A stretch of 58,752 bases of DNA from Gemmatimonadota bacterium. Its GTDB lineage: Bacteria; Gemmatimonadota; Gemmatimonadetes; Gemmatimonadales; GWC2-71-9. The stretch spans positions 1 to 58,752 of the forward strand of contig QHUT01000059.1 of assembly GCA_003222055.1 (NCBI GenBank), given 5' to 3'. Both the position numbers and the translations under genes were made by a program. Every line of letters starts with the position of its first letter. The stretch's first letter is position 1. Below the pieces are notes generated by a model, which was given only the letters and a program-made list of their open reading frames with translations, was not told the origin of the DNA and did not search any database. Of this stretch, positions 1 to 58,752 are shown piece after piece.

Positions 1-1
1 C

Positions 2-1168
2 CACGTGAACGTCGGGACGATTGGGCACGTGGACCACGGGAAGACGACGTTGACGGCGGCGCTGACCAAGGTCGCCGCCGATAAGGGGCTGGCGACGTAC
101 GTGACGTACGACCAGGTGGCGAAGGCGAGCGAGAGCCAGGGCCGGCGCGATGCGACGAAGATTCTGACGATCGCGACGAGCCACGTGGAGTACGCCACGG
201 CGAACCGGCACTACGCGCACGTGGACTGCCCGGGGCACGCCGACTACGTGAAGAACATGATCACGGGGGCGGCGCAGATGGACGGGGCGATCCTCGTGGT
301 GTCGGCGGTGGACGGCCCGATGCCGCAGACGCGGGAGCACATCCTGCTCGCCCGGCAGGTGAACGTGCCGGCGATCGTCGTGTTCCTCAACAAGTGCGAC
401 CTGGTGGACGACGCGGAGCTGTTGGACCTGGTGGAGCTCGAGGTACGGGAGCTCCTGTCGAAGTACGAGTTCCCGGGGGACGACGTGCCGGTGATCCGGG
501 GGTCGGCGCTGAAGGCGATCGCGGGGGACAAGGCGTGGGTGGGGAAGGTGGACGAGCTGCTGGCGGCGCTGGACAAGAACATTCCGATCCCGAAGCGGGA
601 GATCGAGAAGCCGTTTTTGATGCCGGTGGAGGACGTGTTTTCGATCACGGGGCGGGGGACGGTGGCGACGGGACGGATCGAGCGGGGGAAGGTGAAGGTG
701 CAGGAGGAAGTGGAGATGGTGGGGTTTGGGACGGACAAGAAGACGGTGGTGACGGGGGTGGAGATGTTTCGCAAGCTGCTGGACGAGGGGCAGGCGGGGG
801 ACAACGTCGGGTTGCTGCTGCGGGGCGTGGAGAAGCACGAGGTGGAGCGGGGGATGGTGCTGGCGAAGGCGGGGAGCATCACGCCGCACACGCAGTTTGA
901 GAGCGAAGTGTACGTGTTGACGAAGGACGAGGGGGGCCGGCACACGCCGTTTTTCAAGGGGTATCGGCCGCAGTTTTACCTGCGGACGACGGACGTGACG
1001 GGGACGGTGGAGCTGCCGGCGGGGGTGGAGATGGTGATGCCGGGGGACAACACGAAGATGACGATCGAGCTGATCACGCCGATTGCGATGGAGGAGCAGC
1101 TGCGGTTCGCGATCCGCGAAGGCGGCCGCACGGTCGGCGCGGGGGTAGTGACGAAGATTCTCAAGTAA
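2..1168 (+). CDS. tuf: elongation factor Tu (5' partial)
   Basis: GTPase that delivers aminoacyl-tRNA to the ribosome. The window opens inside the gene: the first whole codon is the His of the usual [17 protein letters not shown] start, so about 11 residues are missing and the GTG at 5 is an internal Val. The P-loop (GHVDHGKT), DCPGHAD, NKCD and SALK motifs and domains 2 and 3 are intact to the usual C-terminus. The effector loop (switch I, bases 110-172) is odd: it is five residues longer than in E. coli, and the usual RGITI reads KILTI. It precedes rpsJ, the normal str-S10 junction. Confidence 0.97.
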
Positions 1169-1231
1169 TTGCGGATTGACGATTGCGGATTGCGGATTGG
1201 ACCTCCGCCCTACGAATCCGCAATCCGAAAT
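1169..1231. repeat. palindromic heptamer repeat, copy A1
   Basis: The spacer between tuf and rpsJ is almost wholly an imperfect inverted repeat. The left arm is tandem units of TTGCGGA; the right arm (1214-1231) is the complement, AATCCGC units. The centre is about 13 bases. It would form a long hairpin in the tuf-rpsJ transcript. Four related copies lie at 3939, 16725, 34483 and 51543. It ends just before the rpsJ ribosome binding site (GAGG at 1233-1236). Confidence 0.85.
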
Positions 1232-1240
1232 CGAGGACCT

Positions 1241-1549
1241 ATGGCCGGAAGGATTCGGATTCGCTTGAAGGCGTTCGACCACGCCCTGATCGATCAGGCC
1301 GCGGCCGACATCGTGCGCACGGCGGAGAAGACCGGAGCGCAGGTCTCGGGGCCCATCCCGCTGCCCACCAAGCGGCAGCTGTGGACGGTGCTCAGGAGCC
1401 CGCACATCGACAAGAAGAGCCGCGAGCAGTTCGAGCTGAAGACGCACAAGCGGTTGATCGACATCCTCGATTCGCGCTCGCAGACGATCGACGCCTTGAC
1501 CAAGCTCGATCTGCCGGCCGGCGTGGACGTGGAGATCAAGGTACAGTAG
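1241..1549 (+). CDS. rpsJ: 30S ribosomal protein S10
   Basis: Small-subunit head protein, 102 aa, the normal family length. The start [14 protein letters not shown] is at the ATG at 1241, with GAGG at 1233-1236. The conserved GPIPLPTK and THKRLIDI segments are present. It is the first gene of the S10 cluster and follows the hairpin repeat rather than a visible promoter, so it is probably cotranscribed with tuf. Confidence 0.97.
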
Positions 1550-1553
1550 CGCT

Positions 1554-2180
1554 ATGACCGGACTCATCGGCAGGAAGCTCGGCATGACGCGCGTGTTCGA
1601 CGCCGAGGGCGCGCACGTGCCCGTCACGGTCATCGAAGCGGGCCCGTGCCCCGTGGTGCAGGTCGCGGGCACCCAGATCCAGCTCGGCTTCGGCGCCAAG
1701 AAGCCCAAGCGCACGGCCAAGGCCTTGGCCGGTCACGTGAAGAAGGCCGGTCTCGAGACGGCGCCGCGCGTGCTGCAGAGCTTCGTGCTGGCCGCAGGGG
1801 GCGAGGCGCCGAAGCCGGGCGAGAGCGTGACCGTCGCGATCTTTGCCGCGGGCGACCGTGTGAAGATCACGGGCGTGACGAAGGGCCGCGGGTTCCAGGG
1901 GGTGGTGCACCGCCATCACTTCGGCGGCGGCCCCGAGACGCACGGCAACACCCGGCACCGCAAGCCCGGCTCAATCGCTCCCGGAACCGACCCGTCACGC
2001 ATCATCAAGGGCAAGCGCATGCCCGGCCACATGGGAGCGCGACGCTTTACGGAGCTGGGCCTGCGGGTGGTGAAGGTGGATGCCGAGCGCAACTTGCTGT
2101 TCGTGCGCGGCTCGGTGCCGGGCCCGTTCAACGGTCTCGTTACGGTGCGCAAACAGGGAGGCCGGAGCCGCCATGATTGA
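1554..2180 (+). CDS. rplC: 50S ribosomal protein L3
   Basis: Large-subunit assembly initiator, 208 aa. It begins MTGLIGRKLGMTRVF and contains the conserved KGRGFQGVVHRHHFGGG segment that reaches the peptidyl-transferase region, and the RKPGSIA motif. It starts 5 bases after rpsJ, and its last 8 bases overlap the start of rplD. Confidence 0.97.
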   Translation: MTGLIGRKLGMTRVFDAEGAHVPVTVIEAGPCPVVQVAGTQIQLGFGAKKPKRTAKALAGHVKKAGLETAPRVLQSFVLAAGGEAPKPGESVTVAIFAAGDRVKITGVTKGRGFQGVVHRHHFGGGPETHGNTRHRKPGSIAPGTDPSRIIKGKRMPGHMGARRFTELGLRVVKVDAERNLLFVRGSVPGPFNGLVTVRKQGGRSRHD

Positions 2181-2817
2181 GGCGCCGCACTACTCGGCCG
2201 CGGGCGCGAAAAAGAAGGCGGTGCGCCTGCCCGCCGCGCTGTTCGATGGCACGGTGAACGAGCACCTGCTGCACCGCGCGGTGATCACCTATCTCGCGAA
2301 CCAGCGCCAGGGGACGCACGACACCCGGACCCGGAGCGAGGTCTCGGGCGGGAACCAAAAGCCCTGGCGCCAGAAGGGCACCGGCCGGGCGCGGCAGGGC
2401 TCGACCCGCGCGCCCCACTGGCGGCACGGCGGCGTCGTGTTCGGCCCGCACCCGCGCAGCTACCGCCTGGGGATCCCCAAGAAGATGCGCCAGCTCGCGA
2501 AGAAATCGGCGCTGAACGCCCGGGCGCGCGAAGGCGCGCTGTTCGTCGTGGACGCGCTCGAGTACGAGAAGCCGAAGACCAAGACATTGGCGGAGCTGCT
2601 CGCCAAGCTGGGCGTGGCGGAAAAGAAGGTGCTGGTGATGACGGGCGGCGCGGCGCACGCGCACAACGTGTACCTGTCGGGCCGCAACCTGCCGAAGGTG
2701 CACGTGATGCGGTTCGCCGACGCCACCGCGTACGAGATCCTGTGGGCGGATGCGGTGGTCGCCGAGCTGCCGGCGCTGGGTGCCGCCACCGAGAAGCCGG
2801 AGGCCGAGGATGCCTGA
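2173..2817 (+). CDS. rplD: 50S ribosomal protein L4
   Basis: Exit-tunnel protein, 214 aa. The ATG at 2173 lies inside the end of rplC; the ORF is open further upstream but that part is rplC in another frame. The tunnel loop motif KPWRQKGTGRARQGS and the GGVVFGPHPR segment are present. The C-terminus ends in an acidic tail (EKPEAEDA). Its stop overlaps the ATG of rplW. Confidence 0.96.
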   Translation: MIEAPHYSAAGAKKKAVRLPAALFDGTVNEHLLHRAVITYLANQRQGTHDTRTRSEVSGGNQKPWRQKGTGRARQGSTRAPHWRHGGVVFGPHPRSYRLGIPKKMRQLAKKSALNARAREGALFVVDALEYEKPKTKTLAELLAKLGVAEKKVLVMTGGAAHAHNVYLSGRNLPKVHVMRFADATAYEILWADAVVAELPALGAATEKPEAEDA

Positions 2818-3097
2818 GCAGCACCACTTGATCGTCGGGCCGGTGATCACCGAAAAGTCCTCGGCGGCGTTCCAGGCCCGCAAGGAATACGCGTTCCGGG
2901 TGCAGGCGCAGGCCACCAAGCCGCAGATCCGCGCCGCCATCGAGGCGCTGTTCGAGGTGACCGTGACGGACGTGCGGACGCTGGTGGTACGCGCCAAGCG
3001 GAAGAGCTATGGCCGCTACGTGGGCCGCCGCCCGGCGTGGAAGAAGGCCATCGTGACGCTCAAAGAGGGCGACGCGATCCAAGTGTTCGAGGGCTGA
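2810..3097 (+). CDS. rplW: 50S ribosomal protein L23
   Basis: Protein at the tunnel exit that docks trigger factor and SRP, 95 aa. It begins [17 protein letters not shown], with the family's PVITEKS and the basic [17 protein letters not shown] loop. It starts inside the last codons of rplD (8-base overlap). Confidence 0.96.
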
Positions 3098-3098
3098 C

Positions 3099-3938
3099 AT
3101 GGGCATCAGACAATTCAAGCCGGTGACGCCGGCGACGCGGTTCCGCTCGGTGTCGGACTTCGGGGAGATCACGAAGACGACCCCCGAGAAGTCGCTCGTC
3201 GAGCCGCGGCGCGGCACCGGCGGCCGCAACAACAAGGGCCATATCACGGCCCGGTATCGGGGGGGCGGCCACAAGCGGCAGTATCGCCGCATCGACTTCC
3301 GGCGCGAGAAGTTCGGCGTGCCGGCCAAGGTGGCGGCGATCGAATACGACCCGAACCGGACGGCGCGCATCGCACTGCTGTTCTACGCGGACGGCGAGAA
3401 ACGCTACATCCTCGCCCCCAAGGGCCTCGCCGTGGGCGACACCGTGGTTTCGGGGCCCGGCTCGGACATCCGGGTCGGCAACACGATGCCGCTGTTCGAG
3501 ATCCCGCTCGGCACCACGGTGCACAGCGTCGAGCTCAAGATCGGGCGCGGTGGCCAGCTGGCCCGCTCGGCGGGCACCGGTGTGCAGGTGGTGGCCAAGG
3601 AAGGCAACTATGTCACGCTGCGGCTCCGCTCCACCGAGATGCGGATGGTGCGCGGCGAGTGCCTCGCCACCATCGGCGAGGTGTCGAACGCCGAGCACGA
3701 GCTCCTGTCGGTGGGCAAAGCGGGCAAGAGCCGCTGGCTGGGACGCATGCCGCGGGTGCGCGGCGTGGCGATGAACCCCGTCGACCACCCGCTGGGCGGC
3801 GGCGAAGGCAAGACGTCGGGCGGCCGGCCGCCCACCAATCCCTGGGGCAAGGTCGAAGGGAAGAAGACGCGGCACAAGAAGAAGCCGTCGACGAAACTCA
3901 TTGTTCGGGGACGGAAACGGGGGAAGGCCACGCAATGA
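3099..3938 (+). CDS. rplB: 50S ribosomal protein L2
   Basis: Universal large-subunit protein, 279 aa, normal length. It contains [14 protein letters not shown] near the N-terminus and the [19 protein letters not shown] signature around the peptidyl-transferase centre. It starts one base after rplW stops. Immediately after its stop codon comes the heptamer repeat that separates it from rpsS. Confidence 0.97.
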
Positions 3939-4016
3939 ATGCGGATTGGCGATTGCGGATTGCGGATTGGACGCGCGTGCTTCGAATCCGCAATCCGAAA
4001 TCCGCAATCCGCAATT
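3939..4016. repeat. palindromic heptamer repeat, copy A2
   Basis: Fills the rplB-rpsS spacer. Left arm: GCGGATT units at 3941-3970. Centre: about 13 bases. Right arm: AATCCGC units at 3984-4015. The arms pair over roughly 30 bases with a few mismatches. The spacing of a normally very compact operon is opened by this insertion; the reading frames on both sides are undisturbed. Confidence 0.88.
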
Positions 4017-4033
4017 AGGAACGGAGATTTGGA

Positions 4034-4345
4034 ATGGGACGGAGTGTGAAGAAGGGCCCCTACGTCGAGCCGTCGTTGCTCGTCAAGATCCAGGCCCTGA
4101 ACGAGAAGAACGAGAAGAAGGTCTTCAAGACCTGGTCGCGGCGCTCCACGATCACGCCCGACTTCGTGGGCCACACCCTCGCGGTGCACAACGGGAACAA
4201 GTTCATCCCGGTGTACATCACCGAGAACATGGTGGGCCACAAGCTCGGCGAGTTCGCGGCGACGCGGCTGTTCCGCGGCCATTCGGCCAAGGGCTCGGCG
4301 CAGGAGCGGGAAGCCGAAGCCGCCGCCGAGCAGCCACCGGCGTAG
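4034..4345 (+). CDS. rpsS: 30S ribosomal protein S19
   Basis: Head protein, 103 aa. It begins [16 protein letters not shown] and has the [22 protein letters not shown] and [11 protein letters not shown] motifs. The C-terminal 20 residues are Glu/Ala-rich, slightly longer than in E. coli (92 aa). A GGAGAT stretch at 4023-4028 serves as ribosome binding site. Confidence 0.96.
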
Positions 4346-4348
4346 CCG

Positions 4349-4843
4349 ATGGAAGCGCGAGCGATTCAGCGGACCGTGCGCCAGTCGGCGCGCAAGATGC
4401 GCCTCGTGATCGATCAGATCCGCGGCCGGGCGGTGCCGGAGGCGTACGCCATTCTCCGGTTCTCGAAAAAGCTCGCCGCGAAGCAGATCCATAAGGTGCT
4501 CAAGTCGGCGGTGGCGAACGCCGAGCAGCGGGCGCAGCGCGAGAACGCGGCGCTCGACGTGGACCGCCTGCGCGTCAAATACGCGGTGGTGAACGAAGGG
4601 CCGACCCTGAAACGGTTCACGCCGGCCGCGATGGGCCGGGCGACGCCCATCAAGAAACGCACCAGCCACGTGGAGATCCACGTGGAGGCCGCGGCGGAGA
4701 CGCGGGCGCCCAAAGCCCCGCCCACCAAGACCGAGGCGAAAGCGGAAGCCATGGCCCGGCCCGTCAGGGCCGGGGAAGCGAAAGGCAAGCGTCCGAAGGC
4801 AAAGAAGGCGGCGAAGTCCAAGAAGAAGAAAGCGAGCAGATAA
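4349..4843 (+). CDS. rplV: 50S ribosomal protein L22 with basic C-terminal tail
   Basis: Exit-tunnel protein. The first 112 residues match the family (SARKMRLVIDQIRG near the start; the GRATPIKKRTSH loop). After that comes a tail of about 50 residues rich in Lys, Ala and Pro, ending KKAAKSKKKKASR, which E. coli L22 (110 aa) lacks. The tail has biased composition but the same frame and codon use, so it is part of the protein. rpsC begins directly at the next base. Confidence 0.95.
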   Translation: MEARAIQRTVRQSARKMRLVIDQIRGRAVPEAYAILRFSKKLAAKQIHKVLKSAVANAEQRAQRENAALDVDRLRVKYAVVNEGPTLKRFTPAAMGRATPIKKRTSHVEIHVEAAAETRAPKAPPTKTEAKAEAMARPVRAGEAKGKRPKAKKAAKSKKKKASR

Positions 4844-5503
<660 letters not shown>

Positions 5504-5507
5504 CGGG

Positions 5508-5921
<414 letters not shown>

Positions 5922-5922
5922 C

Positions 5923-6123
5923 ATGGCGCGCAAGAAGCCGGAGGCGCTCCGGGAGATGAAGCAGGAGGAGCTGGAGCAGCAGCTCGCCGTGCTCACGGAG
6001 GAGCGGTTCCGTCTGGGGTTCCGGCGGGCCACCGAGGCGATCGAGAACCCGCTCCAGCTGCGCGCCATCCGCCGCGAGATCGCGCGGATCAAAACCATTC
6101 TGGCGGAGAGGAAGCGGGCATGA
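5923..6123 (+). CDS. rpmC: 50S ribosomal protein L29
   Basis: Two-helix protein at the tunnel exit, 66 aa. [25 protein letters not shown] and the [14 protein letters not shown] tail match the family. Its stop overlaps the rpsQ start (ATGA at 6120). Confidence 0.94.
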
Positions 6124-6368
6124 GGGGCCGGCGCAAGGTTCGCACGGGCGTGGTGGTGAGCGCCAAAATGCAGAAGACCGTCACGGTCTCGCTCACGCGC
6201 CGGTTCGCCCACGGGTTCTACGGCAAGCAGGTGGTCCGCACCAAGCAGGTCGCGGCCCACAACGAGACGGATGCCAAGGCGGGCGACACCGTGCGGATCG
6301 TCGAGACCCGCCCCCTGTCGAAGACCAAGCGCTGGCGCGTGGTCGAAGTCGTCGAGCGCGCCAAGTAG
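6120..6368 (+). CDS. rpsQ: 30S ribosomal protein S17
   Basis: OB-fold protein of the 30S body, 82 aa. It contains [15 protein letters not shown] and [20 protein letters not shown], the family signature. It overlaps rpmC by four bases, suggesting coupled translation. Confidence 0.96.
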
Positions 6369-6387
6369 CGGCGGAGGAGGGGGGACC

Positions 6388-6756
6388 GTGGTGCAGCAGG
6401 AGTCGATACTCAAGATCGCGGACAACTCGGGCGCGCGGCGCGCGCTCGTCATTCGCGTGCTCGGCGGGTCCAAGCGGCGTTATGCCGGGTTGGGCGACAT
6501 CGTGGTGGTCACGATCAAGGACGCGATTCCCACCGGCCAGATCAAGAAGGGCGAGGTGGTGAAGGCGGTGATCGTGCGGACGGCCAAGGAGACCAAGCGC
6601 AAAGACGGCTCCTACATCCGGTTCGACGAGAACGCCGCCGTGCTCATCACGGACCAGGGCGAGCCCCGCGCGACCCGCATCTTCGGACCCGTGGGGCGTG
6701 AGCTGCGCGAGAAGCGGTTCATGAAAATCGTGTCGCTCGCGCCCGAGGTGATCTGA
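6388..6756 (+). CDS. rplN: 50S ribosomal protein L14
   Basis: 122 aa, exactly the usual length when the GTG at 6388 is used ([17 protein letters not shown], matching MIQQES in other bacteria). The strong AGGAGG at 6375-6380 fits this start; the frame is open upstream but that is rps[13 protein letters not shown] and the C-terminal SLAPEVI are conserved. Confidence 0.96.
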
Positions 6757-6757
6757 C

Positions 6758-7150
6758 ATGAAGCCGCTCGTCTTCAAGAAGAGCCGCCGCAGCGCCGGGC
6801 CGCGGGAGCCCGAGCGCCACAAGCTGCACATCGCCAAAGGCGACACGGTGCGGGTGATCTCGGGCGAGCATCGGGGGAAAGAGGGCAAAGTGCTGCACGT
6901 GTACCCCAAGGAGTTCCGGGTGGTGGTGGAGGGCGTGAACATCGTGAAGAAGCACAAGCGCGCCGCCACGCCGAACGAGGAGAGCGGCATTATCGAGCTG
7001 CCCGCCCCGCTCGCGGCGTCGAAAGTGATGCTGCTCGACCCCAAGTCGGGCGAGCCGACCCGGGTGCGGCGGCGCCTGGACAAAGATGGAACGGCGGAGC
7101 GGATCGCGGTCAAGTCCGGCCAGCCGATTCCGCGCGTGAAGGCGAAATAG
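6758..7150 (+). CDS. rplX: 50S ribosomal protein L24
   Basis: Assembly-initiating KOW protein, 130 aa. The KOW motif ([22 protein letters not shown]) sits at about residues 27-48, after a basic N-terminal extension of roughly 20 residues. [12 protein letters not shown] is conserved. It starts one base after rplN stops. Confidence 0.95.
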
Positions 7151-7153
7151 CCC

Positions 7154-7945
7154 ATGGCGGACACGAAAGAGAAGGACCCGACGCAGGCCGGCCAGGCTGA
7201 CCCCGGGGCGACCCCCCAGGGTCAGGAGCCGCAGGCCGCCGACGTCGCTCCTGCGGAGGCCCCGGCGGCGCCCAAGCTGAAGCAGAAGGAAAAGCAGAAG
7301 GACAAGCAGAAAGGCAAGAAGCCGGCCGAGGGCAAGCCGGCGGCGCCGGCCGAGCCTGCAGGCCCTCCGCCCGAGCCCGCGCCGCCGCCGCGGCTGCACG
7401 AGTACTACGAGCAGAAGGTGCGCGCCAAGCTGGCGCAACAGTTCGGCTTGAAGAACCCGCACGAGGTCCCGAGACTCGTGAAGATCGTGCTCAACGTCGG
7501 GATGGGCGACGCGACCAAGAACCCCAAGGGGCTCGACGCGGCCGTGGCGGAGCTGGCGGCCATCACCGGCCAGCAGCCCGTGGTGACGCGGGCCAAGAAG
7601 GCGATCGCGAACTTCAACCTGCGAGAGGGGATGGCGGTCGGCTGCAGCGTGACGCTCCGCGGCGCGCGGATGTACGAGTTCCTCGACCGGTTCATCTCGA
7701 TCGCGGTGCCGCGCATGCGCGATTTCCGCGGGCTGCCGTCGGACAGCTTCGACGGCCGGGGGAATTACACGGTGGGGATCAAGGAGCAGATGATCTTCCC
7801 GGAGATCGACTACGACAAAGTCGAAAAGATCCATGGCATGGATATCACGCTCGTGACGACCGCCGGCCGGGACGACACCGCGCAGGCGCTGTTGCGCGAG
7901 CTGGGGATGCCCTTCCGGGGCGAAGCCCCGGTCGCGGTCGCATAG
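7154..7945 (+). CDS. rplE: 50S ribosomal protein L5 with N-terminal extension
   Basis: Protein that binds 5S rRNA at the central protuberance. The core begins near residue 80 ([19 protein letters not shown]) and runs to the end with [30 protein letters not shown] and [11 protein letters not shown]. The first 79 residues are extra: Pro/Ala/Gln-rich, with a charged [14 protein letters not shown] block. E. coli L5 is 179 aa; this is 263. The ATG at 7154 is the only well-placed start, three bases after rplX, and no start codon lies near the core. Confidence 0.93.
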
Positions 7946-7957
7946 GAGACTCTGACG

Positions 7958-8143
7958 ATGGCGAAGCGGACGTGGATGGAGAAGGTCAAGCGGAAGCCGA
8001 AGTTCAAGGTGCGCGGCTATTACCGCTGTCAGCGCTGCGGCCGCAGCCGAGGGACGCTGCGCAAGTTTCGGCTGTGCCGCATTTGTTTCCGCGAGCTCGC
8101 GTTGCGCGGGGAAATTCCCGGCGTGCGCAAAGCCAGCTGGTAA
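7958..8143 (+). CDS. rpsZ: 30S ribosomal protein S14, zinc type
   Basis: 61 aa, the short zinc-binding form. Two CxxC pairs (CQRC and CRIC, 12 residues apart) bind zinc. It begins [16 protein letters not shown] and ends GVRKASW, the conserved terminus. It lies between rplE and rpsH as expected. Confidence 0.96.
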
Positions 8144-8157
8144 AGGACGGACACGAG

Positions 8158-8553
8158 ATGAGCGTGATCGATCCAGTCGCCGACATGCTGACCCGGGTGC
8201 GCAACGCCTGTCAGGCGGGCCACCGGCGGGTGGACATGCCGGTGTCGAAGCTGAAAGTCGAAATCGCGCGGCTGCTCCGCGACAACCACTACGTCCAGGA
8301 CTTCAAGGTGCTGGACGACGGACGTCACGGGCTGCTGCGGCTGTACCTCAAGTACCACAACGACTCCCCGGTGATCCGCGAGCTACAGCGGGTGTCCGCG
8401 CCGGGCCTGCGACGCTATGTCAAGGCGCGCGAGATTCCGCGCGTCAAGAACGGCCTCGGCATGGCGATTCTGTCCACGCCGCAGGGCCTCATGACCGACC
8501 GCGAAGCCCGCACCGCCCGCATCGGCGGCGAGCTGCTCGCGGTGGTTTGGTAG
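8158..8553 (+). CDS. rpsH: 30S ribosomal protein S8
   Basis: 131 aa, normal length with the ATG at 8158 (MSVIDPVADMLTRVRNA); AAAGGACGG at 8142-8150 is the ribosome binding site. The C-terminal STPQGLMTDREAR signature is present. It binds central-domain 16S rRNA and often also regulates the spc mRNA. Confidence 0.96.
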   Translation: MSVIDPVADMLTRVRNACQAGHRRVDMPVSKLKVEIARLLRDNHYVQDFKVLDDGRHGLLRLYLKYHNDSPVIRELQRVSAPGLRRYVKAREIPRVKNGLGMAILSTPQGLMTDREARTARIGGELLAVVW

Positions 8554-8564
8554 GAGCGGGGACC

Positions 8565-9110
8565 ATGTCGCGCATCGGCAGGAAGCCGGTCCCGCTGCCC
8601 GAGGGCGTCACCGCCCAGATCGAGGGACGCCGCATCACCGTGAAAGGGCCCAGAGGCGAGATCAGTCGGGTGGCGCATCCGGATCTCGCGCTCACCATCG
8701 AGGACAACGCCGTCGTGGTGCGACGGCCCTCCGACGAGAGCCGCCACAAGGCGCTGCACGGCCTCACGCGCACGCTCGTGGCCAACATGGTGGATGGCGT
8801 CACCAAGGGGTTCACGAAGGCGCTCGAGATTCAGGGCGTGGGCTACAAGGCGGAGCCGAAGCCGTTCGGCGTGCAGCTCGTGGTCGGGTTCTCCCATCCG
8901 GTCCCCTACCATGCGCCCCAGGGGATCAAGATCTCGGTGGACAACAACGTGATCGTGAAGATCGAGGGCGTCAACAAAGAGCTCGTGGGGCAGGTGGCCG
9001 CGGAGATCCGCGCCATCCGGCCGCCCGAGCCGTACAAGGGCAAGGGCGTCCGTTATGTGGGCGAGCAGGTCCGGCGCAAGGCCGGCAAGACCGCCCAGGC
9101 GGCGAAATAG
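8565..9110 (+). CDS. rplF: 50S ribosomal protein L6
   Basis: 181 aa, two tandem L6 folds. It begins MSRIGRKPVPLPEGV, with KGPRGEISR near residue 28 and the C-terminal signature PPEPYKGKGVRYVGE. The ATG at 8565 is preceded by AGGAGCGGGG. Confidence 0.97.
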   Translation: MSRIGRKPVPLPEGVTAQIEGRRITVKGPRGEISRVAHPDLALTIEDNAVVVRRPSDESRHKALHGLTRTLVANMVDGVTKGFTKALEIQGVGYKAEPKPFGVQLVVGFSHPVPYHAPQGIKISVDNNVIVKIEGVNKELVGQVAAEIRAIRPPEPYKGKGVRYVGEQVRRKAGKTAQAAK

Positions 9111-9113
9111 ACC

Positions 9114-9485
9114 ATGCGAGCGATCCACAAGATTCGAACCCAGGCGAGCCGTCGCTACCGGCGGCACCTGCGGGTACGCCGCAAAGTGGGGGGCAGCCCA
9201 GAGCGACCGCGCCTGGTGGTGTTCCGCTCCTCGAAGCACATCTACGTCCAGGTCGTGGATGATACGCGTGGCGTGACGCTGGTCGGCGCGGCTGACTCGT
9301 CCGAGGGGATCGAGGTCGAGGGCAAAGGCAAGACCGCCAAGAGCTTTGCGCTCGGGCGGCTCATCGCCGTCAAGGCGAAGGCGAAGGGGATCACCAAGGT
9401 CGTGTTCGACCGCGGCGGCTACCAGTATCACGGGCGCGTCAAGGCCGTCGCGGACGGTGCCCGCAAGGGCGGATTGGAGTTCTAA
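9114..9485 (+). CDS. rplR: 50S ribosomal protein L18
   Basis: 5S rRNA-binding protein, 123 aa. [20 protein letters not shown] and the C-terminal [26 protein letters not shown]-type end match the family. The last base of its stop codon is the first base of the rpsE start. Confidence 0.96.
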
Positions 9486-10279
9486 TGGCGAACCAACACG
9501 AGCCCGGGCCGTCAGGCCCCGGCGCACCGTCAGGTCCGGCGGGCCCGTCCGGGCCCGCGACGACGGAGGCGCCGGAAACGGCGCACGCCGGAGGCGAAGG
9601 GCATGCCGAGGAGCGGCCGGCTGGCACCGGTGGGGGCGGCGGGGGCGGCGGTGGCGGAGGCGGCGGTGGCGGGGGGGGCGGGGGGGGAGGCGGAGGACGC
9701 GGTCGGGGCCGGGGGGGCCGCGGTCGGGGGCGGGGGGGCGAGCGACGCGATTCGGCGGAACGCCAGCGTGAGGGCGACGGGCTCATCGAGAATGTGATCG
9801 CCATCAACCGCGTCGCCAAGGTGGTGAAGGGCGGCCGGCGCTTCGGCTTCAACGCGCTGGTCGCCGTGGGCGACGGACACGGGCATGTCGGCGTCGCGAC
9901 CGGCAAGGCGAACGAGGTCAGCGAAGCGGTGCGCAAGGCGGTGGAAGCCGCGCGCCGCCGCATGATGGAGGTGCCGCTCACGGGCACCACGATTCCGCAC
10001 GAGATCGTCGGCCATCACGGCGCCGGGCGCGTGCTCTTGAAGCCCGCGGCGTCGGGCACCGGAGTCATCGCGGGAGGCGCAGTGCGCGCGGTGCTGGAGT
10101 GCGCCGGCGTGCGCGACATCCTCACGAAGAGTCTCGGGTCGACCAACCCCCACAACATGGTGCGGGCTGCGCTGGACGCCCTCCAGCACCTCACCACGGC
10201 CCGGCACGTGGCCCGGGAGCGCGGCGTGGAGCTCGAGGCGATCCACTACAAGGCCCGGCAGGAGGCGGTGCATGGCTAG
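9485..10279 (+). CDS. rpsE: 30S ribosomal protein S5 with poly-Gly/RG-rich N-terminus
   Basis: Decoding-fidelity protein. The S5 core starts near residue 98 ([20 protein letters not shown]) and is complete, with [19 protein letters not shown] and the EAIHYK end. In front lies a 97-residue extension: Pro/Gly/Ser-rich, then 23 consecutive glycines, then an Arg-Gly block ([14 protein letters not shown]). E. coli S5 is 167 aa; this is 264. The start shares a base with the rplR stop. Long glycine-codon runs can also be sequencing or assembly artefacts, so the run length is less certain than the gene. Confidence 0.93.
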
Positions 10280-10538
10280 GTTGCCGCCCACGCGAAAATA
10301 CCGCAAACGCAAGCCCGGGCGCGACCGGGTGCTGCCGCCCCCGGGCAAAGGCGCGCTGCGGATCGTCCAGGTCCGCTCGGGGATCGGCCGGCCCGCGTTC
10401 GAGCGGCGCACGCTCGAAGCCCTGGGATTGAAACACCACCAGGACGTCGTGGTGAAGCCGGATCACCCGGCGCTCCGGGGCATGCTCCATCAGGTGCGTC
10501 ATCTCCTCGAGGTGACGCCGGCGAAGGCGCGGGAGTAG
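10272..10538 (+). CDS. rpmD: 50S ribosomal protein L30
   Basis: 88 aa; the L30 core ([13 protein letters not shown] ... [34 protein letters not shown]) fills residues 29-83. About 28 basic residues precede it, which most bacterial L30 proteins (about 60 aa) lack. The start overlaps the end of rpsE by 8 bases. Confidence 0.93.
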
Positions 10539-10541
10539 ACG

Positions 10542-11093
10542 ATGCCGAAGGCGAAGCGGCAGGCGAAGGCGAAAGCGAAGCCGAAGGCCAAGGCGCCGCG
10601 GCGCGCGACCCCGCGGGCCAAGACGCCCGCCGGGCCCACCGGGGAAATACGGCCGCTCACCCTGTCGGGACTGCGGCCGCCGCCCGGCTCGCATCGCGCC
10701 CGTATCCGCAAGGGTCGCGGGCCCGGCTCGGGAATCGGCAAGACCGCCGGCCGGGGAGGGAAGGGCCAGACGGCGCGCACGGGTGGTCAGACCCGGCCCG
10801 GGTTCGAGGGCGGGCAGATGCCGCTCATCCGCCGGATTCCCAAGCGCGGCTTTACCAACCCGTTCAAGCAGCCGGCGCAGGTGGTGAACGTGCGGCACCT
10901 GGGCCGGCTCGCCGAGGGCGTCGAGGTCACGCCCGACACCCTGTTCGGCGCGGGGCTGGTGCGCCGGCCGGACCGCCCCATCAAACTGCTCGGCATGGGG
11001 GACGTCCAGCGCAAGTTCAGCGTGAAGGGTGTGACGGTATCGGCCTCCGCCCGCTCGAAGATCGAGCAGGCGGGCGGGACGATCGCGAGCTGA
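10542..11093 (+). CDS. rplO: 50S ribosomal protein L15 with basic N-terminal tail
   Basis: 183 aa against 144 in E. coli. The core starts at about residue 38 (RPLTLSGLRPPPGSHRARIRKGRGPGSG) and carries the GKTAGRGGKGQTAR segment. The N-terminal 35 residues are Lys/Ala-rich. It lies directly before secY, the universal order. Confidence 0.95.
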   Translation: MPKAKRQAKAKAKPKAKAPRRATPRAKTPAGPTGEIRPLTLSGLRPPPGSHRARIRKGRGPGSGIGKTAGRGGKGQTARTGGQTRPGFEGGQMPLIRRIPKRGFTNPFKQPAQVVNVRHLGRLAEGVEVTPDTLFGAGLVRRPDRPIKLLGMGDVQRKFSVKGVTVSASARSKIEQAGGTIAS

Positions 11094-11097
11094 CCGC

Positions 11098-12411
11098 ATG
11101 ACCGCTCCCCGGCTGCCCAACCTGTTCAAGGTGCCGGAGCTGAAGGAGAAAATTCTCTTCACGCTCCTCTGCCTGGTGGTGTATCGCGTCGGCGCGCACA
11201 TCGCGACGCCCGGCGTCAACGTCCAGGCGCTCGCCGATTATCTGCGGAACCAGGCTCAGGGCACGCTGTTCGCCCTCTACGACCTGTTCGCGGGTGGCAG
11301 CTTCGGGCGGGCGACGGTGTTCGCGCTCGGGATCATGCCGTACATCTCGGCGAGCATCGTCTTCCAGCTGGCGGCGCCCGTGTTCCCCGTCGTCGAGAAG
11401 ATGCAGCGCGACGAAGAGGGCCGGAAAAAGCTCACGCAGTGGACCCGCTATCTCACCGTGGTGCTGTGCCTGTTCCAGGCGTACGGCTACGCCCTCTTCA
11501 CCGAGCAGATCGCGGGCGCGGTCGCCCATCCCGGATTCTTTTTCCGGCTGACCACCGTGCTGACCCTCACCACGGGCGGCGTGTTCGTCATGTGGCTCGG
11601 GGAGCAGATCACGGAGCGCGGCATCGGCAACGGGGCGAGCCTGCTGATCTTCTTTTCGATCGTGGAGCGAATCTTTCCGGAGACGATCCGGACGGTCGAC
11701 GCCCTCAAAGCCCGGAGCCTCTCCCTCCCGATGCTGGTCCTCGTGCTCGGCGTCATGGTGCTCGTGGTGGCGGGTACCGTGGCGGTGACGGTCGCGGCGC
11801 GGCGCATCCCGATCCAGATCCCGCGGAAGGTGATGGGGCGCGGACGGATCCGCGAGGGACAGAAGACCTTCATCCCCCTGCGGCTCAATACGGCTAACGT
11901 GATGCCCATCATCTTCGCCCAGTCGCTCATCATCGTGCCGGGGACGATCGCGGCCTTCAGCGGCAACCAGACCTTGAAGCACCTGGCCGAGTATTTCAGC
12001 GTCACGTCGCCGGTGTACCTGATCTCGAGCGCCGTCTTGATCATCTTCTTCGCGTACTTCTACACGTCCATCATCTTCAACCCCGTGGATCTGGCGGAGA
12101 ATCTCAAGAAGCAGGGCGGTTTCATCCCCGGGGTGAAGCCCGGAGCCGCCACCGCCGACTACATCGATGAAGTGCTCTCCCGGATTACGTTGCCGGGCGC
12201 GTTGTTCCTGACGCTCGTGGCGATGCTGCCGATCGTGGTGTCGAACATCCTCAACATGCCGTTCGGCTTCGGCGGCACGGCGCTGCTCATCGTCGTGGGC
12301 GTGGCCCTCGACACGGTACAGCAGGTGCAGCAGCATCTGCTGCTGCGCCATTACGACGGCTTCATGAAGGAAGGGCGCGTCAAGTTCCGCGGGCGCCAGC
12401 GCTACATGTAG
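11098..12411 (+). CDS. secY: preprotein translocase subunit SecY
   Basis: Channel subunit of the SecYEG translocon, 437 aa, with about ten predicted membrane helices. It begins with a short cytoplasmic helix (LFKVPELKEKILFTLLCLVVYRVG). LGIMPYISASIVFQL, FTEQI, GNGASLLIF and the DIAENLKKQGGFIPG-like segment (here DLAENLKKQGGFIPGV) are family signatures. It starts 5 bases after rplO. Confidence 0.97.
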   Translation: MTAPRLPNLFKVPELKEKILFTLLCLVVYRVGAHIATPGVNVQALADYLRNQAQGTLFALYDLFAGGSFGRATVFALGIMPYISASIVFQLAAPVFPVVEKMQRDEEGRKKLTQWTRYLTVVLCLFQAYGYALFTEQIAGAVAHPGFFFRLTTVLTLTTGGVFVMWLGEQITERGIGNGASLLIFFSIVERIFPETIRTVDALKARSLSLPMLVLVLGVMVLVVAGTVAVTVAARRIPIQIPRKVMGRGRIREGQKTFIPLRLNTANVMPIIFAQSLIIVPGTIAAFSGNQTLKHLAEYFSVTSPVYLISSAVLIIFFAYFYTSIIFNPVDLAENLKKQGGFIPGVKPGAATADYIDEVLSRITLPGALFLTLVAMLPIVVSNILNMPFGFGGTALLIVVGVALDTVQQVQQHLLLRHYDGFMKEGRVKFRGRQRYM

Positions 12412-12418
12412 GCATGCG

Positions 12419-12982
12419 GTGTTCATCCTCCTGTTAGGCGCGCCGGGCTCGGGCAAGGGAACCCAGGGAAAGATCCTCGCCGAACGGCTGGGTCTGCCGA
12501 AGATCACGACGGGCGACATCCTGCGCGCCGCCGTGCGGGCCGAGACGCCGCTCGGCCGCGAAGCGAAGAAGTTCATGGACGATGGGAAGCTCGTGCCCGA
12601 CGGCGTGATCCTGGGCATGATCAAGGAGGAGCTCGCCAAGCCGGAGGCGCAGCAGGGGGCCGTGTTCGACGGGTTTCCCCGCACCGCCGCCCAGGCGGAG
12701 CTGGTGGACCGTACCCTGGCCGAGCGCGGCCAGCGCCTCAATCACATCGTGCTGCTCGACGTGCCCGAAGAAGAGCTGGTGCGTCGAATGACGGGCCGGG
12801 CGGCCCACGAAGGGCGCTCGGACGACACGCCCGACGCCATCCGGACACGGCTGCTGGTGTACCAGCGCGACACCGCTCCCCTCATCGCCCATTACGCCGA
12901 GCGCGGCATCGTCAAGCGCATGCCCGGCGTGGGCGGCGTGGAGGAGATCGCGACCGAGATCAAGCGCGTGATCGGGCGATGA
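12419..12982 (+). CDS. adk: adenylate kinase
   Basis: Converts ATP + AMP to 2 ADP. 187 aa with a GTG start at 12419; the nearby ATG at 12414 is out of frame. The P-loop GAPGSGKGTQ is at residues 7-16. TTGDILR (AMP site) and DGFPRT are present. The lid is short and lacks the zinc-binding insert, as in the small bacterial type. It overlaps map by four bases (ATGA). Confidence 0.96.
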   Translation: MFILLLGAPGSGKGTQGKILAERLGLPKITTGDILRAAVRAETPLGREAKKFMDDGKLVPDGVILGMIKEELAKPEAQQGAVFDGFPRTAAQAELVDRTLAERGQRLNHIVLLDVPEEELVRRMTGRAAHEGRSDDTPDAIRTRLLVYQRDTAPLIAHYAERGIVKRMPGVGGVEEIATEIKRVIGR

Positions 12983-13740
12983 TCACCATCAAGTCGCCGC
13001 GCGAGATCGAGACGATGGCGGCCGCCGGCCGGATCGTCGCCGCGACGCTCGCGCTCGTGGCCCGCCACGTCCGCCCCGGACTCTCCACGGAGGAGCTCGA
13101 TCGGCTCGCCGAGCAATTCATCCGCTCGCACCCCGGGGCCCGCCCGTCGTTCAAGGGGCTGTACGACTTCCCCGCCACCCTGTGCACCTCGATCAACCAG
13201 GAGGTGGTGCACGGCATCCCGTCGTCCAAACGGGTCCTCAAAGCGGGCGATCTCTTGAGCGTCGACGTGGGAGTGTGGCTCGACGGGCTGCACGCGGACT
13301 CGGCAGCGACGTTCCCGGTGGACGCCGTGAGCGCGGACGCGGAGCGGCTGCTCGCCACCACGCGGACCGCCCTCGCGGCCGGCGTCGCCCAGGCGCGGGC
13401 CGGCAATCATGTCGGCGACATCGGGCACGCGGTGCAGCAGGTGGCCGAGGGGGCGGGCTACTCCGTGGTGCGCGAGCTCGTGGGACACGGGATCGGAGCG
13501 TCGTTCCACGAGGATCCTCAGGTGCCGAACTACGGCAAGCCGCGGCGCGGACCGCGGCTCGTGCCGGGGATGACGATCGCGATCGAGCCGATGGTGAACG
13601 TCGGCGGTGCCGACATCCGCACGCTCGACGACAGGTGGACGGTGGTCACCCAGGACGGCTCGCTCTCCGCCCACTTCGAGCACACGGTCGCCATTCTCGA
13701 GAACGGCGGACCGCCGCGGGTGCTCACGACCGCGGATTGA
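12979..13740 (+). CDS. map: methionine aminopeptidase, type I
   Basis: Removes the initiator Met from new proteins. 253 aa. Metal ligands of the pita-bread fold are visible: the two Asp in SVDVGVWLDGLHADSA, His in GHGIGASFHEDP, Glu in IAIEPMVN and Glu in SAHFEHT; the catalytic His is in VVHGIPS. It is the last gene of the operon here: a convergent gene ends only three bases further on, so the usual infA-rpmJ block is absent. Confidence 0.96.
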   Translation: MITIKSPREIETMAAAGRIVAATLALVARHVRPGLSTEELDRLAEQFIRSHPGARPSFKGLYDFPATLCTSINQEVVHGIPSSKRVLKAGDLLSVDVGVWLDGLHADSAATFPVDAVSADAERLLATTRTALAAGVAQARAGNHVGDIGHAVQQVAEGAGYSVVRELVGHGIGASFHEDPQVPNYGKPRRGPRLVPGMTIAIEPMVNVGGADIRTLDDRWTVVTQDGSLSAHFEHTVAILENGGPPRVLTTAD

Positions 13741-13743
13741 GGA

Positions 13744-15093
13744 CTAGGGACTCACGCTCGGCCGCGCTCCATGACGCTCGGCCAGGTCGAGGAACTCCCT
13801 CTGGGCCTGCGGCTGCGGCAGCAAGCTCCGCGACACCAGCAGGTTCTGGCCGCTCACCTCGAGCACCAGTACCGCGAAGGCCGCCAGCACCTCCGCATCG
13901 GTGAACTTGCAGTGCCCATATCGATTGATGGTGAACGCGGTATTCAGCAGTCGACTGCGCAGATTCAGCCGCCTGCGATATAGCGCCTCGTGCCATATCG
14001 GGACGATCGGGTCGCCCGTCGTGTGGATCGTCACCAGGGGCCGCCGCAGCCGCGCGGACGTCTGCAACGTGGCGAGCCGCGCCGGGTCCGCCGTCGGCTG
14101 GAAGCGCGCGACGTCCGCGTTCAGGGCGTCGTCCTCGCTCGAGCCGCTGTAGCGGCGGTCCACGTTGCCGAACGGCAGTCCCCCGTTCTTGGCAATGGCG
14201 TCATTGGTGCCGCGGAAGCTGTACCAGAGAATCCCCAGGGTGGTCCCTTTGACGGTTGCTGGGTCAGCGGGATCGGTCGGCGCGTGCGTCACGTCCAGCA
14301 CTTGTCGGATCCGGTCGGCGTTCGTCGGATCGTCGAGCGCCGCCCCGGCGCTGCTCTCGGCCGCTCCCCAGGAGTTCGGATCGATGTATCCGGGATCGCC
14401 GGCGCTCAGGTCTTGCCTCCACACCGGCCACGCCGGGATCACCCCGGCAAAGAAGTGGTCGAAGACCGCGCGGAAGTCTGCGACGTATGCGATCTGTCGC
14501 CCGTAGTCGCCGATCGGGCCGCACCCCGCCAGCCCGCCGCTGAAGATGTTGGGATACTGCTCCACCGCCATCACCGTTCCCAATCCGCCCTGCGACCCTC
14601 CGGTCTGATAGACATAACGGGTGGCCCGGCCGGTGGTGCTGGAGAGCAGCGCCTTGGCCGTCTCCACCAGCTCGAGCAGATCGCCTCCGATCCAGGTGTC
14701 TCGCTCGATCAGGCCGGTGGCGCGAAAGCTCGTGGTGGCATAGGCGTAGCCGAGACCGCTGAACAGCACGGCCGAGGCCGTAGGGGAGAGGTCCGCCGGG
14801 AGCGTCGGGGCGCTGGCGGGATCGTGATACCCCGGAATGAACACGACGACATCACGGTTCCAGTGGTTGGGGTCGAAGCAGATCTTGAACAACGCACCCG
14901 AGCTGAGTTTCGCGTCGGGCGCGGTGCACGACTGTCCGTTGGCCTGCGGCAGCAGGGGGGGCAGCGCGGGCTTGGCTTGCTCACGCACCCGCGGCTGGAC
15001 CGGCGCATCCGAGCATCCGGCGAGCGCGAGCATCAAGACCACGGCTCCTGCACACGCGAAGGTGCGGCCGGAGCGTTTTGCGGCGCGTTTCAT
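13744..15093 (-). CDS. lipoprotein alpha/beta hydrolase of unknown substrate
   Basis: 449 aa. The start at 15093 has a good AGGAGG at 15102-15107; the frame is open further upstream but without that site. A lipoprotein signal peptide ends in the lipobox LAGC (Cys27). The body is an alpha/beta hydrolase: nucleophile elbow GGSQGG (Ser167), a likely acid in HTTGDPIVP and a His in RYGHCKF near the C-terminus. Cys residues in the mature part may form disulfides. It resembles secreted esterases or peptidases, but I cannot name the substrate. The convergent map gene ends three bases away. Confidence 0.85.
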   Translation of the reverse strand: MKRAAKRSGRTFACAGAVVLMLALAGCSDAPVQPRVREQAKPALPPLLPQANGQSCTAPDAKLSSGALFKICFDPNHWNRDVVVFIPGYHDPASAPTLPADLSPTASAVLFSGLGYAYATTSFRATGLIERDTWIGGDLLELVETAKALLSSTTGRATRYVYQTGGSQGGLGTVMAVEQYPNIFSGGLAGCGPIGDYGRQIAYVADFRAVFDHFFAGVIPAWPVWRQDLSAGDPGYIDPNSWGAAESSAGAALDDPTNADRIRQVLDVTHAPTDPADPATVKGTTLGILWYSFRGTNDAIAKNGGLPFGNVDRRYSGSSEDDALNADVARFQPTADPARLATLQTSARLRRPLVTIHTTGDPIVPIWHEALYRRRLNLRSRLLNTAFTINRYGHCKFTDAEVLAAFAVLVLEVSGQNLLVSRSLLPQPQAQREFLDLAERHGARPSVSP

Positions 15094-15246
15094 AACGACA
15101 ACCTCCTGCGGGAGACATCCGCACGTTTCGCGTTCCCGCGCGTGGCAAACGTCGTACCGCCGAACCGCGGCTGCGTTCGAACCCGTGACGTAGCGTGTTG
15201 GTGTTGTGATGGTGCGATGCCGCAGCACGTCAGGGAGGAGAGATAC

Positions 15247-16707
15247 CTACGCGCGCAGGTCTCGCTCGAGTCGCTCGGTTTCCGCCAGCAGCTCCTTTCC
15301 CAGCCCCGGATCCGACAGGCCGGCCACGTTCACCCGCACGTTCTCGATCGCTCCGGCGACGGCGGCGCGGGCGAGCGCTTCGGCGACCTTCGCGTCGGAG
15401 CGGGCATTCTTGTTGCCGATCCGCGCGATCTCGCGCGCGAGCGTGACCAGGCGCGCGGCCCGCCGAGCGATCTCGACCGGCGGTTGCGCCGCGCCGAGGA
15501 GGCCCGCATCGACCGTCCGGCCGCGCGACGGATCGTCCTTGGGAATCCCGTAGGCCGCACTGACCTTGGCGTAGGCGGCGGCGTCGTCGTCGACCAGGCG
15601 ACGCAGCTCGGCCCGGAGCCCCTCCGCTTCGGTCAGAATCTCCGCGGCACGCGGCTCGACGGCGGCATAGGTCTTCCGGCCCACCGTGAGTCGGGCGACC
15701 ATCGCCACGAGCGCGCCCGCCAGCGCGCCGGCGAGCGCCGCCGCGCTGCCGCCGCCGGGGACCGGCGCCCCGCCAGCCACGTCCTCGAGCCAGCCGTCCA
15801 GGGTCGGTCCCTCTGCCGCGCGGATTTTCGCTTCGAGCAGGTGGTCGGCGGCGTCGGGCAGCCGCAGGGCGGCGGCACCCGCGCCCAGGATCGCCCGCTC
15901 GGGCACGAGTCCCACGACCTCGCTCTTCACGATGGCGACGCCGCGGCCGCGCGCCTCCGCTTCGACGGCGCCGTACACCGCCGACGGCGGCGTCGTGTCG
16001 ATGTCGAGCAGGTTCATCGACACCTGAGCCTGCCCCCCGACCTCGAAACCGGAGGCCTGAACCGCCGGCAGACCGCCGCTCGAGGTGCGGATCCGCTTCG
16101 CGATCTCTTTGGCGATCGCCACGTCCGCCGTGTCGAGGTAGATGTTGAACGCCACCAGGAAAGGTCGCGCGCCCACGGCGGTCGCTCCCGCCGTGGGATG
16201 GATCCGGCGCGGGCCGAAGTCCGGATCGACAACCGGATCCGTGCCGATGCGCTCGCGCAGGCCCTCGAACTCCCCTTTCCGGATGTCCGGCAGACGCTCC
16301 CGCTCCGGCCGCACGGCCGCCCTGGCGTAGAGATAGATCGGGATCCGGAGCTCGCCCGCGGCCCGCTCGCCCAGCCGTCGGGCGAGCGAGACGCACTGGT
16401 CCATCGTCACGTCGCGCACCGGGACAAAGGGTACCACGTCGGTCGCGCCCATGCGGGGGTGCTCGCCTGTGTGTTGCGTGAGGTCGATGCGCTCGGTGGC
16501 GACCCGCATGGCGCGCAACGCCGCCTCTACGCTCGCGTCCGGGGGGGCGACGAACGTGAACACGGAGCGGTTGTGCGACGCGTCGGCCTGGACGTCGAGC
16601 AGCCGGACGGTGGGGACGCTGGTGAGCGCCGTGCGGAGGGCGTCGATGGTCGCGGCGTTACGGCCTTCGGAGAAATTCGGGACGCATTCTACCAACGGTG
16701 TCGCCAT
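15247..16707 (-). CDS. formiminotransferase-cyclodeaminase
   Basis: 486 aa, a two-domain fusion. Residues 1-300 are glutamate formimidoyltransferase (starts MATPLVECVPNFSEGR; HTGEHPRMGATDVVPFVP holds the catalytic His). Residues from about 305 are the all-helical cyclodeaminase (AGGAPVPGGGSAAALAGALA). Together they move the formimino group of formiminoglutamate from histidine breakdown to tetrahydrofolate and close it to methenyl-THF. The ATG at 16707 is chosen over one five codons upstream because the family starts there and GAGG precedes it. No other hut gene is nearby. Confidence 0.93.
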   Translation of the reverse strand: MATPLVECVPNFSEGRNAATIDALRTALTSVPTVRLLDVQADASHNRSVFTFVAPPDASVEAALRAMRVATERIDLTQHTGEHPRMGATDVVPFVPVRDVTMDQCVSLARRLGERAAGELRIPIYLYARAAVRPERERLPDIRKGEFEGLRERIGTDPVVDPDFGPRRIHPTAGATAVGARPFLVAFNIYLDTADVAIAKEIAKRIRTSSGGLPAVQASGFEVGGQAQVSMNLLDIDTTPPSAVYGAVEAEARGRGVAIVKSEVVGLVPERAILGAGAAALRLPDAADHLLEAKIRAAEGPTLDGWLEDVAGGAPVPGGGSAAALAGALAGALVAMVARLTVGRKTYAAVEPRAAEILTEAEGLRAELRRLVDDDAAAYAKVSAAYGIPKDDPSRGRTVDAGLLGAAQPPVEIARRAARLVTLAREIARIGNKNARSDAKVAEALARAAVAGAIENVRVNVAGLSDPGLGKELLAETERLERDLRA

Positions 16708-16724
16708 CGGATTCCTCAACAAGA

Positions 16725-16805
16725 GATTGCGGATTGCGGATTGTCGATTGCGGATTGGAAGATCGCCCTTCGATTCCGCAATCCGAAATCCGCAATCCGC
16801 AATAA
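16725..16805. repeat. palindromic heptamer repeat, copy A3
   Basis: Occupies the spacer between the FTCD start and the phosphatase stop on the minus strand. Left arm: GATTGCGGATTGCGGATTG-type units at 16725-16757. Right arm: CCGCAATCCG units at 16774-16802. The core between them includes GATCGCCC. It therefore lies in the leader of FTCD and within the transcript if the two minus-strand genes are cotranscribed. Confidence 0.85.
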
Positions 16806-16807
16806 TC

Positions 16808-17596
16808 TCACGCGCTCCTCAACACGTCCATGAGCCACTTGTGCATCACCGGATTGCCGGCGACCACCGACCCGTGCCGCAGCACGTCGTCCGACCCGTC
16901 CAGCGTGGTCACGATACCACCGGCTTCCCGGATGAGCACCACGCCTGCCGCCACGTCCCATGGCGCCAGCGTGAGCTCCCAGAAACCGTCGAGGCGGCCG
17001 GCCGCCAGGTCCGCGAGATCGAGCGCCGCGGCACCGGCCCGGCGGATGCCGCTCGTCGCGCCCATCACCGCGGCGAACTGGTCCAGGTAACGGCGCAGCA
17101 GCGGGAGATTCTTGAACGGGAACCCCGTGCCGACGAGCGCGTGTCGCGGCTCCGCGAGGCGCGAGACGCGAAGCGGACGTTCGCCCTGCCACGCGCCGAG
17201 TCCCGTGCCACCCCAATACGCCAGGTCACGCGCGACGTCGTGCACGACTCCCGCGCGCAGGGCGCCACGCACCACGCACGCGATGGAGACCGCGTACTGC
17301 GGGTAGCCGTGCAGGAAGTTCGTGGTGCCGTCCAGCGGGTCCACGATCCACGCGACCTCGCCGGCGGGCGGGGCGTGCGGCGACAGCTCTTCGCCCATGA
17401 CCGCACTTCCGGGTACGTCGCGCGTGAGCGCCTCCGTGATCAGCGCTTCCGCCCGGCGGTCGGCCTCGGTCACGAAATCGTGGCGACCCTTCTCGATCCA
17501 GTCCGCCTCGGGCGGCGCCGGTGTGTCCCGCAGCAAGGCGGCCGCGCGTCCGGCGGCCCGTCGTGCCACATCGACTAAGTCTTTGAGTTCTCGCAC
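16808..17596 (-). CDS. inositol monophosphatase family protein
   Basis: 262 aa from the GTG at 17596; GGAGG lies 13 bases upstream, so the start is tentative. Signatures: GEELS with metal-binding Glu, WIVDPLDGTTNFLHGYP, and APWDVAAGVVLIREAGG. The family removes phosphate from inositol monophosphate or, in some members, from 3'-phosphoadenosine phosphate or fructose 1,6-bisphosphate; this sequence alone does not decide. It diverges from trpS and the two leaders overlap. Confidence 0.9.
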   Translation of the reverse strand: MRELKDLVDVARRAAGRAAALLRDTPAPPEADWIEKGRHDFVTEADRRAEALITEALTRDVPGSAVMGEELSPHAPPAGEVAWIVDPLDGTTNFLHGYPQYAVSIACVVRGALRAGVVHDVARDLAYWGGTGLGAWQGERPLRVSRLAEPRHALVGTGFPFKNLPLLRRYLDQFAAVMGATSGIRRAGAAALDLADLAAGRLDGFWELTLAPWDVAAGVVLIREAGGIVTTLDGSDDVLRHGSVVAGNPVMHKWLMDVLRSA

Positions 17597-17597
17597 C

Positions 17598-17627
17598 TTG
17601 CGGCGCTTGCCTCCAGTCGCGTAGGTT
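17598..17627 (+). promoter_or_regulatory. putative trpS promoter, near-leaderless
   Basis: TTGCGG (17598-17603), 18 bases, TAGGTT (17622-17627). Only 8 bases separate the -10 box from the trpS ATG, and there is no ribosome binding site, so the transcript would begin at or just before the start codon. It also overlaps the leader of the divergent phosphatase gene. Confidence 0.5.
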
Positions 17628-17635
17628 GTGGGCCC

Positions 17636-18628
17636 ATGGCGCGCGTCTTCTCCGGCATTCAGCCCTCGGGCGAGCTGCACATCGGCAACTACCTGGGCGC
17701 GGTCGAGAACTGGGTTCGGCTGCAGCACCAACATGACTGCCTCTTCTCGGTGGTGGACCTGCACGCCATCACGCAGGCCTACGACCCCGCGACGCTGTCG
17801 CAGCGCACGATCGACATGGCGGTCGGGCTGTTCGCCTCCGGGCTCGACTCCGAGCGGGCGATCGTGTTCGTGCAGTCGCACGTGCCGGAGCACGCCGAGC
17901 TGAATTGGCTCTTGAACACCGTGACGCCGCTCGGGGAGCTCGAGCGCCAGACGCAGTTCAAGGACAAGGCGCAGCGCCAGGAGAGCGTGCCCGCGGGACT
18001 CCTGAACTATCCCGTTCTCCAGGCGGCCGACGTCCTCCTGTACGAAGCAACCCTCGTGCCCGTGGGCGAAGACCAGCTCCAGCACCTCGAGCTGATGCGC
18101 GAGATCGCCCGCCGCTGGAACAGCCGTTTCGCGGATGGCTTCACGTTCCCGGAGCCCCAGGCGTTGCTCTCGACGGCCAAGCGGGTGCTCGGGCTCGACG
18201 GTCAGGCCAAGATGTCGAAGAGCCTCGGCAACACGATCGGTCTGTTCGAGTCACCCGAGACTATCTGGGAAAAGCTCAAGCCCGCCGCCACCGATCCGGC
18301 GCGCGTCACCCGCAAAGACCCGGGCAATCCGGACGTCTGCAACATCTTCACGATCCACCAGGGCTTCTCCCCGCCCGACACGATCAAGCTGGTGGCGCAC
18401 AACTGCCGCACGGCGGGGTGGGGCTGTCTCGACTGCAAGCGGGTGCTGGCGGACAATATGATAGCCGCGCTGACACCCATCCGCGAGCGGGCCGAGGCGC
18501 TGCGGGCGAAGCCGCGCACAGTGACCGATCTGCTGCGGGGTGGCGCGGCCAAGGCCCGCGCCATCGCGCGCCGCACCATGGGCCAGGTGCGGCGGCGCAT
18601 GGGGTTGCTCGGCGAGGCGGACGGCTGA
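17636..18628 (+). CDS. trpS: tryptophan--tRNA ligase
   Basis: Class I synthetase, 330 aa. HIGN (residues 15-18) and KMSKS (QAKMSKSLGN near residue 195) form the ATP site. GIQPSGELHIGNYLGA and the GEDQLQHLEL segment are typical. The stop overlaps the ATG of the MgtC-like gene. The C-terminal tail is basic (RRTMGQVRRRMGL), as usual. Confidence 0.96.
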   Translation: MARVFSGIQPSGELHIGNYLGAVENWVRLQHQHDCLFSVVDLHAITQAYDPATLSQRTIDMAVGLFASGLDSERAIVFVQSHVPEHAELNWLLNTVTPLGELERQTQFKDKAQRQESVPAGLLNYPVLQAADVLLYEATLVPVGEDQLQHLELMREIARRWNSRFADGFTFPEPQALLSTAKRVLGLDGQAKMSKSLGNTIGLFESPETIWEKLKPAATDPARVTRKDPGNPDVCNIFTIHQGFSPPDTIKLVAHNCRTAGWGCLDCKRVLADNMIAALTPIRERAEALRAKPRTVTDLLRGGAAKARAIARRTMGQVRRRMGLLGEADG

Positions 18629-19299
18629 TGCAGCATTTCTTCGCAGGCGTCATCCAGATGTTCCGGCTGGAGCTGTTTCTCCAGCTGTGTCTCGCGACCG
18701 TGTTCGGCGGCGCCATCGGGCTCGAGCGCGAGCTCGGCGGCAAGCCGGCGGGGTTGCGGACCAACATCCTGATCTGCCTCGGCTCGGTGATCTACACCAA
18801 GCTGTCCGTCGCCATGGCCACGGGGACCGCCGATCCCACGCGCATTGCGGCGCAGATCGTGACCGGGGTCGGGTTCATCGGCGCGGGGACGATCCTGCAC
18901 GCGCGCGGCGCGGTCGTCGGCCTCACCAGCGCCGCCACGATCTGGGTGGTCGCCGCCATCGGCGTGGCGCTCGGCGCCGCCTTCTACTGGGAAGCCGCGG
19001 GTACCACGCTGCTCGTGCTGGTCGTGCTCCAGGGGCTGGGGCGCGTCGAGCGGCTCGTGGCGCGGCAGTCCACGCAGAGCACCCTGCTGGTGCACGCCCG
19101 TCCCGAGCCCGCGGCGCTGGACGAGCTGGAGACGGTGGTGCGCCGGACCGGTCTCGAGATCGAGCGCCAGGCGAGCCGTCGCGAGAACGTGGATTTGGTG
19201 ATCGAGTTCACCCTGCGCGGACCCAAGCGGCTGCACGACGAGGTGATGATCGCCCTGCTGCATCACCCCGGCGTGCGCACGGTGTCCACGGGCGAGTGA
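18628..19299 (+). CDS. MgtC/SapB-family membrane protein
   Basis: 223 aa. The N-terminal half has about four membrane helices and the family motifs GGAIGLERELGGKPAGLRTNIL and VTGVGFIGAGTILH. The C-terminal 75 residues form a soluble ACT-like domain. MgtC proteins are linked to magnesium homeostasis and virulence in enterics; the role here is not known. ATGA overlap with trpS, GTGA overlap with the next gene. Confidence 0.9.
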   Translation: MQHFFAGVIQMFRLELFLQLCLATVFGGAIGLERELGGKPAGLRTNILICLGSVIYTKLSVAMATGTADPTRIAAQIVTGVGFIGAGTILHARGAVVGLTSAATIWVVAAIGVALGAAFYWEAAGTTLLVLVVLQGLGRVERLVARQSTQSTLLVHARPEPAALDELETVVRRTGLEIERQASRRENVDLVIEFTLRGPKRLHDEVMIALLHHPGVRTVSTGE

Positions 19300-20324
19300 C
19301 GCGCCGGCTGGTGGTCGACCTCGCGTCGCCCCGCGCCGCGTGGCGGATCCCGCCCGCGGCGGTGCAGACGATCCGCGCGGCGCTCGGCCCCGGCTGGGAG
19401 GTCCTCCAGGTCCAGGCACCCGCGACCTCGGACGGCGACGGCGGCTCGGGGAGCCCCGAGGCGGTGGCCGCCGCGCGCGGCGCGGAGATCTATCTGGGGT
19501 ACGGAGTGCCGCCGGGGGTGGCCGCGGCGGGGCGGGGGACCCTGCGCTGGATCCATACCGGCACCGCCGGGGTGGGTGCGAGCCTGTCGCACGTCGCCGG
19601 GAGCGACATCGTGCTCACGAACAGCGCCGCCGTGCACGCCGAGCCGATCGCCGACTGGACGATCGCCGCCCTCGCCTACTTCGCGCGCGGCCTGGACCGG
19701 ATGCGCGCGTTCCAGGCGGCGGAGCACTGGGCGAGCACGGAGCTCACGGCGGTCCCGGTCCCGTTCCGCGAATTCGCCGAGCTGCGACTTGGCGTGTTCG
19801 GCCTGGGCGGCATCGGCGGCGCGATCGCGCGGCGCGGTCTCGCGCTCGGGATGAGCGTCGCGGGCGTGCGCCGGCGGCCGGAGCTGGGCGGCCCGCCCGG
19901 GGTCCGCTGGGTGATGGGGCTCGACGCGCTGCCCCGGCTCGCGTCCGAGAGCGATTGCTTCGTGATCGCCGCGCCCCACACGCCGGAGACCAAGGGGGCG
20001 GTCACCCGGGCAATGCTCGAACGCCTCCCGACGGACGCGATTGTGGTCAACGTTTCTCGCGGGGCGCTGCTGGACGAGACCGGTCTGCTCGACCTGCTCG
20101 ACGCGTCGCGCCTGCGCGGTGCGGCCCTCGACGTGTTCGCCGTGGAGCCGCTCCCGCCGGGCCATCGCTGTTGGCGCCACCCGCGCGTGCTGGTGAGCCC
20201 CCACGTGGCCGCGGTGACGGCCCGCTTCTGGGACCGGGAGACGGGGCTCATCGTGGAGAACATCACGCGCTATCTTGCAGGGTCCCCGCTCACCAACAAG
20301 GTCGACCTGGAGGCCGGCTACTAG
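19296..20324 (+). CDS. D-2-hydroxyacid dehydrogenase family protein
   Basis: 342 aa from a GTG that overlaps the previous stop. The Rossmann motif GVFGLGGIGGAIA is at about residues 167-179, followed by a basic RRR that suggests NADP preference. The catalytic Arg is in NVSRGALLDE, the Glu in FAVEPLP and the His in SPHVAA. The substrate-binding half is divergent. It probably reduces glyoxylate, hydroxypyruvate or another 2-oxoacid; the exact substrate cannot be read from sequence. Confidence 0.87.
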   Translation: MTRRLVVDLASPRAAWRIPPAAVQTIRAALGPGWEVLQVQAPATSDGDGGSGSPEAVAAARGAEIYLGYGVPPGVAAAGRGTLRWIHTGTAGVGASLSHVAGSDIVLTNSAAVHAEPIADWTIAALAYFARGLDRMRAFQAAEHWASTELTAVPVPFREFAELRLGVFGLGGIGGAIARRGLALGMSVAGVRRRPELGGPPGVRWVMGLDALPRLASESDCFVIAAPHTPETKGAVTRAMLERLPTDAIVVNVSRGALLDETGLLDLLDASRLRGAALDVFAVEPLPPGHRCWRHPRVLVSPHVAAVTARFWDRETGLIVENITRYLAGSPLTNKVDLEAGY

Positions 20325-21487
20325 TGGAAGAGAAGTCCAAGAGCACCCGCGCGAGCGCCGCGACGCAGCAGCGCGGGATCGAGCAGATCATCAAGGCGGC
20401 GATCGACCGCAATGCGTCCGACCTCCACATCAAGGCCGGCGACGTGTTCCGCGCGCGAATCGACGGCAAGCTGGTGCCGCTGACCAAGCAGCGCCTCACG
20501 CCGGAGCAGACCAAGGCCATCGCCCAGCACCTCATCCCCAACGACGAGGACCGCGCCCGGCTCGACAAGCTCCGCGACTACGACTGCTCCTGGGGCATGC
20601 CCGGCGTGGGGCGGTTCCGCGTGAATATCCTGCGACAACGATCGTCGTTCATGATCGTCATGCGCGTCATTCCGTTCGACATCCCGACGTTCGACAGCCT
20701 CAAGCTCCCCCCGATCCTGTCGACCATTGCGGCGGCGGAGCACGGCATGATCCTGGTAACCGGCGTGACCGGCTCGGGAAAGAGCTCGACCATGGCGGCC
20801 ATGGTCAACCAGATCAACCAGACGCAGCACAAGCACGTCGTCACGCTCGAGAACCCGATCGAGTTTCTGCATCGCGACATCAACAGCTCGGTGACGCAGC
20901 GGGAAATCGGCGTGGACACCGACGATTTCCGCGCCGGCCTGCGGGCCGCCCTCCGGCAGGACCCCGATGTCGTCATGATCGGCGAGATGCGGGACGCCGA
21001 AACGATCGACACGGCCTTGAAGGCGGCCGAAACGGGGCATCTCGTCATATCCACGCTCCACACCCCCGACGCCGTCACCACGATCACGCGTCTCGTGTCG
21101 ATGTTCCCGACCGAGGAACAGGAGGTCGCGCGCACGCGGCTGTGCGAGGCGCTCCAGGCCGTCGTGTCGCAGCGGCTGCTGCCGCGCGCCGACGGCCGCG
21201 GGCGGGTGCCCGCCGTGGAGGTCCTGATCTGCACCGCCGCGGTGCGCGACATGGTCAAGGACCACGCCCGCACGCCCGAGCTGCACGACTACATCCGCGA
21301 CGCGCGCGAGCAGTTCGGGATGCAGACCTTCGACCAGCACCTGATCGAACTGGCGATGGACGAGGTGGTGAGCTACGAGGCGGCGGTGGCGGCGGCCACG
21401 AACCCCAAGGAGTTCGAGCGCCAGATGCGCGACGAGCGCCGCCACGCACGCGTCGCCGCGTCCGCGGAGGCGACCCCGCGTCGGTGA
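20324..21487 (+). CDS. PilT-like type IV pilus retraction ATPase
   Basis: 387 aa; GTG start sharing one base with the preceding stop. N-terminal PAS-like domain (NASDLHIKAGDVFRARIDG), Walker A GVTGSGKSST near residue 147, Asp box and Walker B (PDVVMIGEMRDAETI), and the His box TGHLVISTLHT. This is the PilT/PilU layout rather than PilB. No other pilus gene is in the window, so it is separated from the pilus machinery. The last 15 residues are Ala/Arg-rich. Confidence 0.92.
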   Translation: MEEKSKSTRASAATQQRGIEQIIKAAIDRNASDLHIKAGDVFRARIDGKLVPLTKQRLTPEQTKAIAQHLIPNDEDRARLDKLRDYDCSWGMPGVGRFRVNILRQRSSFMIVMRVIPFDIPTFDSLKLPPILSTIAAAEHGMILVTGVTGSGKSSTMAAMVNQINQTQHKHVVTLENPIEFLHRDINSSVTQREIGVDTDDFRAGLRAALRQDPDVVMIGEMRDAETIDTALKAAETGHLVISTLHTPDAVTTITRLVSMFPTEEQEVARTRLCEALQAVVSQRLLPRADGRGRVPAVEVLICTAAVRDMVKDHARTPELHDYIRDAREQFGMQTFDQHLIELAMDEVVSYEAAVAAATNPKEFERQMRDERRHARVAASAEATPRR

Positions 21488-21494
21488 TGGGGCA

Positions 21495-22382
21495 GTGACG
21501 GCACGGCAGCTCGCGGGCGTGCTCGCTCCCATCACCACGCCGTTCGACCGGACCACGGGGGACGTCGCCCCGGTCCACCTGCGGGACAACGTGATGCGCC
21601 TGGTGCAGGACGGGCTCGACGGGGTCGTGGTGGCGGGCTCGACGGGGGAGTCGGCGCTGCTCGACGCGGACGAACAGCGGCGCATGGTGGCGTGGGTGCG
21701 CGACGTCCTTCCCGATCAACGCTGGCTCGTGGCCGGTACGGGCGCCGAATCCACGCGACAGGCGGTGGCCCTCACCCGTGCCGCCGCTGCCGAGGGCGCG
21801 GACGCCGTGCTCGTGCGCCCCCCGAGCTATTACTCGGCGGCCGTCTCACCCGCGAGCTTGGTCGATTACTATCGCGCCGTTGCCGAGGCGAGTCCCATCC
21901 CGGTGCTGGTGTACAACATCCCCAAGTACACGCACCTCCCCGTCGCCGCCGCCCTGCTGCAGCAGCTCGCTGCCCACCCCAACGTCGTGGGGGTCAAGGA
22001 CTCATCGGGAGACGCCAAGAACCTCGCCGCCTACCGCGATGCCGTCCCCCAGTGGTCGGTGCTCGTCGGCTCGGGCTCGCTCCTGTACACGGCCCTCGAG
22101 CTGGGGTGCGACGGCGGCGTGCTCGCGGTGGCGTGCTTCGCCGCCCGGCTGTGCGCCGGCGTTCTGGCGGCGTTCCGGGCCGGCGACCGCACGCGGGCGG
22201 GGAACCTGCAGGAGCGCCTCGTGCCGCTCGACAAGGAGATCGTGGCCAAGCTCGGACCGGCGGGGGTGAAGGCGGCGATGGACGCCGTGGGAGGGGGGCT
22301 GTACGGCGGACCGGTGCGCCCGCCGCTCGCGCCCGTCGCGCCGGCCGACCGGGAGCGCGTCGCCAAGCTCGTCGCCGCGTGA
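21495..22382 (+). CDS. dapA: dihydrodipicolinate synthase family aldolase
   Basis: 295 aa TIM barrel, GTG start. GSTGES (the family's GTTGE phosphate/pyruvate site), Tyr in VLVYNIP and the Schiff-base Lys in GVKDSSGD are all present, as in DapA, which condenses pyruvate with aspartate semialdehyde for lysine and diaminopimelate. Related aldolases share these residues, so DapA is the likeliest but not the only reading. GTGA overlap with the next gene. Confidence 0.83.
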   Translation: MTARQLAGVLAPITTPFDRTTGDVAPVHLRDNVMRLVQDGLDGVVVAGSTGESALLDADEQRRMVAWVRDVLPDQRWLVAGTGAESTRQAVALTRAAAAEGADAVLVRPPSYYSAAVSPASLVDYYRAVAEASPIPVLVYNIPKYTHLPVAAALLQQLAAHPNVVGVKDSSGDAKNLAAYRDAVPQWSVLVGSGSLLYTALELGCDGGVLAVACFAARLCAGVLAAFRAGDRTRAGNLQERLVPLDKEIVAKLGPAGVKAAMDAVGGGLYGGPVRPPLAPVAPADRERVAKLVAA

Positions 22383-23287
22383 CCGACTACCGGGGCCTGC
22401 TGGACGAGGTGGCCGTTCCCAGGCTCGCCGGCACCAGCCCCGCCGAGCGCGTGCGCGAGGTGCTGAAACGCGAGCTCGCGGCCCGCGGCTTTGTCGCCAT
22501 GGAGCACCGCTTCACCGGTCGATCCCTGCTGCACCGGTTGGCCCGGGTCCCGGTCTCGGGCGTCAACCTGATTGCCGTGCGTCCCCGCGCCCGCGTGGCC
22601 ACGTGGCTCGTGGCGCATTACGACTCGAAAGGCCAGCCCCTCTCCATGGCCGCACGCCTGGTGGCGGCGGCCCTCACCGGAGTCGGTGTGGTCGAGGTGC
22701 TCGGCCTCGCGCTGCGCGCCCTGCTCGGTACGGTCCAGCCGGGGCCGCTCGACGGTGTGATCGGCGGCGCCGGTGCCGCGGGCGCCGCCCTGCTCGCGCT
22801 CAACCGTGTGACCGCTCGCTCGGCGGGCGCGGTCGACAACGCGGCGGGCGTCGTCACGGCACTCGCCACCGTCGATGCCCTGCCGCCCGAGGCCCCGGTC
22901 GGCGTGATCTTCCCGGACGCCGAGGAATACGGCCTGCTGGGCGCGCGGGCCCTGGTTCGGGAGCGGGCCAACCTGCTGGCCGACACGACCATCGTCAACT
23001 TCGACGGCATCGACGACCGTGGCACGACGATCGCCCTGATGCATCGCGGTGGTGCGACGGTCGAGCGTGTGGCCCGTGCGCTCGAGGCGAGACGCGCGCG
23101 CTGGCTCCCCGTCGTGGTGGATGGGCTCGCGCTCGCGCCCACGGCGCGCGAGTGCGTCACGATCATGCGGGGTACCTGGGGGACTGCGACGGTCGTCCAT
23201 ACGCCGCGCGATGTTCCCGCGCGACTGACCCTGGACGGCGCCCGCCGCGTGGCGGGGGCGGTCGCGGCCGCGCTCTTCCCAGGCTGA
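22379..23287 (+). CDS. M28-family metallopeptidase with hydrophobic insert
   Basis: 302 aa. Zinc-peptidase residues are in family order: HYD (His80, Asp82), AVDNAAG (Asp153), PDAEEYG (Glu182, Glu183), NFDG (Asp209) and a late His in VVHTPRD. Between the first two motifs, residues about 90-141 are strongly hydrophobic and look like two membrane helices, which soluble M28 enzymes lack. No signal peptide is evident. The stop codon lies inside the first hairpin of repeat C1. Confidence 0.8.
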   Translation: MTDYRGLLDEVAVPRLAGTSPAERVREVLKRELAARGFVAMEHRFTGRSLLHRLARVPVSGVNLIAVRPRARVATWLVAHYDSKGQPLSMAARLVAAALTGVGVVEVLGLALRALLGTVQPGPLDGVIGGAGAAGAALLALNRVTARSAGAVDNAAGVVTALATVDALPPEAPVGVIFPDAEEYGLLGARALVRERANLLADTTIVNFDGIDDRGTTIALMHRGGATVERVARALEARRARWLPVVVDGLALAPTARECVTIMRGTWGTATVVHTPRDVPARLTLDGARRVAGAVAAALFPG

Positions 23288-23357
23288 AGCCTGGGCCCGG
23301 CGACGCACTGCCCTGAAGGGCAGCGCACCAACCGGGCCCACCCTTTAGGGTGGGAAC
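23276..23357. repeat. multi-hairpin repeat, copy C1
   Basis: Ends are TTCCCA...TGGGAA inverted. Inside are three nested or adjacent hairpins: CCCAGGCTGAAGCCTGGG (23278-23295), a stem GGCCCGG/CCGGGCC enclosing GCCCTGAAGGGC, and CCCACCCTTTAGGGTGGG (23338-23355). The whole would fold as a branched, cloverleaf-like RNA or cruciform. A second copy in the opposite orientation is at 37391-37494. The TGA of the upstream peptidase is in the loop of the first hairpin. Confidence 0.85.
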
Positions 23358-23364
23358 GGATGCG

Positions 23365-23393
23365 TTGACGCCCCTTGCTCCAGGGTCTAGCTT
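23365..23393 (+). promoter_or_regulatory. putative purA promoter
   Basis: TTGACG (23365-23370), 17 bases, TAGCTT (23388-23393). Transcription would start near 23400, placing an intrinsic-terminator hairpin (23412-23438) in the short leader of purA. Confidence 0.5.
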
Positions 23394-23411
23394 CCCACGG
23401 AGGATACTAGA

Positions 23412-23438
23412 ACGCCCCGGCTGTCGGGGCGTTTTTTT
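23412..23438 (+). terminator. intrinsic terminator in the purA leader
   Basis: ACGCCCCG/CGGGGCGT stem with a short loop, followed by seven T. Only 11 bases separate the T-run from the purA ATG, with the ribosome binding site GGGGAG between them. There is no room for a promoter after it, so purA must be read through it: either an attenuator or a leaky terminator for upstream transcripts. Confidence 0.8.
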
Positions 23439-23449
23439 GCTGGGGAGCC

Positions 23450-24730
23450 ATGTTCGGACCGAAAACGCACTGCGTGGTCGTGGTCGGCGCCCAGTGGGGC
23501 GACGAGGGGAAGGGCAAGATCGTCGACGTGCTCGCCGAGCGCGCCGACCTCGTGGTGCGGTACCAGGGCGGCGCCAACGCCGGTCATACCGTGCACACCG
23601 CTGCGGGCGAGTTCGTGCTCCACCAGATTCCCTCGGGCATAATCCAGGGAGCGGTTTGCGTCGTCGGCAACGGCGTGGTGCTCGATCCGGAGACGCTGTT
23701 CACCGAGCTCGACGCCTTGAGCGAGCGCGGCGTGCGCACCGAGCACAAGCTCTACGTCTCGGATCGCGCGCACCTCACGCTCCCGTTTCACAAGCTGCTC
23801 GACCGGGCCCGCGAAGCCAGGGAGAAGATCGGCACCACCGGGCGCGGCATCGGACCCACCTACGAAGACAAGTACGGGCGGCGGGGCCTCCGGGTAGGTG
23901 ACCTGCGCAATCCCGGGCGCGCGCGGGAGCTGGTGTGCGCGCGGGTGCAGGCGGCGAACCAGTTCCTCGAGGTGCTGGGCTCGCCTGAGCGAGCCGACGC
24001 CACGGAGCACGTGCAGCTGCTCGAGCGGCTCGCGCCGCGCCTCTTGCCGCTCGCCGTCGACGCGGGACGCGTCGTGTGGGAAGCGTTGCAGCGCGGGGAG
24101 TCGGTGCTGCTGGAGGGGGCTCAGGGCGCCCTGCTCGACGTCGACCACGGCACCTACCCCTACGTCACGTCTTCCAACACCACGGCCGGGGGCGCCGCGG
24201 TCGGAGCCGGGATCGGACCGACCGCCATCGACGCCGTCCTGGGTGTGGTCAAGGCGTACACGACACGCGTGGGCAACGGGCCTCTGCCCACCGAGGCCGC
24301 TCCCCCGCTCGGCGAGAAGATCCGGGAGCTGGGCGACGAGTTCGGGGCCACGACGGGACGCCCTCGCCGCTGCGGCTGGTTCGACGCCGTGGTGGTGCGC
24401 TACGCCGTGCGGGTCAACGGGCTCACCGGCCTCGCGGTCACCAAGCTGGATGTGCTCGACTCGTTCCCCGAAATCCCCGTATGCGTCGGCTACCGCCTCG
24501 ACGGCGAAGCCCTCGATTCGATGCCGGCCGAAGTGGAGCGGCTCGGACGTGTCGAGCCGGTGTACGAGTCGCTACCGGGCTGGCAACGATCCCTGAGCGT
24601 GGTCCGACGGCTGGCGGACCTGCCGCCGCCCGCTCGGGCCTACCTGGATCGCCTCCAGGACCTGGCCCATGCTCCCATTCAGTACGTCAGCGTGGGTACG
24701 CACCGCGACCAGATCATCGAAGTGACGTGA
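23450..24730 (+). CDS. purA: adenylosuccinate synthase
   Basis: First committed step from IMP to AMP: IMP + Asp + GTP. 426 aa, the usual length. The P-loop GAQWGDEGKGKIVD contains the catalytic Asp; GGANAGHTV holds the catalytic His; GTTGRGIGPTYEDK and GVVKAYTTRVGNGP are conserved. It starts with ATG 11 bases after a terminator T-run. Confidence 0.97.
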   Translation: MFGPKTHCVVVVGAQWGDEGKGKIVDVLAERADLVVRYQGGANAGHTVHTAAGEFVLHQIPSGIIQGAVCVVGNGVVLDPETLFTELDALSERGVRTEHKLYVSDRAHLTLPFHKLLDRAREAREKIGTTGRGIGPTYEDKYGRRGLRVGDLRNPGRARELVCARVQAANQFLEVLGSPERADATEHVQLLERLAPRLLPLAVDAGRVVWEALQRGESVLLEGAQGALLDVDHGTYPYVTSSNTTAGGAAVGAGIGPTAIDAVLGVVKAYTTRVGNGPLPTEAAPPLGEKIRELGDEFGATTGRPRRCGWFDAVVVRYAVRVNGLTGLAVTKLDVLDSFPEIPVCVGYRLDGEALDSMPAEVERLGRVEPVYESLPGWQRSLSVVRRLADLPPPARAYLDRLQDLAHAPIQYVSVGTHRDQIIEVT

Positions 24731-24743
24731 CACTGTCGTCTTA

Positions 24744-25742
24744 ATGCTCGATCTTGCGGTAATCGGCGCCGGGCCCTGCGGGCTCGCCGTGGGCGTCGCT
24801 GCAAAGCGGGCGCATCTCGCGTGCTCGCTTTTCGACAAAGGCCCCGTCGTTTCCAGCCTGCTGCGCTATCCATTGTACATGACGTTTTTCTCCACGCCCG
24901 AGAGGCTCGAGATCGGCGTTCCATTCGTCATTGCCGGGGACAAGCCCACGCGGCGCGAAGCCCTGGCGTATTATCGGCGCGTGGCGGAGCACTTCGAGCT
25001 GGACGTGCGCCAGTATCACGAAGTCGTGCGGGTGAAACGGGCGCCGGAGGGGTTCGAGCTGATGGCGCGTCATCCGGGGACGCCTGAGCCGGAGACGATC
25101 CGCAGTCGTCACCTGGTGTGCGCGACCGGTTACTTCGAGTCACCCAACCTGCTCGGCGTCCCCGGGGAAGACTTGCCGCACGTATCGCACTTCTTCGTCG
25201 AGCCACACCCGTACTGGCAGCAGCGCGTGGTGGTGGTGGGCGGGGGCAATAGCGCCGTAGAGGCCGCGCTCGAGCTCAGCCGCGTGAACGCGCAAGTGAC
25301 GATGGTGCATTTCCTGGGCGACTTCGACCGCGGCGTCAAGCCGTGGGTGCTGCCCGACATCACGAACCGCGTGAAGGAAGGCCGCGTGGCCGTGCGCTGG
25401 TGCAGCCGGGTGGTGGAGATCGCGCGCTCGCACGTCGTGGTGCGGCGTGAGCCGGACGGGGACCGGGAGACCGTGCCGGCCGACTTCGTGCTGGCGTTGA
25501 CGGGCTACCGCGCCGACTTGACCCTGCTCCGGTCTTTGGGGGTCGAGGTCGGCGAGACCACGGGCGTGCCCCGTCACGACCCGACTACCATGGAGACCAA
25601 CGTTCCGGGCGTCTACATCGCGGGCGTGCTCTCGTCCGGGTTCGACGCCAACAAGATCTTCATCGAGAACGGCCGGGAGCACGGCGGCCGGATTTGCGAC
25701 CACCTCAAAAGCAAACCCCCCAGAGTTGCCCCTGGGGGGTGA
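24744..25742 (+). CDS. ypdA: YpdA-family bacillithiol disulfide reductase
   Basis: 332 aa FAD/NADPH flavoprotein. It begins LDLAVIGAGPCGLAVGVAA (FAD-binding GxGxxG) and has a second nucleotide motif VVVGGGNSAVEAAL near residue 164, plus the YMTFFSTPERLEIG segment typical of YpdA. In Firmicutes the enzyme reduces oxidised bacillithiol, so this points to bacillithiol as thiol buffer here. No bshA/B/C gene is in the window. The final codons form a strong GC hairpin. Confidence 0.86.
   Translation: MLDLAVIGAGPCGLAVGVAAKRAHLACSLFDKGPVVSSLLRYPLYMTFFSTPERLEIGVPFVIAGDKPTRREALAYYRRVAEHFELDVRQYHEVVRVKRAPEGFELMARHPGTPEPETIRSRHLVCATGYFESPNLLGVPGEDLPHVSHFFVEPHPYWQQRVVVVGGGNSAVEAALELSRVNAQVTMVHFLGDFDRGVKPWVLPDITNRVKEGRVAVRWCSRVVEIARSHVVVRREPDGDRETVPADFVLALTGYRADLTLLRSLGVEVGETTGVPRHDPTTMETNVPGVYIAGVLSSGFDANKIFIENGREHGGRICDHLKSKPPRVAPGG
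25715..25740 (+). other. GC hairpin over the ypdA stop codon
   Basis: ACCCCCCAG (25715-25723) pairs perfectly with CTGGGGGGT (25732-25740) across an 8-base loop; the ypdA stop begins at its last base. There is no T-run, so it is not a standard intrinsic terminator, but it may stabilise the 3' end. The next 168 bases to the glycerate kinase start hold no gene I can support; a CATAAT at 25888-25893 could be a -10 box. Confidence 0.6.
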
Positions 25743-25910
25743 TCGCCTGCTCGACATCGTGCGCCCTAGAACCCGATGCGAGCGAGACGAAGCTGTCTGC
25801 CATCGCGCTAGGAAGCAAGAAGAGTGCCTTGAGTGCGATTGCGATCACGGCGCGAGTTTCTCGTCCCCACTTCCAGACAGCATGCCGCATAATGCATCTT
25901 TCATTGCGTA

Positions 25911-26999
25911 ATGCAAGACATTGACGTAGTTCTCGTTGCCCCGGCGGCTTTCAAGGGCACGCTGGGGCCCCGGCAGGTCGCCGAAGCGATCTCTGCGGGC
26001 GCGCGCCGGGCATTGCCGGGCGCCGCCGTGCTGCAATGCCCGATTTCCGATGGCGGGGATGGGCTGCTTGATGCGGTGCTGCCGCCCGGGTCGCTGCGTG
26101 AGCACCTCAGGGTCACGGGGCCCTTGGGCGAGCCGGTGTCGGGCGAGCTCGGCTGGATCGACCCGGAGACGGCGATCTTCGAGAGCGCTACCGCCTGCGG
26201 CATTGCCCTACTGCGACCGGATCAGCTCGATCCGCTGCGGGCCACCACGCGAGGCGTGGGCGAGATGGTTTGGGAAGCCGTCGAGCGGGGTGCTCGGACG
26301 GTGGTCGTAGGGCTCGGCGGATCGGCCACCGTCGACGGGGGCACCGGTGCGGCCCGGGGGTTGGGTTGGTCGCTGCGTGACGCGTCGGGAGCCGCCGTGC
26401 CCGAGGGCGGAGGCTCGCTGGCCCAGCTCGCGGCGCTCGACGGCGGATGGGGCCTCGAGGCGCGGGTGGTCGCGTTGGCGGACGTGACGACGGCGCTGGT
26501 AGGGCCGCAGGGTGCGGCGCCGGTGTTCGGCCCGCAGAAGGGGGCGGGAGCGGAGGGCGTGAAGCTCCTGTCCCGCGGCCTCGAGCGTCTCGGCGATCTG
26601 ATGGCCCGCCACGGCCGGCCCGATCTCGCGACGCTCCCGGGAGGCGGCGCGGCGGGAGGGCTCGGGGCCGGACTCGCGTTCTTCGCCAAGGCTCAGCTCC
26701 TGCCCGGTGCCGAGTGGGTGTTGTCGCGCGTGGGGTTCGACGCCGCGCTCGCCAGGGCGCAGCTGGTGATCACGGGTGAAGGGTCGTTCGACCGTACGTC
26801 GCTGGTCGGCAAGGCCTCGGGCGAGGTGGTGCGGCGCGCGCAGGCTGCCAAGAAGAAAGTCGCGGTGATCGCGGGCCGGGTCGAAGGACTGATCGGCTTG
26901 CACGCGCTCGACGGCGAGGGGAAGGTGCTGGACGCCGCGGGGCTCGTGGCCCTCGCGGAGCGCGCGGTGCGCCAGGCGTTCGGGTTGCCCGCCGCCTAG
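25911..26999 (+). CDS. glycerate 2-kinase
   Basis: 362 aa, GarK/GlxK family. Signatures: APAAFKGTLGPRQVAEAI at the N-terminus, CPISDGGDGLLDAV, GLGGSATVDGGTGAARGLG and the late GEGSFDRTSLVGKASGEV. It phosphorylates D-glycerate to 2-phosphoglycerate, feeding glyoxylate or serine-derived carbon into glycolysis; the hydroxyacid dehydrogenase at 19296 could supply glycerate, though it is not in the same operon. Confidence 0.92.
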   Translation: MQDIDVVLVAPAAFKGTLGPRQVAEAISAGARRALPGAAVLQCPISDGGDGLLDAVLPPGSLREHLRVTGPLGEPVSGELGWIDPETAIFESATACGIALLRPDQLDPLRATTRGVGEMVWEAVERGARTVVVGLGGSATVDGGTGAARGLGWSLRDASGAAVPEGGGSLAQLAALDGGWGLEARVVALADVTTALVGPQGAAPVFGPQKGAGAEGVKLLSRGLERLGDLMARHGRPDLATLPGGGAAGGLGAGLAFFAKAQLLPGAEWVLSRVGFDAALARAQLVITGEGSFDRTSLVGKASGEVVRRAQAAKKKVAVIAGRVEGLIGLHALDGEGKVLDAAGLVALAERAVRQAFGLPAA

Positions 27000-27014
27000 C
27001 GGCGCGCCTATCTT
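26985..27014 (+). promoter_or_regulatory. putative glyS promoter, near-leaderless
   Basis: TTGCCC (26985-26990), 18 bases, TATCTT (27009-27014); the -35 box lies in the last codons of glycerate kinase. Only 10 bases separate the -10 box from the glyS ATG, with no Shine-Dalgarno sequence. Confidence 0.5.
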
Positions 27015-27024
27015 CCGGCCCTCT

Positions 27025-28362
27025 ATGCCCCCTCCCGACAACGTCATGGAGAAGTTGGTGTCGCTCGCGAAGCGGCGCGGCTTCGTGTTTCAGTCCTCGG
27101 AGATCTACGGCGGCCTCGGCTCCGTGTGGGACTACGGACCGCTGGGCGTGGAGCTCAAGAAAAACATCAAAGAGCGCTGGTGGCGCTCCATGGTGCACGA
27201 GCGCGAGGACATCGAGGGGCTCGACGCCGCGATCCTGATGCATCCCAAGGTCTGGGAGGCGTCGGGTCACGTGGCCGGCTTCACCGATCCCCTGGTGGAC
27301 TGCAAGCACTGCAAGAACCGGTTCCGGGCCGACGACCCTCGGATCAAGGGCACCCCGGGCGAGCCTACGGCGCAATGTCCGGTGTGTGGGAGCAAGGGCA
27401 CGCTCACGGCGCCGCGCCTGTTCAACCTCATGTTCAAGACGTTCATAGGCCCCGTGGAGGAAGCGGCGGCCATCGTGTACCTGCGGCCCGAGACGGCGCA
27501 AGGGATCTACGTCAACTACTTGAACGTGCTGCAGTCGGCGCGGCAGAAAATTCCCTTCGGCGTCGCGCAGATCGGGAAGGCCTTCCGCAACGAAATCACC
27601 CCCGGGAACTTCATCTTCCGCACGCGCGAGTTCGAGCAGATGGAAATGCAGTTCTTCGTGAAGCCGGGCACGGACCTCGAATGGTTCGAGTTCTGGCGCG
27701 AGCAGCGCATGAAGTGGCTGGCGGGTCTCGGCATACGACCCGAGAAGCTGCGCTGGCATCAGCATACGAAGGAGGAGCTCGCGCATTACGCGAAGGACGC
27801 CTACGACATCCAGTACCAGTTTCCGTTCGGGTGGCAGGAGTTCGAGGGGATCCACAACCGCTCGAACTTCGATCTGTCGCGTCACCAGGAGTATTCCGGG
27901 AAGAAGCTCGAGTATCTCGATCCCGCGACGAACGAGCGCTACATCCCTTACGTCGTCGAGACCTCGGCGGGGGCGGATCGCACTGCCCTCGTCGTCATGG
28001 CTGACGCGTACCACGAAGAAGACGTCGAGGGTGAGAAGCGCGTGGTGATGCGATTGCTGCCGTCGCTCGCCCCGCTCAAGGCCGCGGTGTTTCCGCTGGT
28101 GAACAAGGACGGCATGCCCGAGCTCGCCCGCCGCATCTTCGACGACCTGCACAAGTCTTACAACGCGTTCTACGACGACGGCGGCTCCATCGGACGGCGC
28201 TACCGCCGTCAGGACGAGGCGGGCACACCCTTCGGGATCACGATCGACGGGCAGTCCACGCAGGATGGGACCGTCACGGTGCGCGATCGCGACTCCCTCA
28301 GGCAGGAGCGCGTCGCCGCCGATCGCCTGACGGGCTACGTCGCGGACAAGCTCAAAGGCTGA
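27025..28362 (+). CDS. glyS: glycine--tRNA ligase, dimeric type
   Basis: Class II synthetase of the alpha2 type, 445 aa, distinct from the alpha2-beta2 enzyme of E. coli. It begins with the GFVFQSSEIYGGLGSVWDYGPLG motif of the family, has an inserted CxxC...CxxC pair (CKHC, CPVC) probably for zinc, motif 2 at GKAFRNEITPGNFIFRTREFEQME, and a C-terminal anticodon-binding domain. The start fits the nearby -10 box and the family N-terminus. Confidence 0.96.
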   Translation: MPPPDNVMEKLVSLAKRRGFVFQSSEIYGGLGSVWDYGPLGVELKKNIKERWWRSMVHEREDIEGLDAAILMHPKVWEASGHVAGFTDPLVDCKHCKNRFRADDPRIKGTPGEPTAQCPVCGSKGTLTAPRLFNLMFKTFIGPVEEAAAIVYLRPETAQGIYVNYLNVLQSARQKIPFGVAQIGKAFRNEITPGNFIFRTREFEQMEMQFFVKPGTDLEWFEFWREQRMKWLAGLGIRPEKLRWHQHTKEELAHYAKDAYDIQYQFPFGWQEFEGIHNRSNFDLSRHQEYSGKKLEYLDPATNERYIPYVVETSAGADRTALVVMADAYHEEDVEGEKRVVMRLLPSLAPLKAAVFPLVNKDGMPELARRIFDDLHKSYNAFYDDGGSIGRRYRRQDEAGTPFGITIDGQSTQDGTVTVRDRDSLRQERVAADRLTGYVADKLKG

Positions 28363-28367
28363 CCCCG

Positions 28368-28667
28368 GTGGGCAAGCGGGTGCTCCTGGTCACGGCGGAC
28401 CTCCTGTTCCGGTCGAAGCTCGCCGCAGTGGTTGCGGCGGCGGGCGGCGAGGTGACGCGCGACGAAGCGACGTGCGATCTTGCCGTCCTCGAGCTCCCGG
28501 GACCTGCCGCCGACCGGGTCGGGGAGCTCGTGCGCCGCCGCGTCCCGGTGCTGGCCTTCGGCTCCCACGTGCGGCCGGAAGCGTTGCGCGCGGCGCGGGA
28601 GGCGGGCGCGACGGCGGTGCCCAATTCGCAAGTCGAGACCCGACTGAGGGAACTGCTGAACGGGTAG
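28368..28667 (+). CDS. small receiver-like protein of unknown function
   Basis: 99 aa from a GTG five bases after glyS. The alternating pattern (RVLLVTADLLFRSKLAAVVAAAGGEV ... CDLAVLELP ... VPVLAFGSHV ... AGATAVPNSQVETRLRELL) resembles a shortened CheY-like fold, but the phospho-acceptor Asp is not at the usual place, so it is probably not phosphorylated. Its TAG stop is part of palindrome B1. Confidence 0.7.
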   Translation: MGKRVLLVTADLLFRSKLAAVVAAAGGEVTRDEATCDLAVLELPGPAADRVGELVRRRVPVLAFGSHVRPEALRAAREAGATAVPNSQVETRLRELLNG

Positions 28668-28691
28668 GGGCGCAGCATGCTGCGCCCCTAC
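28664..28691. repeat. perfect 28-base palindrome, copy B1
   Basis: Each arm is GTAGGGGCGCAGCA; they meet with no loop at a central GCATGC. It supplies the TAG stop of the small upstream gene and sits between convergent genes. An almost identical copy is at 32223-32248. Confidence 0.9.
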
Positions 28692-28714
28692 AAGACGTAC
28701 CCGGTGGTGCCGGG

Positions 28715-29182
28715 TCACTTCGCCGCCACCTGCACCTCGATCTGCCGCGGCTTGGCCCTCTCCACCTTGGGCAGGGTCACGGTCAGGACGCCATTCTCGT
28801 AACTCGCCTTGATGGCATTGGCGTCCACGGTCGTGGGCAGCGTAAAGCTGCGCTCGAACGCCCCGTAGGTGCGCTCATACCGATGCACCCGATCGGTGCG
28901 CTCTGCGGCCAGCTGCTGCTTCGAGCCCTGAATGGTGAGGACGTTGTTCTCGACGGTCAGCTTCACGTCCTCGGGGCGCACACCGGGAATCTCCGCCATG
29001 ATGCGGATGGCGTTGTCTTCCTCGAAGATGTCCACCGGCGGCACCCAGGCCGTCGTCGCGCCGTCCGGCGACTGCCACTCAGCGCCGAGCAGGCCGTCGT
29101 TCAACAGCCGGCTGAGCCGGTTGCTCAGACCGACAAAGTCCGCCAGCGCCGGGTCTCTCGTGATGCGGGGAAGGGTCGACAT
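28715..29182 (-). CDS. Hsp20-family small heat shock protein
   Basis: 155 aa. The alpha-crystallin domain spans about residues 45-150 (VPPVDIFEEDNAIRIMAEIPGV; closing ASYENGVLTVTLPK with the AxxxnGvL motif) and ends in a short IxV-type tail (IEVQV). It holds unfolding proteins for refolding. AGGAGG at 29192-29197 precedes the ATG. No CIRCE element is seen upstream; a 10-base inverted repeat (29302-29345) lies in the shared divergent region. Confidence 0.95.
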   Translation of the reverse strand: MSTLPRITRDPALADFVGLSNRLSRLLNDGLLGAEWQSPDGATTAWVPPVDIFEEDNAIRIMAEIPGVRPEDVKLTVENNVLTIQGSKQQLAAERTDRVHRYERTYGAFERSFTLPTTVDANAIKASYENGVLTVTLPKVERAKPRQIEVQVAAK

Positions 29183-29301
29183 AACTCATTACCTCCTTTG
29201 GTGCATTGGTTCGGGTTTCCGACCCGAGGGGCCCGGTGTCGCCCGGTGCCCGGGTCTCGCCCGGCGGCCACGCAATGGGCGTGCCGGATGGTGGAGGCGC
29301 C

Positions 29302-29345
29302 GGTTTGCCACAATGACAATCCTGGGACTGCAACGGTGGCAAACC
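29302..29345. promoter_or_regulatory. inverted repeat between hsp20 and the small-protein operon
   Basis: GGTTTGCCAC (29302-29311) and GTGGCAAACC (29336-29345) are perfect complements 24 bases apart; GGTTTGC recurs at 29352-29358. The right arm lies where the -35 box of the plus-strand gene would be (its -10 TATCTT is at 29365-29370). This could be an operator or activator site for either side. The rest of 29183-29380 shows no gene. Confidence 0.5.
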
Positions 29346-29380
29346 GTGTCAGGTTTGCAGGTGTTATCTTTGCTCTCACT

Positions 29381-29659
29381 GTGACACACACGACCAGCGT
29401 CGCGTTGGCGCCGGCGGAAGTGCTCGAGCGAGCCAAGCGGTTCTTCGCCGAGCGGGTCCCGCATGCCGCCGCCTACGTAGAGAAGGAAGGACCCGAGTTC
29501 GCGGTGCTCCGGGGTCAGGGCGGGGAGGAACTCGTGATCCGGGCCTGGGCCGACGGGACGGGGAAGACGCGGGTGCGGGCGTCGACGCTGTTTTTCGATC
29601 AGGCGCTCGATCGGTTTTTGTCGACGCTCCCCCTGGAGAGCGGTGTGGAGGTCGCGTGA
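29381..29659 (+). CDS. small alpha/beta protein of unknown function
   Basis: 92 aa from GTG 29381, ten bases after a TATCTT box, so probably leaderless. I do not recognise the family. Helix (PAEVLERAKRFFAERV), then strands (FAVLRGQGGEELVIRAWADG, TRVRASTLFF) and a last helix (QALDRFLSTLP) suggest one compact domain. Its stop overlaps the next start (GTGA), so the two are probably translated together. Confidence 0.65.
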   Translation: MTHTTSVALAPAEVLERAKRFFAERVPHAAAYVEKEGPEFAVLRGQGGEELVIRAWADGTGKTRVRASTLFFDQALDRFLSTLPLESGVEVA

Positions 29660-29931
29660 GCACGGTTACCGAGCGCTTCGCCGTGCGCGTGATGGTCACG
29701 GACGTGTGGGATCAGGTGTTCCTGGCGGTCGAGCCCACGACCACGGTAGCGGAGCTCAAGCGCCAGGCGCTGGCCCAGGCCCTGAAACGGTCGAATCTCC
29801 AGCTCGATGACTACATCGTGAAGTTCCGCGGCGCGCCGGTATTGGACGAAGCCGTCACGCTCGCGGCCCTCGGTGCCGTCGCCAACGCGCCGTTCATCGT
29901 CTTGCCCGCGCGTCGTCAGCCGGTGCACTGA
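29656..29931 (+). CDS. ubiquitin-like beta-grasp small protein
   Basis: 91 aa, GTG start. The order matches ubiquitin closely: strand hairpin (FAVRVMVTDVWDQVFLAVEP), a helix after TTTVAELKRQAL, strand YIVKFRGAPVLDE, then VTLAALGAVANAPFIVLPA in the place of ubiquitin's TLxDYxIxxESTLHLVL. There is no C-terminal di-Gly (it ends ARRQPVH), so conjugation is not implied. This is pattern recognition, not a profile hit. It is coupled to the gene before and followed two bases later by a membrane protein. Confidence 0.7.
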   Translation: MSTVTERFAVRVMVTDVWDQVFLAVEPTTTVAELKRQALAQALKRSNLQLDDYIVKFRGAPVLDEAVTLAALGAVANAPFIVLPARRQPVH

Positions 29932-29933
29932 GC

Positions 29934-30212
29934 GTGGGCTCCACTGCCCGCCCGCCTGGCCGCGCGCTCGCGACCTTCGCCATCGGGTTTCTGCTGCTTG
30001 ACGCGGTGCTCTTCGCCTACAGTGGCTTCGCGCTCGGTCGCATGATGAACGTCGTCTGGGGTGGCGTATGCCTCGTCTTTGCGGCGCTCGTCGTGGTGTT
30101 GTGGCGGCGTTACCGCCGCGCGATGCTGGACCTCGAGCGGGCCCGGCACGACCTCCGGGCCGAGGCGGAGTCGATTCGCGATCTGCTGCACGGCAAGCAC
30201 CTGCACAACTGA
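29934..30212 (+). CDS. small two-helix membrane protein
   Basis: 92 aa, GTG start. Two hydrophobic segments (about residues 12-33 and 37-57) are followed by a charged helix (RRYRRAMLDLERARHDLRAEAESIRDLL) likely to be a cytoplasmic coiled coil. No family recognised. It abuts the deacylase start at the next base, so it probably belongs to the same operon. Confidence 0.65.
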   Translation: MGSTARPPGRALATFAIGFLLLDAVLFAYSGFALGRMMNVVWGGVCLVFAALVVVLWRRYRRAMLDLERARHDLRAEAESIRDLLHGKHLHN

Positions 30213-31124
30213 ATGGGCACGCCGCCCGTTCCGGTCGTTCATCACCCCGCCTGCCGCTTGCACGATCCCGGCGCCGGTCACCCCGAGCGCCCCGAGCGGA
30301 TCGATGCCGTGCTCGGCGCGCTGCGCACACCGGACCTGGCCGGGCAGGTGGCGTGGCACGAGGCGCGGCCGGCGACCCGGGAGCAGCTGGAGCGAGTGCA
30401 CCCGGCGCAGTACCTGAACGGGCTGGAGCAGGTGGCGCACGCGGGCGGTGGCGCGCTCGATGCGGACACGGTGCTGAGCCGGGCCAGCTGGGAGGCGGCC
30501 CTCGCGGCGGCGGGAGTGGCGAGCGGCGCCGTCGAGTGCGGGCTCGCCTCGGGACGGGCCTTCGGCGCGACGCGGCCGCCCGGTCACCATGCGCTGGCCG
30601 CCCGCGCGATGGGCTTCTGCCTGATCAACAACGTGGTCGTGGCCGCGCGCCAGGGGCAGCAGCTGGGCGCGGCGCGCGTGCTGATCGTCGATTGGGACGT
30701 GCACCACGGCAACGGCACCCAGGCGCTGGTCGAGCGCGACCCCACGATCCGGTACGTGTCCATGCACCAGTACCCTTGGTATCCGGGAACGGGCGCCGAG
30801 GACGAGCGCGGCGTGGGAAACGTATTCAACGTGCCGCGCCCACCGGGCCTCGAGCGCCGGCGGTACGTGCAGGATCTGCTGGCGGCGGTGGACGCGGCGC
30901 GCGCCGGCTGGCGGCCCGACCTGCTGCTCGTCTCGGCTGGGTTCGACTCCCTCGCGGGCGACCCGCTGGGCGGGTTTACGCTGGAGCCCGACGACATCGC
31001 GACCTGGACGCGCGCGTTGCGTGAGCGGGTGGCACCGTCGCCCGTCGTGGGCCTGCTCGAGGGCGGCTACCGGCTCGATCTGCTCGCGGCGGGCGTGCGC
31101 GCGCATGTGCGGGCGCTGGCGTAA
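30213..31124 (+). CDS. HDAC/AcuC-family deacylase
   Basis: 303 aa, arginase-deacetylase fold. Zinc and active-site residues are in place: HPERPERI, RPPGHHA (His pair), DWDVHHGNGT (Asp and His ligands), SAGFDSLAGDPLGG (Asp ligand) and LEGGY (transition-state Tyr). Bacterial members deacetylate acetyl-CoA synthetase, polyamines or other small amides. An arginine decarboxylase lies 5 kb downstream, so acetylpolyamine deacetylase is one option; the sequence does not decide. Confidence 0.9.
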   Translation: MGTPPVPVVHHPACRLHDPGAGHPERPERIDAVLGALRTPDLAGQVAWHEARPATREQLERVHPAQYLNGLEQVAHAGGGALDADTVLSRASWEAALAAAGVASGAVECGLASGRAFGATRPPGHHALAARAMGFCLINNVVVAARQGQQLGAARVLIVDWDVHHGNGTQALVERDPTIRYVSMHQYPWYPGTGAEDERGVGNVFNVPRPPGLERRRYVQDLLAAVDAARAGWRPDLLLVSAGFDSLAGDPLGGFTLEPDDIATWTRALRERVAPSPVVGLLEGGYRLDLLAAGVRAHVRALA

Positions 31125-31134
31125 CGGGGGGTCG

Positions 31135-32154
31135 ATGCCGCTCACGCTCACCACGGAGGTCGTCTCGCTCGAGACCAAGCACCCGTTCGTGATCGCGCGG
31201 GGCGGGAACGACGACACCCGAGTGGTGTGGGTGCGGCTCACGGATGCGGACGGGGTGGAAGGGTGGGGTGAAGCCGATCCGTCGCGCTACTACGGCGAGA
31301 CGGCGGACACCGTGTTGACGGTACTGAAACGGCTGGCGCCGCATCTGCCCCGGGACCCGTTCGATCTGGAGGCGGCGGAGGCGCGGTTCGCCCAGGCGGT
31401 GCCGAAGAACGGAGCGGCGCGGGCCGCCCTCTCGGCGGCCCTGCACGACCTGGTGGGCAAGCGGCTCGATCAGCCGGTCTGGCGGTTGTGGGGGCTCGAT
31501 CCCGCCCGCGCGCCCCGCTCCTCGTTCACGATCGGCCTCGACACCGCTGAAAAGATGCGTCAGAAGGTGGCCGAGGCGTCGCCCTATCCGATCCTCAAGA
31601 TCAAACTGGGCACGGAGCACGACGAGCAGATCCTGCGCACGGTCCGCGACGCCACCGACAAGCCGCTCCGGGTGGATGCGAACGCCGGGTGGACGCGGGA
31701 TCGTGCGCTCCAGATGCTGCCCGTCCTGAAAGAATACGGCGTGGAGTTCGTGGAGCAACCGCTTCCACCGGACGACCTCGAAGGGATCGCCGCCGTGCGG
31801 CGCCGGGGGATCCTGCCCGTCGTCGTGGACGAGAGCTGCATCGTGGCCGCGGACATTCCCCGGCTCGCGGGCGCCGTCGACGGGATCAACATCAAGCTCG
31901 CGAAGTGCGGCTCGCTGCGCGAAGCGCTGCGCATGATCGCGACGGCCCGGGCGCACGGCATGCTGGTGATGGTGGGCTGTATGATCGAATCGTCGCTCGG
32001 GATCACGGCGGCGGCCCACTTCACGCCGCTGGTGGACGCGGCCGACCTGGACGGCGCCGCGCTCACGGCGAACGATCCCTTCGTCGGCGCCACGATCGAC
32101 GGCGGGCAGATCCGACTTCCCACAGGGCCGGGGCTGGGTGTCAGCAGACGATAA
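31135..32154 (+). CDS. dipeptide epimerase, enolase superfamily
   Basis: 339 aa from the ATG at 31135. The catalytic Lys pair is visible (LKIKLG near residue 160 and NIKLAKCG near 260), with metal ligands in VDANAGW, VEQPL and VDESC. These match the L-Ala-D/L-Glu epimerase group, which acts on murein peptides. That would fit the peptidoglycan-recycling genes 10 kb away. Substrate range in this group varies. Confidence 0.87.
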   Translation: MPLTLTTEVVSLETKHPFVIARGGNDDTRVVWVRLTDADGVEGWGEADPSRYYGETADTVLTVLKRLAPHLPRDPFDLEAAEARFAQAVPKNGAARAALSAALHDLVGKRLDQPVWRLWGLDPARAPRSSFTIGLDTAEKMRQKVAEASPYPILKIKLGTEHDEQILRTVRDATDKPLRVDANAGWTRDRALQMLPVLKEYGVEFVEQPLPPDDLEGIAAVRRRGILPVVVDESCIVAADIPRLAGAVDGINIKLAKCGSLREALRMIATARAHGMLVMVGCMIESSLGITAAAHFTPLVDAADLDGAALTANDPFVGATIDGGQIRLPTGPGLGVSRR

Positions 32155-32169
32155 GGGTCTGTATCCGGA

Positions 32170-32193
32170 GACCCCGGGCTTGCGCCCGGGGTC
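32170..32193. repeat. GC hairpin
   Basis: GACCCCGGGC (32170-32179) pairs perfectly with GCCCGGGGTC (32184-32193) over a TTGC loop, between the epimerase stop and palindrome B2. No T-run follows. It may be a short member of the same repeat class as C1/C2, or act as a transcript end. Confidence 0.6.
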
Positions 32194-32222
32194 AGTAACA
32201 ACATTGGCCTCTGACGGAAGTT

Positions 32223-32248
32223 TAGGGGCGCAGCATGCTGCGCCCCTA
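32223..32248. repeat. perfect palindrome, copy B2
   Basis: Arms TAGGGGCGCAGCA and complement, no loop; identical to B1 over 26 bases. It lies 15 bases before the priA start codon and could pair in the priA leader. Confidence 0.9.
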
Positions 32249-32263
32249 CCTGACCGCACCACC

Positions 32264-34483
32264 ATGTCGCGGTTCGCCGAGGTCGTCCTTCCCATCCCCG
32301 TCCCGCGCCCTTATACCTACGAGGTTCCCCGCGAGCTGGCGCACCGCGTCGTGCCCGGGGCGCGTGTCGTCGTTCCGGTGCAGCGGCGCACGGTGGTGGG
32401 CGTGGTCACGGCCGTCGCTGTGGCCGCTCCGGCGGTGACCGCGAAGGCCATCGTGGCCGCGCCGGACGAGGAGCCGGCGCTCACCGGGCCGCTGCTCGAG
32501 CTGGGCCGATGGATCAGCCGCTACTACGGGACGCCACCGGGATGGGCCCTGCGGGCCCTGCTTCCCGGCGCCCTGTGGAGCGTGCAGCGCCCGGCGGGGC
32601 CGGCCGAGGGGACCGATCGTGTGGTGGCGCTCGTGGCGACGTTGCCGTCGCTGCTCGAGCGTGAGCGCGCATTCAAGCGGTCGCCCAAGCGCCGGGTGGC
32701 ATACGAGGCGCTCGAGGCGCTCGGCGGCTCCGCGCCGATGCGCCACCTGCTGGAACGCCTGGGCCTCTCTCGGGCGGCGCTCGACGGACTGGTGCGGCTG
32801 GGGCTGGCTCGCTACGCCGACGTGGCTCGCCCGCGCGATCCGTTCGCCGGCCTGTCGTCGCCCCCGCCGCCCGAACTGACGGCCGACCAGCGTCGCGTGG
32901 TTGCCGGTATTCTCGCGACGCCGCCCGAGACACCCGTGCTGATCCAGGGAGTCACGGGCTCCGGCAAGACACTGGTGTACCTCGACGTACTTCGTAGCGT
33001 GGTAGCGTCTGGTGCCGGGGCCATTCTCCTGGTTCCCGAGATCGCGCTGACGCCCCAGACGGTCGCGCGCGTGCGCGGCGTGTTCGGGGACCAGGTGGCC
33101 GTGCTGCATTCCGCTCTGTCTGACGGCGAGCGGGCCGACGCGTGGCGCGCCCTGCGGCGCGGCGAGCGGCGCGTGGCGGTGGGCCCGAGGTCGGCGGTGT
33201 TCGCCCCGGTCCAGCGGCTCGCCGCGATCGTGGTGGACGAGGAGCACGAGTCCAGTTACAAACAGGGGAGCACGCCGCGCTACCACGCCCGCGACGTGGC
33301 GCTGGTGCGCGCCCGGCTCGAGGGCGCGCGGGTGATCCTCGGCAGCGCGACGCCCTCGCTCGAGACCCTGCATCTCGCGGCCCAGGGCCGCGTGGCGCGG
33401 TTCGAGCTGCCGCAACGGATCGGGGCTCGCCCGCTGCCGGCGGTCGAGGTGGTGGATCTACGGAGCGCGGAGCGTGTGCCCGAGGCGCGCGGCGTCCCCT
33501 GGACCACCGCGCTGGACGAGGCGGTGCGCGGCGCGCTCGGTCGCGGCGACCAGGTGATCCTGCTCCTGAACCGCCGCGGATTCGCGACCTACCTGCAGTG
33601 TCACGCCTGCGGCGACGTGCGCGATTGTCCGCACTGTGCCATCGCCCTCACCGTTCACCAGACGCCGCCCGCGTTACGCTGCCACTACTGCGGCCACGAG
33701 GAGACGATCCCGACCGCGTGCCGCATGTGCGGTAAGGACATCCAGCGCATGCGCGGCCTCGGCACCCAGCAGCTGGAGCATTTCGTAGCGCTTCGCTTTC
33801 CGGCTGCCCGCATCGCGCGCATGGACCTGGACACCACCAGCTCCAAGTGGGCGCATCATCGGGTACTCGAGCGCATGGCCCAAGGCAAGCTCGACATCCT
33901 GCTCGGCACCCAGATGATCGCCAAGGGACTGGACTTTCCGAACGTGACGGTGGTCGGCGTGGTGGACGCGGACACGGGGCTGCACTTGCCCGATTTCCGG
34001 GCCGGGGAGCGGACGTTCCAGCTGGTGGCGCAGGTGGCGGGCCGGGCCGGGCGCGGGCCCAAGGGGGGGCGCGTGTACGTCCAGACGCGGGCGCCGGACC
34101 ACCACGCCATCCGCGCCGCGGCGGCGCATTCGGTGGCCCAGTTCGCCGCGGTCGAGGTGCCGCTGCGCGCCCCGCCGCATCCGGCGTATCCGCCGCACGT
34201 CGGGCTGGCGCGCTTCGTGGCGTCGGACCCGGTGGCCGCGCGGGCCCAGGAATCGGCGGAGGGCGTCGCGGCGTGGCTGCGGCGCGTGAACGCCGAGCGG
34301 TTGCAGAACGCGCTCGGTGTGCTCGGGCCCGCGCCGTGCCCGATCGCGCGCCTCAAGGGGCGGTGGCGCTGGCACGTGCTCGTGAAGGCGACGGAGCCGC
34401 GCGCCATCGGTCGCGTAGTGCGCGCCCTGGGCGCACGGGCGCGGGGAGTGGTGGTCGATCGGGATCCGGTGACGCTCTTGTAA
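32264..34483 (+). CDS. priA: primosomal protein N', replication restart helicase
   Basis: 739 aa. The N-terminal DNA-binding domain (FAEVVLPIPVPRPYTYEVP) is followed by a SF2 helicase: Walker A GVTGSGKT, Walker B DEEHESSYKQG, and motif GSATPSLET. Eight Cys in four pairs (CHAC, CPHC, CHYC, CRMC) bind two zincs. DADTGLHLPDFRAGERTFQLVAQVAGRAGRG is the conserved C-terminal helicase part. The frame is open upstream through palindrome B2, but MSRFAEV at 32264 matches the family start. Confidence 0.96.
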   Translation: MSRFAEVVLPIPVPRPYTYEVPRELAHRVVPGARVVVPVQRRTVVGVVTAVAVAAPAVTAKAIVAAPDEEPALTGPLLELGRWISRYYGTPPGWALRALLPGALWSVQRPAGPAEGTDRVVALVATLPSLLERERAFKRSPKRRVAYEALEALGGSAPMRHLLERLGLSRAALDGLVRLGLARYADVARPRDPFAGLSSPPPPELTADQRRVVAGILATPPETPVLIQGVTGSGKTLVYLDVLRSVVASGAGAILLVPEIALTPQTVARVRGVFGDQVAVLHSALSDGERADAWRALRRGERRVAVGPRSAVFAPVQRLAAIVVDEEHESSYKQGSTPRYHARDVALVRARLEGARVILGSATPSLETLHLAAQGRVARFELPQRIGARPLPAVEVVDLRSAERVPEARGVPWTTALDEAVRGALGRGDQVILLLNRRGFATYLQCHACGDVRDCPHCAIALTVHQTPPALRCHYCGHEETIPTACRMCGKDIQRMRGLGTQQLEHFVALRFPAARIARMDLDTTSSKWAHHRVLERMAQGKLDILLGTQMIAKGLDFPNVTVVGVVDADTGLHLPDFRAGERTFQLVAQVAGRAGRGPKGGRVYVQTRAPDHHAIRAAAAHSVAQFAAVEVPLRAPPHPAYPPHVGLARFVASDPVAARAQESAEGVAAWLRRVNAERLQNALGVLGPAPCPIARLKGRWRWHVLVKATEPRAIGRVVRALGARARGVVVDRDPVTLL

Positions 34484-34580
34484 TGCGGAATGCGGATTGC
34501 GGATTGCGGAATGGCAGGGCGACCGTCGATCGGTAGGTCGTGTGTCGATTCCGCATTCCGAATTCCACATTCCGCATTAC
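34483..34580. repeat. palindromic heptamer repeat, copy A4
   Basis: Begins at the last base of the priA stop. Unlike the other copies, the arms mix GCGGATT and GCGGAAT units (34486-34513) with right-arm ATTCCGC units (34548-34579). The centre shares GGCAGGGCGA with copy A5. Both arms carry the changed unit, so the stem has been kept by paired changes. Confidence 0.85.
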
Positions 34581-34592
34581 CTTTCCCGATCT

Positions 34593-35720
34593 GTGACGAC
34601 CGGTCCTAGGTTCCAATACCGCCCCCCCGACTTCGCGGCGCCGCCGCTCGCCGGGGCGCCCGACGCCCGTTTCGAGCCCGCGCCCGCCGACGGCGTGCTG
34701 CCAGACCGGTTCTTCTCGACGACCAACCTCCCCACCTACGTTCGCGCTGGAGGCGCGTGGCGCCGGCCGCGGCTGCCGCGTATGGACTGCGTCATCGTGC
34801 TGCACGCGGGCGGGGATCTCGTCGTGACCGAGCCGCGCCGCGTGCGCAAGGGCCAGCTCGTCGCGGTCGGCACGGAGGAGGACGGCCGCGAGGGCATCTT
34901 CGTGCATACCGAGGGCTTTCTCGGCGGCGCGCACAGCGCCAACGAGTTCGGGTTCATGCAGACCGAGGTGTCTCGCGAGAAGCCGGTGGACTACGCCGTG
35001 CTGGCGCAGCTGCTCGGCGAGGAGAAGCGCCGCAGCGGCAAGATCCTGTGGGTGGTCGGTCCCGCCCTGGTGCATGCCCGGGCGCGCGAGGACATGATCT
35101 GGTTCATTCAGAACGGGTACGTGCAGGCGTTCCTCGGGGGGAACGCCGTCGCCGTGCACGATCTGGAGGCGGCGATCTTCGGCACCACGCTCGGGATGAC
35201 GAGCTCGGGTCAGGGTGTCGAAGGCGGCCACGCGCTCCACATGCGCGCGATCAACCAGGTGCGCCGTGTGGGCGGGATCGCCGCGGCCGTGCGCCAGGGC
35301 CTCGTGACCACGGGCATCATGCACGCCCTGGTGACGCACCAGGTGCCGTTCGTGCTCGCCGGCTCGATCCGCGACGACGGGCCGCTGCCCGAGGTCCTGT
35401 CGGACACCCTGGCGGCCCAGGACGCGATGCGGGAGCGCACTGCCCAGGCGACGTTTGCCGTATTTGTGGCGACGGCGCTGCACGCGATCGCCGTCGGCAA
35501 CATGCTCCCGGCGTTCGTGGATTCGTCCCGGCCGGAGGAGCTGCGACCGCTCACGACGATCTGCGTCGATCAGACGGAGTTCGTGGTGAACAAGCTGCGG
35601 GACCGCGGCACGCACCAGGCGTACGGCGTCGTCACGAACGCCCAGGACTTCATGCACGTGCTGCGGTTCTACGTGGAGCGATGGGAGCAGGCGCAGGCGC
35701 CGGCGACCGTGCTCCGCTAG
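34593..35720 (+). CDS. TIGR00300-type LOR/SDH-domain protein (possible ornithine cyclodeaminase)
   Basis: 375 aa, GTG start after the repeat. It matches what I recall of the TIGR00300 family: LPDRFFSTTNLPTYVR, RMDCVIVLHAGG near the N-terminus; VVGPALVHARA, VQAFLGGNAVAVHDLEAAIFGTTLG, GGHALHMRAIN, FVLAGSIRDDGPLPEV, TALHAIAVGNMLPA and YGVVTNAQDF after. Members include archaeal ornithine cyclodeaminase and the C-terminal half of cyanobacterial AgrE/ArgZ. Here the arginine-dihydrolase half is absent. An arginine decarboxylase follows, so arginine/ornithine metabolism is likely. Confidence 0.8.
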   Translation: MTTGPRFQYRPPDFAAPPLAGAPDARFEPAPADGVLPDRFFSTTNLPTYVRAGGAWRRPRLPRMDCVIVLHAGGDLVVTEPRRVRKGQLVAVGTEEDGREGIFVHTEGFLGGAHSANEFGFMQTEVSREKPVDYAVLAQLLGEEKRRSGKILWVVGPALVHARAREDMIWFIQNGYVQAFLGGNAVAVHDLEAAIFGTTLGMTSSGQGVEGGHALHMRAINQVRRVGGIAAAVRQGLVTTGIMHALVTHQVPFVLAGSIRDDGPLPEVLSDTLAAQDAMRERTAQATFAVFVATALHAIAVGNMLPAFVDSSRPEELRPLTTICVDQTEFVVNKLRDRGTHQAYGVVTNAQDFMHVLRFYVERWEQAQAPATVLR

Positions 35721-36076
35721 CGCCGGGTCGCGGGCCGGGGTGGGCGAAGCTGGCCGAGGCCGTCGCCCGCCACGTGCCGCCCTCCGAGATCGAGACGATC
35801 TACCTGTTCCGCCCCTGGAAACGCGAGGGTCGGGAATGGGGGACGGCGGTGGTGGCGTGCCGCGCCGGCGAAGCCGGCGGCCGGTTGCGCGTGTACACGG
35901 CGCGCTACATGCTCGTCGTACGCGGGAAGGAGCGCGGCCAGTCGCGCGTCACCGTGGAGGAGACGGCGCTCTCGCCCGCGGCGGTCATCGAGCAGGTGAT
36001 GCTGGCCGCCGCCGAGCGGTCGGGCGATCCAGACCCGCCGGTGGCGATCGCGCCGGCGGCGTGGTATGACGGCTAA
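35681..36076 (+). CDS. conserved-looking protein of unknown function
   Basis: 131 aa if started at the ATG at 35681, which overlaps the preceding gene by 40 bases; a later GTG is too deep. It has an alternating strand pattern (IETIYLFRPWKREGREWGTAVVACR ... RLRVYTARYMLVVRGKERG), Trp/Tyr-rich, then a helix (SPAAVIEQVMLAAAERSG). I know no family. It sits between the TIGR00300 gene and the arginine decarboxylase and may serve them. Confidence 0.65.
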   Translation: MGAGAGAGDRAPLAPGRGPGWAKLAEAVARHVPPSEIETIYLFRPWKREGREWGTAVVACRAGEAGGRLRVYTARYMLVVRGKERGQSRVTVEETALSPAAVIEQVMLAAAERSGDPDPPVAIAPAAWYDG

Positions 36077-36091
36077 CGGGGAGGTGACCGG

Positions 36092-36652
36092 TTGATCGAC
36101 TCGCGAATGTTCGTGCCCACCAAGGCCTTCCTCACCAAGGGCGTTGGTCGGCACAAGGAGAAGCTCACGAGCTTCGAGATGGCGCTGCGGGACGCCCATC
36201 TGGCCAACTTCAACCTCGTGCGCGTGAGCTCGATCTTCCCGCCCCACTGTGAGCTCGTGGACCGGGAGGAGGGCCTCTCCCTCATGAAGCCGGGGCAAGT
36301 CGTCTTCGCGGTGATCGCCGAATCGTCCACCAACGAGCCGAGCCGCCTCGTCGCGGCGTCGATCGGCGTCGCCATGCCCGCGGACGCCTCGCACCACGGC
36401 TACATCTCCGAGCACCACAGCTACGGCCAGAACGAGGTGACCTCGGGGGAGTACGCCGAGGACCTCGCCGCCTCGATGCTGGCCACCGTGCTCGGCGTGC
36501 CGTTCGATTCCGACAAAGCGTGGGACGAGCGGCGCGAGCAATGGCTCCTGTCGGGCGAGATCGTGCGCACCATGAACATCACCTCGACCGCGGAATGCGG
36601 GGACGACGGGCGCTGGACCACGGTGGTCTCGGCGGTGTGCTTCTGCGGGTGA
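36092..36652 (+). CDS. pyruvoyl-dependent arginine decarboxylase
   Basis: Makes agmatine from arginine, opening polyamine synthesis. 186 aa, TTG start at 36092 chosen for the strong GGGGAGGTGA at 36079-36088; the ATG at 36107 would be too far from it. The [19 protein letters not shown] start and the self-cleavage site RVSSIFPP (cut between Ser46 and Ser47 to form the pyruvoyl group) match the family, best known from archaea and chlamydiae. GTGA overlap with ccdA. Confidence 0.92.
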
Positions 36653-37365
36653 CGCCGTCGTTCGCCCTGGCCTTCGTGGCCGGGCTGCTCAGCTTTCTCT
36701 CTCCCTGCGTGTTGCCGCTCATCCCCAGCTACGTCGGGTTCCTCACGGGCCTGACGCTGGAGGAGCTGGAAGTGCGCCGGGGCACGGCCCTGGTTCACGC
36801 GCTGTGGTTCGTGGCCGGGTTCTCCCTGATCTTCATCGCCCTCGGCGCCACGGCGTCCGCGCTGGGCGTGGTGCTGCTCCGTTCCCAGACCTGGATCGGG
36901 CGGATCGGCGGCGTGGTCGTCATCCTCTTCGGGCTGTATCTCCTCGGGGTGCTGCGCCCCGGGCTCCTGATGCGCGAGCGCAAGGTCCAGCTCGCCCGCA
37001 AGCCGCTCGGCTACCTCGGCTCGGCGTTCGTGGGCGTCACGTTCGGCGCCGCGTGGACGCCCTGCATCGGTCCCATCCTGGGTGCGATTCTCACGCTCGC
37101 GGCGGCGCAGGCGAGCGTGGCGCACGGCACCGCGCTCCTCACCGCCTATTCCGCCGGACTTGCGCTGCCCTTCGTGATCACCGCGCTGGCGCTCGACCGG
37201 TTCCTGGCGTGGTTCCAGCGATTCCGTCCCTACCTCGTGTGGGTCGAGCGCATCGCGGGGATCCTGCTGATCGTGCTCGGGCTGCTGCTCGTCACCGACC
37301 GCTTCACTCTGCTCGCCGGCTGGCTGCAGGGGCTCACGCCGGAATTCTTGAAGAGCCGGCTGTAG
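36649..37365 (+). CDS. ccdA: CcdA-family thiol-disulfide transporter
   Basis: 238 aa membrane protein with six predicted helices. One Cys in [13 protein letters not shown] and one in [11 protein letters not shown], each in a helix, form the redox pair that moves electrons from cytoplasmic thioredoxin to periplasmic thiols, for cytochrome c maturation or disulfide reduction. GTG start overlaps the previous stop. No other ccs gene is near. Confidence 0.93.
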
Positions 37366-37390
37366 GCCCCCAGGTGATCCGTGCTGATGT

Positions 37391-37494
37391 GTTCCCACCC
37401 TGGAAGGGTGGGCCCGGTGGGGCACAGTCCTAAAGGACAGGGCTGGTGTGCTTTAGCACTGTGCGCTACCGGGCCCAGGCTTCAGCCTGGGAAC
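37391..37494. repeat. multi-hairpin repeat, copy C2
   Basis: Reverse-complement orientation of C1. Termini GTTCCCA and TGGGAAC are inverted. Hairpins: CCCACCCTGGAAGGGTGGG (37394-37412), CCCAGGCTTCAGCCTGGG (near the right end), an enclosing GGGCCCGG/CCGGGCCC stem and two inner hairpins (GTCCTAAAGGAC and GTGCTTTAGCAC) where C1 has one. Inner parts vary while the outer stems are kept. Confidence 0.85.
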
Positions 37495-37550
37495 TTCGGA
37501 GCCCGCTTTCCTATATTAGGTCGCTGCGAACCTCTATCAGAGAGAACTCA

Positions 37551-38330
37551 ATGATCAGGCTACCGAAGCACGGATCCGTAATCGCCGCGCTGGCGGGTGT
37601 CGCGTTCCTCGCTTGCGTCAAAGGCGAGCAGACGAGCCGGTCGGCCGATTCGACGGCGCGTAACCTGACCCTCGCCCCGACCGAGTCCACGTCGGCCATG
37701 AAGGACGTCCCCGCACGGGCGACGGAGGCGGTCAAGCCGGCGCCCGAGAAGGCGGCGCCGGTCAAGAAGCCCGCGCCACCGAAGCCTGCGGCGCCGGCTC
37801 CGCTGAGCCTCGCGGCCGGGACGCGCGTCGGCCTCACGGCGAGCGACTCGATCACGACGCGCTCCGCCAAAGCCGGGGACGCGTTCAGCGCCAGCGTGAG
37901 CCAGGACGTGAAGGACCCGAGCGGGCGGGTGGTGATCCCCGCCGGTGCGACGGTGTCGGGCACGATCGCGGCGGCTGAGCCTGCGCCGAACCCGAACTCG
38001 AGCGGCAAGCTCGAGCTGTCGGTCACGAGCGTGTCGGTGCGCGGCGCGAGCTACGCGATCGACGCGTCGGTGGTGGCACAGGACACGGTGATGAAGGGCC
38101 GCGGCGTGACGAAGGCGGACGCCGCCAAGGTGGGCGGCGGGGCCGTGGCCGGCGCGATCGTGGGCAAGCTGCTCGGCAAGAACACCAAAGGCGCGGTGAT
38201 CGGTGGGGCGGTGGGTGCCGCGGCCGGGGCCGCCGCCGCCCGTGCGTCGCGGGACATCGACATCGTGATCCCCAAGGGCGCGGCGATCACGATCAAGCTG
38301 AACAAGCCGCTGACGGTGAAGCACGCCTAG
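37551..38330 (+). CDS. glycine-zipper lipoprotein
   Basis: 259 aa. Signal peptide with a probable lipobox ending at Cys22 (AFLAC). A Pro/Ala/Lys linker (residues 50-80) leads to a beta-rich domain with a PAGATVSGTI motif, then a glycine-zipper segment (GGGAVAGAIVGKLLGKNTKGAVIGGAVGAAAGAA, residues about 195-230) before a final strand pair. An envelope protein of unknown role. AGAGA at 37540-37544 is a weak ribosome site; TATATT at 37512-37517 could be the -10 box. Confidence 0.8.
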   Translation: MIRLPKHGSVIAALAGVAFLACVKGEQTSRSADSTARNLTLAPTESTSAMKDVPARATEAVKPAPEKAAPVKKPAPPKPAAPAPLSLAAGTRVGLTASDSITTRSAKAGDAFSASVSQDVKDPSGRVVIPAGATVSGTIAAAEPAPNPNSSGKLELSVTSVSVRGASYAIDASVVAQDTVMKGRGVTKADAAKVGGGAVAGAIVGKLLGKNTKGAVIGGAVGAAAGAAAARASRDIDIVIPKGAAITIKLNKPLTVKHA

Positions 38331-38339
38331 CGGCGTACG

Positions 38340-38376
38340 GCAGGCGCGGGCGTCCGAACTGATACCTGACGCCTGC
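38340..38376. terminator. possible hairpin between convergent genes
   Basis: GCAGGCG (38340-38346) pairs with CGCCTGC (38370-38376), and an alternative inner pairing GGCGTC (38349-38354)/GACGCC (38368-38373) exists. It lies between two converging stop codons, where a bidirectional terminator is expected, but there is no T-run. Confidence 0.3.
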
Positions 38377-38391
38377 GCCGCCGCGTTGGGC

Positions 38392-38790
38392 TTACCGTCC
38401 GACCAACCGAACGACTCCGAACACCAGCCCCACCGTCGTGACGGCTTGCCCGACCCAGAACAGGAACATCCACCGAATGATCCGCGCCTCGAACGCGGAC
38501 ATCCGGGCCTCGAGGCGACTCTCGAGAGCAGCCATGGCCGCTTTGACCTCGGCAATGCGCTGCTCGAGCTTCGCATCGAGCCAGGCGGTGCGTTGCTCGA
38601 TCTTTGCGTCGAGCTGTGTCGCCCGCTGCTCGAGCTTCGCATCGAACCGCGCGAAGTTGACCTCGTTCAGGTCACGCAGGTCGCTGCGATAGGTCGCGTC
38701 CACCTGGTTCAGCCAGTTCACGAGCTCGTTGGTCAGATCATCCCCGAACTTCTCGTAGAACTTCCGGGACAACGTCGCCGTGACCGGCAT
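38392..38790 (-). CDS. coiled-coil membrane protein with 11-residue repeats
   Basis: 132 aa. Residues 48-103 are a long helix of undecad units (RFDAKLEQRAT, QLDAKIEQRTA, WLDAKLEQRIA and two weaker units), which favour a right-handed or straight coiled coil. A single membrane helix (MFLFWVGQAVTTVGLVFGVV) closes the protein, so the coil faces one side. The layout resembles DUF1640/CCDC90-like proteins. GAGGAG precedes the ATG. Confidence 0.75.
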   Translation of the reverse strand: MPVTATLSRKFYEKFGDDLTNELVNWLNQVDATYRSDLRDLNEVNFARFDAKLEQRATQLDAKIEQRTAWLDAKLEQRIAEVKAAMAALESRLEARMSAFEARIIRWMFLFWVGQAVTTVGLVFGVVRLVGR

Positions 38791-38889
38791 TCCCGCTCCT
38801 CTGTCGGTACGGCACTACGCTAATCTATGCTCGGCGCGCTCCCGTAATCAAATTCACGCAGTGACGGTCACTTTTCTTCCAGCCGTAGC

Positions 38890-40680
38890 TCAGTACCCCA
38901 CCGCACCCCCGCCGCGTCTGGGATCCGCCACCCCGACCCAGCCGGCGGCGCTGCGGCCGATGGCGTTCACCTCGGTCTTGTACGTCCACGTGTCGACCTT
39001 GTGCCCCATCGCCTCGAGCGAGTCGATGGCCGCCTGCTCGAACCCGTTGCGCTCGAGGTACACGACGTCCGGCTGCGCCTGGTGATGCAGCCGCGGGGCC
39101 GCGACCGCCTCGGCGAGCGACATGCCCTGGTCCACCACATCGCTGATCACCTGGTACACGGCCGTCGTGATGCGCGAGCCCCCGGGCGAGCCGAGCACGA
39201 GAACGAGCCGCCCGGCGGAGTCGACCACGATGGAAGGCGTCATGGCGGACAGCATGCGCTTGCCGGGCGCGATGGCGTTCCCCTCACCCTGCACCAGGCC
39301 GAACAGATTGGGCCGCCCCGGCGCCGACGTGAAATCGTCCATTTCGTCGTTCAAAAGGAATCCGGCCCCGGTGACCGTGACCGCGCTGCCGAAATCGTTG
39401 TTCAGCGTGTAGGTGCAGGCGACCGCGGAGCCGTCCGCATCCACGATCGAAAAGTGAGTCGTCTCCGTCCCCTCGGAGCGCCCTCCCGATGTCGGTACGG
39501 CGGGCGTCGCCCGGTGCGGATCGATCTCCGCGCGTAACGACCCGGCATACTGTTTCGACAGCAGCCGCTCGAGCGGCATCTGGACGAAGTCGGGATCACC
39601 CAGCAAGGCGTTGCGGTCGGCGTACGCACGGCGCATCGCTTCGGTCTGGAGGTGCATCAGCTCCGCGCTGCCGAACGGCGGAACCGGAGCGTACCCCTCC
39701 ATCACGTTCAGGATCTCCGCCAGGGTCACGCCCCCGCCGGACGGCGGCGGCATCGTATAGATCGTGTAGCCGCGATACCTGATCTCGACGGGGTCGCGCC
39801 ACTTGGCGACATAGTGCGCGAGGTCTTGGCGCGTGATCAACCCGCTGCCGCGCGCCATCTCGCGCACGATGAGGTGAGCGATACTGCCGTCATAGAACGC
39901 CGCGGCGCCGCTGTCGGCGACCAGCTGCAGGGTGCGGGCGAGCTCGGGCTGCACCAAGCGGGTTCCGGGCGGCGGTGCGGCTCCGTCCACCAGGAACTGC
40001 GCTCGGGAAGCGGGGAAGCGGCCGAGCCGCTCGGCCTCGCGTTCGATCACATGGCTCCGCGGGCCGTCGAGCAGGTAGCCGTCGCGGGCCAGAGCGATTG
40101 CGGGCACGAGCAGCTCCCCCCAGGGGAGCCGGCCGAACCTGCGGTGCGCCTCGTACATCCCTGCCACCGTTCCGGGAACTCCCACCGAGCGATGGCCCGT
40201 GAGCGACGAGCCGATCGCGTTGCCCGCCGTGTCTACGTACATGTCCGGCGTCGCCCGTGTAGGGGCGGTCTCGCGGAAGTCGAGCGCGCCGACCGTGCCG
40301 TCCTGCATCCGGGTGACCATGAACCCGCCGCCCCCGATGTTGCCCGCCACCGGGTGGACGACCGCCAGCGCGAATGCGACCGCCACGGCGGCGTCGACCG
40401 CGTTGCCGCCACGCCGCAGCACGTCGAGCCCGACGTCGCTGGCGAGTTGGTGGGAGGTGACGACCATCGCGTGCTCTCCCGCCACGGCCTGCACGCGTGA
40501 GCCGAGAGGCCAGGCTGAGGCAATGAGCGGCGTGCGGTCCGGGACGGCGGGCGGCGCGACGGCGGGAGCGGGCATCGGGACCGCATCCGGGACGTCCACC
40601 ACGGGCGCGATCTCGGGCGGCTTGACGCTGTGACGGCAGGCGGCGAGGACGAGGAGGCTCGAAACGAGGGTGTGGCGCAC
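38890..40680 (-). CDS. ggt: gamma-glutamyltransferase
   Basis: Periplasmic enzyme that cleaves glutathione-like gamma-glutamyl bonds; 596 aa from GTG 40680, which starts a lipoprotein-type signal (LVLAAC). The precursor self-cleaves before the Thr in EGTETTHFSIVD to give two subunits. GGNAVDAAVA, GNIGGGGFM, HRSVGVPGTVAGM and PLSSMTPSIV-type segment (here RMLSAMTPSIV) are conserved. An operator-like palindrome lies 15 bases upstream of the start. Confidence 0.93.
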   Translation of the reverse strand: MRHTLVSSLLVLAACRHSVKPPEIAPVVDVPDAVPMPAPAVAPPAVPDRTPLIASAWPLGSRVQAVAGEHAMVVTSHQLASDVGLDVLRRGGNAVDAAVAVAFALAVVHPVAGNIGGGGFMVTRMQDGTVGALDFRETAPTRATPDMYVDTAGNAIGSSLTGHRSVGVPGTVAGMYEAHRRFGRLPWGELLVPAIALARDGYLLDGPRSHVIEREAERLGRFPASRAQFLVDGAAPPPGTRLVQPELARTLQLVADSGAAAFYDGSIAHLIVREMARGSGLITRQDLAHYVAKWRDPVEIRYRGYTIYTMPPPSGGGVTLAEILNVMEGYAPVPPFGSAELMHLQTEAMRRAYADRNALLGDPDFVQMPLERLLSKQYAGSLRAEIDPHRATPAVPTSGGRSEGTETTHFSIVDADGSAVACTYTLNNDFGSAVTVTGAGFLLNDEMDDFTSAPGRPNLFGLVQGEGNAIAPGKRMLSAMTPSIVVDSAGRLVLVLGSPGGSRITTAVYQVISDVVDQGMSLAEAVAAPRLHHQAQPDVVYLERNGFEQAAIDSLEAMGHKVDTWTYKTEVNAIGRSAAGWVGVADPRRGGGAVGY

Positions 40681-40694
40681 CTCGAATTGTGCAC

Positions 40695-40716
40695 GTTGAC
40701 CCGAGTTCGGGTCAAC
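40695..40716. promoter_or_regulatory. operator-like palindrome at the ggt promoter
   Basis: Arms GTTGACCCGA and TCGGGTCAAC separated by two bases, a perfect inverted repeat. On the ggt strand, TTGACC in the palindrome followed after 18 bases by CACAAT, five bases before the GTG, could be the promoter, so a bound repressor would cover it. The remaining spacer to 40857 shows no gene; TATGAT at 40797-40802 may be a -10 box for the plus-strand gene. Confidence 0.5.
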
Positions 40717-40857
40717 GGGGAGCTCAGGGCGCCGGCGCAGCGGGCCCGCGGACGTGACTCCCGTGATCGGCCGTCGCCAGCGAAGGTCATTTGAAGTATG
40801 ATGCGCCCGCCGGGTCGATTGGGCCAAACGTCTTCGACGTAGGGGATGAGGCGCGTT

Positions 40858-41697
40858 ATGAAGAAAGCCATCGGCGATAACATGATTTCGAAAGAGTGGG
40901 GATTCGAAAAAGGCCTGGACCTCGTCAAGCAGGCCGGATTCGACGGCATCGAACTCTGGCTGGGCGACGTCCCGTGGTTTCAGATGAGCACCGCGGATAG
41001 CGAAGTACGGGACCTGCGGCGGAAAGTCGAAGACGCCGGCCTCGTCGTATCCAACGTCTCGACCGGACTGCACTGGGCCTCACCGCTCTCATCGCGCGAG
41101 CCCAAGGTGCGGGCCCAGGCCATGCGCATCGTGGAGCGGGAAATCGAGACCGCCATGCTGCTCGGAACCGACGCGATCCTGCTGGTAGCGGGCCTGGTGA
41201 CCGCGGAAGTCCCCTACAATGAGGTGTATCAACGCTGCCTGGAGGCGCTCAGGTCGCTTGGCGAGAAAGCCGCACGCGCGGGCGTGAGGATTGGGTGCGA
41301 GAACTGCAACGCAGAGCACCGGTTTCTCATCAGCCCGCGCGAGTTCTGGCAATTTCTGAACGACGTGAACAACCCCGCCGTGGGTATTCACCTCGATGTG
41401 GGCAACATCCACGACACGGGGTTCGCAGAACAGTGGATCGAGATCCACGGACCGAGAATCACCCGAATTCACGTGAAGGACGTGATGAAAAAGCGCGGGC
41501 GTTGTGGCGACCAGAGCGTGTACACGAATCTGTTTCTTGGTGACAACAACTGGCCCGCCATCCGCGGCGCGATGACCAAAGTGGGCTACGACGGGTGGTT
41601 GGTGGCGGAAATGGAGGCGCGCTACCGCTATGCGCCCGACCAGCAGTTTTACGACACGGCCCGGGCCATGGACCGCCTCATTTCTGCACGGCTCTGA
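40858..41697 (+). CDS. sugar phosphate isomerase/epimerase family protein
   Basis: 279 aa TIM barrel (xylose-isomerase-like). GAGG at 40848-40851 favours the ATG at 40858 over the one at 40846. Metal-binding residues probably include Glu in IGCENCN, Asp in IHLDVGN, His in RIHVKD and Glu in VAEME. Such enzymes epimerise ketoses or act as inosose/hydroxypyruvate isomerases; the substrate is unknown. AT content is a little higher than in neighbours. It shares a transcript with the Tat protein. Confidence 0.85.
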   Translation: MKKAIGDNMISKEWGFEKGLDLVKQAGFDGIELWLGDVPWFQMSTADSEVRDLRRKVEDAGLVVSNVSTGLHWASPLSSREPKVRAQAMRIVEREIETAMLLGTDAILLVAGLVTAEVPYNEVYQRCLEALRSLGEKAARAGVRIGCENCNAEHRFLISPREFWQFLNDVNNPAVGIHLDVGNIHDTGFAEQWIEIHGPRITRIHVKDVMKKRGRCGDQSVYTNLFLGDNNWPAIRGAMTKVGYDGWLVAEMEARYRYAPDQQFYDTARAMDRLISARL

Positions 41698-41698
41698 A

Positions 41699-42418
41699 AT
41701 GGACATCACCCGGAGACGGTTCCTCGGCTGCGCCGCTGGTGCGGTGACCATGGGGCTGCCGGGGCTGCCGCTCGATCTGTGGCGGCCCGGTCAGTCGTCT
41801 GTGGCAGTCGAGACGAGTCCGCAGCACGGTCGCTCGGGCGAGTCGGTTGCGGGATACGAGTCCGCGCTAGCCGGCCTGGGGCCACGGTTCAGGGGTGCGG
41901 GAGCGGCGTGGGTGTCACGCTGCGCCGTGCTGATCGTTCCCGCGACACTGGAGCTCCCGCCGTCGGCGGCCCGGGCGATCGTGCGCTGCCTGCAAGCGGG
42001 GGCAAGCGTAATCCTCGAGTCAGGCGCAGGCTTCGCTGCCGGTCGGGACTTCCACGCCCACCGCGTCGTGCTGCGCGACTACCTGCAGGTCCGCGTCGAG
42101 GCGCCGGTACAGTTGTGGCCCGCGCACACGCGCTCGCAGGGCATACCGTATGTTGACTACACCTGGCCCTACTCGGCGAAGGTCCGCGATTTCAGCCGTG
42201 TGGTGACCCTCGGGCGCCAGGCGGGGGAGGTTATCGCCCGGGTGGATGGTCTGCCGGTGGCCCTCAAGCGCCGGAGTGGACGCGGCACGTTGATCTTCCT
42301 TGGCTCGCCGCTCGGGCCGGCGCTGTGGGCAGGGGACGCCGAGGCCAGACGCTGGTTGTTCGAGGTCTTGGCGAGGCAGGGAGCCGCGCCGGTGGACCGA
42401 GTTCGCGGCAACCTCTAA
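41699..42418 (+). CDS. Tat-exported protein of unknown function
   Basis: 239 aa. The N-terminus DITRRRFLGCAAGAVTMGLPG is a twin-arginine signal with a hydrophobic segment. The mature part has the look of a glutamine-amidotransferase/ThuA-like flavodoxin fold (AVLIVPATLELPPSAARAIVRCLQAGASVILESGAGFA and RGTLIFLGSPLG), but no catalytic triad is obvious. It starts one base after the isomerase stops, so the two probably act on one sugar-related substrate. Confidence 0.7.
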   Translation: MDITRRRFLGCAAGAVTMGLPGLPLDLWRPGQSSVAVETSPQHGRSGESVAGYESALAGLGPRFRGAGAAWVSRCAVLIVPATLELPPSAARAIVRCLQAGASVILESGAGFAAGRDFHAHRVVLRDYLQVRVEAPVQLWPAHTRSQGIPYVDYTWPYSAKVRDFSRVVTLGRQAGEVIARVDGLPVALKRRSGRGTLIFLGSPLGPALWAGDAEARRWLFEVLARQGAAPVDRVRGNL

Positions 42419-42441
42419 CTTGTGGCCATCCCAAGCCCGTC

Positions 42442-43371
42442 ATGACCGTCCCCTCTTCCGACTACCGCGACCCGCGGCTCACCGAGCAGCGCAACCCCCG
42501 CACCCAGCGCATCGACGTCGCCTCGAGCCTCGAGATCGTCGATCTGATCAACGCGGAGGACGCGACCGTCGCCCCGGCGGTCCACGCGGTGCGCGCGGAG
42601 GTGGCCCGGGCCATCGACCTGGTGGTCGACGCGTTCCGGCGCGGCGGGCGGCTGGTCTACGTGGGCGCGGGGACCTCCGGCCGGCTCGGCGTCCTGGATG
42701 CGAGCGAATGCCCGCCCACGTTCGGCACGCCGCCCGAGATGGTGGTGGGAGTGATCGCGGGCGGCTACGCGGCGCTCGTGAAGAGCAGCGAGGGCGCCGA
42801 GGACGACGTGAACGCGGGGATGGAGGCGATGGATCAGGCGCGCGTGGCGGCGCACGACTTCGTGCTCGGGATCGCCGCGAGCGGGACCACGCCGTTCGTG
42901 CGCGCCGCGCTGTCGCGCGCCCAGACGATCGGCGCGACCACCGGTCTCGTGTCGTGCTCCGATCCGCCCCAGGTGCTGCGCGCGACCTGCGACGTGCTCG
43001 TCCTCCCCAAAGTCGGCCCCGAGGCGCTCACGGGCTCCACCCGCCTGAAGGCCGGCACCGCCACCAAGCTCGTGCTCAACACGATCTCCACCGGCGCGAT
43101 GATCCGGTTGGGACGGGCCTACGGCAACCTGATGGTCGACCTGAAGGCGGTCTCCGACAAGCTGCGCGACCGCGGGGAGCGCATCGTGATGGAATGCTGC
43201 GGGGTCGATCGCGCGGCGGCGCGGACGGCGATCGACGCGGCGGGCGGCAGCGTCAAGCTCGCGATCGTCATGGTACGCAAGGGGACGGGACGGGCGGAGG
43301 CCGAGCGGGCGCTCGCCGCGGCCGGCGGCTTCGTGCGTCGCGCCGTGGGCGACCCGCCCCCCGTGGCGTGA
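42442..43371 (+). CDS. murQ: N-acetylmuramic acid 6-phosphate etherase
   Basis: Cleaves the lactyl ether of MurNAc-6-phosphate to GlcNAc-6-phosphate. 309 aa. SIS-domain signatures: LTEQRNPRTQRID at the start, YVGAGTSGRLGVLDASECPPTFGTPP, the catalytic Glu in KSSEGAEDD, and GSTRLKAGTATKLVLN. First gene of a three-gene peptidoglycan-recycling unit, coupled to anmK by GTGA. Confidence 0.96.
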   Translation: MTVPSSDYRDPRLTEQRNPRTQRIDVASSLEIVDLINAEDATVAPAVHAVRAEVARAIDLVVDAFRRGGRLVYVGAGTSGRLGVLDASECPPTFGTPPEMVVGVIAGGYAALVKSSEGAEDDVNAGMEAMDQARVAAHDFVLGIAASGTTPFVRAALSRAQTIGATTGLVSCSDPPQVLRATCDVLVLPKVGPEALTGSTRLKAGTATKLVLNTISTGAMIRLGRAYGNLMVDLKAVSDKLRDRGERIVMECCGVDRAAARTAIDAAGGSVKLAIVMVRKGTGRAEAERALAAAGGFVRRAVGDPPPVA

Positions 43372-44489
43372 CTCCCATCCTGGCGGTCGGCGTGATGTCG
43401 GGCACCTCGCTCGACGGCGTTTCGACCGCGCTGGTCCGGCTGACCGACGATCCGCTCGAGGCGCGGCTGGTGGCGTTCCGTCAGGATGCGTACGCGGCGG
43501 CGGAGCGGGGCCAGATCATCGACGCCATTGCGCGCGGCGGCTCGCGTGATCTCGCGCTGTTACACGTCGCGCTGGGCGAGCGCTTCGCGGGGGCCGTGCT
43601 GCAGCTGCTCGCGGCGGCGAAGGTGACGCCCCGCGAGGTGGCGTTCGTCGCGTCGCATGGCCAGACGGTGTGGCACGAGCCGGGTCGCGCCACGCTCCAG
43701 CTGGGCGACCCGGCGGTGATCGCCGAACGCGTGGGCGTCCGGGTCGTGAGCGACTTCCGCGCGCGGGACGTGGCGGCGGGCGGGCAGGGCGCCCCCCTCG
43801 TCCCGCTCGCCGACGTGCTGCTGTTCGGCCACCCGGAGCGCGGGCGCCTGCTCTTGAACATCGGCGGGATGGCGAACGTCACGTACGCGCCGCGTCTGGG
43901 CGTGACCGAAGGCGCCCTCGCGTTCGACACCGGTCCGGGCGTCGCGGTGGTCGACGCGGTGACCCGGCGGATCGATCCCGCCGCGCGGTTCGATCTGGAC
44001 GGCGAGCGCGCGCGCCGCGGCAAGCCGGCCCGCAAGGTGCTCGAGGCGCTGCTCGCCGACCCCTACTTCGCCGCTGCTCCGCCCAAGAGCACCGGGCGCG
44101 AGCACTTCAGTCCGGACTACGCCGCGCGGCTGGTCGACGAGGTGAAGCGCGGCGGTGGCTCGGACAACGACGCGATCGCGACGGCGACGGCCCTGACGGT
44201 GGAGACCATCGCCCGCGCGATCGAGCGCTGGATCGGTGCGGGGCCCGACGACCAACTGGTGCTGTCCGGCGGCGGCGCCCGCAACCCGTGGCTCGTCGAG
44301 CAGCTCGCCGCCCGCGTGGCCCCCCGACCCCTCGTGCCGTTCGATCGGCTGTTCTTCGACGGCGAGGCAAAGGAGGCCCTGGCGTTCGCCTTCCTCGGCT
44401 TTCTCACCATCCTCGGAAAGCCCGGCAACCTGCCTCCCGCGACCGGTGCGCGCGGCCCGCGCGTGCTGGGCCGCATCACCCCGGCGTGA
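43368..44489 (+). CDS. anmK: anhydro-N-acetylmuramic acid kinase
   Basis: Phosphorylates and opens 1,6-anhydro-MurNAc from wall turnover to MurNAc-6-phosphate, the MurQ substrate. 373 aa, GTG start. GVMSGTSLDGVSTALV, ASHGQTVWHEP, GDFRARDVAAGGQGAPLVP-like segment (VSDFRARDVAAGG), NIGGMANVT and the catalytic Asp in FDTGPG are present. Confidence 0.95.
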   Translation: MTPILAVGVMSGTSLDGVSTALVRLTDDPLEARLVAFRQDAYAAAERGQIIDAIARGGSRDLALLHVALGERFAGAVLQLLAAAKVTPREVAFVASHGQTVWHEPGRATLQLGDPAVIAERVGVRVVSDFRARDVAAGGQGAPLVPLADVLLFGHPERGRLLLNIGGMANVTYAPRLGVTEGALAFDTGPGVAVVDAVTRRIDPAARFDLDGERARRGKPARKVLEALLADPYFAAAPPKSTGREHFSPDYAARLVDEVKRGGGSDNDAIATATALTVETIARAIERWIGAGPDDQLVLSGGGARNPWLVEQLAARVAPRPLVPFDRLFFDGEAKEALAFAFLGFLTILGKPGNLPPATGARGPRVLGRITPA

Positions 44490-45919
44490 CCGCGTCCCTG
44501 GCCCGGCTCGTGTTTCCCGCGCTGCGCTGGCGACGGGGGAGCTTCGAGCAGGAGCGGGTGAAGATCGACGCCGCCCTCGCCGCCGGCGTGGGCGGGTTCA
44601 TCATCTTTGGAGGCACGCGCGAGGCGATCACGGCGCTCACCCGGGAGCTGCGGCAGCAAGCGGGTCGCCCGCTGCTCATCGGCGCGGACCTCGAGCGCGG
44701 GCCCGCCCAGCAGGTGCAGGGACTCAGCGAGCTGCCCTCCGCGGCCGCGCTCGGCTGGCTCGACGATCTCGACGCAACCGCGGCGTGCGGGGTGATCACC
44801 GGCGCCGAGGCACGCGCCGTCGGCATCAACTGGGCGTTCGCCCCCGTGTGTGATCTCGACCTGGAGCCGAAGAACCCGATCGTGGGGACGCGCTCGTTCG
44901 GAGCGGACCCGGTGCGCGTCGGCGAGCAGGCGGCGGTGTGGATCCGAGGCCTCCAGGACCACGGCGTGCTGGGCTGCGCCAAGCACTACCCCGGGCATGG
45001 CCGCACGCTCGAGGATTCGCACGCGACCCTGCCGCGCGTGCGCGCCTCGCTCGCCGAGCTGCAGCAGGTGGACGGGACGCCGTTCGAGTACGCGATTCGC
45101 GCCGGCGTGGGGAGCGTCATGAGCGCGTTCGTAGCCTATCCCGAATGGGATCCGTCGGGACGGGCGGCGAGCTTTTCGAGCGAGATTCTGAGCTATCTGC
45201 GCGCCACCCTCAACTTCGGGGGGCTGGTCGTGACCGACGCCCTGATCATGGCCGGCGCGAGCGCGGCGCAGCCCGTGCCCGCCGCGACGGTGGGCGCGGT
45301 CGCGGCCGGGTGCGACGCGCTGCTGTATCCCGAGGATTTCTCCCGCGTCGCGGCCGCCCTCGACCGCTCCGTCGGCGGCGAGCTGCCCGCCGCGCGGGCG
45401 GACGACGCGCTGGCCCGTTATGAACAAGCCGTGAGTCAGTGGGGCGATTTACCTGATCAGGGGGACCCCGACCTCGCCGCGCACGCGGCCTTCGCGGACG
45501 GCATCGCCGACCGCGCGGCGCACCTGGTGCGGGGCGAGGCACCGCGCATCCGCACGCCGCCGGCGGTGTCGATCGTGGATGACGACATCGGCGGACCCTA
45601 TTCGGTCGGGCCGCGCGACGTATTCCACACGACGTTGCGGGACGCGGGGGTCCATGTCGGGAAAGGGGAAAGGGGAAACGGGAAACGTGTCGTTCTCGTG
45701 TATTCCGAGCCACGGTCCTGGAAGGGGCGAGCCGATCTCGGCGCGCGGTCGCGTGCTGCGCTGCGTCGCCTGGTGCCCGGGGCGCAGCTCGTGGTGCTGT
45801 TCGGCCATCCGCGGCTCGCGGCCCAGATCCCGGGGACGGCGCCGATCCTGCTGTGCTGGCATGGTCAAATGCTCATGCAGCGTGCCGCTGCAAGGCGAGT
45901 CTTGAGTTGGTCGACGTAG
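44486..45919 (+). CDS. nagZ: beta-N-acetylhexosaminidase, GH3
   Basis: Releases GlcNAc from wall fragments, feeding AnmK and MurQ. 477 aa, GTG start overlapping anmK. NagZ features: KHYPGHGRTLEDSHATLP with the catalytic Asp-His dyad, and the nucleophile Asp in VVTDALIM. No signal peptide, so cytoplasmic. It is about 130 residues longer than E. coli NagZ; the extra C-terminal domain carries a heptamer DNA repeat. Its stop codon abuts the convergent phosphatase stop. Confidence 0.92.
   Translation: MTASLARLVFPALRWRRGSFEQERVKIDAALAAGVGGFIIFGGTREAITALTRELRQQAGRPLLIGADLERGPAQQVQGLSELPSAAALGWLDDLDATAACGVITGAEARAVGINWAFAPVCDLDLEPKNPIVGTRSFGADPVRVGEQAAVWIRGLQDHGVLGCAKHYPGHGRTLEDSHATLPRVRASLAELQQVDGTPFEYAIRAGVGSVMSAFVAYPEWDPSGRAASFSSEILSYLRATLNFGGLVVTDALIMAGASAAQPVPAATVGAVAAGCDALLYPEDFSRVAAALDRSVGGELPAARADDALARYEQAVSQWGDLPDQGDPDLAAHAAFADGIADRAAHLVRGEAPRIRTPPAVSIVDDDIGGPYSVGPRDVFHTTLRDAGVHVGKGERGNGKRVVLVYSEPRSWKGRADLGARSRAALRRLVPGAQLVVLFGHPRLAAQIPGTAPILLCWHGQMLMQRAAARRVLSWST
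45659..45686 (+). repeat. four-copy heptamer tandem repeat inside nagZ
   Basis: Two GGGAAAG followed by two GGGAAAC, 28 bases without interruption, coding for GKGERGNGK in the added domain of NagZ. No complementary arm is nearby, unlike family A. The unit length (7) is the same as in family A. Confidence 0.85.
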
Positions 45920-46947
45920 TTACCGCTTGACCAGGTAGAGCGCGGCGGCGGCGGCGAGCGCGGCGAGCGCGAGCGCGACCAGGCGCCAGCGCGCCCGCGC
46001 CGTGGGCTCCGGCGGGCGGCTGCCCTTGTACACGGGGACGGGCTCCGTGCTGGTCTCGGTGTCGATGAGGGGATACACCTGGTGCCCGACCTCGGCGCCC
46101 GCCTCCGCCGGGCGCAGCCCCTCGCCGTCGAACCGCGCCAGGATCACCGTGATGTTGTCGGGTCCGCCGCGCTCGTTGGCGAGCGCGATCAGCCGGTCGC
46201 ACGCCGCCTGCAGGTCGCGCTCGCGCGCGACGATCTCCGCGATCTCTTCCTTCTTCACCGAGCCGGAGAGCCCGTCGGAGCAGAGCACGAGGATGTCGCC
46301 CCGGCGGACTTCCTGATGCGTGAGATCCACCTTCACGCGCGCGTCGGGCCCGAGCGCCTGGAGGATGATGTTGCGGCGCTCGCTCTTCGCGGCTTCCTCT
46401 TCGGTCAGCTCGCCGGCCTCGACCAGGCGCTGCATCAGGGACTGGTCCTTGGTGAGCTGCACGGCCTGGCCCTGCCGGATCAAATAGGCGCGGCTGTCCC
46501 CCACCTGCGAAAGGAACAGGCGGTCGGCGAGCGCTCCCACGGCGGTCGTCGTCGTACCCATGCCGCGCACTTCGGGGTGCGCCGCGGCGTACGAGTGGAT
46601 CTGGCGGTTCGCCGTTTCCACCGCCTCCCGGAGCCGGTAGGCGAACCGCTGCGGCGTCAGCTCGCGCTCGCTCCCCCAGGCGTTCACCATCTGCTCGTAG
46701 ATCGTCTCGGTCGCCATCTCGCTCGCCACCTCGCCCGCGGCCGCGCCGCCCATGCCGTCCGCGACCACGAACAGCGAGCCGCGCTCGCCGATCTCGTGGA
46801 TGCGCACGGCGGGCTTGAGCGAGGCGTCGCGCCGCGTCAGGTCCGCGACGAGAAAATGGTCCTCGTTGTGGTCGCGCGTCCGGCCGAGATCCGTCTTCGC
46901 GAAGACGTCGACCTTGATCGCTTTGGAGGGAGAGCGTCCGAACACGG

Positions 46948-46960
<13 letters not shown>
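45920..46960 (-). CDS. PP2C-family Ser/Thr protein phosphatase
   Basis: 346 aa from GTG 46960; a second GTG at 46945 is equally possible. PPM motifs: RTRDHNEDHF, VVADGMGGAAAGEVAS, GMGTTTTAVG, QVGDSRAYL and GGPDNITVILARF, with the metal-binding Asp in each. A single C-terminal membrane helix (LVALALAALAAAAALYLV) tethers it. It overlaps or abuts the upstream kinase gene and would reverse its action. Confidence 0.93.
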
Positions 46961-48545
<1,585 letters not shown>

Positions 48546-48549
<4 letters not shown>

Positions 48550-49571
48550 GTGGACAACTCGATGCGCAGGAGCTTGTCGCCTACCAGAACACGCGACTGG
48601 TGGCGCAGCGGCATGTCGCCGCGCGCCGCCAGGGCGATGCCGTTGCGGCTGTCGGCATCGACCACCACGAAGTCCGCGTCCTCCGAGCGGACCACGGCGT
48701 GGCGCGCGCTCATCGACGGGTCGTACGGAAAAATCCAGTCGCCCTGCTCGCGGCCGATCAGCACGTCGCGGCCGGGCGAGAGCTGGATCACGTCACGCAC
48801 GCTGCCGTCCGAGCGCAGCTGCGTCAGGCTCGCGATGTCGGCGCTCGGGATCAGGCTGCCCATCCGCCGCGTGGCGTCGGCGTCGGGGGGATGCGGGCCG
48901 GGATAGCCCAGGCGCCGGAACCGGATCACCTGCGAGCCGACGAGCAGCAGGTCGCCGTCGAGCAGCCGGTGCGGCGCCTCGAGGAACACCCAGGTGCCGT
49001 TGCGGCTGCCCAGGTCGCGGACCACGAGCGTGTCCTGCTCCCAGGAGATCTTGGCGTGCAACGGAGAGAGGAACACGTCGTCCGGGAACCGGATGTCACC
49101 GTCCTGCCGGCCGATCGTCGTGTCGGGTCCGGCGCGCTCGAAGCGCTGCGCCGCCGCGCCCGCATCGTCGAGCAGCACGAGCGTGATGCTGCCGCCGGCA
49201 CGCGGGGCGCCGGGCGAGACGCGGCGCGTCACTCCGGTGTCGCCGACGGGGGCGCCGCAGGTGGCGCAGAAGCTCGCAGTCGACGCGACGGGGGAGCCGC
49301 AGCGGCCGCAGCTCGGTCCGGAGCCGGGAGCGCTGAGGCGGCGACCACAGTGCGGGCAGAACGGCCGCGCCGCGTTGGCGCGGCCGCCACAGAACGGGCA
49401 GGTGCGCCACTCGCTTGTGGCGACACCAACCGCCGCCACGAGGGAGCGCGTCCCCGGAATCGAGGTCCCCCCGCCCTTTAGTCCCGTGGACTCGTCCATC
49501 GGTTTGCCGCAATCCATACAAACCTGCGCGCCGGGCTCATTATCGCGGCCGCAGTAGGTGCAAGCGGTCAC
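48546..49571 (-). CDS. zinc-ribbon protein with two FHA domains
   Basis: 341 aa from GTG 49571. Three zinc ribbons (CTYC...CMDC, CPFC...CPHC, CGRC...CATC) fill the first 110 residues. Two FHA domains follow: TTIGRQDGDIRFPDDVFLSPLHAKI with DLGSRNGT, then LIGREQGDWIFPYDPSMSARHAVV with DADSRNG. FHA domains bind phosphothreonine, so this is the likely partner or substrate of the kinase next in the operon. Confidence 0.9.
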
Positions 49572-49627
49572 AGGCGGAGGTACCCCACTGGGCGCACAAG
49601 TTACGCAATGCCAATCTATTCGAGAAG

Positions 49628-49657
49628 TTGGCGGGTCGAAAGGGCCGATGCTACCTT
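49628..49657 (+). promoter_or_regulatory. putative amidase promoter, near-leaderless
   Basis: TTGGCG (49628-49633), 18 bases, TACCTT (49652-49657), nine bases before the GTG start, without a Shine-Dalgarno sequence. Confidence 0.45.
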
Positions 49658-49666
49658 GTCGCCCCT

Positions 49667-51541
49667 GTGCGGTCGGTCGGCGTGGTGCTCGCGAGCGTCG
49701 TGGCCGGATGCGCGGTCTCGCGCGCCGGCAGCGCGCCCGTCCCCGCCGCTCCGGCTCCGCCACGAGCCGAATCGCTCCACGTCAGCGTCGTCTACCCCGC
49801 GCCCACCGACGTGGTGCAGTCCCACGACTCGGCGTTTCTCTTCGGTGCGGTGCGTGGCGCGCGCGGCGCCGTGCGTCTGGGCGTCGACGGCCAATCCGTG
49901 CCCGTGCTCCCCGGCGGCGGCTGGATCGCCTGGGTCCCACTGCCCGACGACACGGTCGCGACGTTTCTCCTCGCCGCGACCGCGGGGCCCGACTCCAGTC
50001 GCACCGTCTTTACCGCACATATCGCGCCGCGCTTCCATCCGCCGCCCGGCCGGGCCGCGTGGATCGACACCACGAGCTTCGCGCCGACGGGCGCCCTGGC
50101 GTTGCCGGCGGGAGAAGGGATCCTCCTGAGCGTGCAGGCGGCGCCGGGTGCGTCGGTGCGCCTCGTCTTGCCCTGGGGGTCGAGCGTGCCGCTCGTGCCC
50201 GACTCGCTGCCCGGCGAGCCCGCGTGGAGCGTGCGGGCGTTCGTCGCCGATACCGCGGCGTACCGGCTGCCCCCCGCCGTGGGCCGCTACGCGGGCTGGC
50301 TTCCGGCAGCGGGCCTGTGCGCCGATGGCGGCACGGCCTGCGCCACGCTGGTGGTGGCGACCGGGGGAGACACCGCGACCGCGCGCTGGCCGCTGACGAT
50401 CACGCCCGTCGATATGACGTTCCCCACCGTCGTGGTGCTGAACGACGATACGGCGCACACGGCTACGACCGACAGCATGACCCCCGGGCGGGCCGTGCCC
50501 CACGGCACGTACAACTGGTTCTTCCCGACGGGAACGGTGGCGGTCGAATCGGGCCGTTGGAACGACCAAGTGCGGCTGCAGCTGTCGCGCGATGCGGTGG
50601 CGTGGGTGAGCGCGGGCGACGTGGTGTCCCTCGCCCCTGGCACGCCGCCGCCGCGGGGAGTGGTGGGCTCCGTGCGGCTCACGTCGGGACCGAGGTCCGT
50701 GACGCTGCGCGTGCCGCTCCCCGCCCGGCTCCCGTTCCAGGTCACGGAGCGGGACCGCAGCGTGACGTTGCGGCTGTACGGCGCCGCGTCCGACATCAAC
50801 TGGATGCAGTACGGCGGCACCGACCCGCTGGTCACCCGGATGCGGTACGCGCAGCCGGCCGCCGACGAAGTGACGATCACGCTCGAGCTGTCGCGGCGGG
50901 TGTGGGGCTATCGCACCCGGTTCGATGGGCGCGATCTGCTGCTCGAGGTCCGCCGTCCGCCTCGGATCGATCCCGCCCGGCCCCTCGCGGGGCGGACCAT
51001 CGTGCTCGACCCGGGGCACCCGCCCCTCGGAGCGAGGGGGCCGACGGGTCTGTGGGAGCCGGTCGCGACGCTGGCGGTCGCCCTCAAGGCCAAGGCGCTG
51101 CTCGAGCACGCCGGCGCCACGGTGCTCCTGACCCGCACGGACTCGACGCCGCTGGACCTGTACCCGCGCACGCGCTTCGCCGAGCAGCACGACGCCGACG
51201 TGCTCCTGTCGATCCACGCCAACGCGCTCCCGGACGGTGTGAATCCCTTCACCAACAACGGCACCAGCGTGTACTACTTCCAGCCGCGGAGCGCCCTGCT
51301 GGCGCGCGAGCTCGATCGCGCGCTCGTGGCGGAGCTCGGCGTCCGCGACCTCGGCATGGGCCGGGGCGACTACGCGCTGGTGCGGCCGACCTGGATGCCG
51401 GCGGCGCTCACCGAGGGACTGTTCATCATGCTGCCGGAACAGGAGGCGCTGCTGGCGAGCGAGGCGGGGCAGGGGCGCTATGCGCGGGCGGTCTTCCGCG
51501 GCATCGAGAGCTTCTTGCGCCAGCGGGCGAGGGAGCCGTGA
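49667..51541 (+). CDS. N-acetylmuramoyl-L-alanine amidase, lipoprotein
   Basis: Cleaves the peptide from MurNAc in the wall during cell separation. 624 aa from GTG 49667. The signal peptide ends in a lipobox (VVAGC). The first 330 residues are a beta-rich, unrecognised region; around 345-440 an AMIN-like domain (SVTLRLYGAASDINWMQYGG ... YRTRFDGRDLLLEVRRP); the last 180 are Amidase_3, with zinc and catalytic residues in LDPGHPP, LWEP, SIHAN and LTEGLF. Coupled to the protease gene by GTGA. Confidence 0.92.
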   Translation: MRSVGVVLASVVAGCAVSRAGSAPVPAAPAPPRAESLHVSVVYPAPTDVVQSHDSAFLFGAVRGARGAVRLGVDGQSVPVLPGGGWIAWVPLPDDTVATFLLAATAGPDSSRTVFTAHIAPRFHPPPGRAAWIDTTSFAPTGALALPAGEGILLSVQAAPGASVRLVLPWGSSVPLVPDSLPGEPAWSVRAFVADTAAYRLPPAVGRYAGWLPAAGLCADGGTACATLVVATGGDTATARWPLTITPVDMTFPTVVVLNDDTAHTATTDSMTPGRAVPHGTYNWFFPTGTVAVESGRWNDQVRLQLSRDAVAWVSAGDVVSLAPGTPPPRGVVGSVRLTSGPRSVTLRVPLPARLPFQVTERDRSVTLRLYGAASDINWMQYGGTDPLVTRMRYAQPAADEVTITLELSRRVWGYRTRFDGRDLLLEVRRPPRIDPARPLAGRTIVLDPGHPPLGARGPTGLWEPVATLAVALKAKALLEHAGATVLLTRTDSTPLDLYPRTRFAEQHDADVLLSIHANALPDGVNPFTNNGTSVYYFQPRSALLARELDRALVAELGVRDLGMGRGDYALVRPTWMPAALTEGLFIMLPEQEALLASEAGQGRYARAVFRGIESFLRQRAREP

Positions 51542-54423
51542 CATTGCGGATTGCGGATTTCGGATTGCGGATTGGCAGGGCGATCTCAGGGCCCCGGTTC
51601 GACCTTTCATTTCAATTCCGCAATCCGCAATCCGCAATCCGCATTCTTTTTCTCCTGCTGCTCGCCAGCCGCGCCGAGGCCCAGGTCGATCCCTCCGGCT
51701 CCTGGCGCACCCTCCACACCGCCCACTTCCGCATCCACTTCCGGCCCGCGTATCGCGACGTCGCGCTGTTGGAGGCACGCGAGGCCGAGCGGTCGTACGG
51801 CCTCCTCGCCCGGGAGCTGCACCCGCCGCGCGGTGTGGTGGATCTCACCCTGGGCGACGACCTCGATGCGGCGAACGGCTTCACGACGGTGTTTCCCACC
51901 AACCGCATCACGATCTTGGCGACGCCGCCGGTCGGGGACCACGGGCTGCTGTTCTACGACAGCTGGCTGCGGCTGGTCACCACGCACGAGCTCACGCACG
52001 TCTTTCATCTCGACCGCACGAGGGGGATCTGGAGCGCCCTGCAGGACGTGTTCGGCCGCGCTCCCGGGCTGTTCCCCAACGAGTATCAGCCGAGCTGGGC
52101 GATCGAGGGACTCGCGACCTACTACGAATCGAGATTCACGAACGGCGGCCGGGTGCGGGGCAGCTTCCACACCCAGCTGCTCGCGGCGGATCGGGCGGCC
52201 GCCGCGTCGCGCTCCCCGTGGGACGCTCTGCTGTTCACCCGCTGGGCCGACGGACTGGTTCCGTACGCGTACGGCAGCCGCTTCCTCTATTCTCTCGCCG
52301 GTGGGGCAGGGGACTCGGTGGTGCCGCGCTTCGTCGAGGCGACGTCGGGCCAGCTCATTCCCTTCCGGGTAGGCCGGCAGGTGGCCCGGGTCGCCCCCGG
52401 GCATACGCTCGCCGCCGAGTGGCTGCGGGGCACGCGGCCGGCGCCCGCCGCGACGGGCGCATCGCCCGCGGCGCGCGTGCTCGACAGCCTGCTCCGCACC
52501 GAGCCCGTCCCCCGCGTCTCACCCGACGGGCGCCGCATCGCCTACGTGCGGGACGACGGGAAGGGCGCGAGCGAGCTGCGGGTGGTGGACGCGGCCACAT
52601 TCCGCGTGGTCGGCCGGCACCGCGTGAACGGCGGGGTCGACTACGACTGGGTGGGAGACACGCTGGTGGTGGCGCAGCTCGACTACGTCACGCGCTGGCG
52701 CATCCGCAGCGATCTGTACCGCTGGGTGCCCGGCGGAGCGTGGCGCCGCGCCACGCGGGGCGCCCGGCTGGTCGCGCCCGCCGGTGGGGGAGGGCGGCTC
52801 GCGGCCGTCGCGCTCGGCCCCGCCGCCGGCACGCCGACGCTGCCCGTGCCTCCCGGCCCGCCCGGCGCCGTGTGGGACGATGTGGCGCTCTCGCCCGACG
52901 GCCGCTGGGTGGCCGGCAGTCGCAGCGCCGGCGGTGGCTGGGCGCTGGTGCGCTGGCCGGCGGACTCGCCTGCCGCGGGCGCGGCGGTGGTGGAGACGCG
53001 CGGCAGCATCGCGGACCCCGTGTGGACCACGCGCGGCGAGCTGTGGTTCGTGGCCGATCCGACGGGGCTCCCTCAGGTGTACCGCTCGCGCGACGCCGGG
53101 TCTGCCGAGCCCCTCACCGCTGAGCCGCTGGGGGCCCGCGCGCCGGCGCCGCTCCCCGACGGGACGCTGGTGTATGTCACGCTCGGGGCGCACGGCTGGG
53201 AGCTGCGGCACGCGCCTCCCGTCGCCACCGGCGGGGGTGGGCCGGTCGCCTTCCCCGAACCGCTGCCATTCGATTCGGCTCCCGCGGTGTCGGTGCGCGA
53301 GACGGGCTACGCGTCCTGGCCGTCATTGCGCCCGCATTTCTGGCTTCCTGTGTCCGCCGAGGCGGGAGCGACGGGGCGATTCCACGGCGCCTTCACGGCG
53401 GGAACGGATGCGGTGGGTCGCTTGGTGTACGGCGCCGACGCGCTCGTCTCCGCGCGACCGTTCCGGGCCGCGGGCGATTTCGCGCTCGTCTCGGCCGCGC
53501 TTGGCAACCCGACCCTCGACCTCTCGGCGTGGGCCTCCTGGGCGGACCTGCTCCCCCCCGCGGGCGCGCCCGGCGTCACGCTCTCGGAGCTGGACGAGTA
53601 CGCGGCGCTGGGCGCTTCGTTCGTCGGGCGTCGCTGGCGCCGCCTGGCGAGCCTGCGGGTCGCCGCGGAGCTCGAGCGCACCGGCTACGCCGCGATTCCC
53701 GACACGGCGCTCGCCACCGTGTGCCCGGCGTGCGCCCCGCGCAGTCTCGTCGGCGGATCGGTCACGCTGACGCTCTCTCACCTGGTGCTCGGCGCGCTGT
53801 CGGTGTCGCCCGAGCACGGCGTCGCGTGGTCCGTGACGTACCGGCGGCGGGACGAGGCGGGCTCCACCCGCTGGTCGAACGAGCTGCGCTCGCGCCTCGC
53901 CGGGTACGTCCGCGCGCCGGGGCTCGGTGGGTTCGGCCACTCGGTGCTCGCGGTACGGGTGGTGGCGGGCGGGTCGGACGGGCCGCTCGGGACGCTGTTC
54001 CGGGTCGGCGGCGTCGCGCCGCAGGGCGTGAGCGTCTACTTCGCGCCGTCGCTCAGCGCGACGCGCGCCTTCCCGATCCGCGGCTATGGCGCGGGAGAGC
54101 TGAGCGGGGAGCGCGCCGCCGCGGGCAGCATCGAGTACCGCGCTCCGCTGGCGCTGGTCGGCCGCGCGCTCGGCCACCTCCCCGTCGGCGTCGACAAGCT
54201 CTGGGTCAACGCGTTCGCCGACGCGGGAGACGCGTGGGCACCGGGCACCGCGCCCCGGCTCACGCGCCTGCGCTCGGCCGGTGTCGAGTTGGCGGGCGAC
54301 GTCGCGCTGAGCTACGACTTCCGACTCGCGGTGCGGATCGGCGTCGCGCAGCCGCTCGCCACTGCGCCGTCGGGCGCCGCCCGTCGACCGCAGTTCTACG
54401 CCGCGCTGGGCTCCGACTTCTGA
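51538..54423 (+). CDS. predicted surface metalloprotease with propeller and C-terminal barrel
   Basis: 961 aa from the GTG that overlaps the amidase stop; no better start exists. Residues 1-37 are encoded by repeat A5; then comes a signal-peptide core (ILFLLLLASRAEAQ). Next a gluzincin peptidase domain (HELTH at residues 150-154; third ligand Glu190 in WAIEGLATYYE), then TolB-like propeller blades (VSPDGRRIAYVRDD, LSPDGRWVAGSR), and finally about 330 residues of alternating strands ending in Phe (YAALGSDF), as in outer-membrane barrels. I infer a surface or periplasmic protease anchored in the outer membrane. Confidence 0.82.
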   Translation: MTLRIADFGLRIGRAISGPRFDLSFQFRNPQSAIRILFLLLLASRAEAQVDPSGSWRTLHTAHFRIHFRPAYRDVALLEAREAERSYGLLARELHPPRGVVDLTLGDDLDAANGFTTVFPTNRITILATPPVGDHGLLFYDSWLRLVTTHELTHVFHLDRTRGIWSALQDVFGRAPGLFPNEYQPSWAIEGLATYYESRFTNGGRVRGSFHTQLLAADRAAAASRSPWDALLFTRWADGLVPYAYGSRFLYSLAGGAGDSVVPRFVEATSGQLIPFRVGRQVARVAPGHTLAAEWLRGTRPAPAATGASPAARVLDSLLRTEPVPRVSPDGRRIAYVRDDGKGASELRVVDAATFRVVGRHRVNGGVDYDWVGDTLVVAQLDYVTRWRIRSDLYRWVPGGAWRRATRGARLVAPAGGGGRLAAVALGPAAGTPTLPVPPGPPGAVWDDVALSPDGRWVAGSRSAGGGWALVRWPADSPAAGAAVVETRGSIADPVWTTRGELWFVADPTGLPQVYRSRDAGSAEPLTAEPLGARAPAPLPDGTLVYVTLGAHGWELRHAPPVATGGGGPVAFPEPLPFDSAPAVSVRETGYASWPSLRPHFWLPVSAEAGATGRFHGAFTAGTDAVGRLVYGADALVSARPFRAAGDFALVSAALGNPTLDLSAWASWADLLPPAGAPGVTLSELDEYAALGASFVGRRWRRLASLRVAAELERTGYAAIPDTALATVCPACAPRSLVGGSVTLTLSHLVLGALSVSPEHGVAWSVTYRRRDEAGSTRWSNELRSRLAGYVRAPGLGGFGHSVLAVRVVAGGSDGPLGTLFRVGGVAPQGVSVYFAPSLSATRAFPIRGYGAGELSGERAAAGSIEYRAPLALVGRALGHLPVGVDKLWVNAFADAGDAWAPGTAPRLTRLRSAGVELAGDVALSYDFRLAVRIGVAQPLATAPSGAARRPQFYAALGSDF
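51543..51645. repeat. palindromic heptamer repeat, copy A5, within a coding region
   Basis: Left arm ATTGCGG units at 51543-51573; right arm CCGCAATCCG units at 51616-51643. The intervening 40 bases include GGCAGGGCGA, shared with A4. This copy is read in frame as the N-terminus of the protease (LRIADFGLRIG ... [10 protein letters not shown]) right before its signal-peptide core. Confidence 0.88.
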
Positions 54424-54444
54424 GTGGGCAACGCACGTGTCGAG

Positions 54445-54474
54445 TTGACACCCGCTCCGGCGAATCCCTAAGTT
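54445..54474 (+). promoter_or_regulatory. promoter of the second kinase gene
   Basis: TTGACA (54445-54450), 18 bases, TAAGTT (54469-54474), the best match to consensus in the window. The start codon ATG at 54497 is preceded by GGAG (54488-54491), so this transcript has a short leader. Confidence 0.65.
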
Positions 54475-54496
54475 TCCCCGACTCCTCGGAGCTTTG

Positions 54497-56377
54497 ATGT
54501 ACTGTCCCCGCTGCGGCACCCAGAACGACGACGCCAGCAAGTTCTGCCGGTCCTGCGGGCTGGACCTGGCCGCCACTCCGATCGCGGGCGGGCGCGAGCC
54601 GGCGCCCGAGATGACCGACCTCGACATGGTCCGCGAGCAGCTCAAGGACGAGTACGAAATCCTCGAGGAGCTCGGCCGCGGCGGCATGGCGATCGTGTTC
54701 AAGGCGCGGGAGAAGCAGCTCGAGCGCGACGTCGCCATCAAGGTGCTGCCCTTCTCCCTCGCGTTCGACAAGGAGTTCGTCGAGCGGTTCCAGCGCGAGG
54801 CCCGCACCTCCGCCAAGCTCGAGCACCCGGGCATCATTCCGATCTATCGCGTCGGCAAGTCCGGCCGCGTGATCTACTTCGTCATGAAATTCCTGCGGGG
54901 GAAGCCGCTGTCCAGCGTGCTGGCCGCGCGCGGCACGCTGCCTCCCTCCGAAATCCGCATGATCCTGCTGCAGGTCGCGCGCGCCCTCGCCTACGCGCAC
55001 AAGGGCGGCATCGTGCACCGCGACATCAAGCCCGACAACATCATGTTCGACGAGCACGGCCAGGCCGTGGTCACCGACTTCGGGATCGCCAAGGCCGCGT
55101 CGGGGGGCAAGCTCACGGGCACGGGCATGTCGATCGGCACGCCGCATTACATGAGCCCGGAGCAGGCCCGCGCCCAAACACTCGACGGGCGCTCCGATCT
55201 GTATTCGCTCGGCGTCGTGGCCTTCCAGTGCCTCGTGGGACACGTCCCGTTCGACGGCGAGGACTCCTTCTCGATCGGCTACAAGCACATCATGGAAGAG
55301 ATCCCGACACCGCCGCTCGAGACCTACGATCAGCGTACCCTGTTCGAGATCACCAAGCGGATGATGGCGAAGTCCCCCGACGACCGGTTTCAGACCTCCG
55401 ACGACCTGGTCCAGGCGCTCGAGGCGGGCGGGGGCTTCGCGGCGGTGGGCCTCGCCAGCGCGGCGACCAAGGCCATCCCCTCGCTCGCCGGCGCGCGGCT
55501 GGCGGGTGCACCCACCACGCCGCTGCCGCGCGTGCCGGGCAAGCCCGCGGCCGACCACCCCAAGCGGTCCGTCGGGGCCGGGATTGTCCTGTGGGTGATG
55601 GTCCTCGCCATCGGGCTGGGCGGGCCGGGACTGTATGCCTATAAGAAAGGGCTGCTGTTCTTCGCACGGGCCGCGCCGCACGACTCGACGGCGGCGCTGC
55701 CGCAGGACACGGTCGCTCAGCGCTTGCTCGGCGACACGGGCGCCCCGGCGCCGCGGGTCGATACGACGGCCCAGCGCGTAACGACGCCCGCTCCGTCGGA
55801 CACGGCCCGCGCACACCCGGTCGCCCCCGGTACGCCCGGGCATCTCACGCTGCAGGGTCTGCCTCGAGGCGCGCGCGTCACCCTCAACGGGCTACCGCTC
55901 AGGGGCTCGCAGGCGGACGTGCCGCCGGGGACCTATCAGCTCGCGGTGCGCGCCGCGGGATTCGCGCCCTTCGATCGGCAGGTGATCATCACGCCGGGGG
56001 CGCCATCCACCGTGAGACTCGAGCTGCAACCCCTGGCCGCGGCCGGCGACGACGCGACGACCGGCCCGTGCGATCAGCCCGGCCCGGCGTACAACCAGGA
56101 CAACCTCTGCTTCGACACGCGCCCGCTGCCGCTCTCGGCCACGCGCATCCCGGTGCCCGCTGACGCGACGGTCTTTCCCCGCCAGACCATTCTCCTCATC
56201 CACGTCTCCAAGGAGGGCTCCACGCTCGAGGCCCGGGTGTGGGATCCCTCCAACCTGGACACGTTCAACAACGAAGCGCTGGACATGGCGAAGACCCTGC
56301 GCTGGAATCCGGCCCAGAAGAACGGCGACCCGGTGGATGCGTGGGTAAAGTGGCCGTTCCAGCCGGTGAGGCAGTAA
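54497..56377 (+). CDS. Ser/Thr protein kinase with PEGA and TonB-C-like extracytoplasmic domains
   Basis: 626 aa from the ATG at 54497. Zinc ribbon (CPRC...CRSC, residues 3-20); Hanks kinase about residues 50-310 (LGRGGMAIVFKA, VAIKV, HRDIKPDN, DFGIAK, GTPHYMSPEQ); one membrane helix at about 355-378; a Pro/Thr linker; PEGA domain at about 448-513 (GHLTLQGLPRGARVTLNGLPL); and a final domain at about 552-626 that matches TonB C-termini (HVSKEGSTLEARVWDPSN, then NNEALDMAKTLRWNPAQKNG and WVKWPFQPV). TonB-C normally transmits force to outer-membrane receptors. Three Cys in the linker before it may form disulfides. Confidence 0.92.
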   Translation: MYCPRCGTQNDDASKFCRSCGLDLAATPIAGGREPAPEMTDLDMVREQLKDEYEILEELGRGGMAIVFKAREKQLERDVAIKVLPFSLAFDKEFVERFQREARTSAKLEHPGIIPIYRVGKSGRVIYFVMKFLRGKPLSSVLAARGTLPPSEIRMILLQVARALAYAHKGGIVHRDIKPDNIMFDEHGQAVVTDFGIAKAASGGKLTGTGMSIGTPHYMSPEQARAQTLDGRSDLYSLGVVAFQCLVGHVPFDGEDSFSIGYKHIMEEIPTPPLETYDQRTLFEITKRMMAKSPDDRFQTSDDLVQALEAGGGFAAVGLASAATKAIPSLAGARLAGAPTTPLPRVPGKPAADHPKRSVGAGIVLWVMVLAIGLGGPGLYAYKKGLLFFARAAPHDSTAALPQDTVAQRLLGDTGAPAPRVDTTAQRVTTPAPSDTARAHPVAPGTPGHLTLQGLPRGARVTLNGLPLRGSQADVPPGTYQLAVRAAGFAPFDRQVIITPGAPSTVRLELQPLAAAGDDATTGPCDQPGPAYNQDNLCFDTRPLPLSATRIPVPADATVFPRQTILLIHVSKEGSTLEARVWDPSNLDTFNNEALDMAKTLRWNPAQKNGDPVDAWVKWPFQPVRQ

Positions 56378-56883
56378 TCCGCATCCATCCGACCGCCTTC
56401 ATCGCTCCGGGCGCGGTGGTGCTCGGGGACGTGACGCTCGCCGCGCGCGCCAGCGTGTGGTACGGGGCCGTGGTGCGGGGCGACATGGACGCGATCGTGG
56501 TCGGCGAGGCGACCAACCTGCAGGACGGCACGATCGTGCACGTGGATGCCGGGCTGCCCACGCGCATCGGCGCCCGCGTCGGCGTGGGGCACCGCGCGAT
56601 TCTCCACGGCTGCACGGTCGAGGACGACTGCCTGATCGGCATGGGGAGCGTGCTCCTCAACGGGGCGCACATCGGAGCGGGCAGCGTGGTCGCCGCGGGT
56701 GCGGTCGTCCCGGAAGGAACGCGGGTCCCGCCCGGCTCGCTGGTGGTGGGCGTGCCGGCGCGGGTGACGCGGCCGGTGGACGAGGCGCTGCGCGAGCGGA
56801 TCCGCCAGACATGGGAGCACTACGTGACGGAGGCGGAGCGGCATCGGGCGGGGACGTTCCCGGCGGCCCGACCAAGTTTGTGA
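56341..56883 (+). CDS. gamma-class carbonic anhydrase family protein
   Basis: 180 aa left-handed beta-helix of hexapeptide repeats (IRIHPTAFIAPGAVVLGDVTLAARASVWYGAVVRGD). Zinc-ligand His are in TIVHVDAG and VGHRAILHGC. It ends in a helix (DEALRERIRQTWEHYVTEAERHRAG). Such proteins hydrate CO2 or act as acyl/metal-binding homologues (YrdA, PaaY). The GTG at 56341 overlaps the kinase end by 37 bases; GTG 56350 is an alternative. Confidence 0.88.
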   Translation: MGKVAVPAGEAVIRIHPTAFIAPGAVVLGDVTLAARASVWYGAVVRGDMDAIVVGEATNLQDGTIVHVDAGLPTRIGARVGVGHRAILHGCTVEDDCLIGMGSVLLNGAHIGAGSVVAAGAVVPEGTRVPPGSLVVGVPARVTRPVDEALRERIRQTWEHYVTEAERHRAGTFPAARPSL

Positions 56884-56898
56884 TGTGAATTCGCGAAA

Positions 56899-56916
56899 CC
56901 TCATACAGGTGTGAGG
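56899..56916. promoter_or_regulatory. short inverted repeat upstream of nrdJ
   Basis: CCTCATAC and GTGTGAGG pair (one G-T) around a 2-base centre, 13 bases upstream of the nrdJ -35 box. It could be an operator or the 3' hairpin of the previous gene; there is no T-run. Confidence 0.35.
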
Positions 56917-56929
56917 CCGTCCGCAAGCC

Positions 56930-56958
56930 TTGCCCGGCCCGCTCGCCGCGCCTACCTT
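56930..56958 (+). promoter_or_regulatory. putative nrdJ promoter
   Basis: TTGCCC (56930-56935), 17 bases, TACCTT (56953-56958). The transcript would have a leader of about 85 bases before nrdJ, containing a 15-codon open frame. Confidence 0.5.
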
Positions 56959-57004
56959 GACCTCCCGCGCTTATTTGAGCAGGCGCCCGGTTAAATTTCA
57001 ATAC

Positions 57005-57052
57005 ATGACCACGCTCTCGCACGCTCTCACCGAAAGGGACGAGCCCGCATGA
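57005..57052 (+). CDS. possible 15-codon leader peptide before nrdJ
   Basis: ATG at 57005 reads MTTLSHALTERDEPA and stops at a TGA that overlaps the nrdJ ATG (ATGA at 57049-57052). No good ribosome site precedes it, so translation is uncertain. If translated, nrdJ would be coupled to it. Confidence 0.35.
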   Translation: MTTLSHALTERDEPA

Positions 57053-58752
57053 CCGCTTCGACCCGTATTGGCACGCTCGACTTGAGCCCCAATGCCATCA
57101 CCGTGCTGGAGCGCCGCTACCTGGTGAAGGACGACCAGGGACGGCCCGTGGAGGGGCCCGAGGACCTGTTCTGGCGCGTGGCCCGCACGGTCGCCGAGCC
57201 GGACCGGCGCTACGGCGCTTCGGACAAGGCGCTCGAGGGTCTGGCCGAGACCTTCTTCGAGCTGATGGCGACGCGGGCGTGGATGCCGAACTCTCCCACG
57301 CTCATGAACGCCGGGCGTCCCTTGGGGCAGCTGTCGGCGTGCTTCGTGCTGCCCGTGGACGACTGCCTGTCGAATGGGCAGAGCGGCATCTACGACACGC
57401 TGCGGGCGATGGCCTTGGTGCACCAGTCGGGGGGCGGGACGGGGTTCTCGTTCTCGCGGCTGCGCCCCAAGAACGACGTGGTCCGCTCCACGATGGGGGT
57501 GGCGTCGGGCCCGGTGTCGTTCATGAAGCTGTACGACGCTTCGACCGACGTGGTGAAGCAGGGCGGGACGCGCCGCGGCGCCAACATGGGCATCCTGCGC
57601 GTCGATCACCCGGACATTCTCGAGTTCATCGCCTGCAAGGACGATCTCACGCAGGTCACGAATTTCAACATCTCCGTGTCGGTCACGGACGCGTTCATGC
57701 GGGCGGTGGAGGAGGGGACCGCGTACGATCTGATCCACCCGCGCAGCGGCAAGGCGGTCGGGCAACTCGACGCCCGCGAGGTGTTCCGCAAGGTGGTCCA
57801 CGGCGCGTGGAAGACGGGCGAGCCGGGCGTGTACTTCATCGATCGGGCGAACCACTACAACCCGGTGCCGCACCTCGGCGACTATGAGGCCACGAACCCG
57901 TGCGGCGAGCAGCCGCTGCTGCCCTACGACGTCTGCAACCTCGGGTCGGTGAATCTCGGGCTGTTCGCGAAGGACGGCGAGGTCGACTGGGAGCGGCTGC
58001 GCACGGTGGTGCACCTGTGCACCCACTTTCTCGACAACGTGATCGATGCCAACAAGTATCCGCTCCCGGAGATCGACCAGCTGGCACAGCGGATCCGCCG
58101 CATCGGCTTGGGCGTGATGGGCTGGGCCGATCTGCTGGTGCGGCTGGGCATCCCGTACGACTCGGACGAAGGCGTGGCGCTGGGTCGCAGGGTGATGGAG
58201 TTCGTGGACGAGGAGTCGAAGGCGGCGTCGGAGAAGCTGGCGGAGCAGCGCGGCGTCTTCCCGGAGTGGGAGCGGTCGATCTGGGGACCGGACGCGAGCT
58301 GCGCGCGGGGCGCGCGGGGCGAGCGCATCCGCCCGATGCGCCGCTTGCGCAACTGCAACCTCACCACCGTGGCGCCCACCGGCACGATCTCGATCATCGC
58401 GGGGTGCTCCTCGGGGATCGAGCCGCTGTTCGCGGTGGCGTTCATGCGCAACCAGGCCGGCGTGCTCATGCCGGACGTGAATGAAGACTTCGTGCGCATC
58501 GCGCGACAGGAAGCGTGGTACTCCGAGGGCCTGATGCAGCAGATCGCCGGGACGGGCCACATCCACTTCGACCAGGTGCCCGCCAAGTGGCAACGCGTGT
58601 TCGTCACGGCGCACGACGTCACGCCCGAATGGCACATCCAGATGCAGGCCGCCTTTCAGGAATTCACCGATTCGGCCATCTCCAAGACGTGCAACTTCGC
58701 GAACGACGCGACCGAGGAGTACGTCGAAAAGATCTATCGCTATGCCTACAAG
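57049..58752 (+). CDS. nrdJ: adenosylcobalamin-dependent ribonucleotide reductase (3' partial)
   Basis: Class II enzyme making deoxyribonucleotides. The frame is open to the end of the window, giving 568 residues. RAWMPNSPTLMNAGRPLGQLSACFVLP, HQSGGGTGFSFSRLRP, KQGGTRRGANMGILRVDHPDILEF, NPCGEQPLLPYDVCNLGSVNL (active-site Cys and Glu) and NCNLTTVAPTGTISIIAG are typical of NrdJ. AAGGGA at 57034-57039 precedes the ATG. I see no cobalamin riboswitch in the short leader. Confidence 0.95.
   Translation, partial: MTASTRIGTLDLSPNAITVLERRYLVKDDQGRPVEGPEDLFWRVARTVAEPDRRYGASDKALEGLAETFFELMATRAWMPNSPTLMNAGRPLGQLSACFVLPVDDCLSNGQSGIYDTLRAMALVHQSGGGTGFSFSRLRPKNDVVRSTMGVASGPVSFMKLYDASTDVVKQGGTRRGANMGILRVDHPDILEFIACKDDLTQVTNFNISVSVTDAFMRAVEEGTAYDLIHPRSGKAVGQLDAREVFRKVVHGAWKTGEPGVYFIDRANHYNPVPHLGDYEATNPCGEQPLLPYDVCNLGSVNLGLFAKDGEVDWERLRTVVHLCTHFLDNVIDANKYPLPEIDQLAQRIRRIGLGVMGWADLLVRLGIPYDSDEGVALGRRVMEFVDEESKAASEKLAEQRGVFPEWERSIWGPDASCARGARGERIRPMRRLRNCNLTTVAPTGTISIIAGCSSGIEPLFAVAFMRNQAGVLMPDVNEDFVRIARQEAWYSEGLMQQIAGTGHIHFDQVPAKWQRVFVTAHDVTPEWHIQMQAAFQEFTDSAISKTCNFANDATEEYVEKIYRYAYK

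Follow-up and report, generated by a model that had tools for sequence, protein, structure and literature searches.

To our knowledge, stand-alone bacterial ubiquitin-like proteins that are not conjugated, such as YukD, TmoB and RnfH, are few and poorly understood. RatA (PasT) and RnfH (PasI) were once proposed to form a toxin-antitoxin pair, and in E. coli ratA-yfjF a small START/helix-grip-like gene overlaps a downstream ubiquitin-like gene. YukD/EsaB proteins (PF08817) are stand-alone beta-grasp proteins of 80-95 aa without a di-Gly. S. aureus RN6390 requires EsaB for type VII secretion (PMC5845737). Whether RatA is a toxin is now disputed, a wrongly annotated start codon having been given as the cause of its toxicity (PMC11988751).

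Here we describe one more protein of this kind, which occurs in most of an order of Gemmatimonadota, has an evident partner and carries a conserved free C-terminus. Gemmatimonadota is a widespread soil phylum, and a literature search found no paper on ubiquitin-like proteins in it. The protein and its partner provide a small, concrete system for studying the function of a ubiquitin fold that does not serve as a tag.

Gene organization and conservation

The window, the whole stretch of 58,752 nucleotides that was analysed, lies on contig C10 of a 3.69-Mb assembly of 173 contigs (genome G000). We designate the ubiquitin-like protein UBL and the 92-aa protein encoded upstream of it MP; labels f1, f2 and so on denote families, g1, g2 and so on genera, and the order of the window comprises f1-f3. 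The features of the locus are listed in Table 1. The start of UBL overlaps the stop of MP by 4 nt (GTGA). The two-helix membrane protein encoded next gave no Pfam match above cut-off.

Table 1. Coordinates of the UBL locus and its neighbours in the window.
Feature	Position	Strand	Remarks
99-aa protein after glyS	28368-28667	+	by eye like a degenerate receiver domain
HSP20 small heat-shock protein	28715-29182	-	E=2e-27; just upstream of MP
MP, 92 aa	29381-29659	+	beta-alpha-beta4-alpha domain; motifs RGQGGEE and FDQxxxRFxSTLP
UBL, beta-grasp, 91 aa	29656-29931	+	GTG start; basic C-terminal tail RRQPVH
Two-helix membrane protein, charged C-terminal segment	29934-30212	+	two hydropathy peaks; accessory
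HDAC-fold deacylase	30213-31124	+	PF00850, E=1e-75
Enolase-superfamily epimerase/racemase (MR_MLE)	31135-32154	+	syntenic neighbour

The frame of UBL is conserved in relatives: the protein was detected in 56 of 61 relatives, and among 298 genomes sampled from the phylum it was present in 182. Tallied by hand from the 298-genome listing, these comprise 157 of the 172 sampled genomes of the window's order and 25 genomes outside it, which belong to two further families of the same class. MP was detected in 203 of the 298 genomes, including 165 of the 172 from the order (same tally). All named relatives of the locus are metagenome-assembled genomes of the Gemmatimonadetes/Gemmatimonadales; other phyla were covered by a pattern scan alone, in which the best 80 loci were all from Gemmatimonadota. 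Compared with relatives, substitutions fall mostly at third codon positions in UBL and MP alike, with codon-position differences of 14/7/37 for UBL against L004. UBL is under purifying selection, and its conservation together with the codon-position pattern excludes a chance open reading frame.

Fold and sequence relationships of UBL

The structure of UBL was modelled by AlphaFold2 on a 90-row alignment (A3), yielding a pLDDT of 90 and a pTM of 0.78. Strands at residues 8-14, 19-25, 53-57 and 79-84 and a helix at 31-43 follow the order of ubiquitin, and a Foldseek search with the model returned 722 PDB matches at E≤1e-3, with ubiquitin, ISG15 and SUMO on top; the matches listed were all of these proteins or their relatives, the bacterial BilA (8tyx) included. 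The beta-grasp fold that the original prediction had read from the strand-helix-strand order is thus borne out by the model. Ubiquitin, ISG15, SUMO and BilA share the fold with UBL at TM-scores of 0.7-0.77 by query, but differ from it in that their Gly-Gly is replaced by Pro-Val in UBL and that UBL lacks an E1/E2/JAB cluster. Lys56, invariant in alignment A1, aligns to the position of ubiquitin Ile44, and the usual hydrophobic patch is therefore lost in UBL.

In sequence, UBL of the window matched no Pfam or NCBIfam model above cut-off. Among 90 UBL members searched against Pfam at E≤0.1, YukD was matched by 35, DUF2604 by 31 and ubiquitin by 16. The best E-value for YukD (PF08817) among these members was 2e-7, the window protein giving no match, and members inspected singly scored 16.6-23.3 bits against a cut-off of 27. 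For DUF2604 (PF10790) the 31 matches were weak and the window UBL was again without one, while L218 scored above the cut-off (27.4 bits against 25). Since the matches are weak or below cut-off, UBL constitutes a separate ubiquitin-like family that is faintly linked to YukD and DUF2604. Very low E-values to polyubiquitin were rejected as a sign of close kinship because they sum over repeats; single domains scored about 9 bits.

The last strand is followed by a short tail, RRxPVR, whose Pro-Val lies about at the position of the ubiquitin Gly-Gly. In 94 distinct sequences of the order type, Arg at -5 is invariant (94/94), Pro at -3 and Val at -2 are each kept in 86, and the last residue is Arg or Lys in 86. 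Most relatives end in RRxPVR and the window protein in RRQPVH. The tail was modelled as flexible (pLDDT about 55). A free C-terminus that is predicted to be flexible and yet is conserved suggests a docking peptide.

Pairing of UBL with MP

MP is encoded directly upstream of UBL on the same strand in all 80 named loci, and the same order occurs in f2, f3, f7 and f9, making five families with f1. The translational coupling proposed from the overlap in the window recurs in relatives, an NTGA overlap of 4 nt being kept in 75 of 80 f1 loci, 11 of 11 in f2 and 3 of 3 in f3; in f7 it is present in 5 of 18. The flanks of the pair vary. In f1 and f3 they consist of glyS, HDAC, epimerase and priA genes, and parts of f2 have a GAF-domain gene and a MoxR operon instead. 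The pair is flanked by a symporter gene in f7 and, in f9, by an SDR gene and one resembling an Xaa-Pro peptidase; apart from those tested against Pfam, these annotations were made by eye.

Genomes of f7 and f9 contain a second, lone copy of MP, and in a phylogenetic tree the copies adjoining UBL form one clade (support 100/99). Lone MP-type paralogues without a UBL neighbour (L184-L201), found in f6, f7 and f9, branch apart from the UBL-linked copies. MP without UBL also occurs in f6 and f4/f5, and in genus g41 MP was present in 8 of 8 genomes and no UBL was found. Conversely, G031 contains UBL and no MP was detected in it. Therefore, the two proteins are not strictly interdependent: the view of MP as the fixed partner of UBL stands insofar as the pairing is regular (80 of 80 loci, five families), but the dependence is not absolute. 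The loss of UBL in g41 represents a natural test of its dispensability. In both g41 loci that were read (L258 and L259), the HDAC gene directly follows MP, with UBL absent between them. We are highly confident of the fold of UBL and of its pairing with MP.

The AlphaFold2 model of MP (pLDDT 93, pTM 0.85) displays a beta-alpha-beta4-alpha topology. Its best fold matches in Foldseek are the KA1/FISL domains of the kinases CIPK, SOS2 and SAD (2zfd, 2ehb, 4yom), with TM-scores of 0.67-0.69 by query length and E-values of 3e-3 or worse, so that no PDB match was obtained at E≤1e-3; START-fold proteins are weaker matches. KA1/FISL domains have this topology in common with MP, but they form the tail of a kinase whereas MP stands alone, and the likeness comes with weak E-values and no sequence match. 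Sequence searches of MP against Pfam, NCBIfam and the PDB returned nothing significant, and none of 90 MP members matched a Pfam family, the polyketide-cyclase/START family included. Judged from the model, MP may be described as loosely KA1/START-like, a resemblance and not a membership.

Linkage of MP to a DbpA-domain protein

A wider profile of MP recovered MP homologues in f4 and f5 as well. A gene encoding a DbpA-domain protein (PF03880, E=9e-24, with a PF00270 DEAD-type core) is located about 35-300 bp downstream of MP on the same strand in G173 of f4 and in each of the 11 MP-containing genomes of f5. The distance is 1.7-1.8 kb in G064 (f4) and G084 (f6), and in f7 and f9 the gene lies 1-4 kb downstream of MP, with UBL between. 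In the window's order the DbpA-domain gene is present and not near MP (in G000 it is on contig C17). On the simplest reading, MP has long accompanied the DbpA-domain protein, and UBL joined MP.

We aligned 15 copies of the DbpA-domain protein from seven families. None of them contains the DEAD motif, all 15 contain the DbpA motif, and several are missing the Walker lysine. By its motifs, the DEAD-less protein likely lacks helicase activity and has a conserved domain for RNA binding. The domain of E. coli DbpA recognises hairpin 92 of 23S rRNA. The aligned copies were from f1, f2, f4, f5, f6, f7 and f9 (L262, L263, L265-L268, L270, L271, L274-L276, L225, L226, L229 and L231).

A putative role in RNA or ribosome metabolism

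Our preferred explanation, to which we assign a probability of roughly 0.4, is that UBL is a non-conjugating adaptor that is co-translated with MP and works in an RNA- or ribosome-associated complex. UBL and MP would form a co-translated two-protein module of Gemmatimonadota in which UBL probably binds MP, probably through the flexible RRxPVR tail and a conserved face, and would act as a protein-protein adaptor instead of a modifier. Together with the DbpA-domain protein, this module may take part in the metabolism of RNA or of the large ribosomal subunit, and the MP-UBL pair looks like a core helper of such work. The linkage of MP to the DEAD-less DbpA-domain protein suggests a role in RNA or ribosome metabolism, which is open to direct testing. 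Against this explanation stand the distance of the DbpA-domain gene from MP in the window's order, the occurrence of MP and of UBL without each other, and the weakness of the fold matches of MP. A more specific form of this explanation, in which UBL without the di-Gly tail and the KA1/START-like MP are a phylum-specific module that, together with the inactive-helicase DbpA-domain protein, has a core part in assembling or regulating the large ribosomal subunit, appears rather doubtful.

Membrane protein and deacylase neighbours

A two-helix membrane protein and an HDAC-fold deacylase had been predicted after UBL. Both are present here, as indicated by hydropathy peaks and by PF00850, but neither is universal and they fall outside the core. 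The two-helix membrane protein is encoded next in 50 of the 80 loci, is limited to part of f1, and is absent at the pair in f2, f7 and f9. The HDAC gene is found downstream in 77 of the 80 loci as well as in f3 and some f2; it does not adjoin the pair in several f2 genera, f7 and f9. Both genes are thus local neighbours that vary with the lineage.

These neighbours bear on two further explanations. The pair might operate in signalling at the membrane, where a KA1-like MP would bind acidic lipids or a kinase or sensor, and UBL and the two-helix protein would recruit it to the membrane. The fold matches of MP to KA1/FISL-type domains (TM-score up to 0.69), the frequency of the two-helix protein in the 80 loci and a GAF-domain protein preceding MP in part of f2 are consistent with such a role. 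However, the E-values of the fold matches are poor, the GAF neighbour occurs in part of f2 only and the two-helix protein is missing from three of the families that have the pair, and we consider signalling at the membrane unlikely.

Alternatively, the pair may regulate the downstream HDAC-fold enzyme, and through it the deacetylation of proteins or polyamines. This agrees with the high frequency of the HDAC gene after the pair in f1, with its presence in f3 and some f2, and with g41, where it directly follows MP without UBL. However, the whole block from glyS to priA is syntenic in f1, and HDAC adjacency there therefore weighs little; moreover, the gene lies away from the pair in several f2 genera, f7 and f9. 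A function as an accessory of the deacylase is accordingly quite improbable.

Unlikely conjugation by housekeeping enzymes

The absence of an E1, E2 or JAB gene beside UBL had been part of the original prediction, and none was found within the window. UBL could nevertheless be a conjugated modifier or a sulfur carrier, like ubiquitin, MoaD or CysO, if it were activated by a housekeeping E1: genes for E1 (ThiF) and JAB were present in 9 of 9 genomes tested. In addition, UBL of f7 and f9 (L171-L183) has a conserved C-terminal peptide without RRxPVR whose last residue is Gly in 13 of 13 sequences, and f7 has an E1 gene at a distance of about 6 kb from UBL. In G181 (f9), however, the E1 gene is 1.5 Mb away, and no E2 was seen adjoining UBL. 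The missing di-Gly, also noted beforehand, extends to the 94 order-type sequences, where the tail is without Gly; RRxPVR in its place argues against conjugation.

The single E1 found in G000 points in the same direction. Its gene and that of JAB are on contig C11, apart from UBL on C10, and the E1 is a MoaD-like/ThiF/rhodanese fusion whose MoaD-like domain ends in GG. Its gene sits in an operon with rhodanese, CysM and JAB genes. As this E1 brings its own GG-ending domain, UBL is not its obvious substrate, and activation of UBL by the housekeeping E1/JAB is unlikely. On balance, a conjugated or sulfur-carrying UBL seems very improbable. Within C11:11800-17000 (L256), the genes for rhodanese, a CysM-like protein, JAB and the MoaD-like/ThiF/rhodanese fusion constitute one operon, which is a sulfur-carrier system of the CysO/Mec type in which carrier and E1 are fused.

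Comparison with RatA-RnfH and YukD/EsaB

The E. coli ratA-yfjF arrangement matches the gene architecture of MP and UBL, and RatA/RnfH shares with the pair a possible ribosome connection. Together with the weak START-fold matches of MP, this would fit a toxin-antitoxin-like pair resembling RatA (PasT)/RnfH (PasI). However, the two systems have no detectable sequence relation, and MP is only about 90 aa. None of the 90 UBL members matched the Ub-RnfH Pfam family, and hhalign gave a probability of 0.1% both for UBL with RnfH and for MP with RatA, in each case against a single-sequence template and thus with low sensitivity. Homology to RatA-RnfH was rejected on these comparisons, none being detected at that sensitivity. 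The module is also widely kept across the order, a plasmid search returned no match for UBL and no convincing one for MP, and MP persists without UBL in g41. Furthermore, RatA toxicity itself has been ascribed to the start-codon error (PMC11988751). A toxin-antitoxin function is hence highly improbable.

UBL as a YukD/EsaB-type part of a type VII secretion system, as the weak YukD profile matches of 35 of the 90 members could suggest, can practically be dismissed, since a search of nine genomes from four families yielded no WXG100 protein (Bacillus subtilis control positive) and none of the singly inspected members reached the cut-off for YukD. The original prediction of a non-conjugating adaptor like YukD/EsaB thus survives as to the adaptor, which is the best reading, and a YukD/EsaB role in secretion finds no support. 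UBL differs from YukD/EsaB in having the partner MP, a conserved basic C-terminal tail and no type VII substrates in the genomes, and the YukD comparison holds for the fold and the lack of conjugation only.

Further genes at the locus

The MR_MLE epimerase/racemase is probably outside the module. The 99-aa protein after glyS, without a Pfam match, was found in 30 of the 80 related loci. The HSP20 gene, opposite in strand to MP, was seen in 20 of them.
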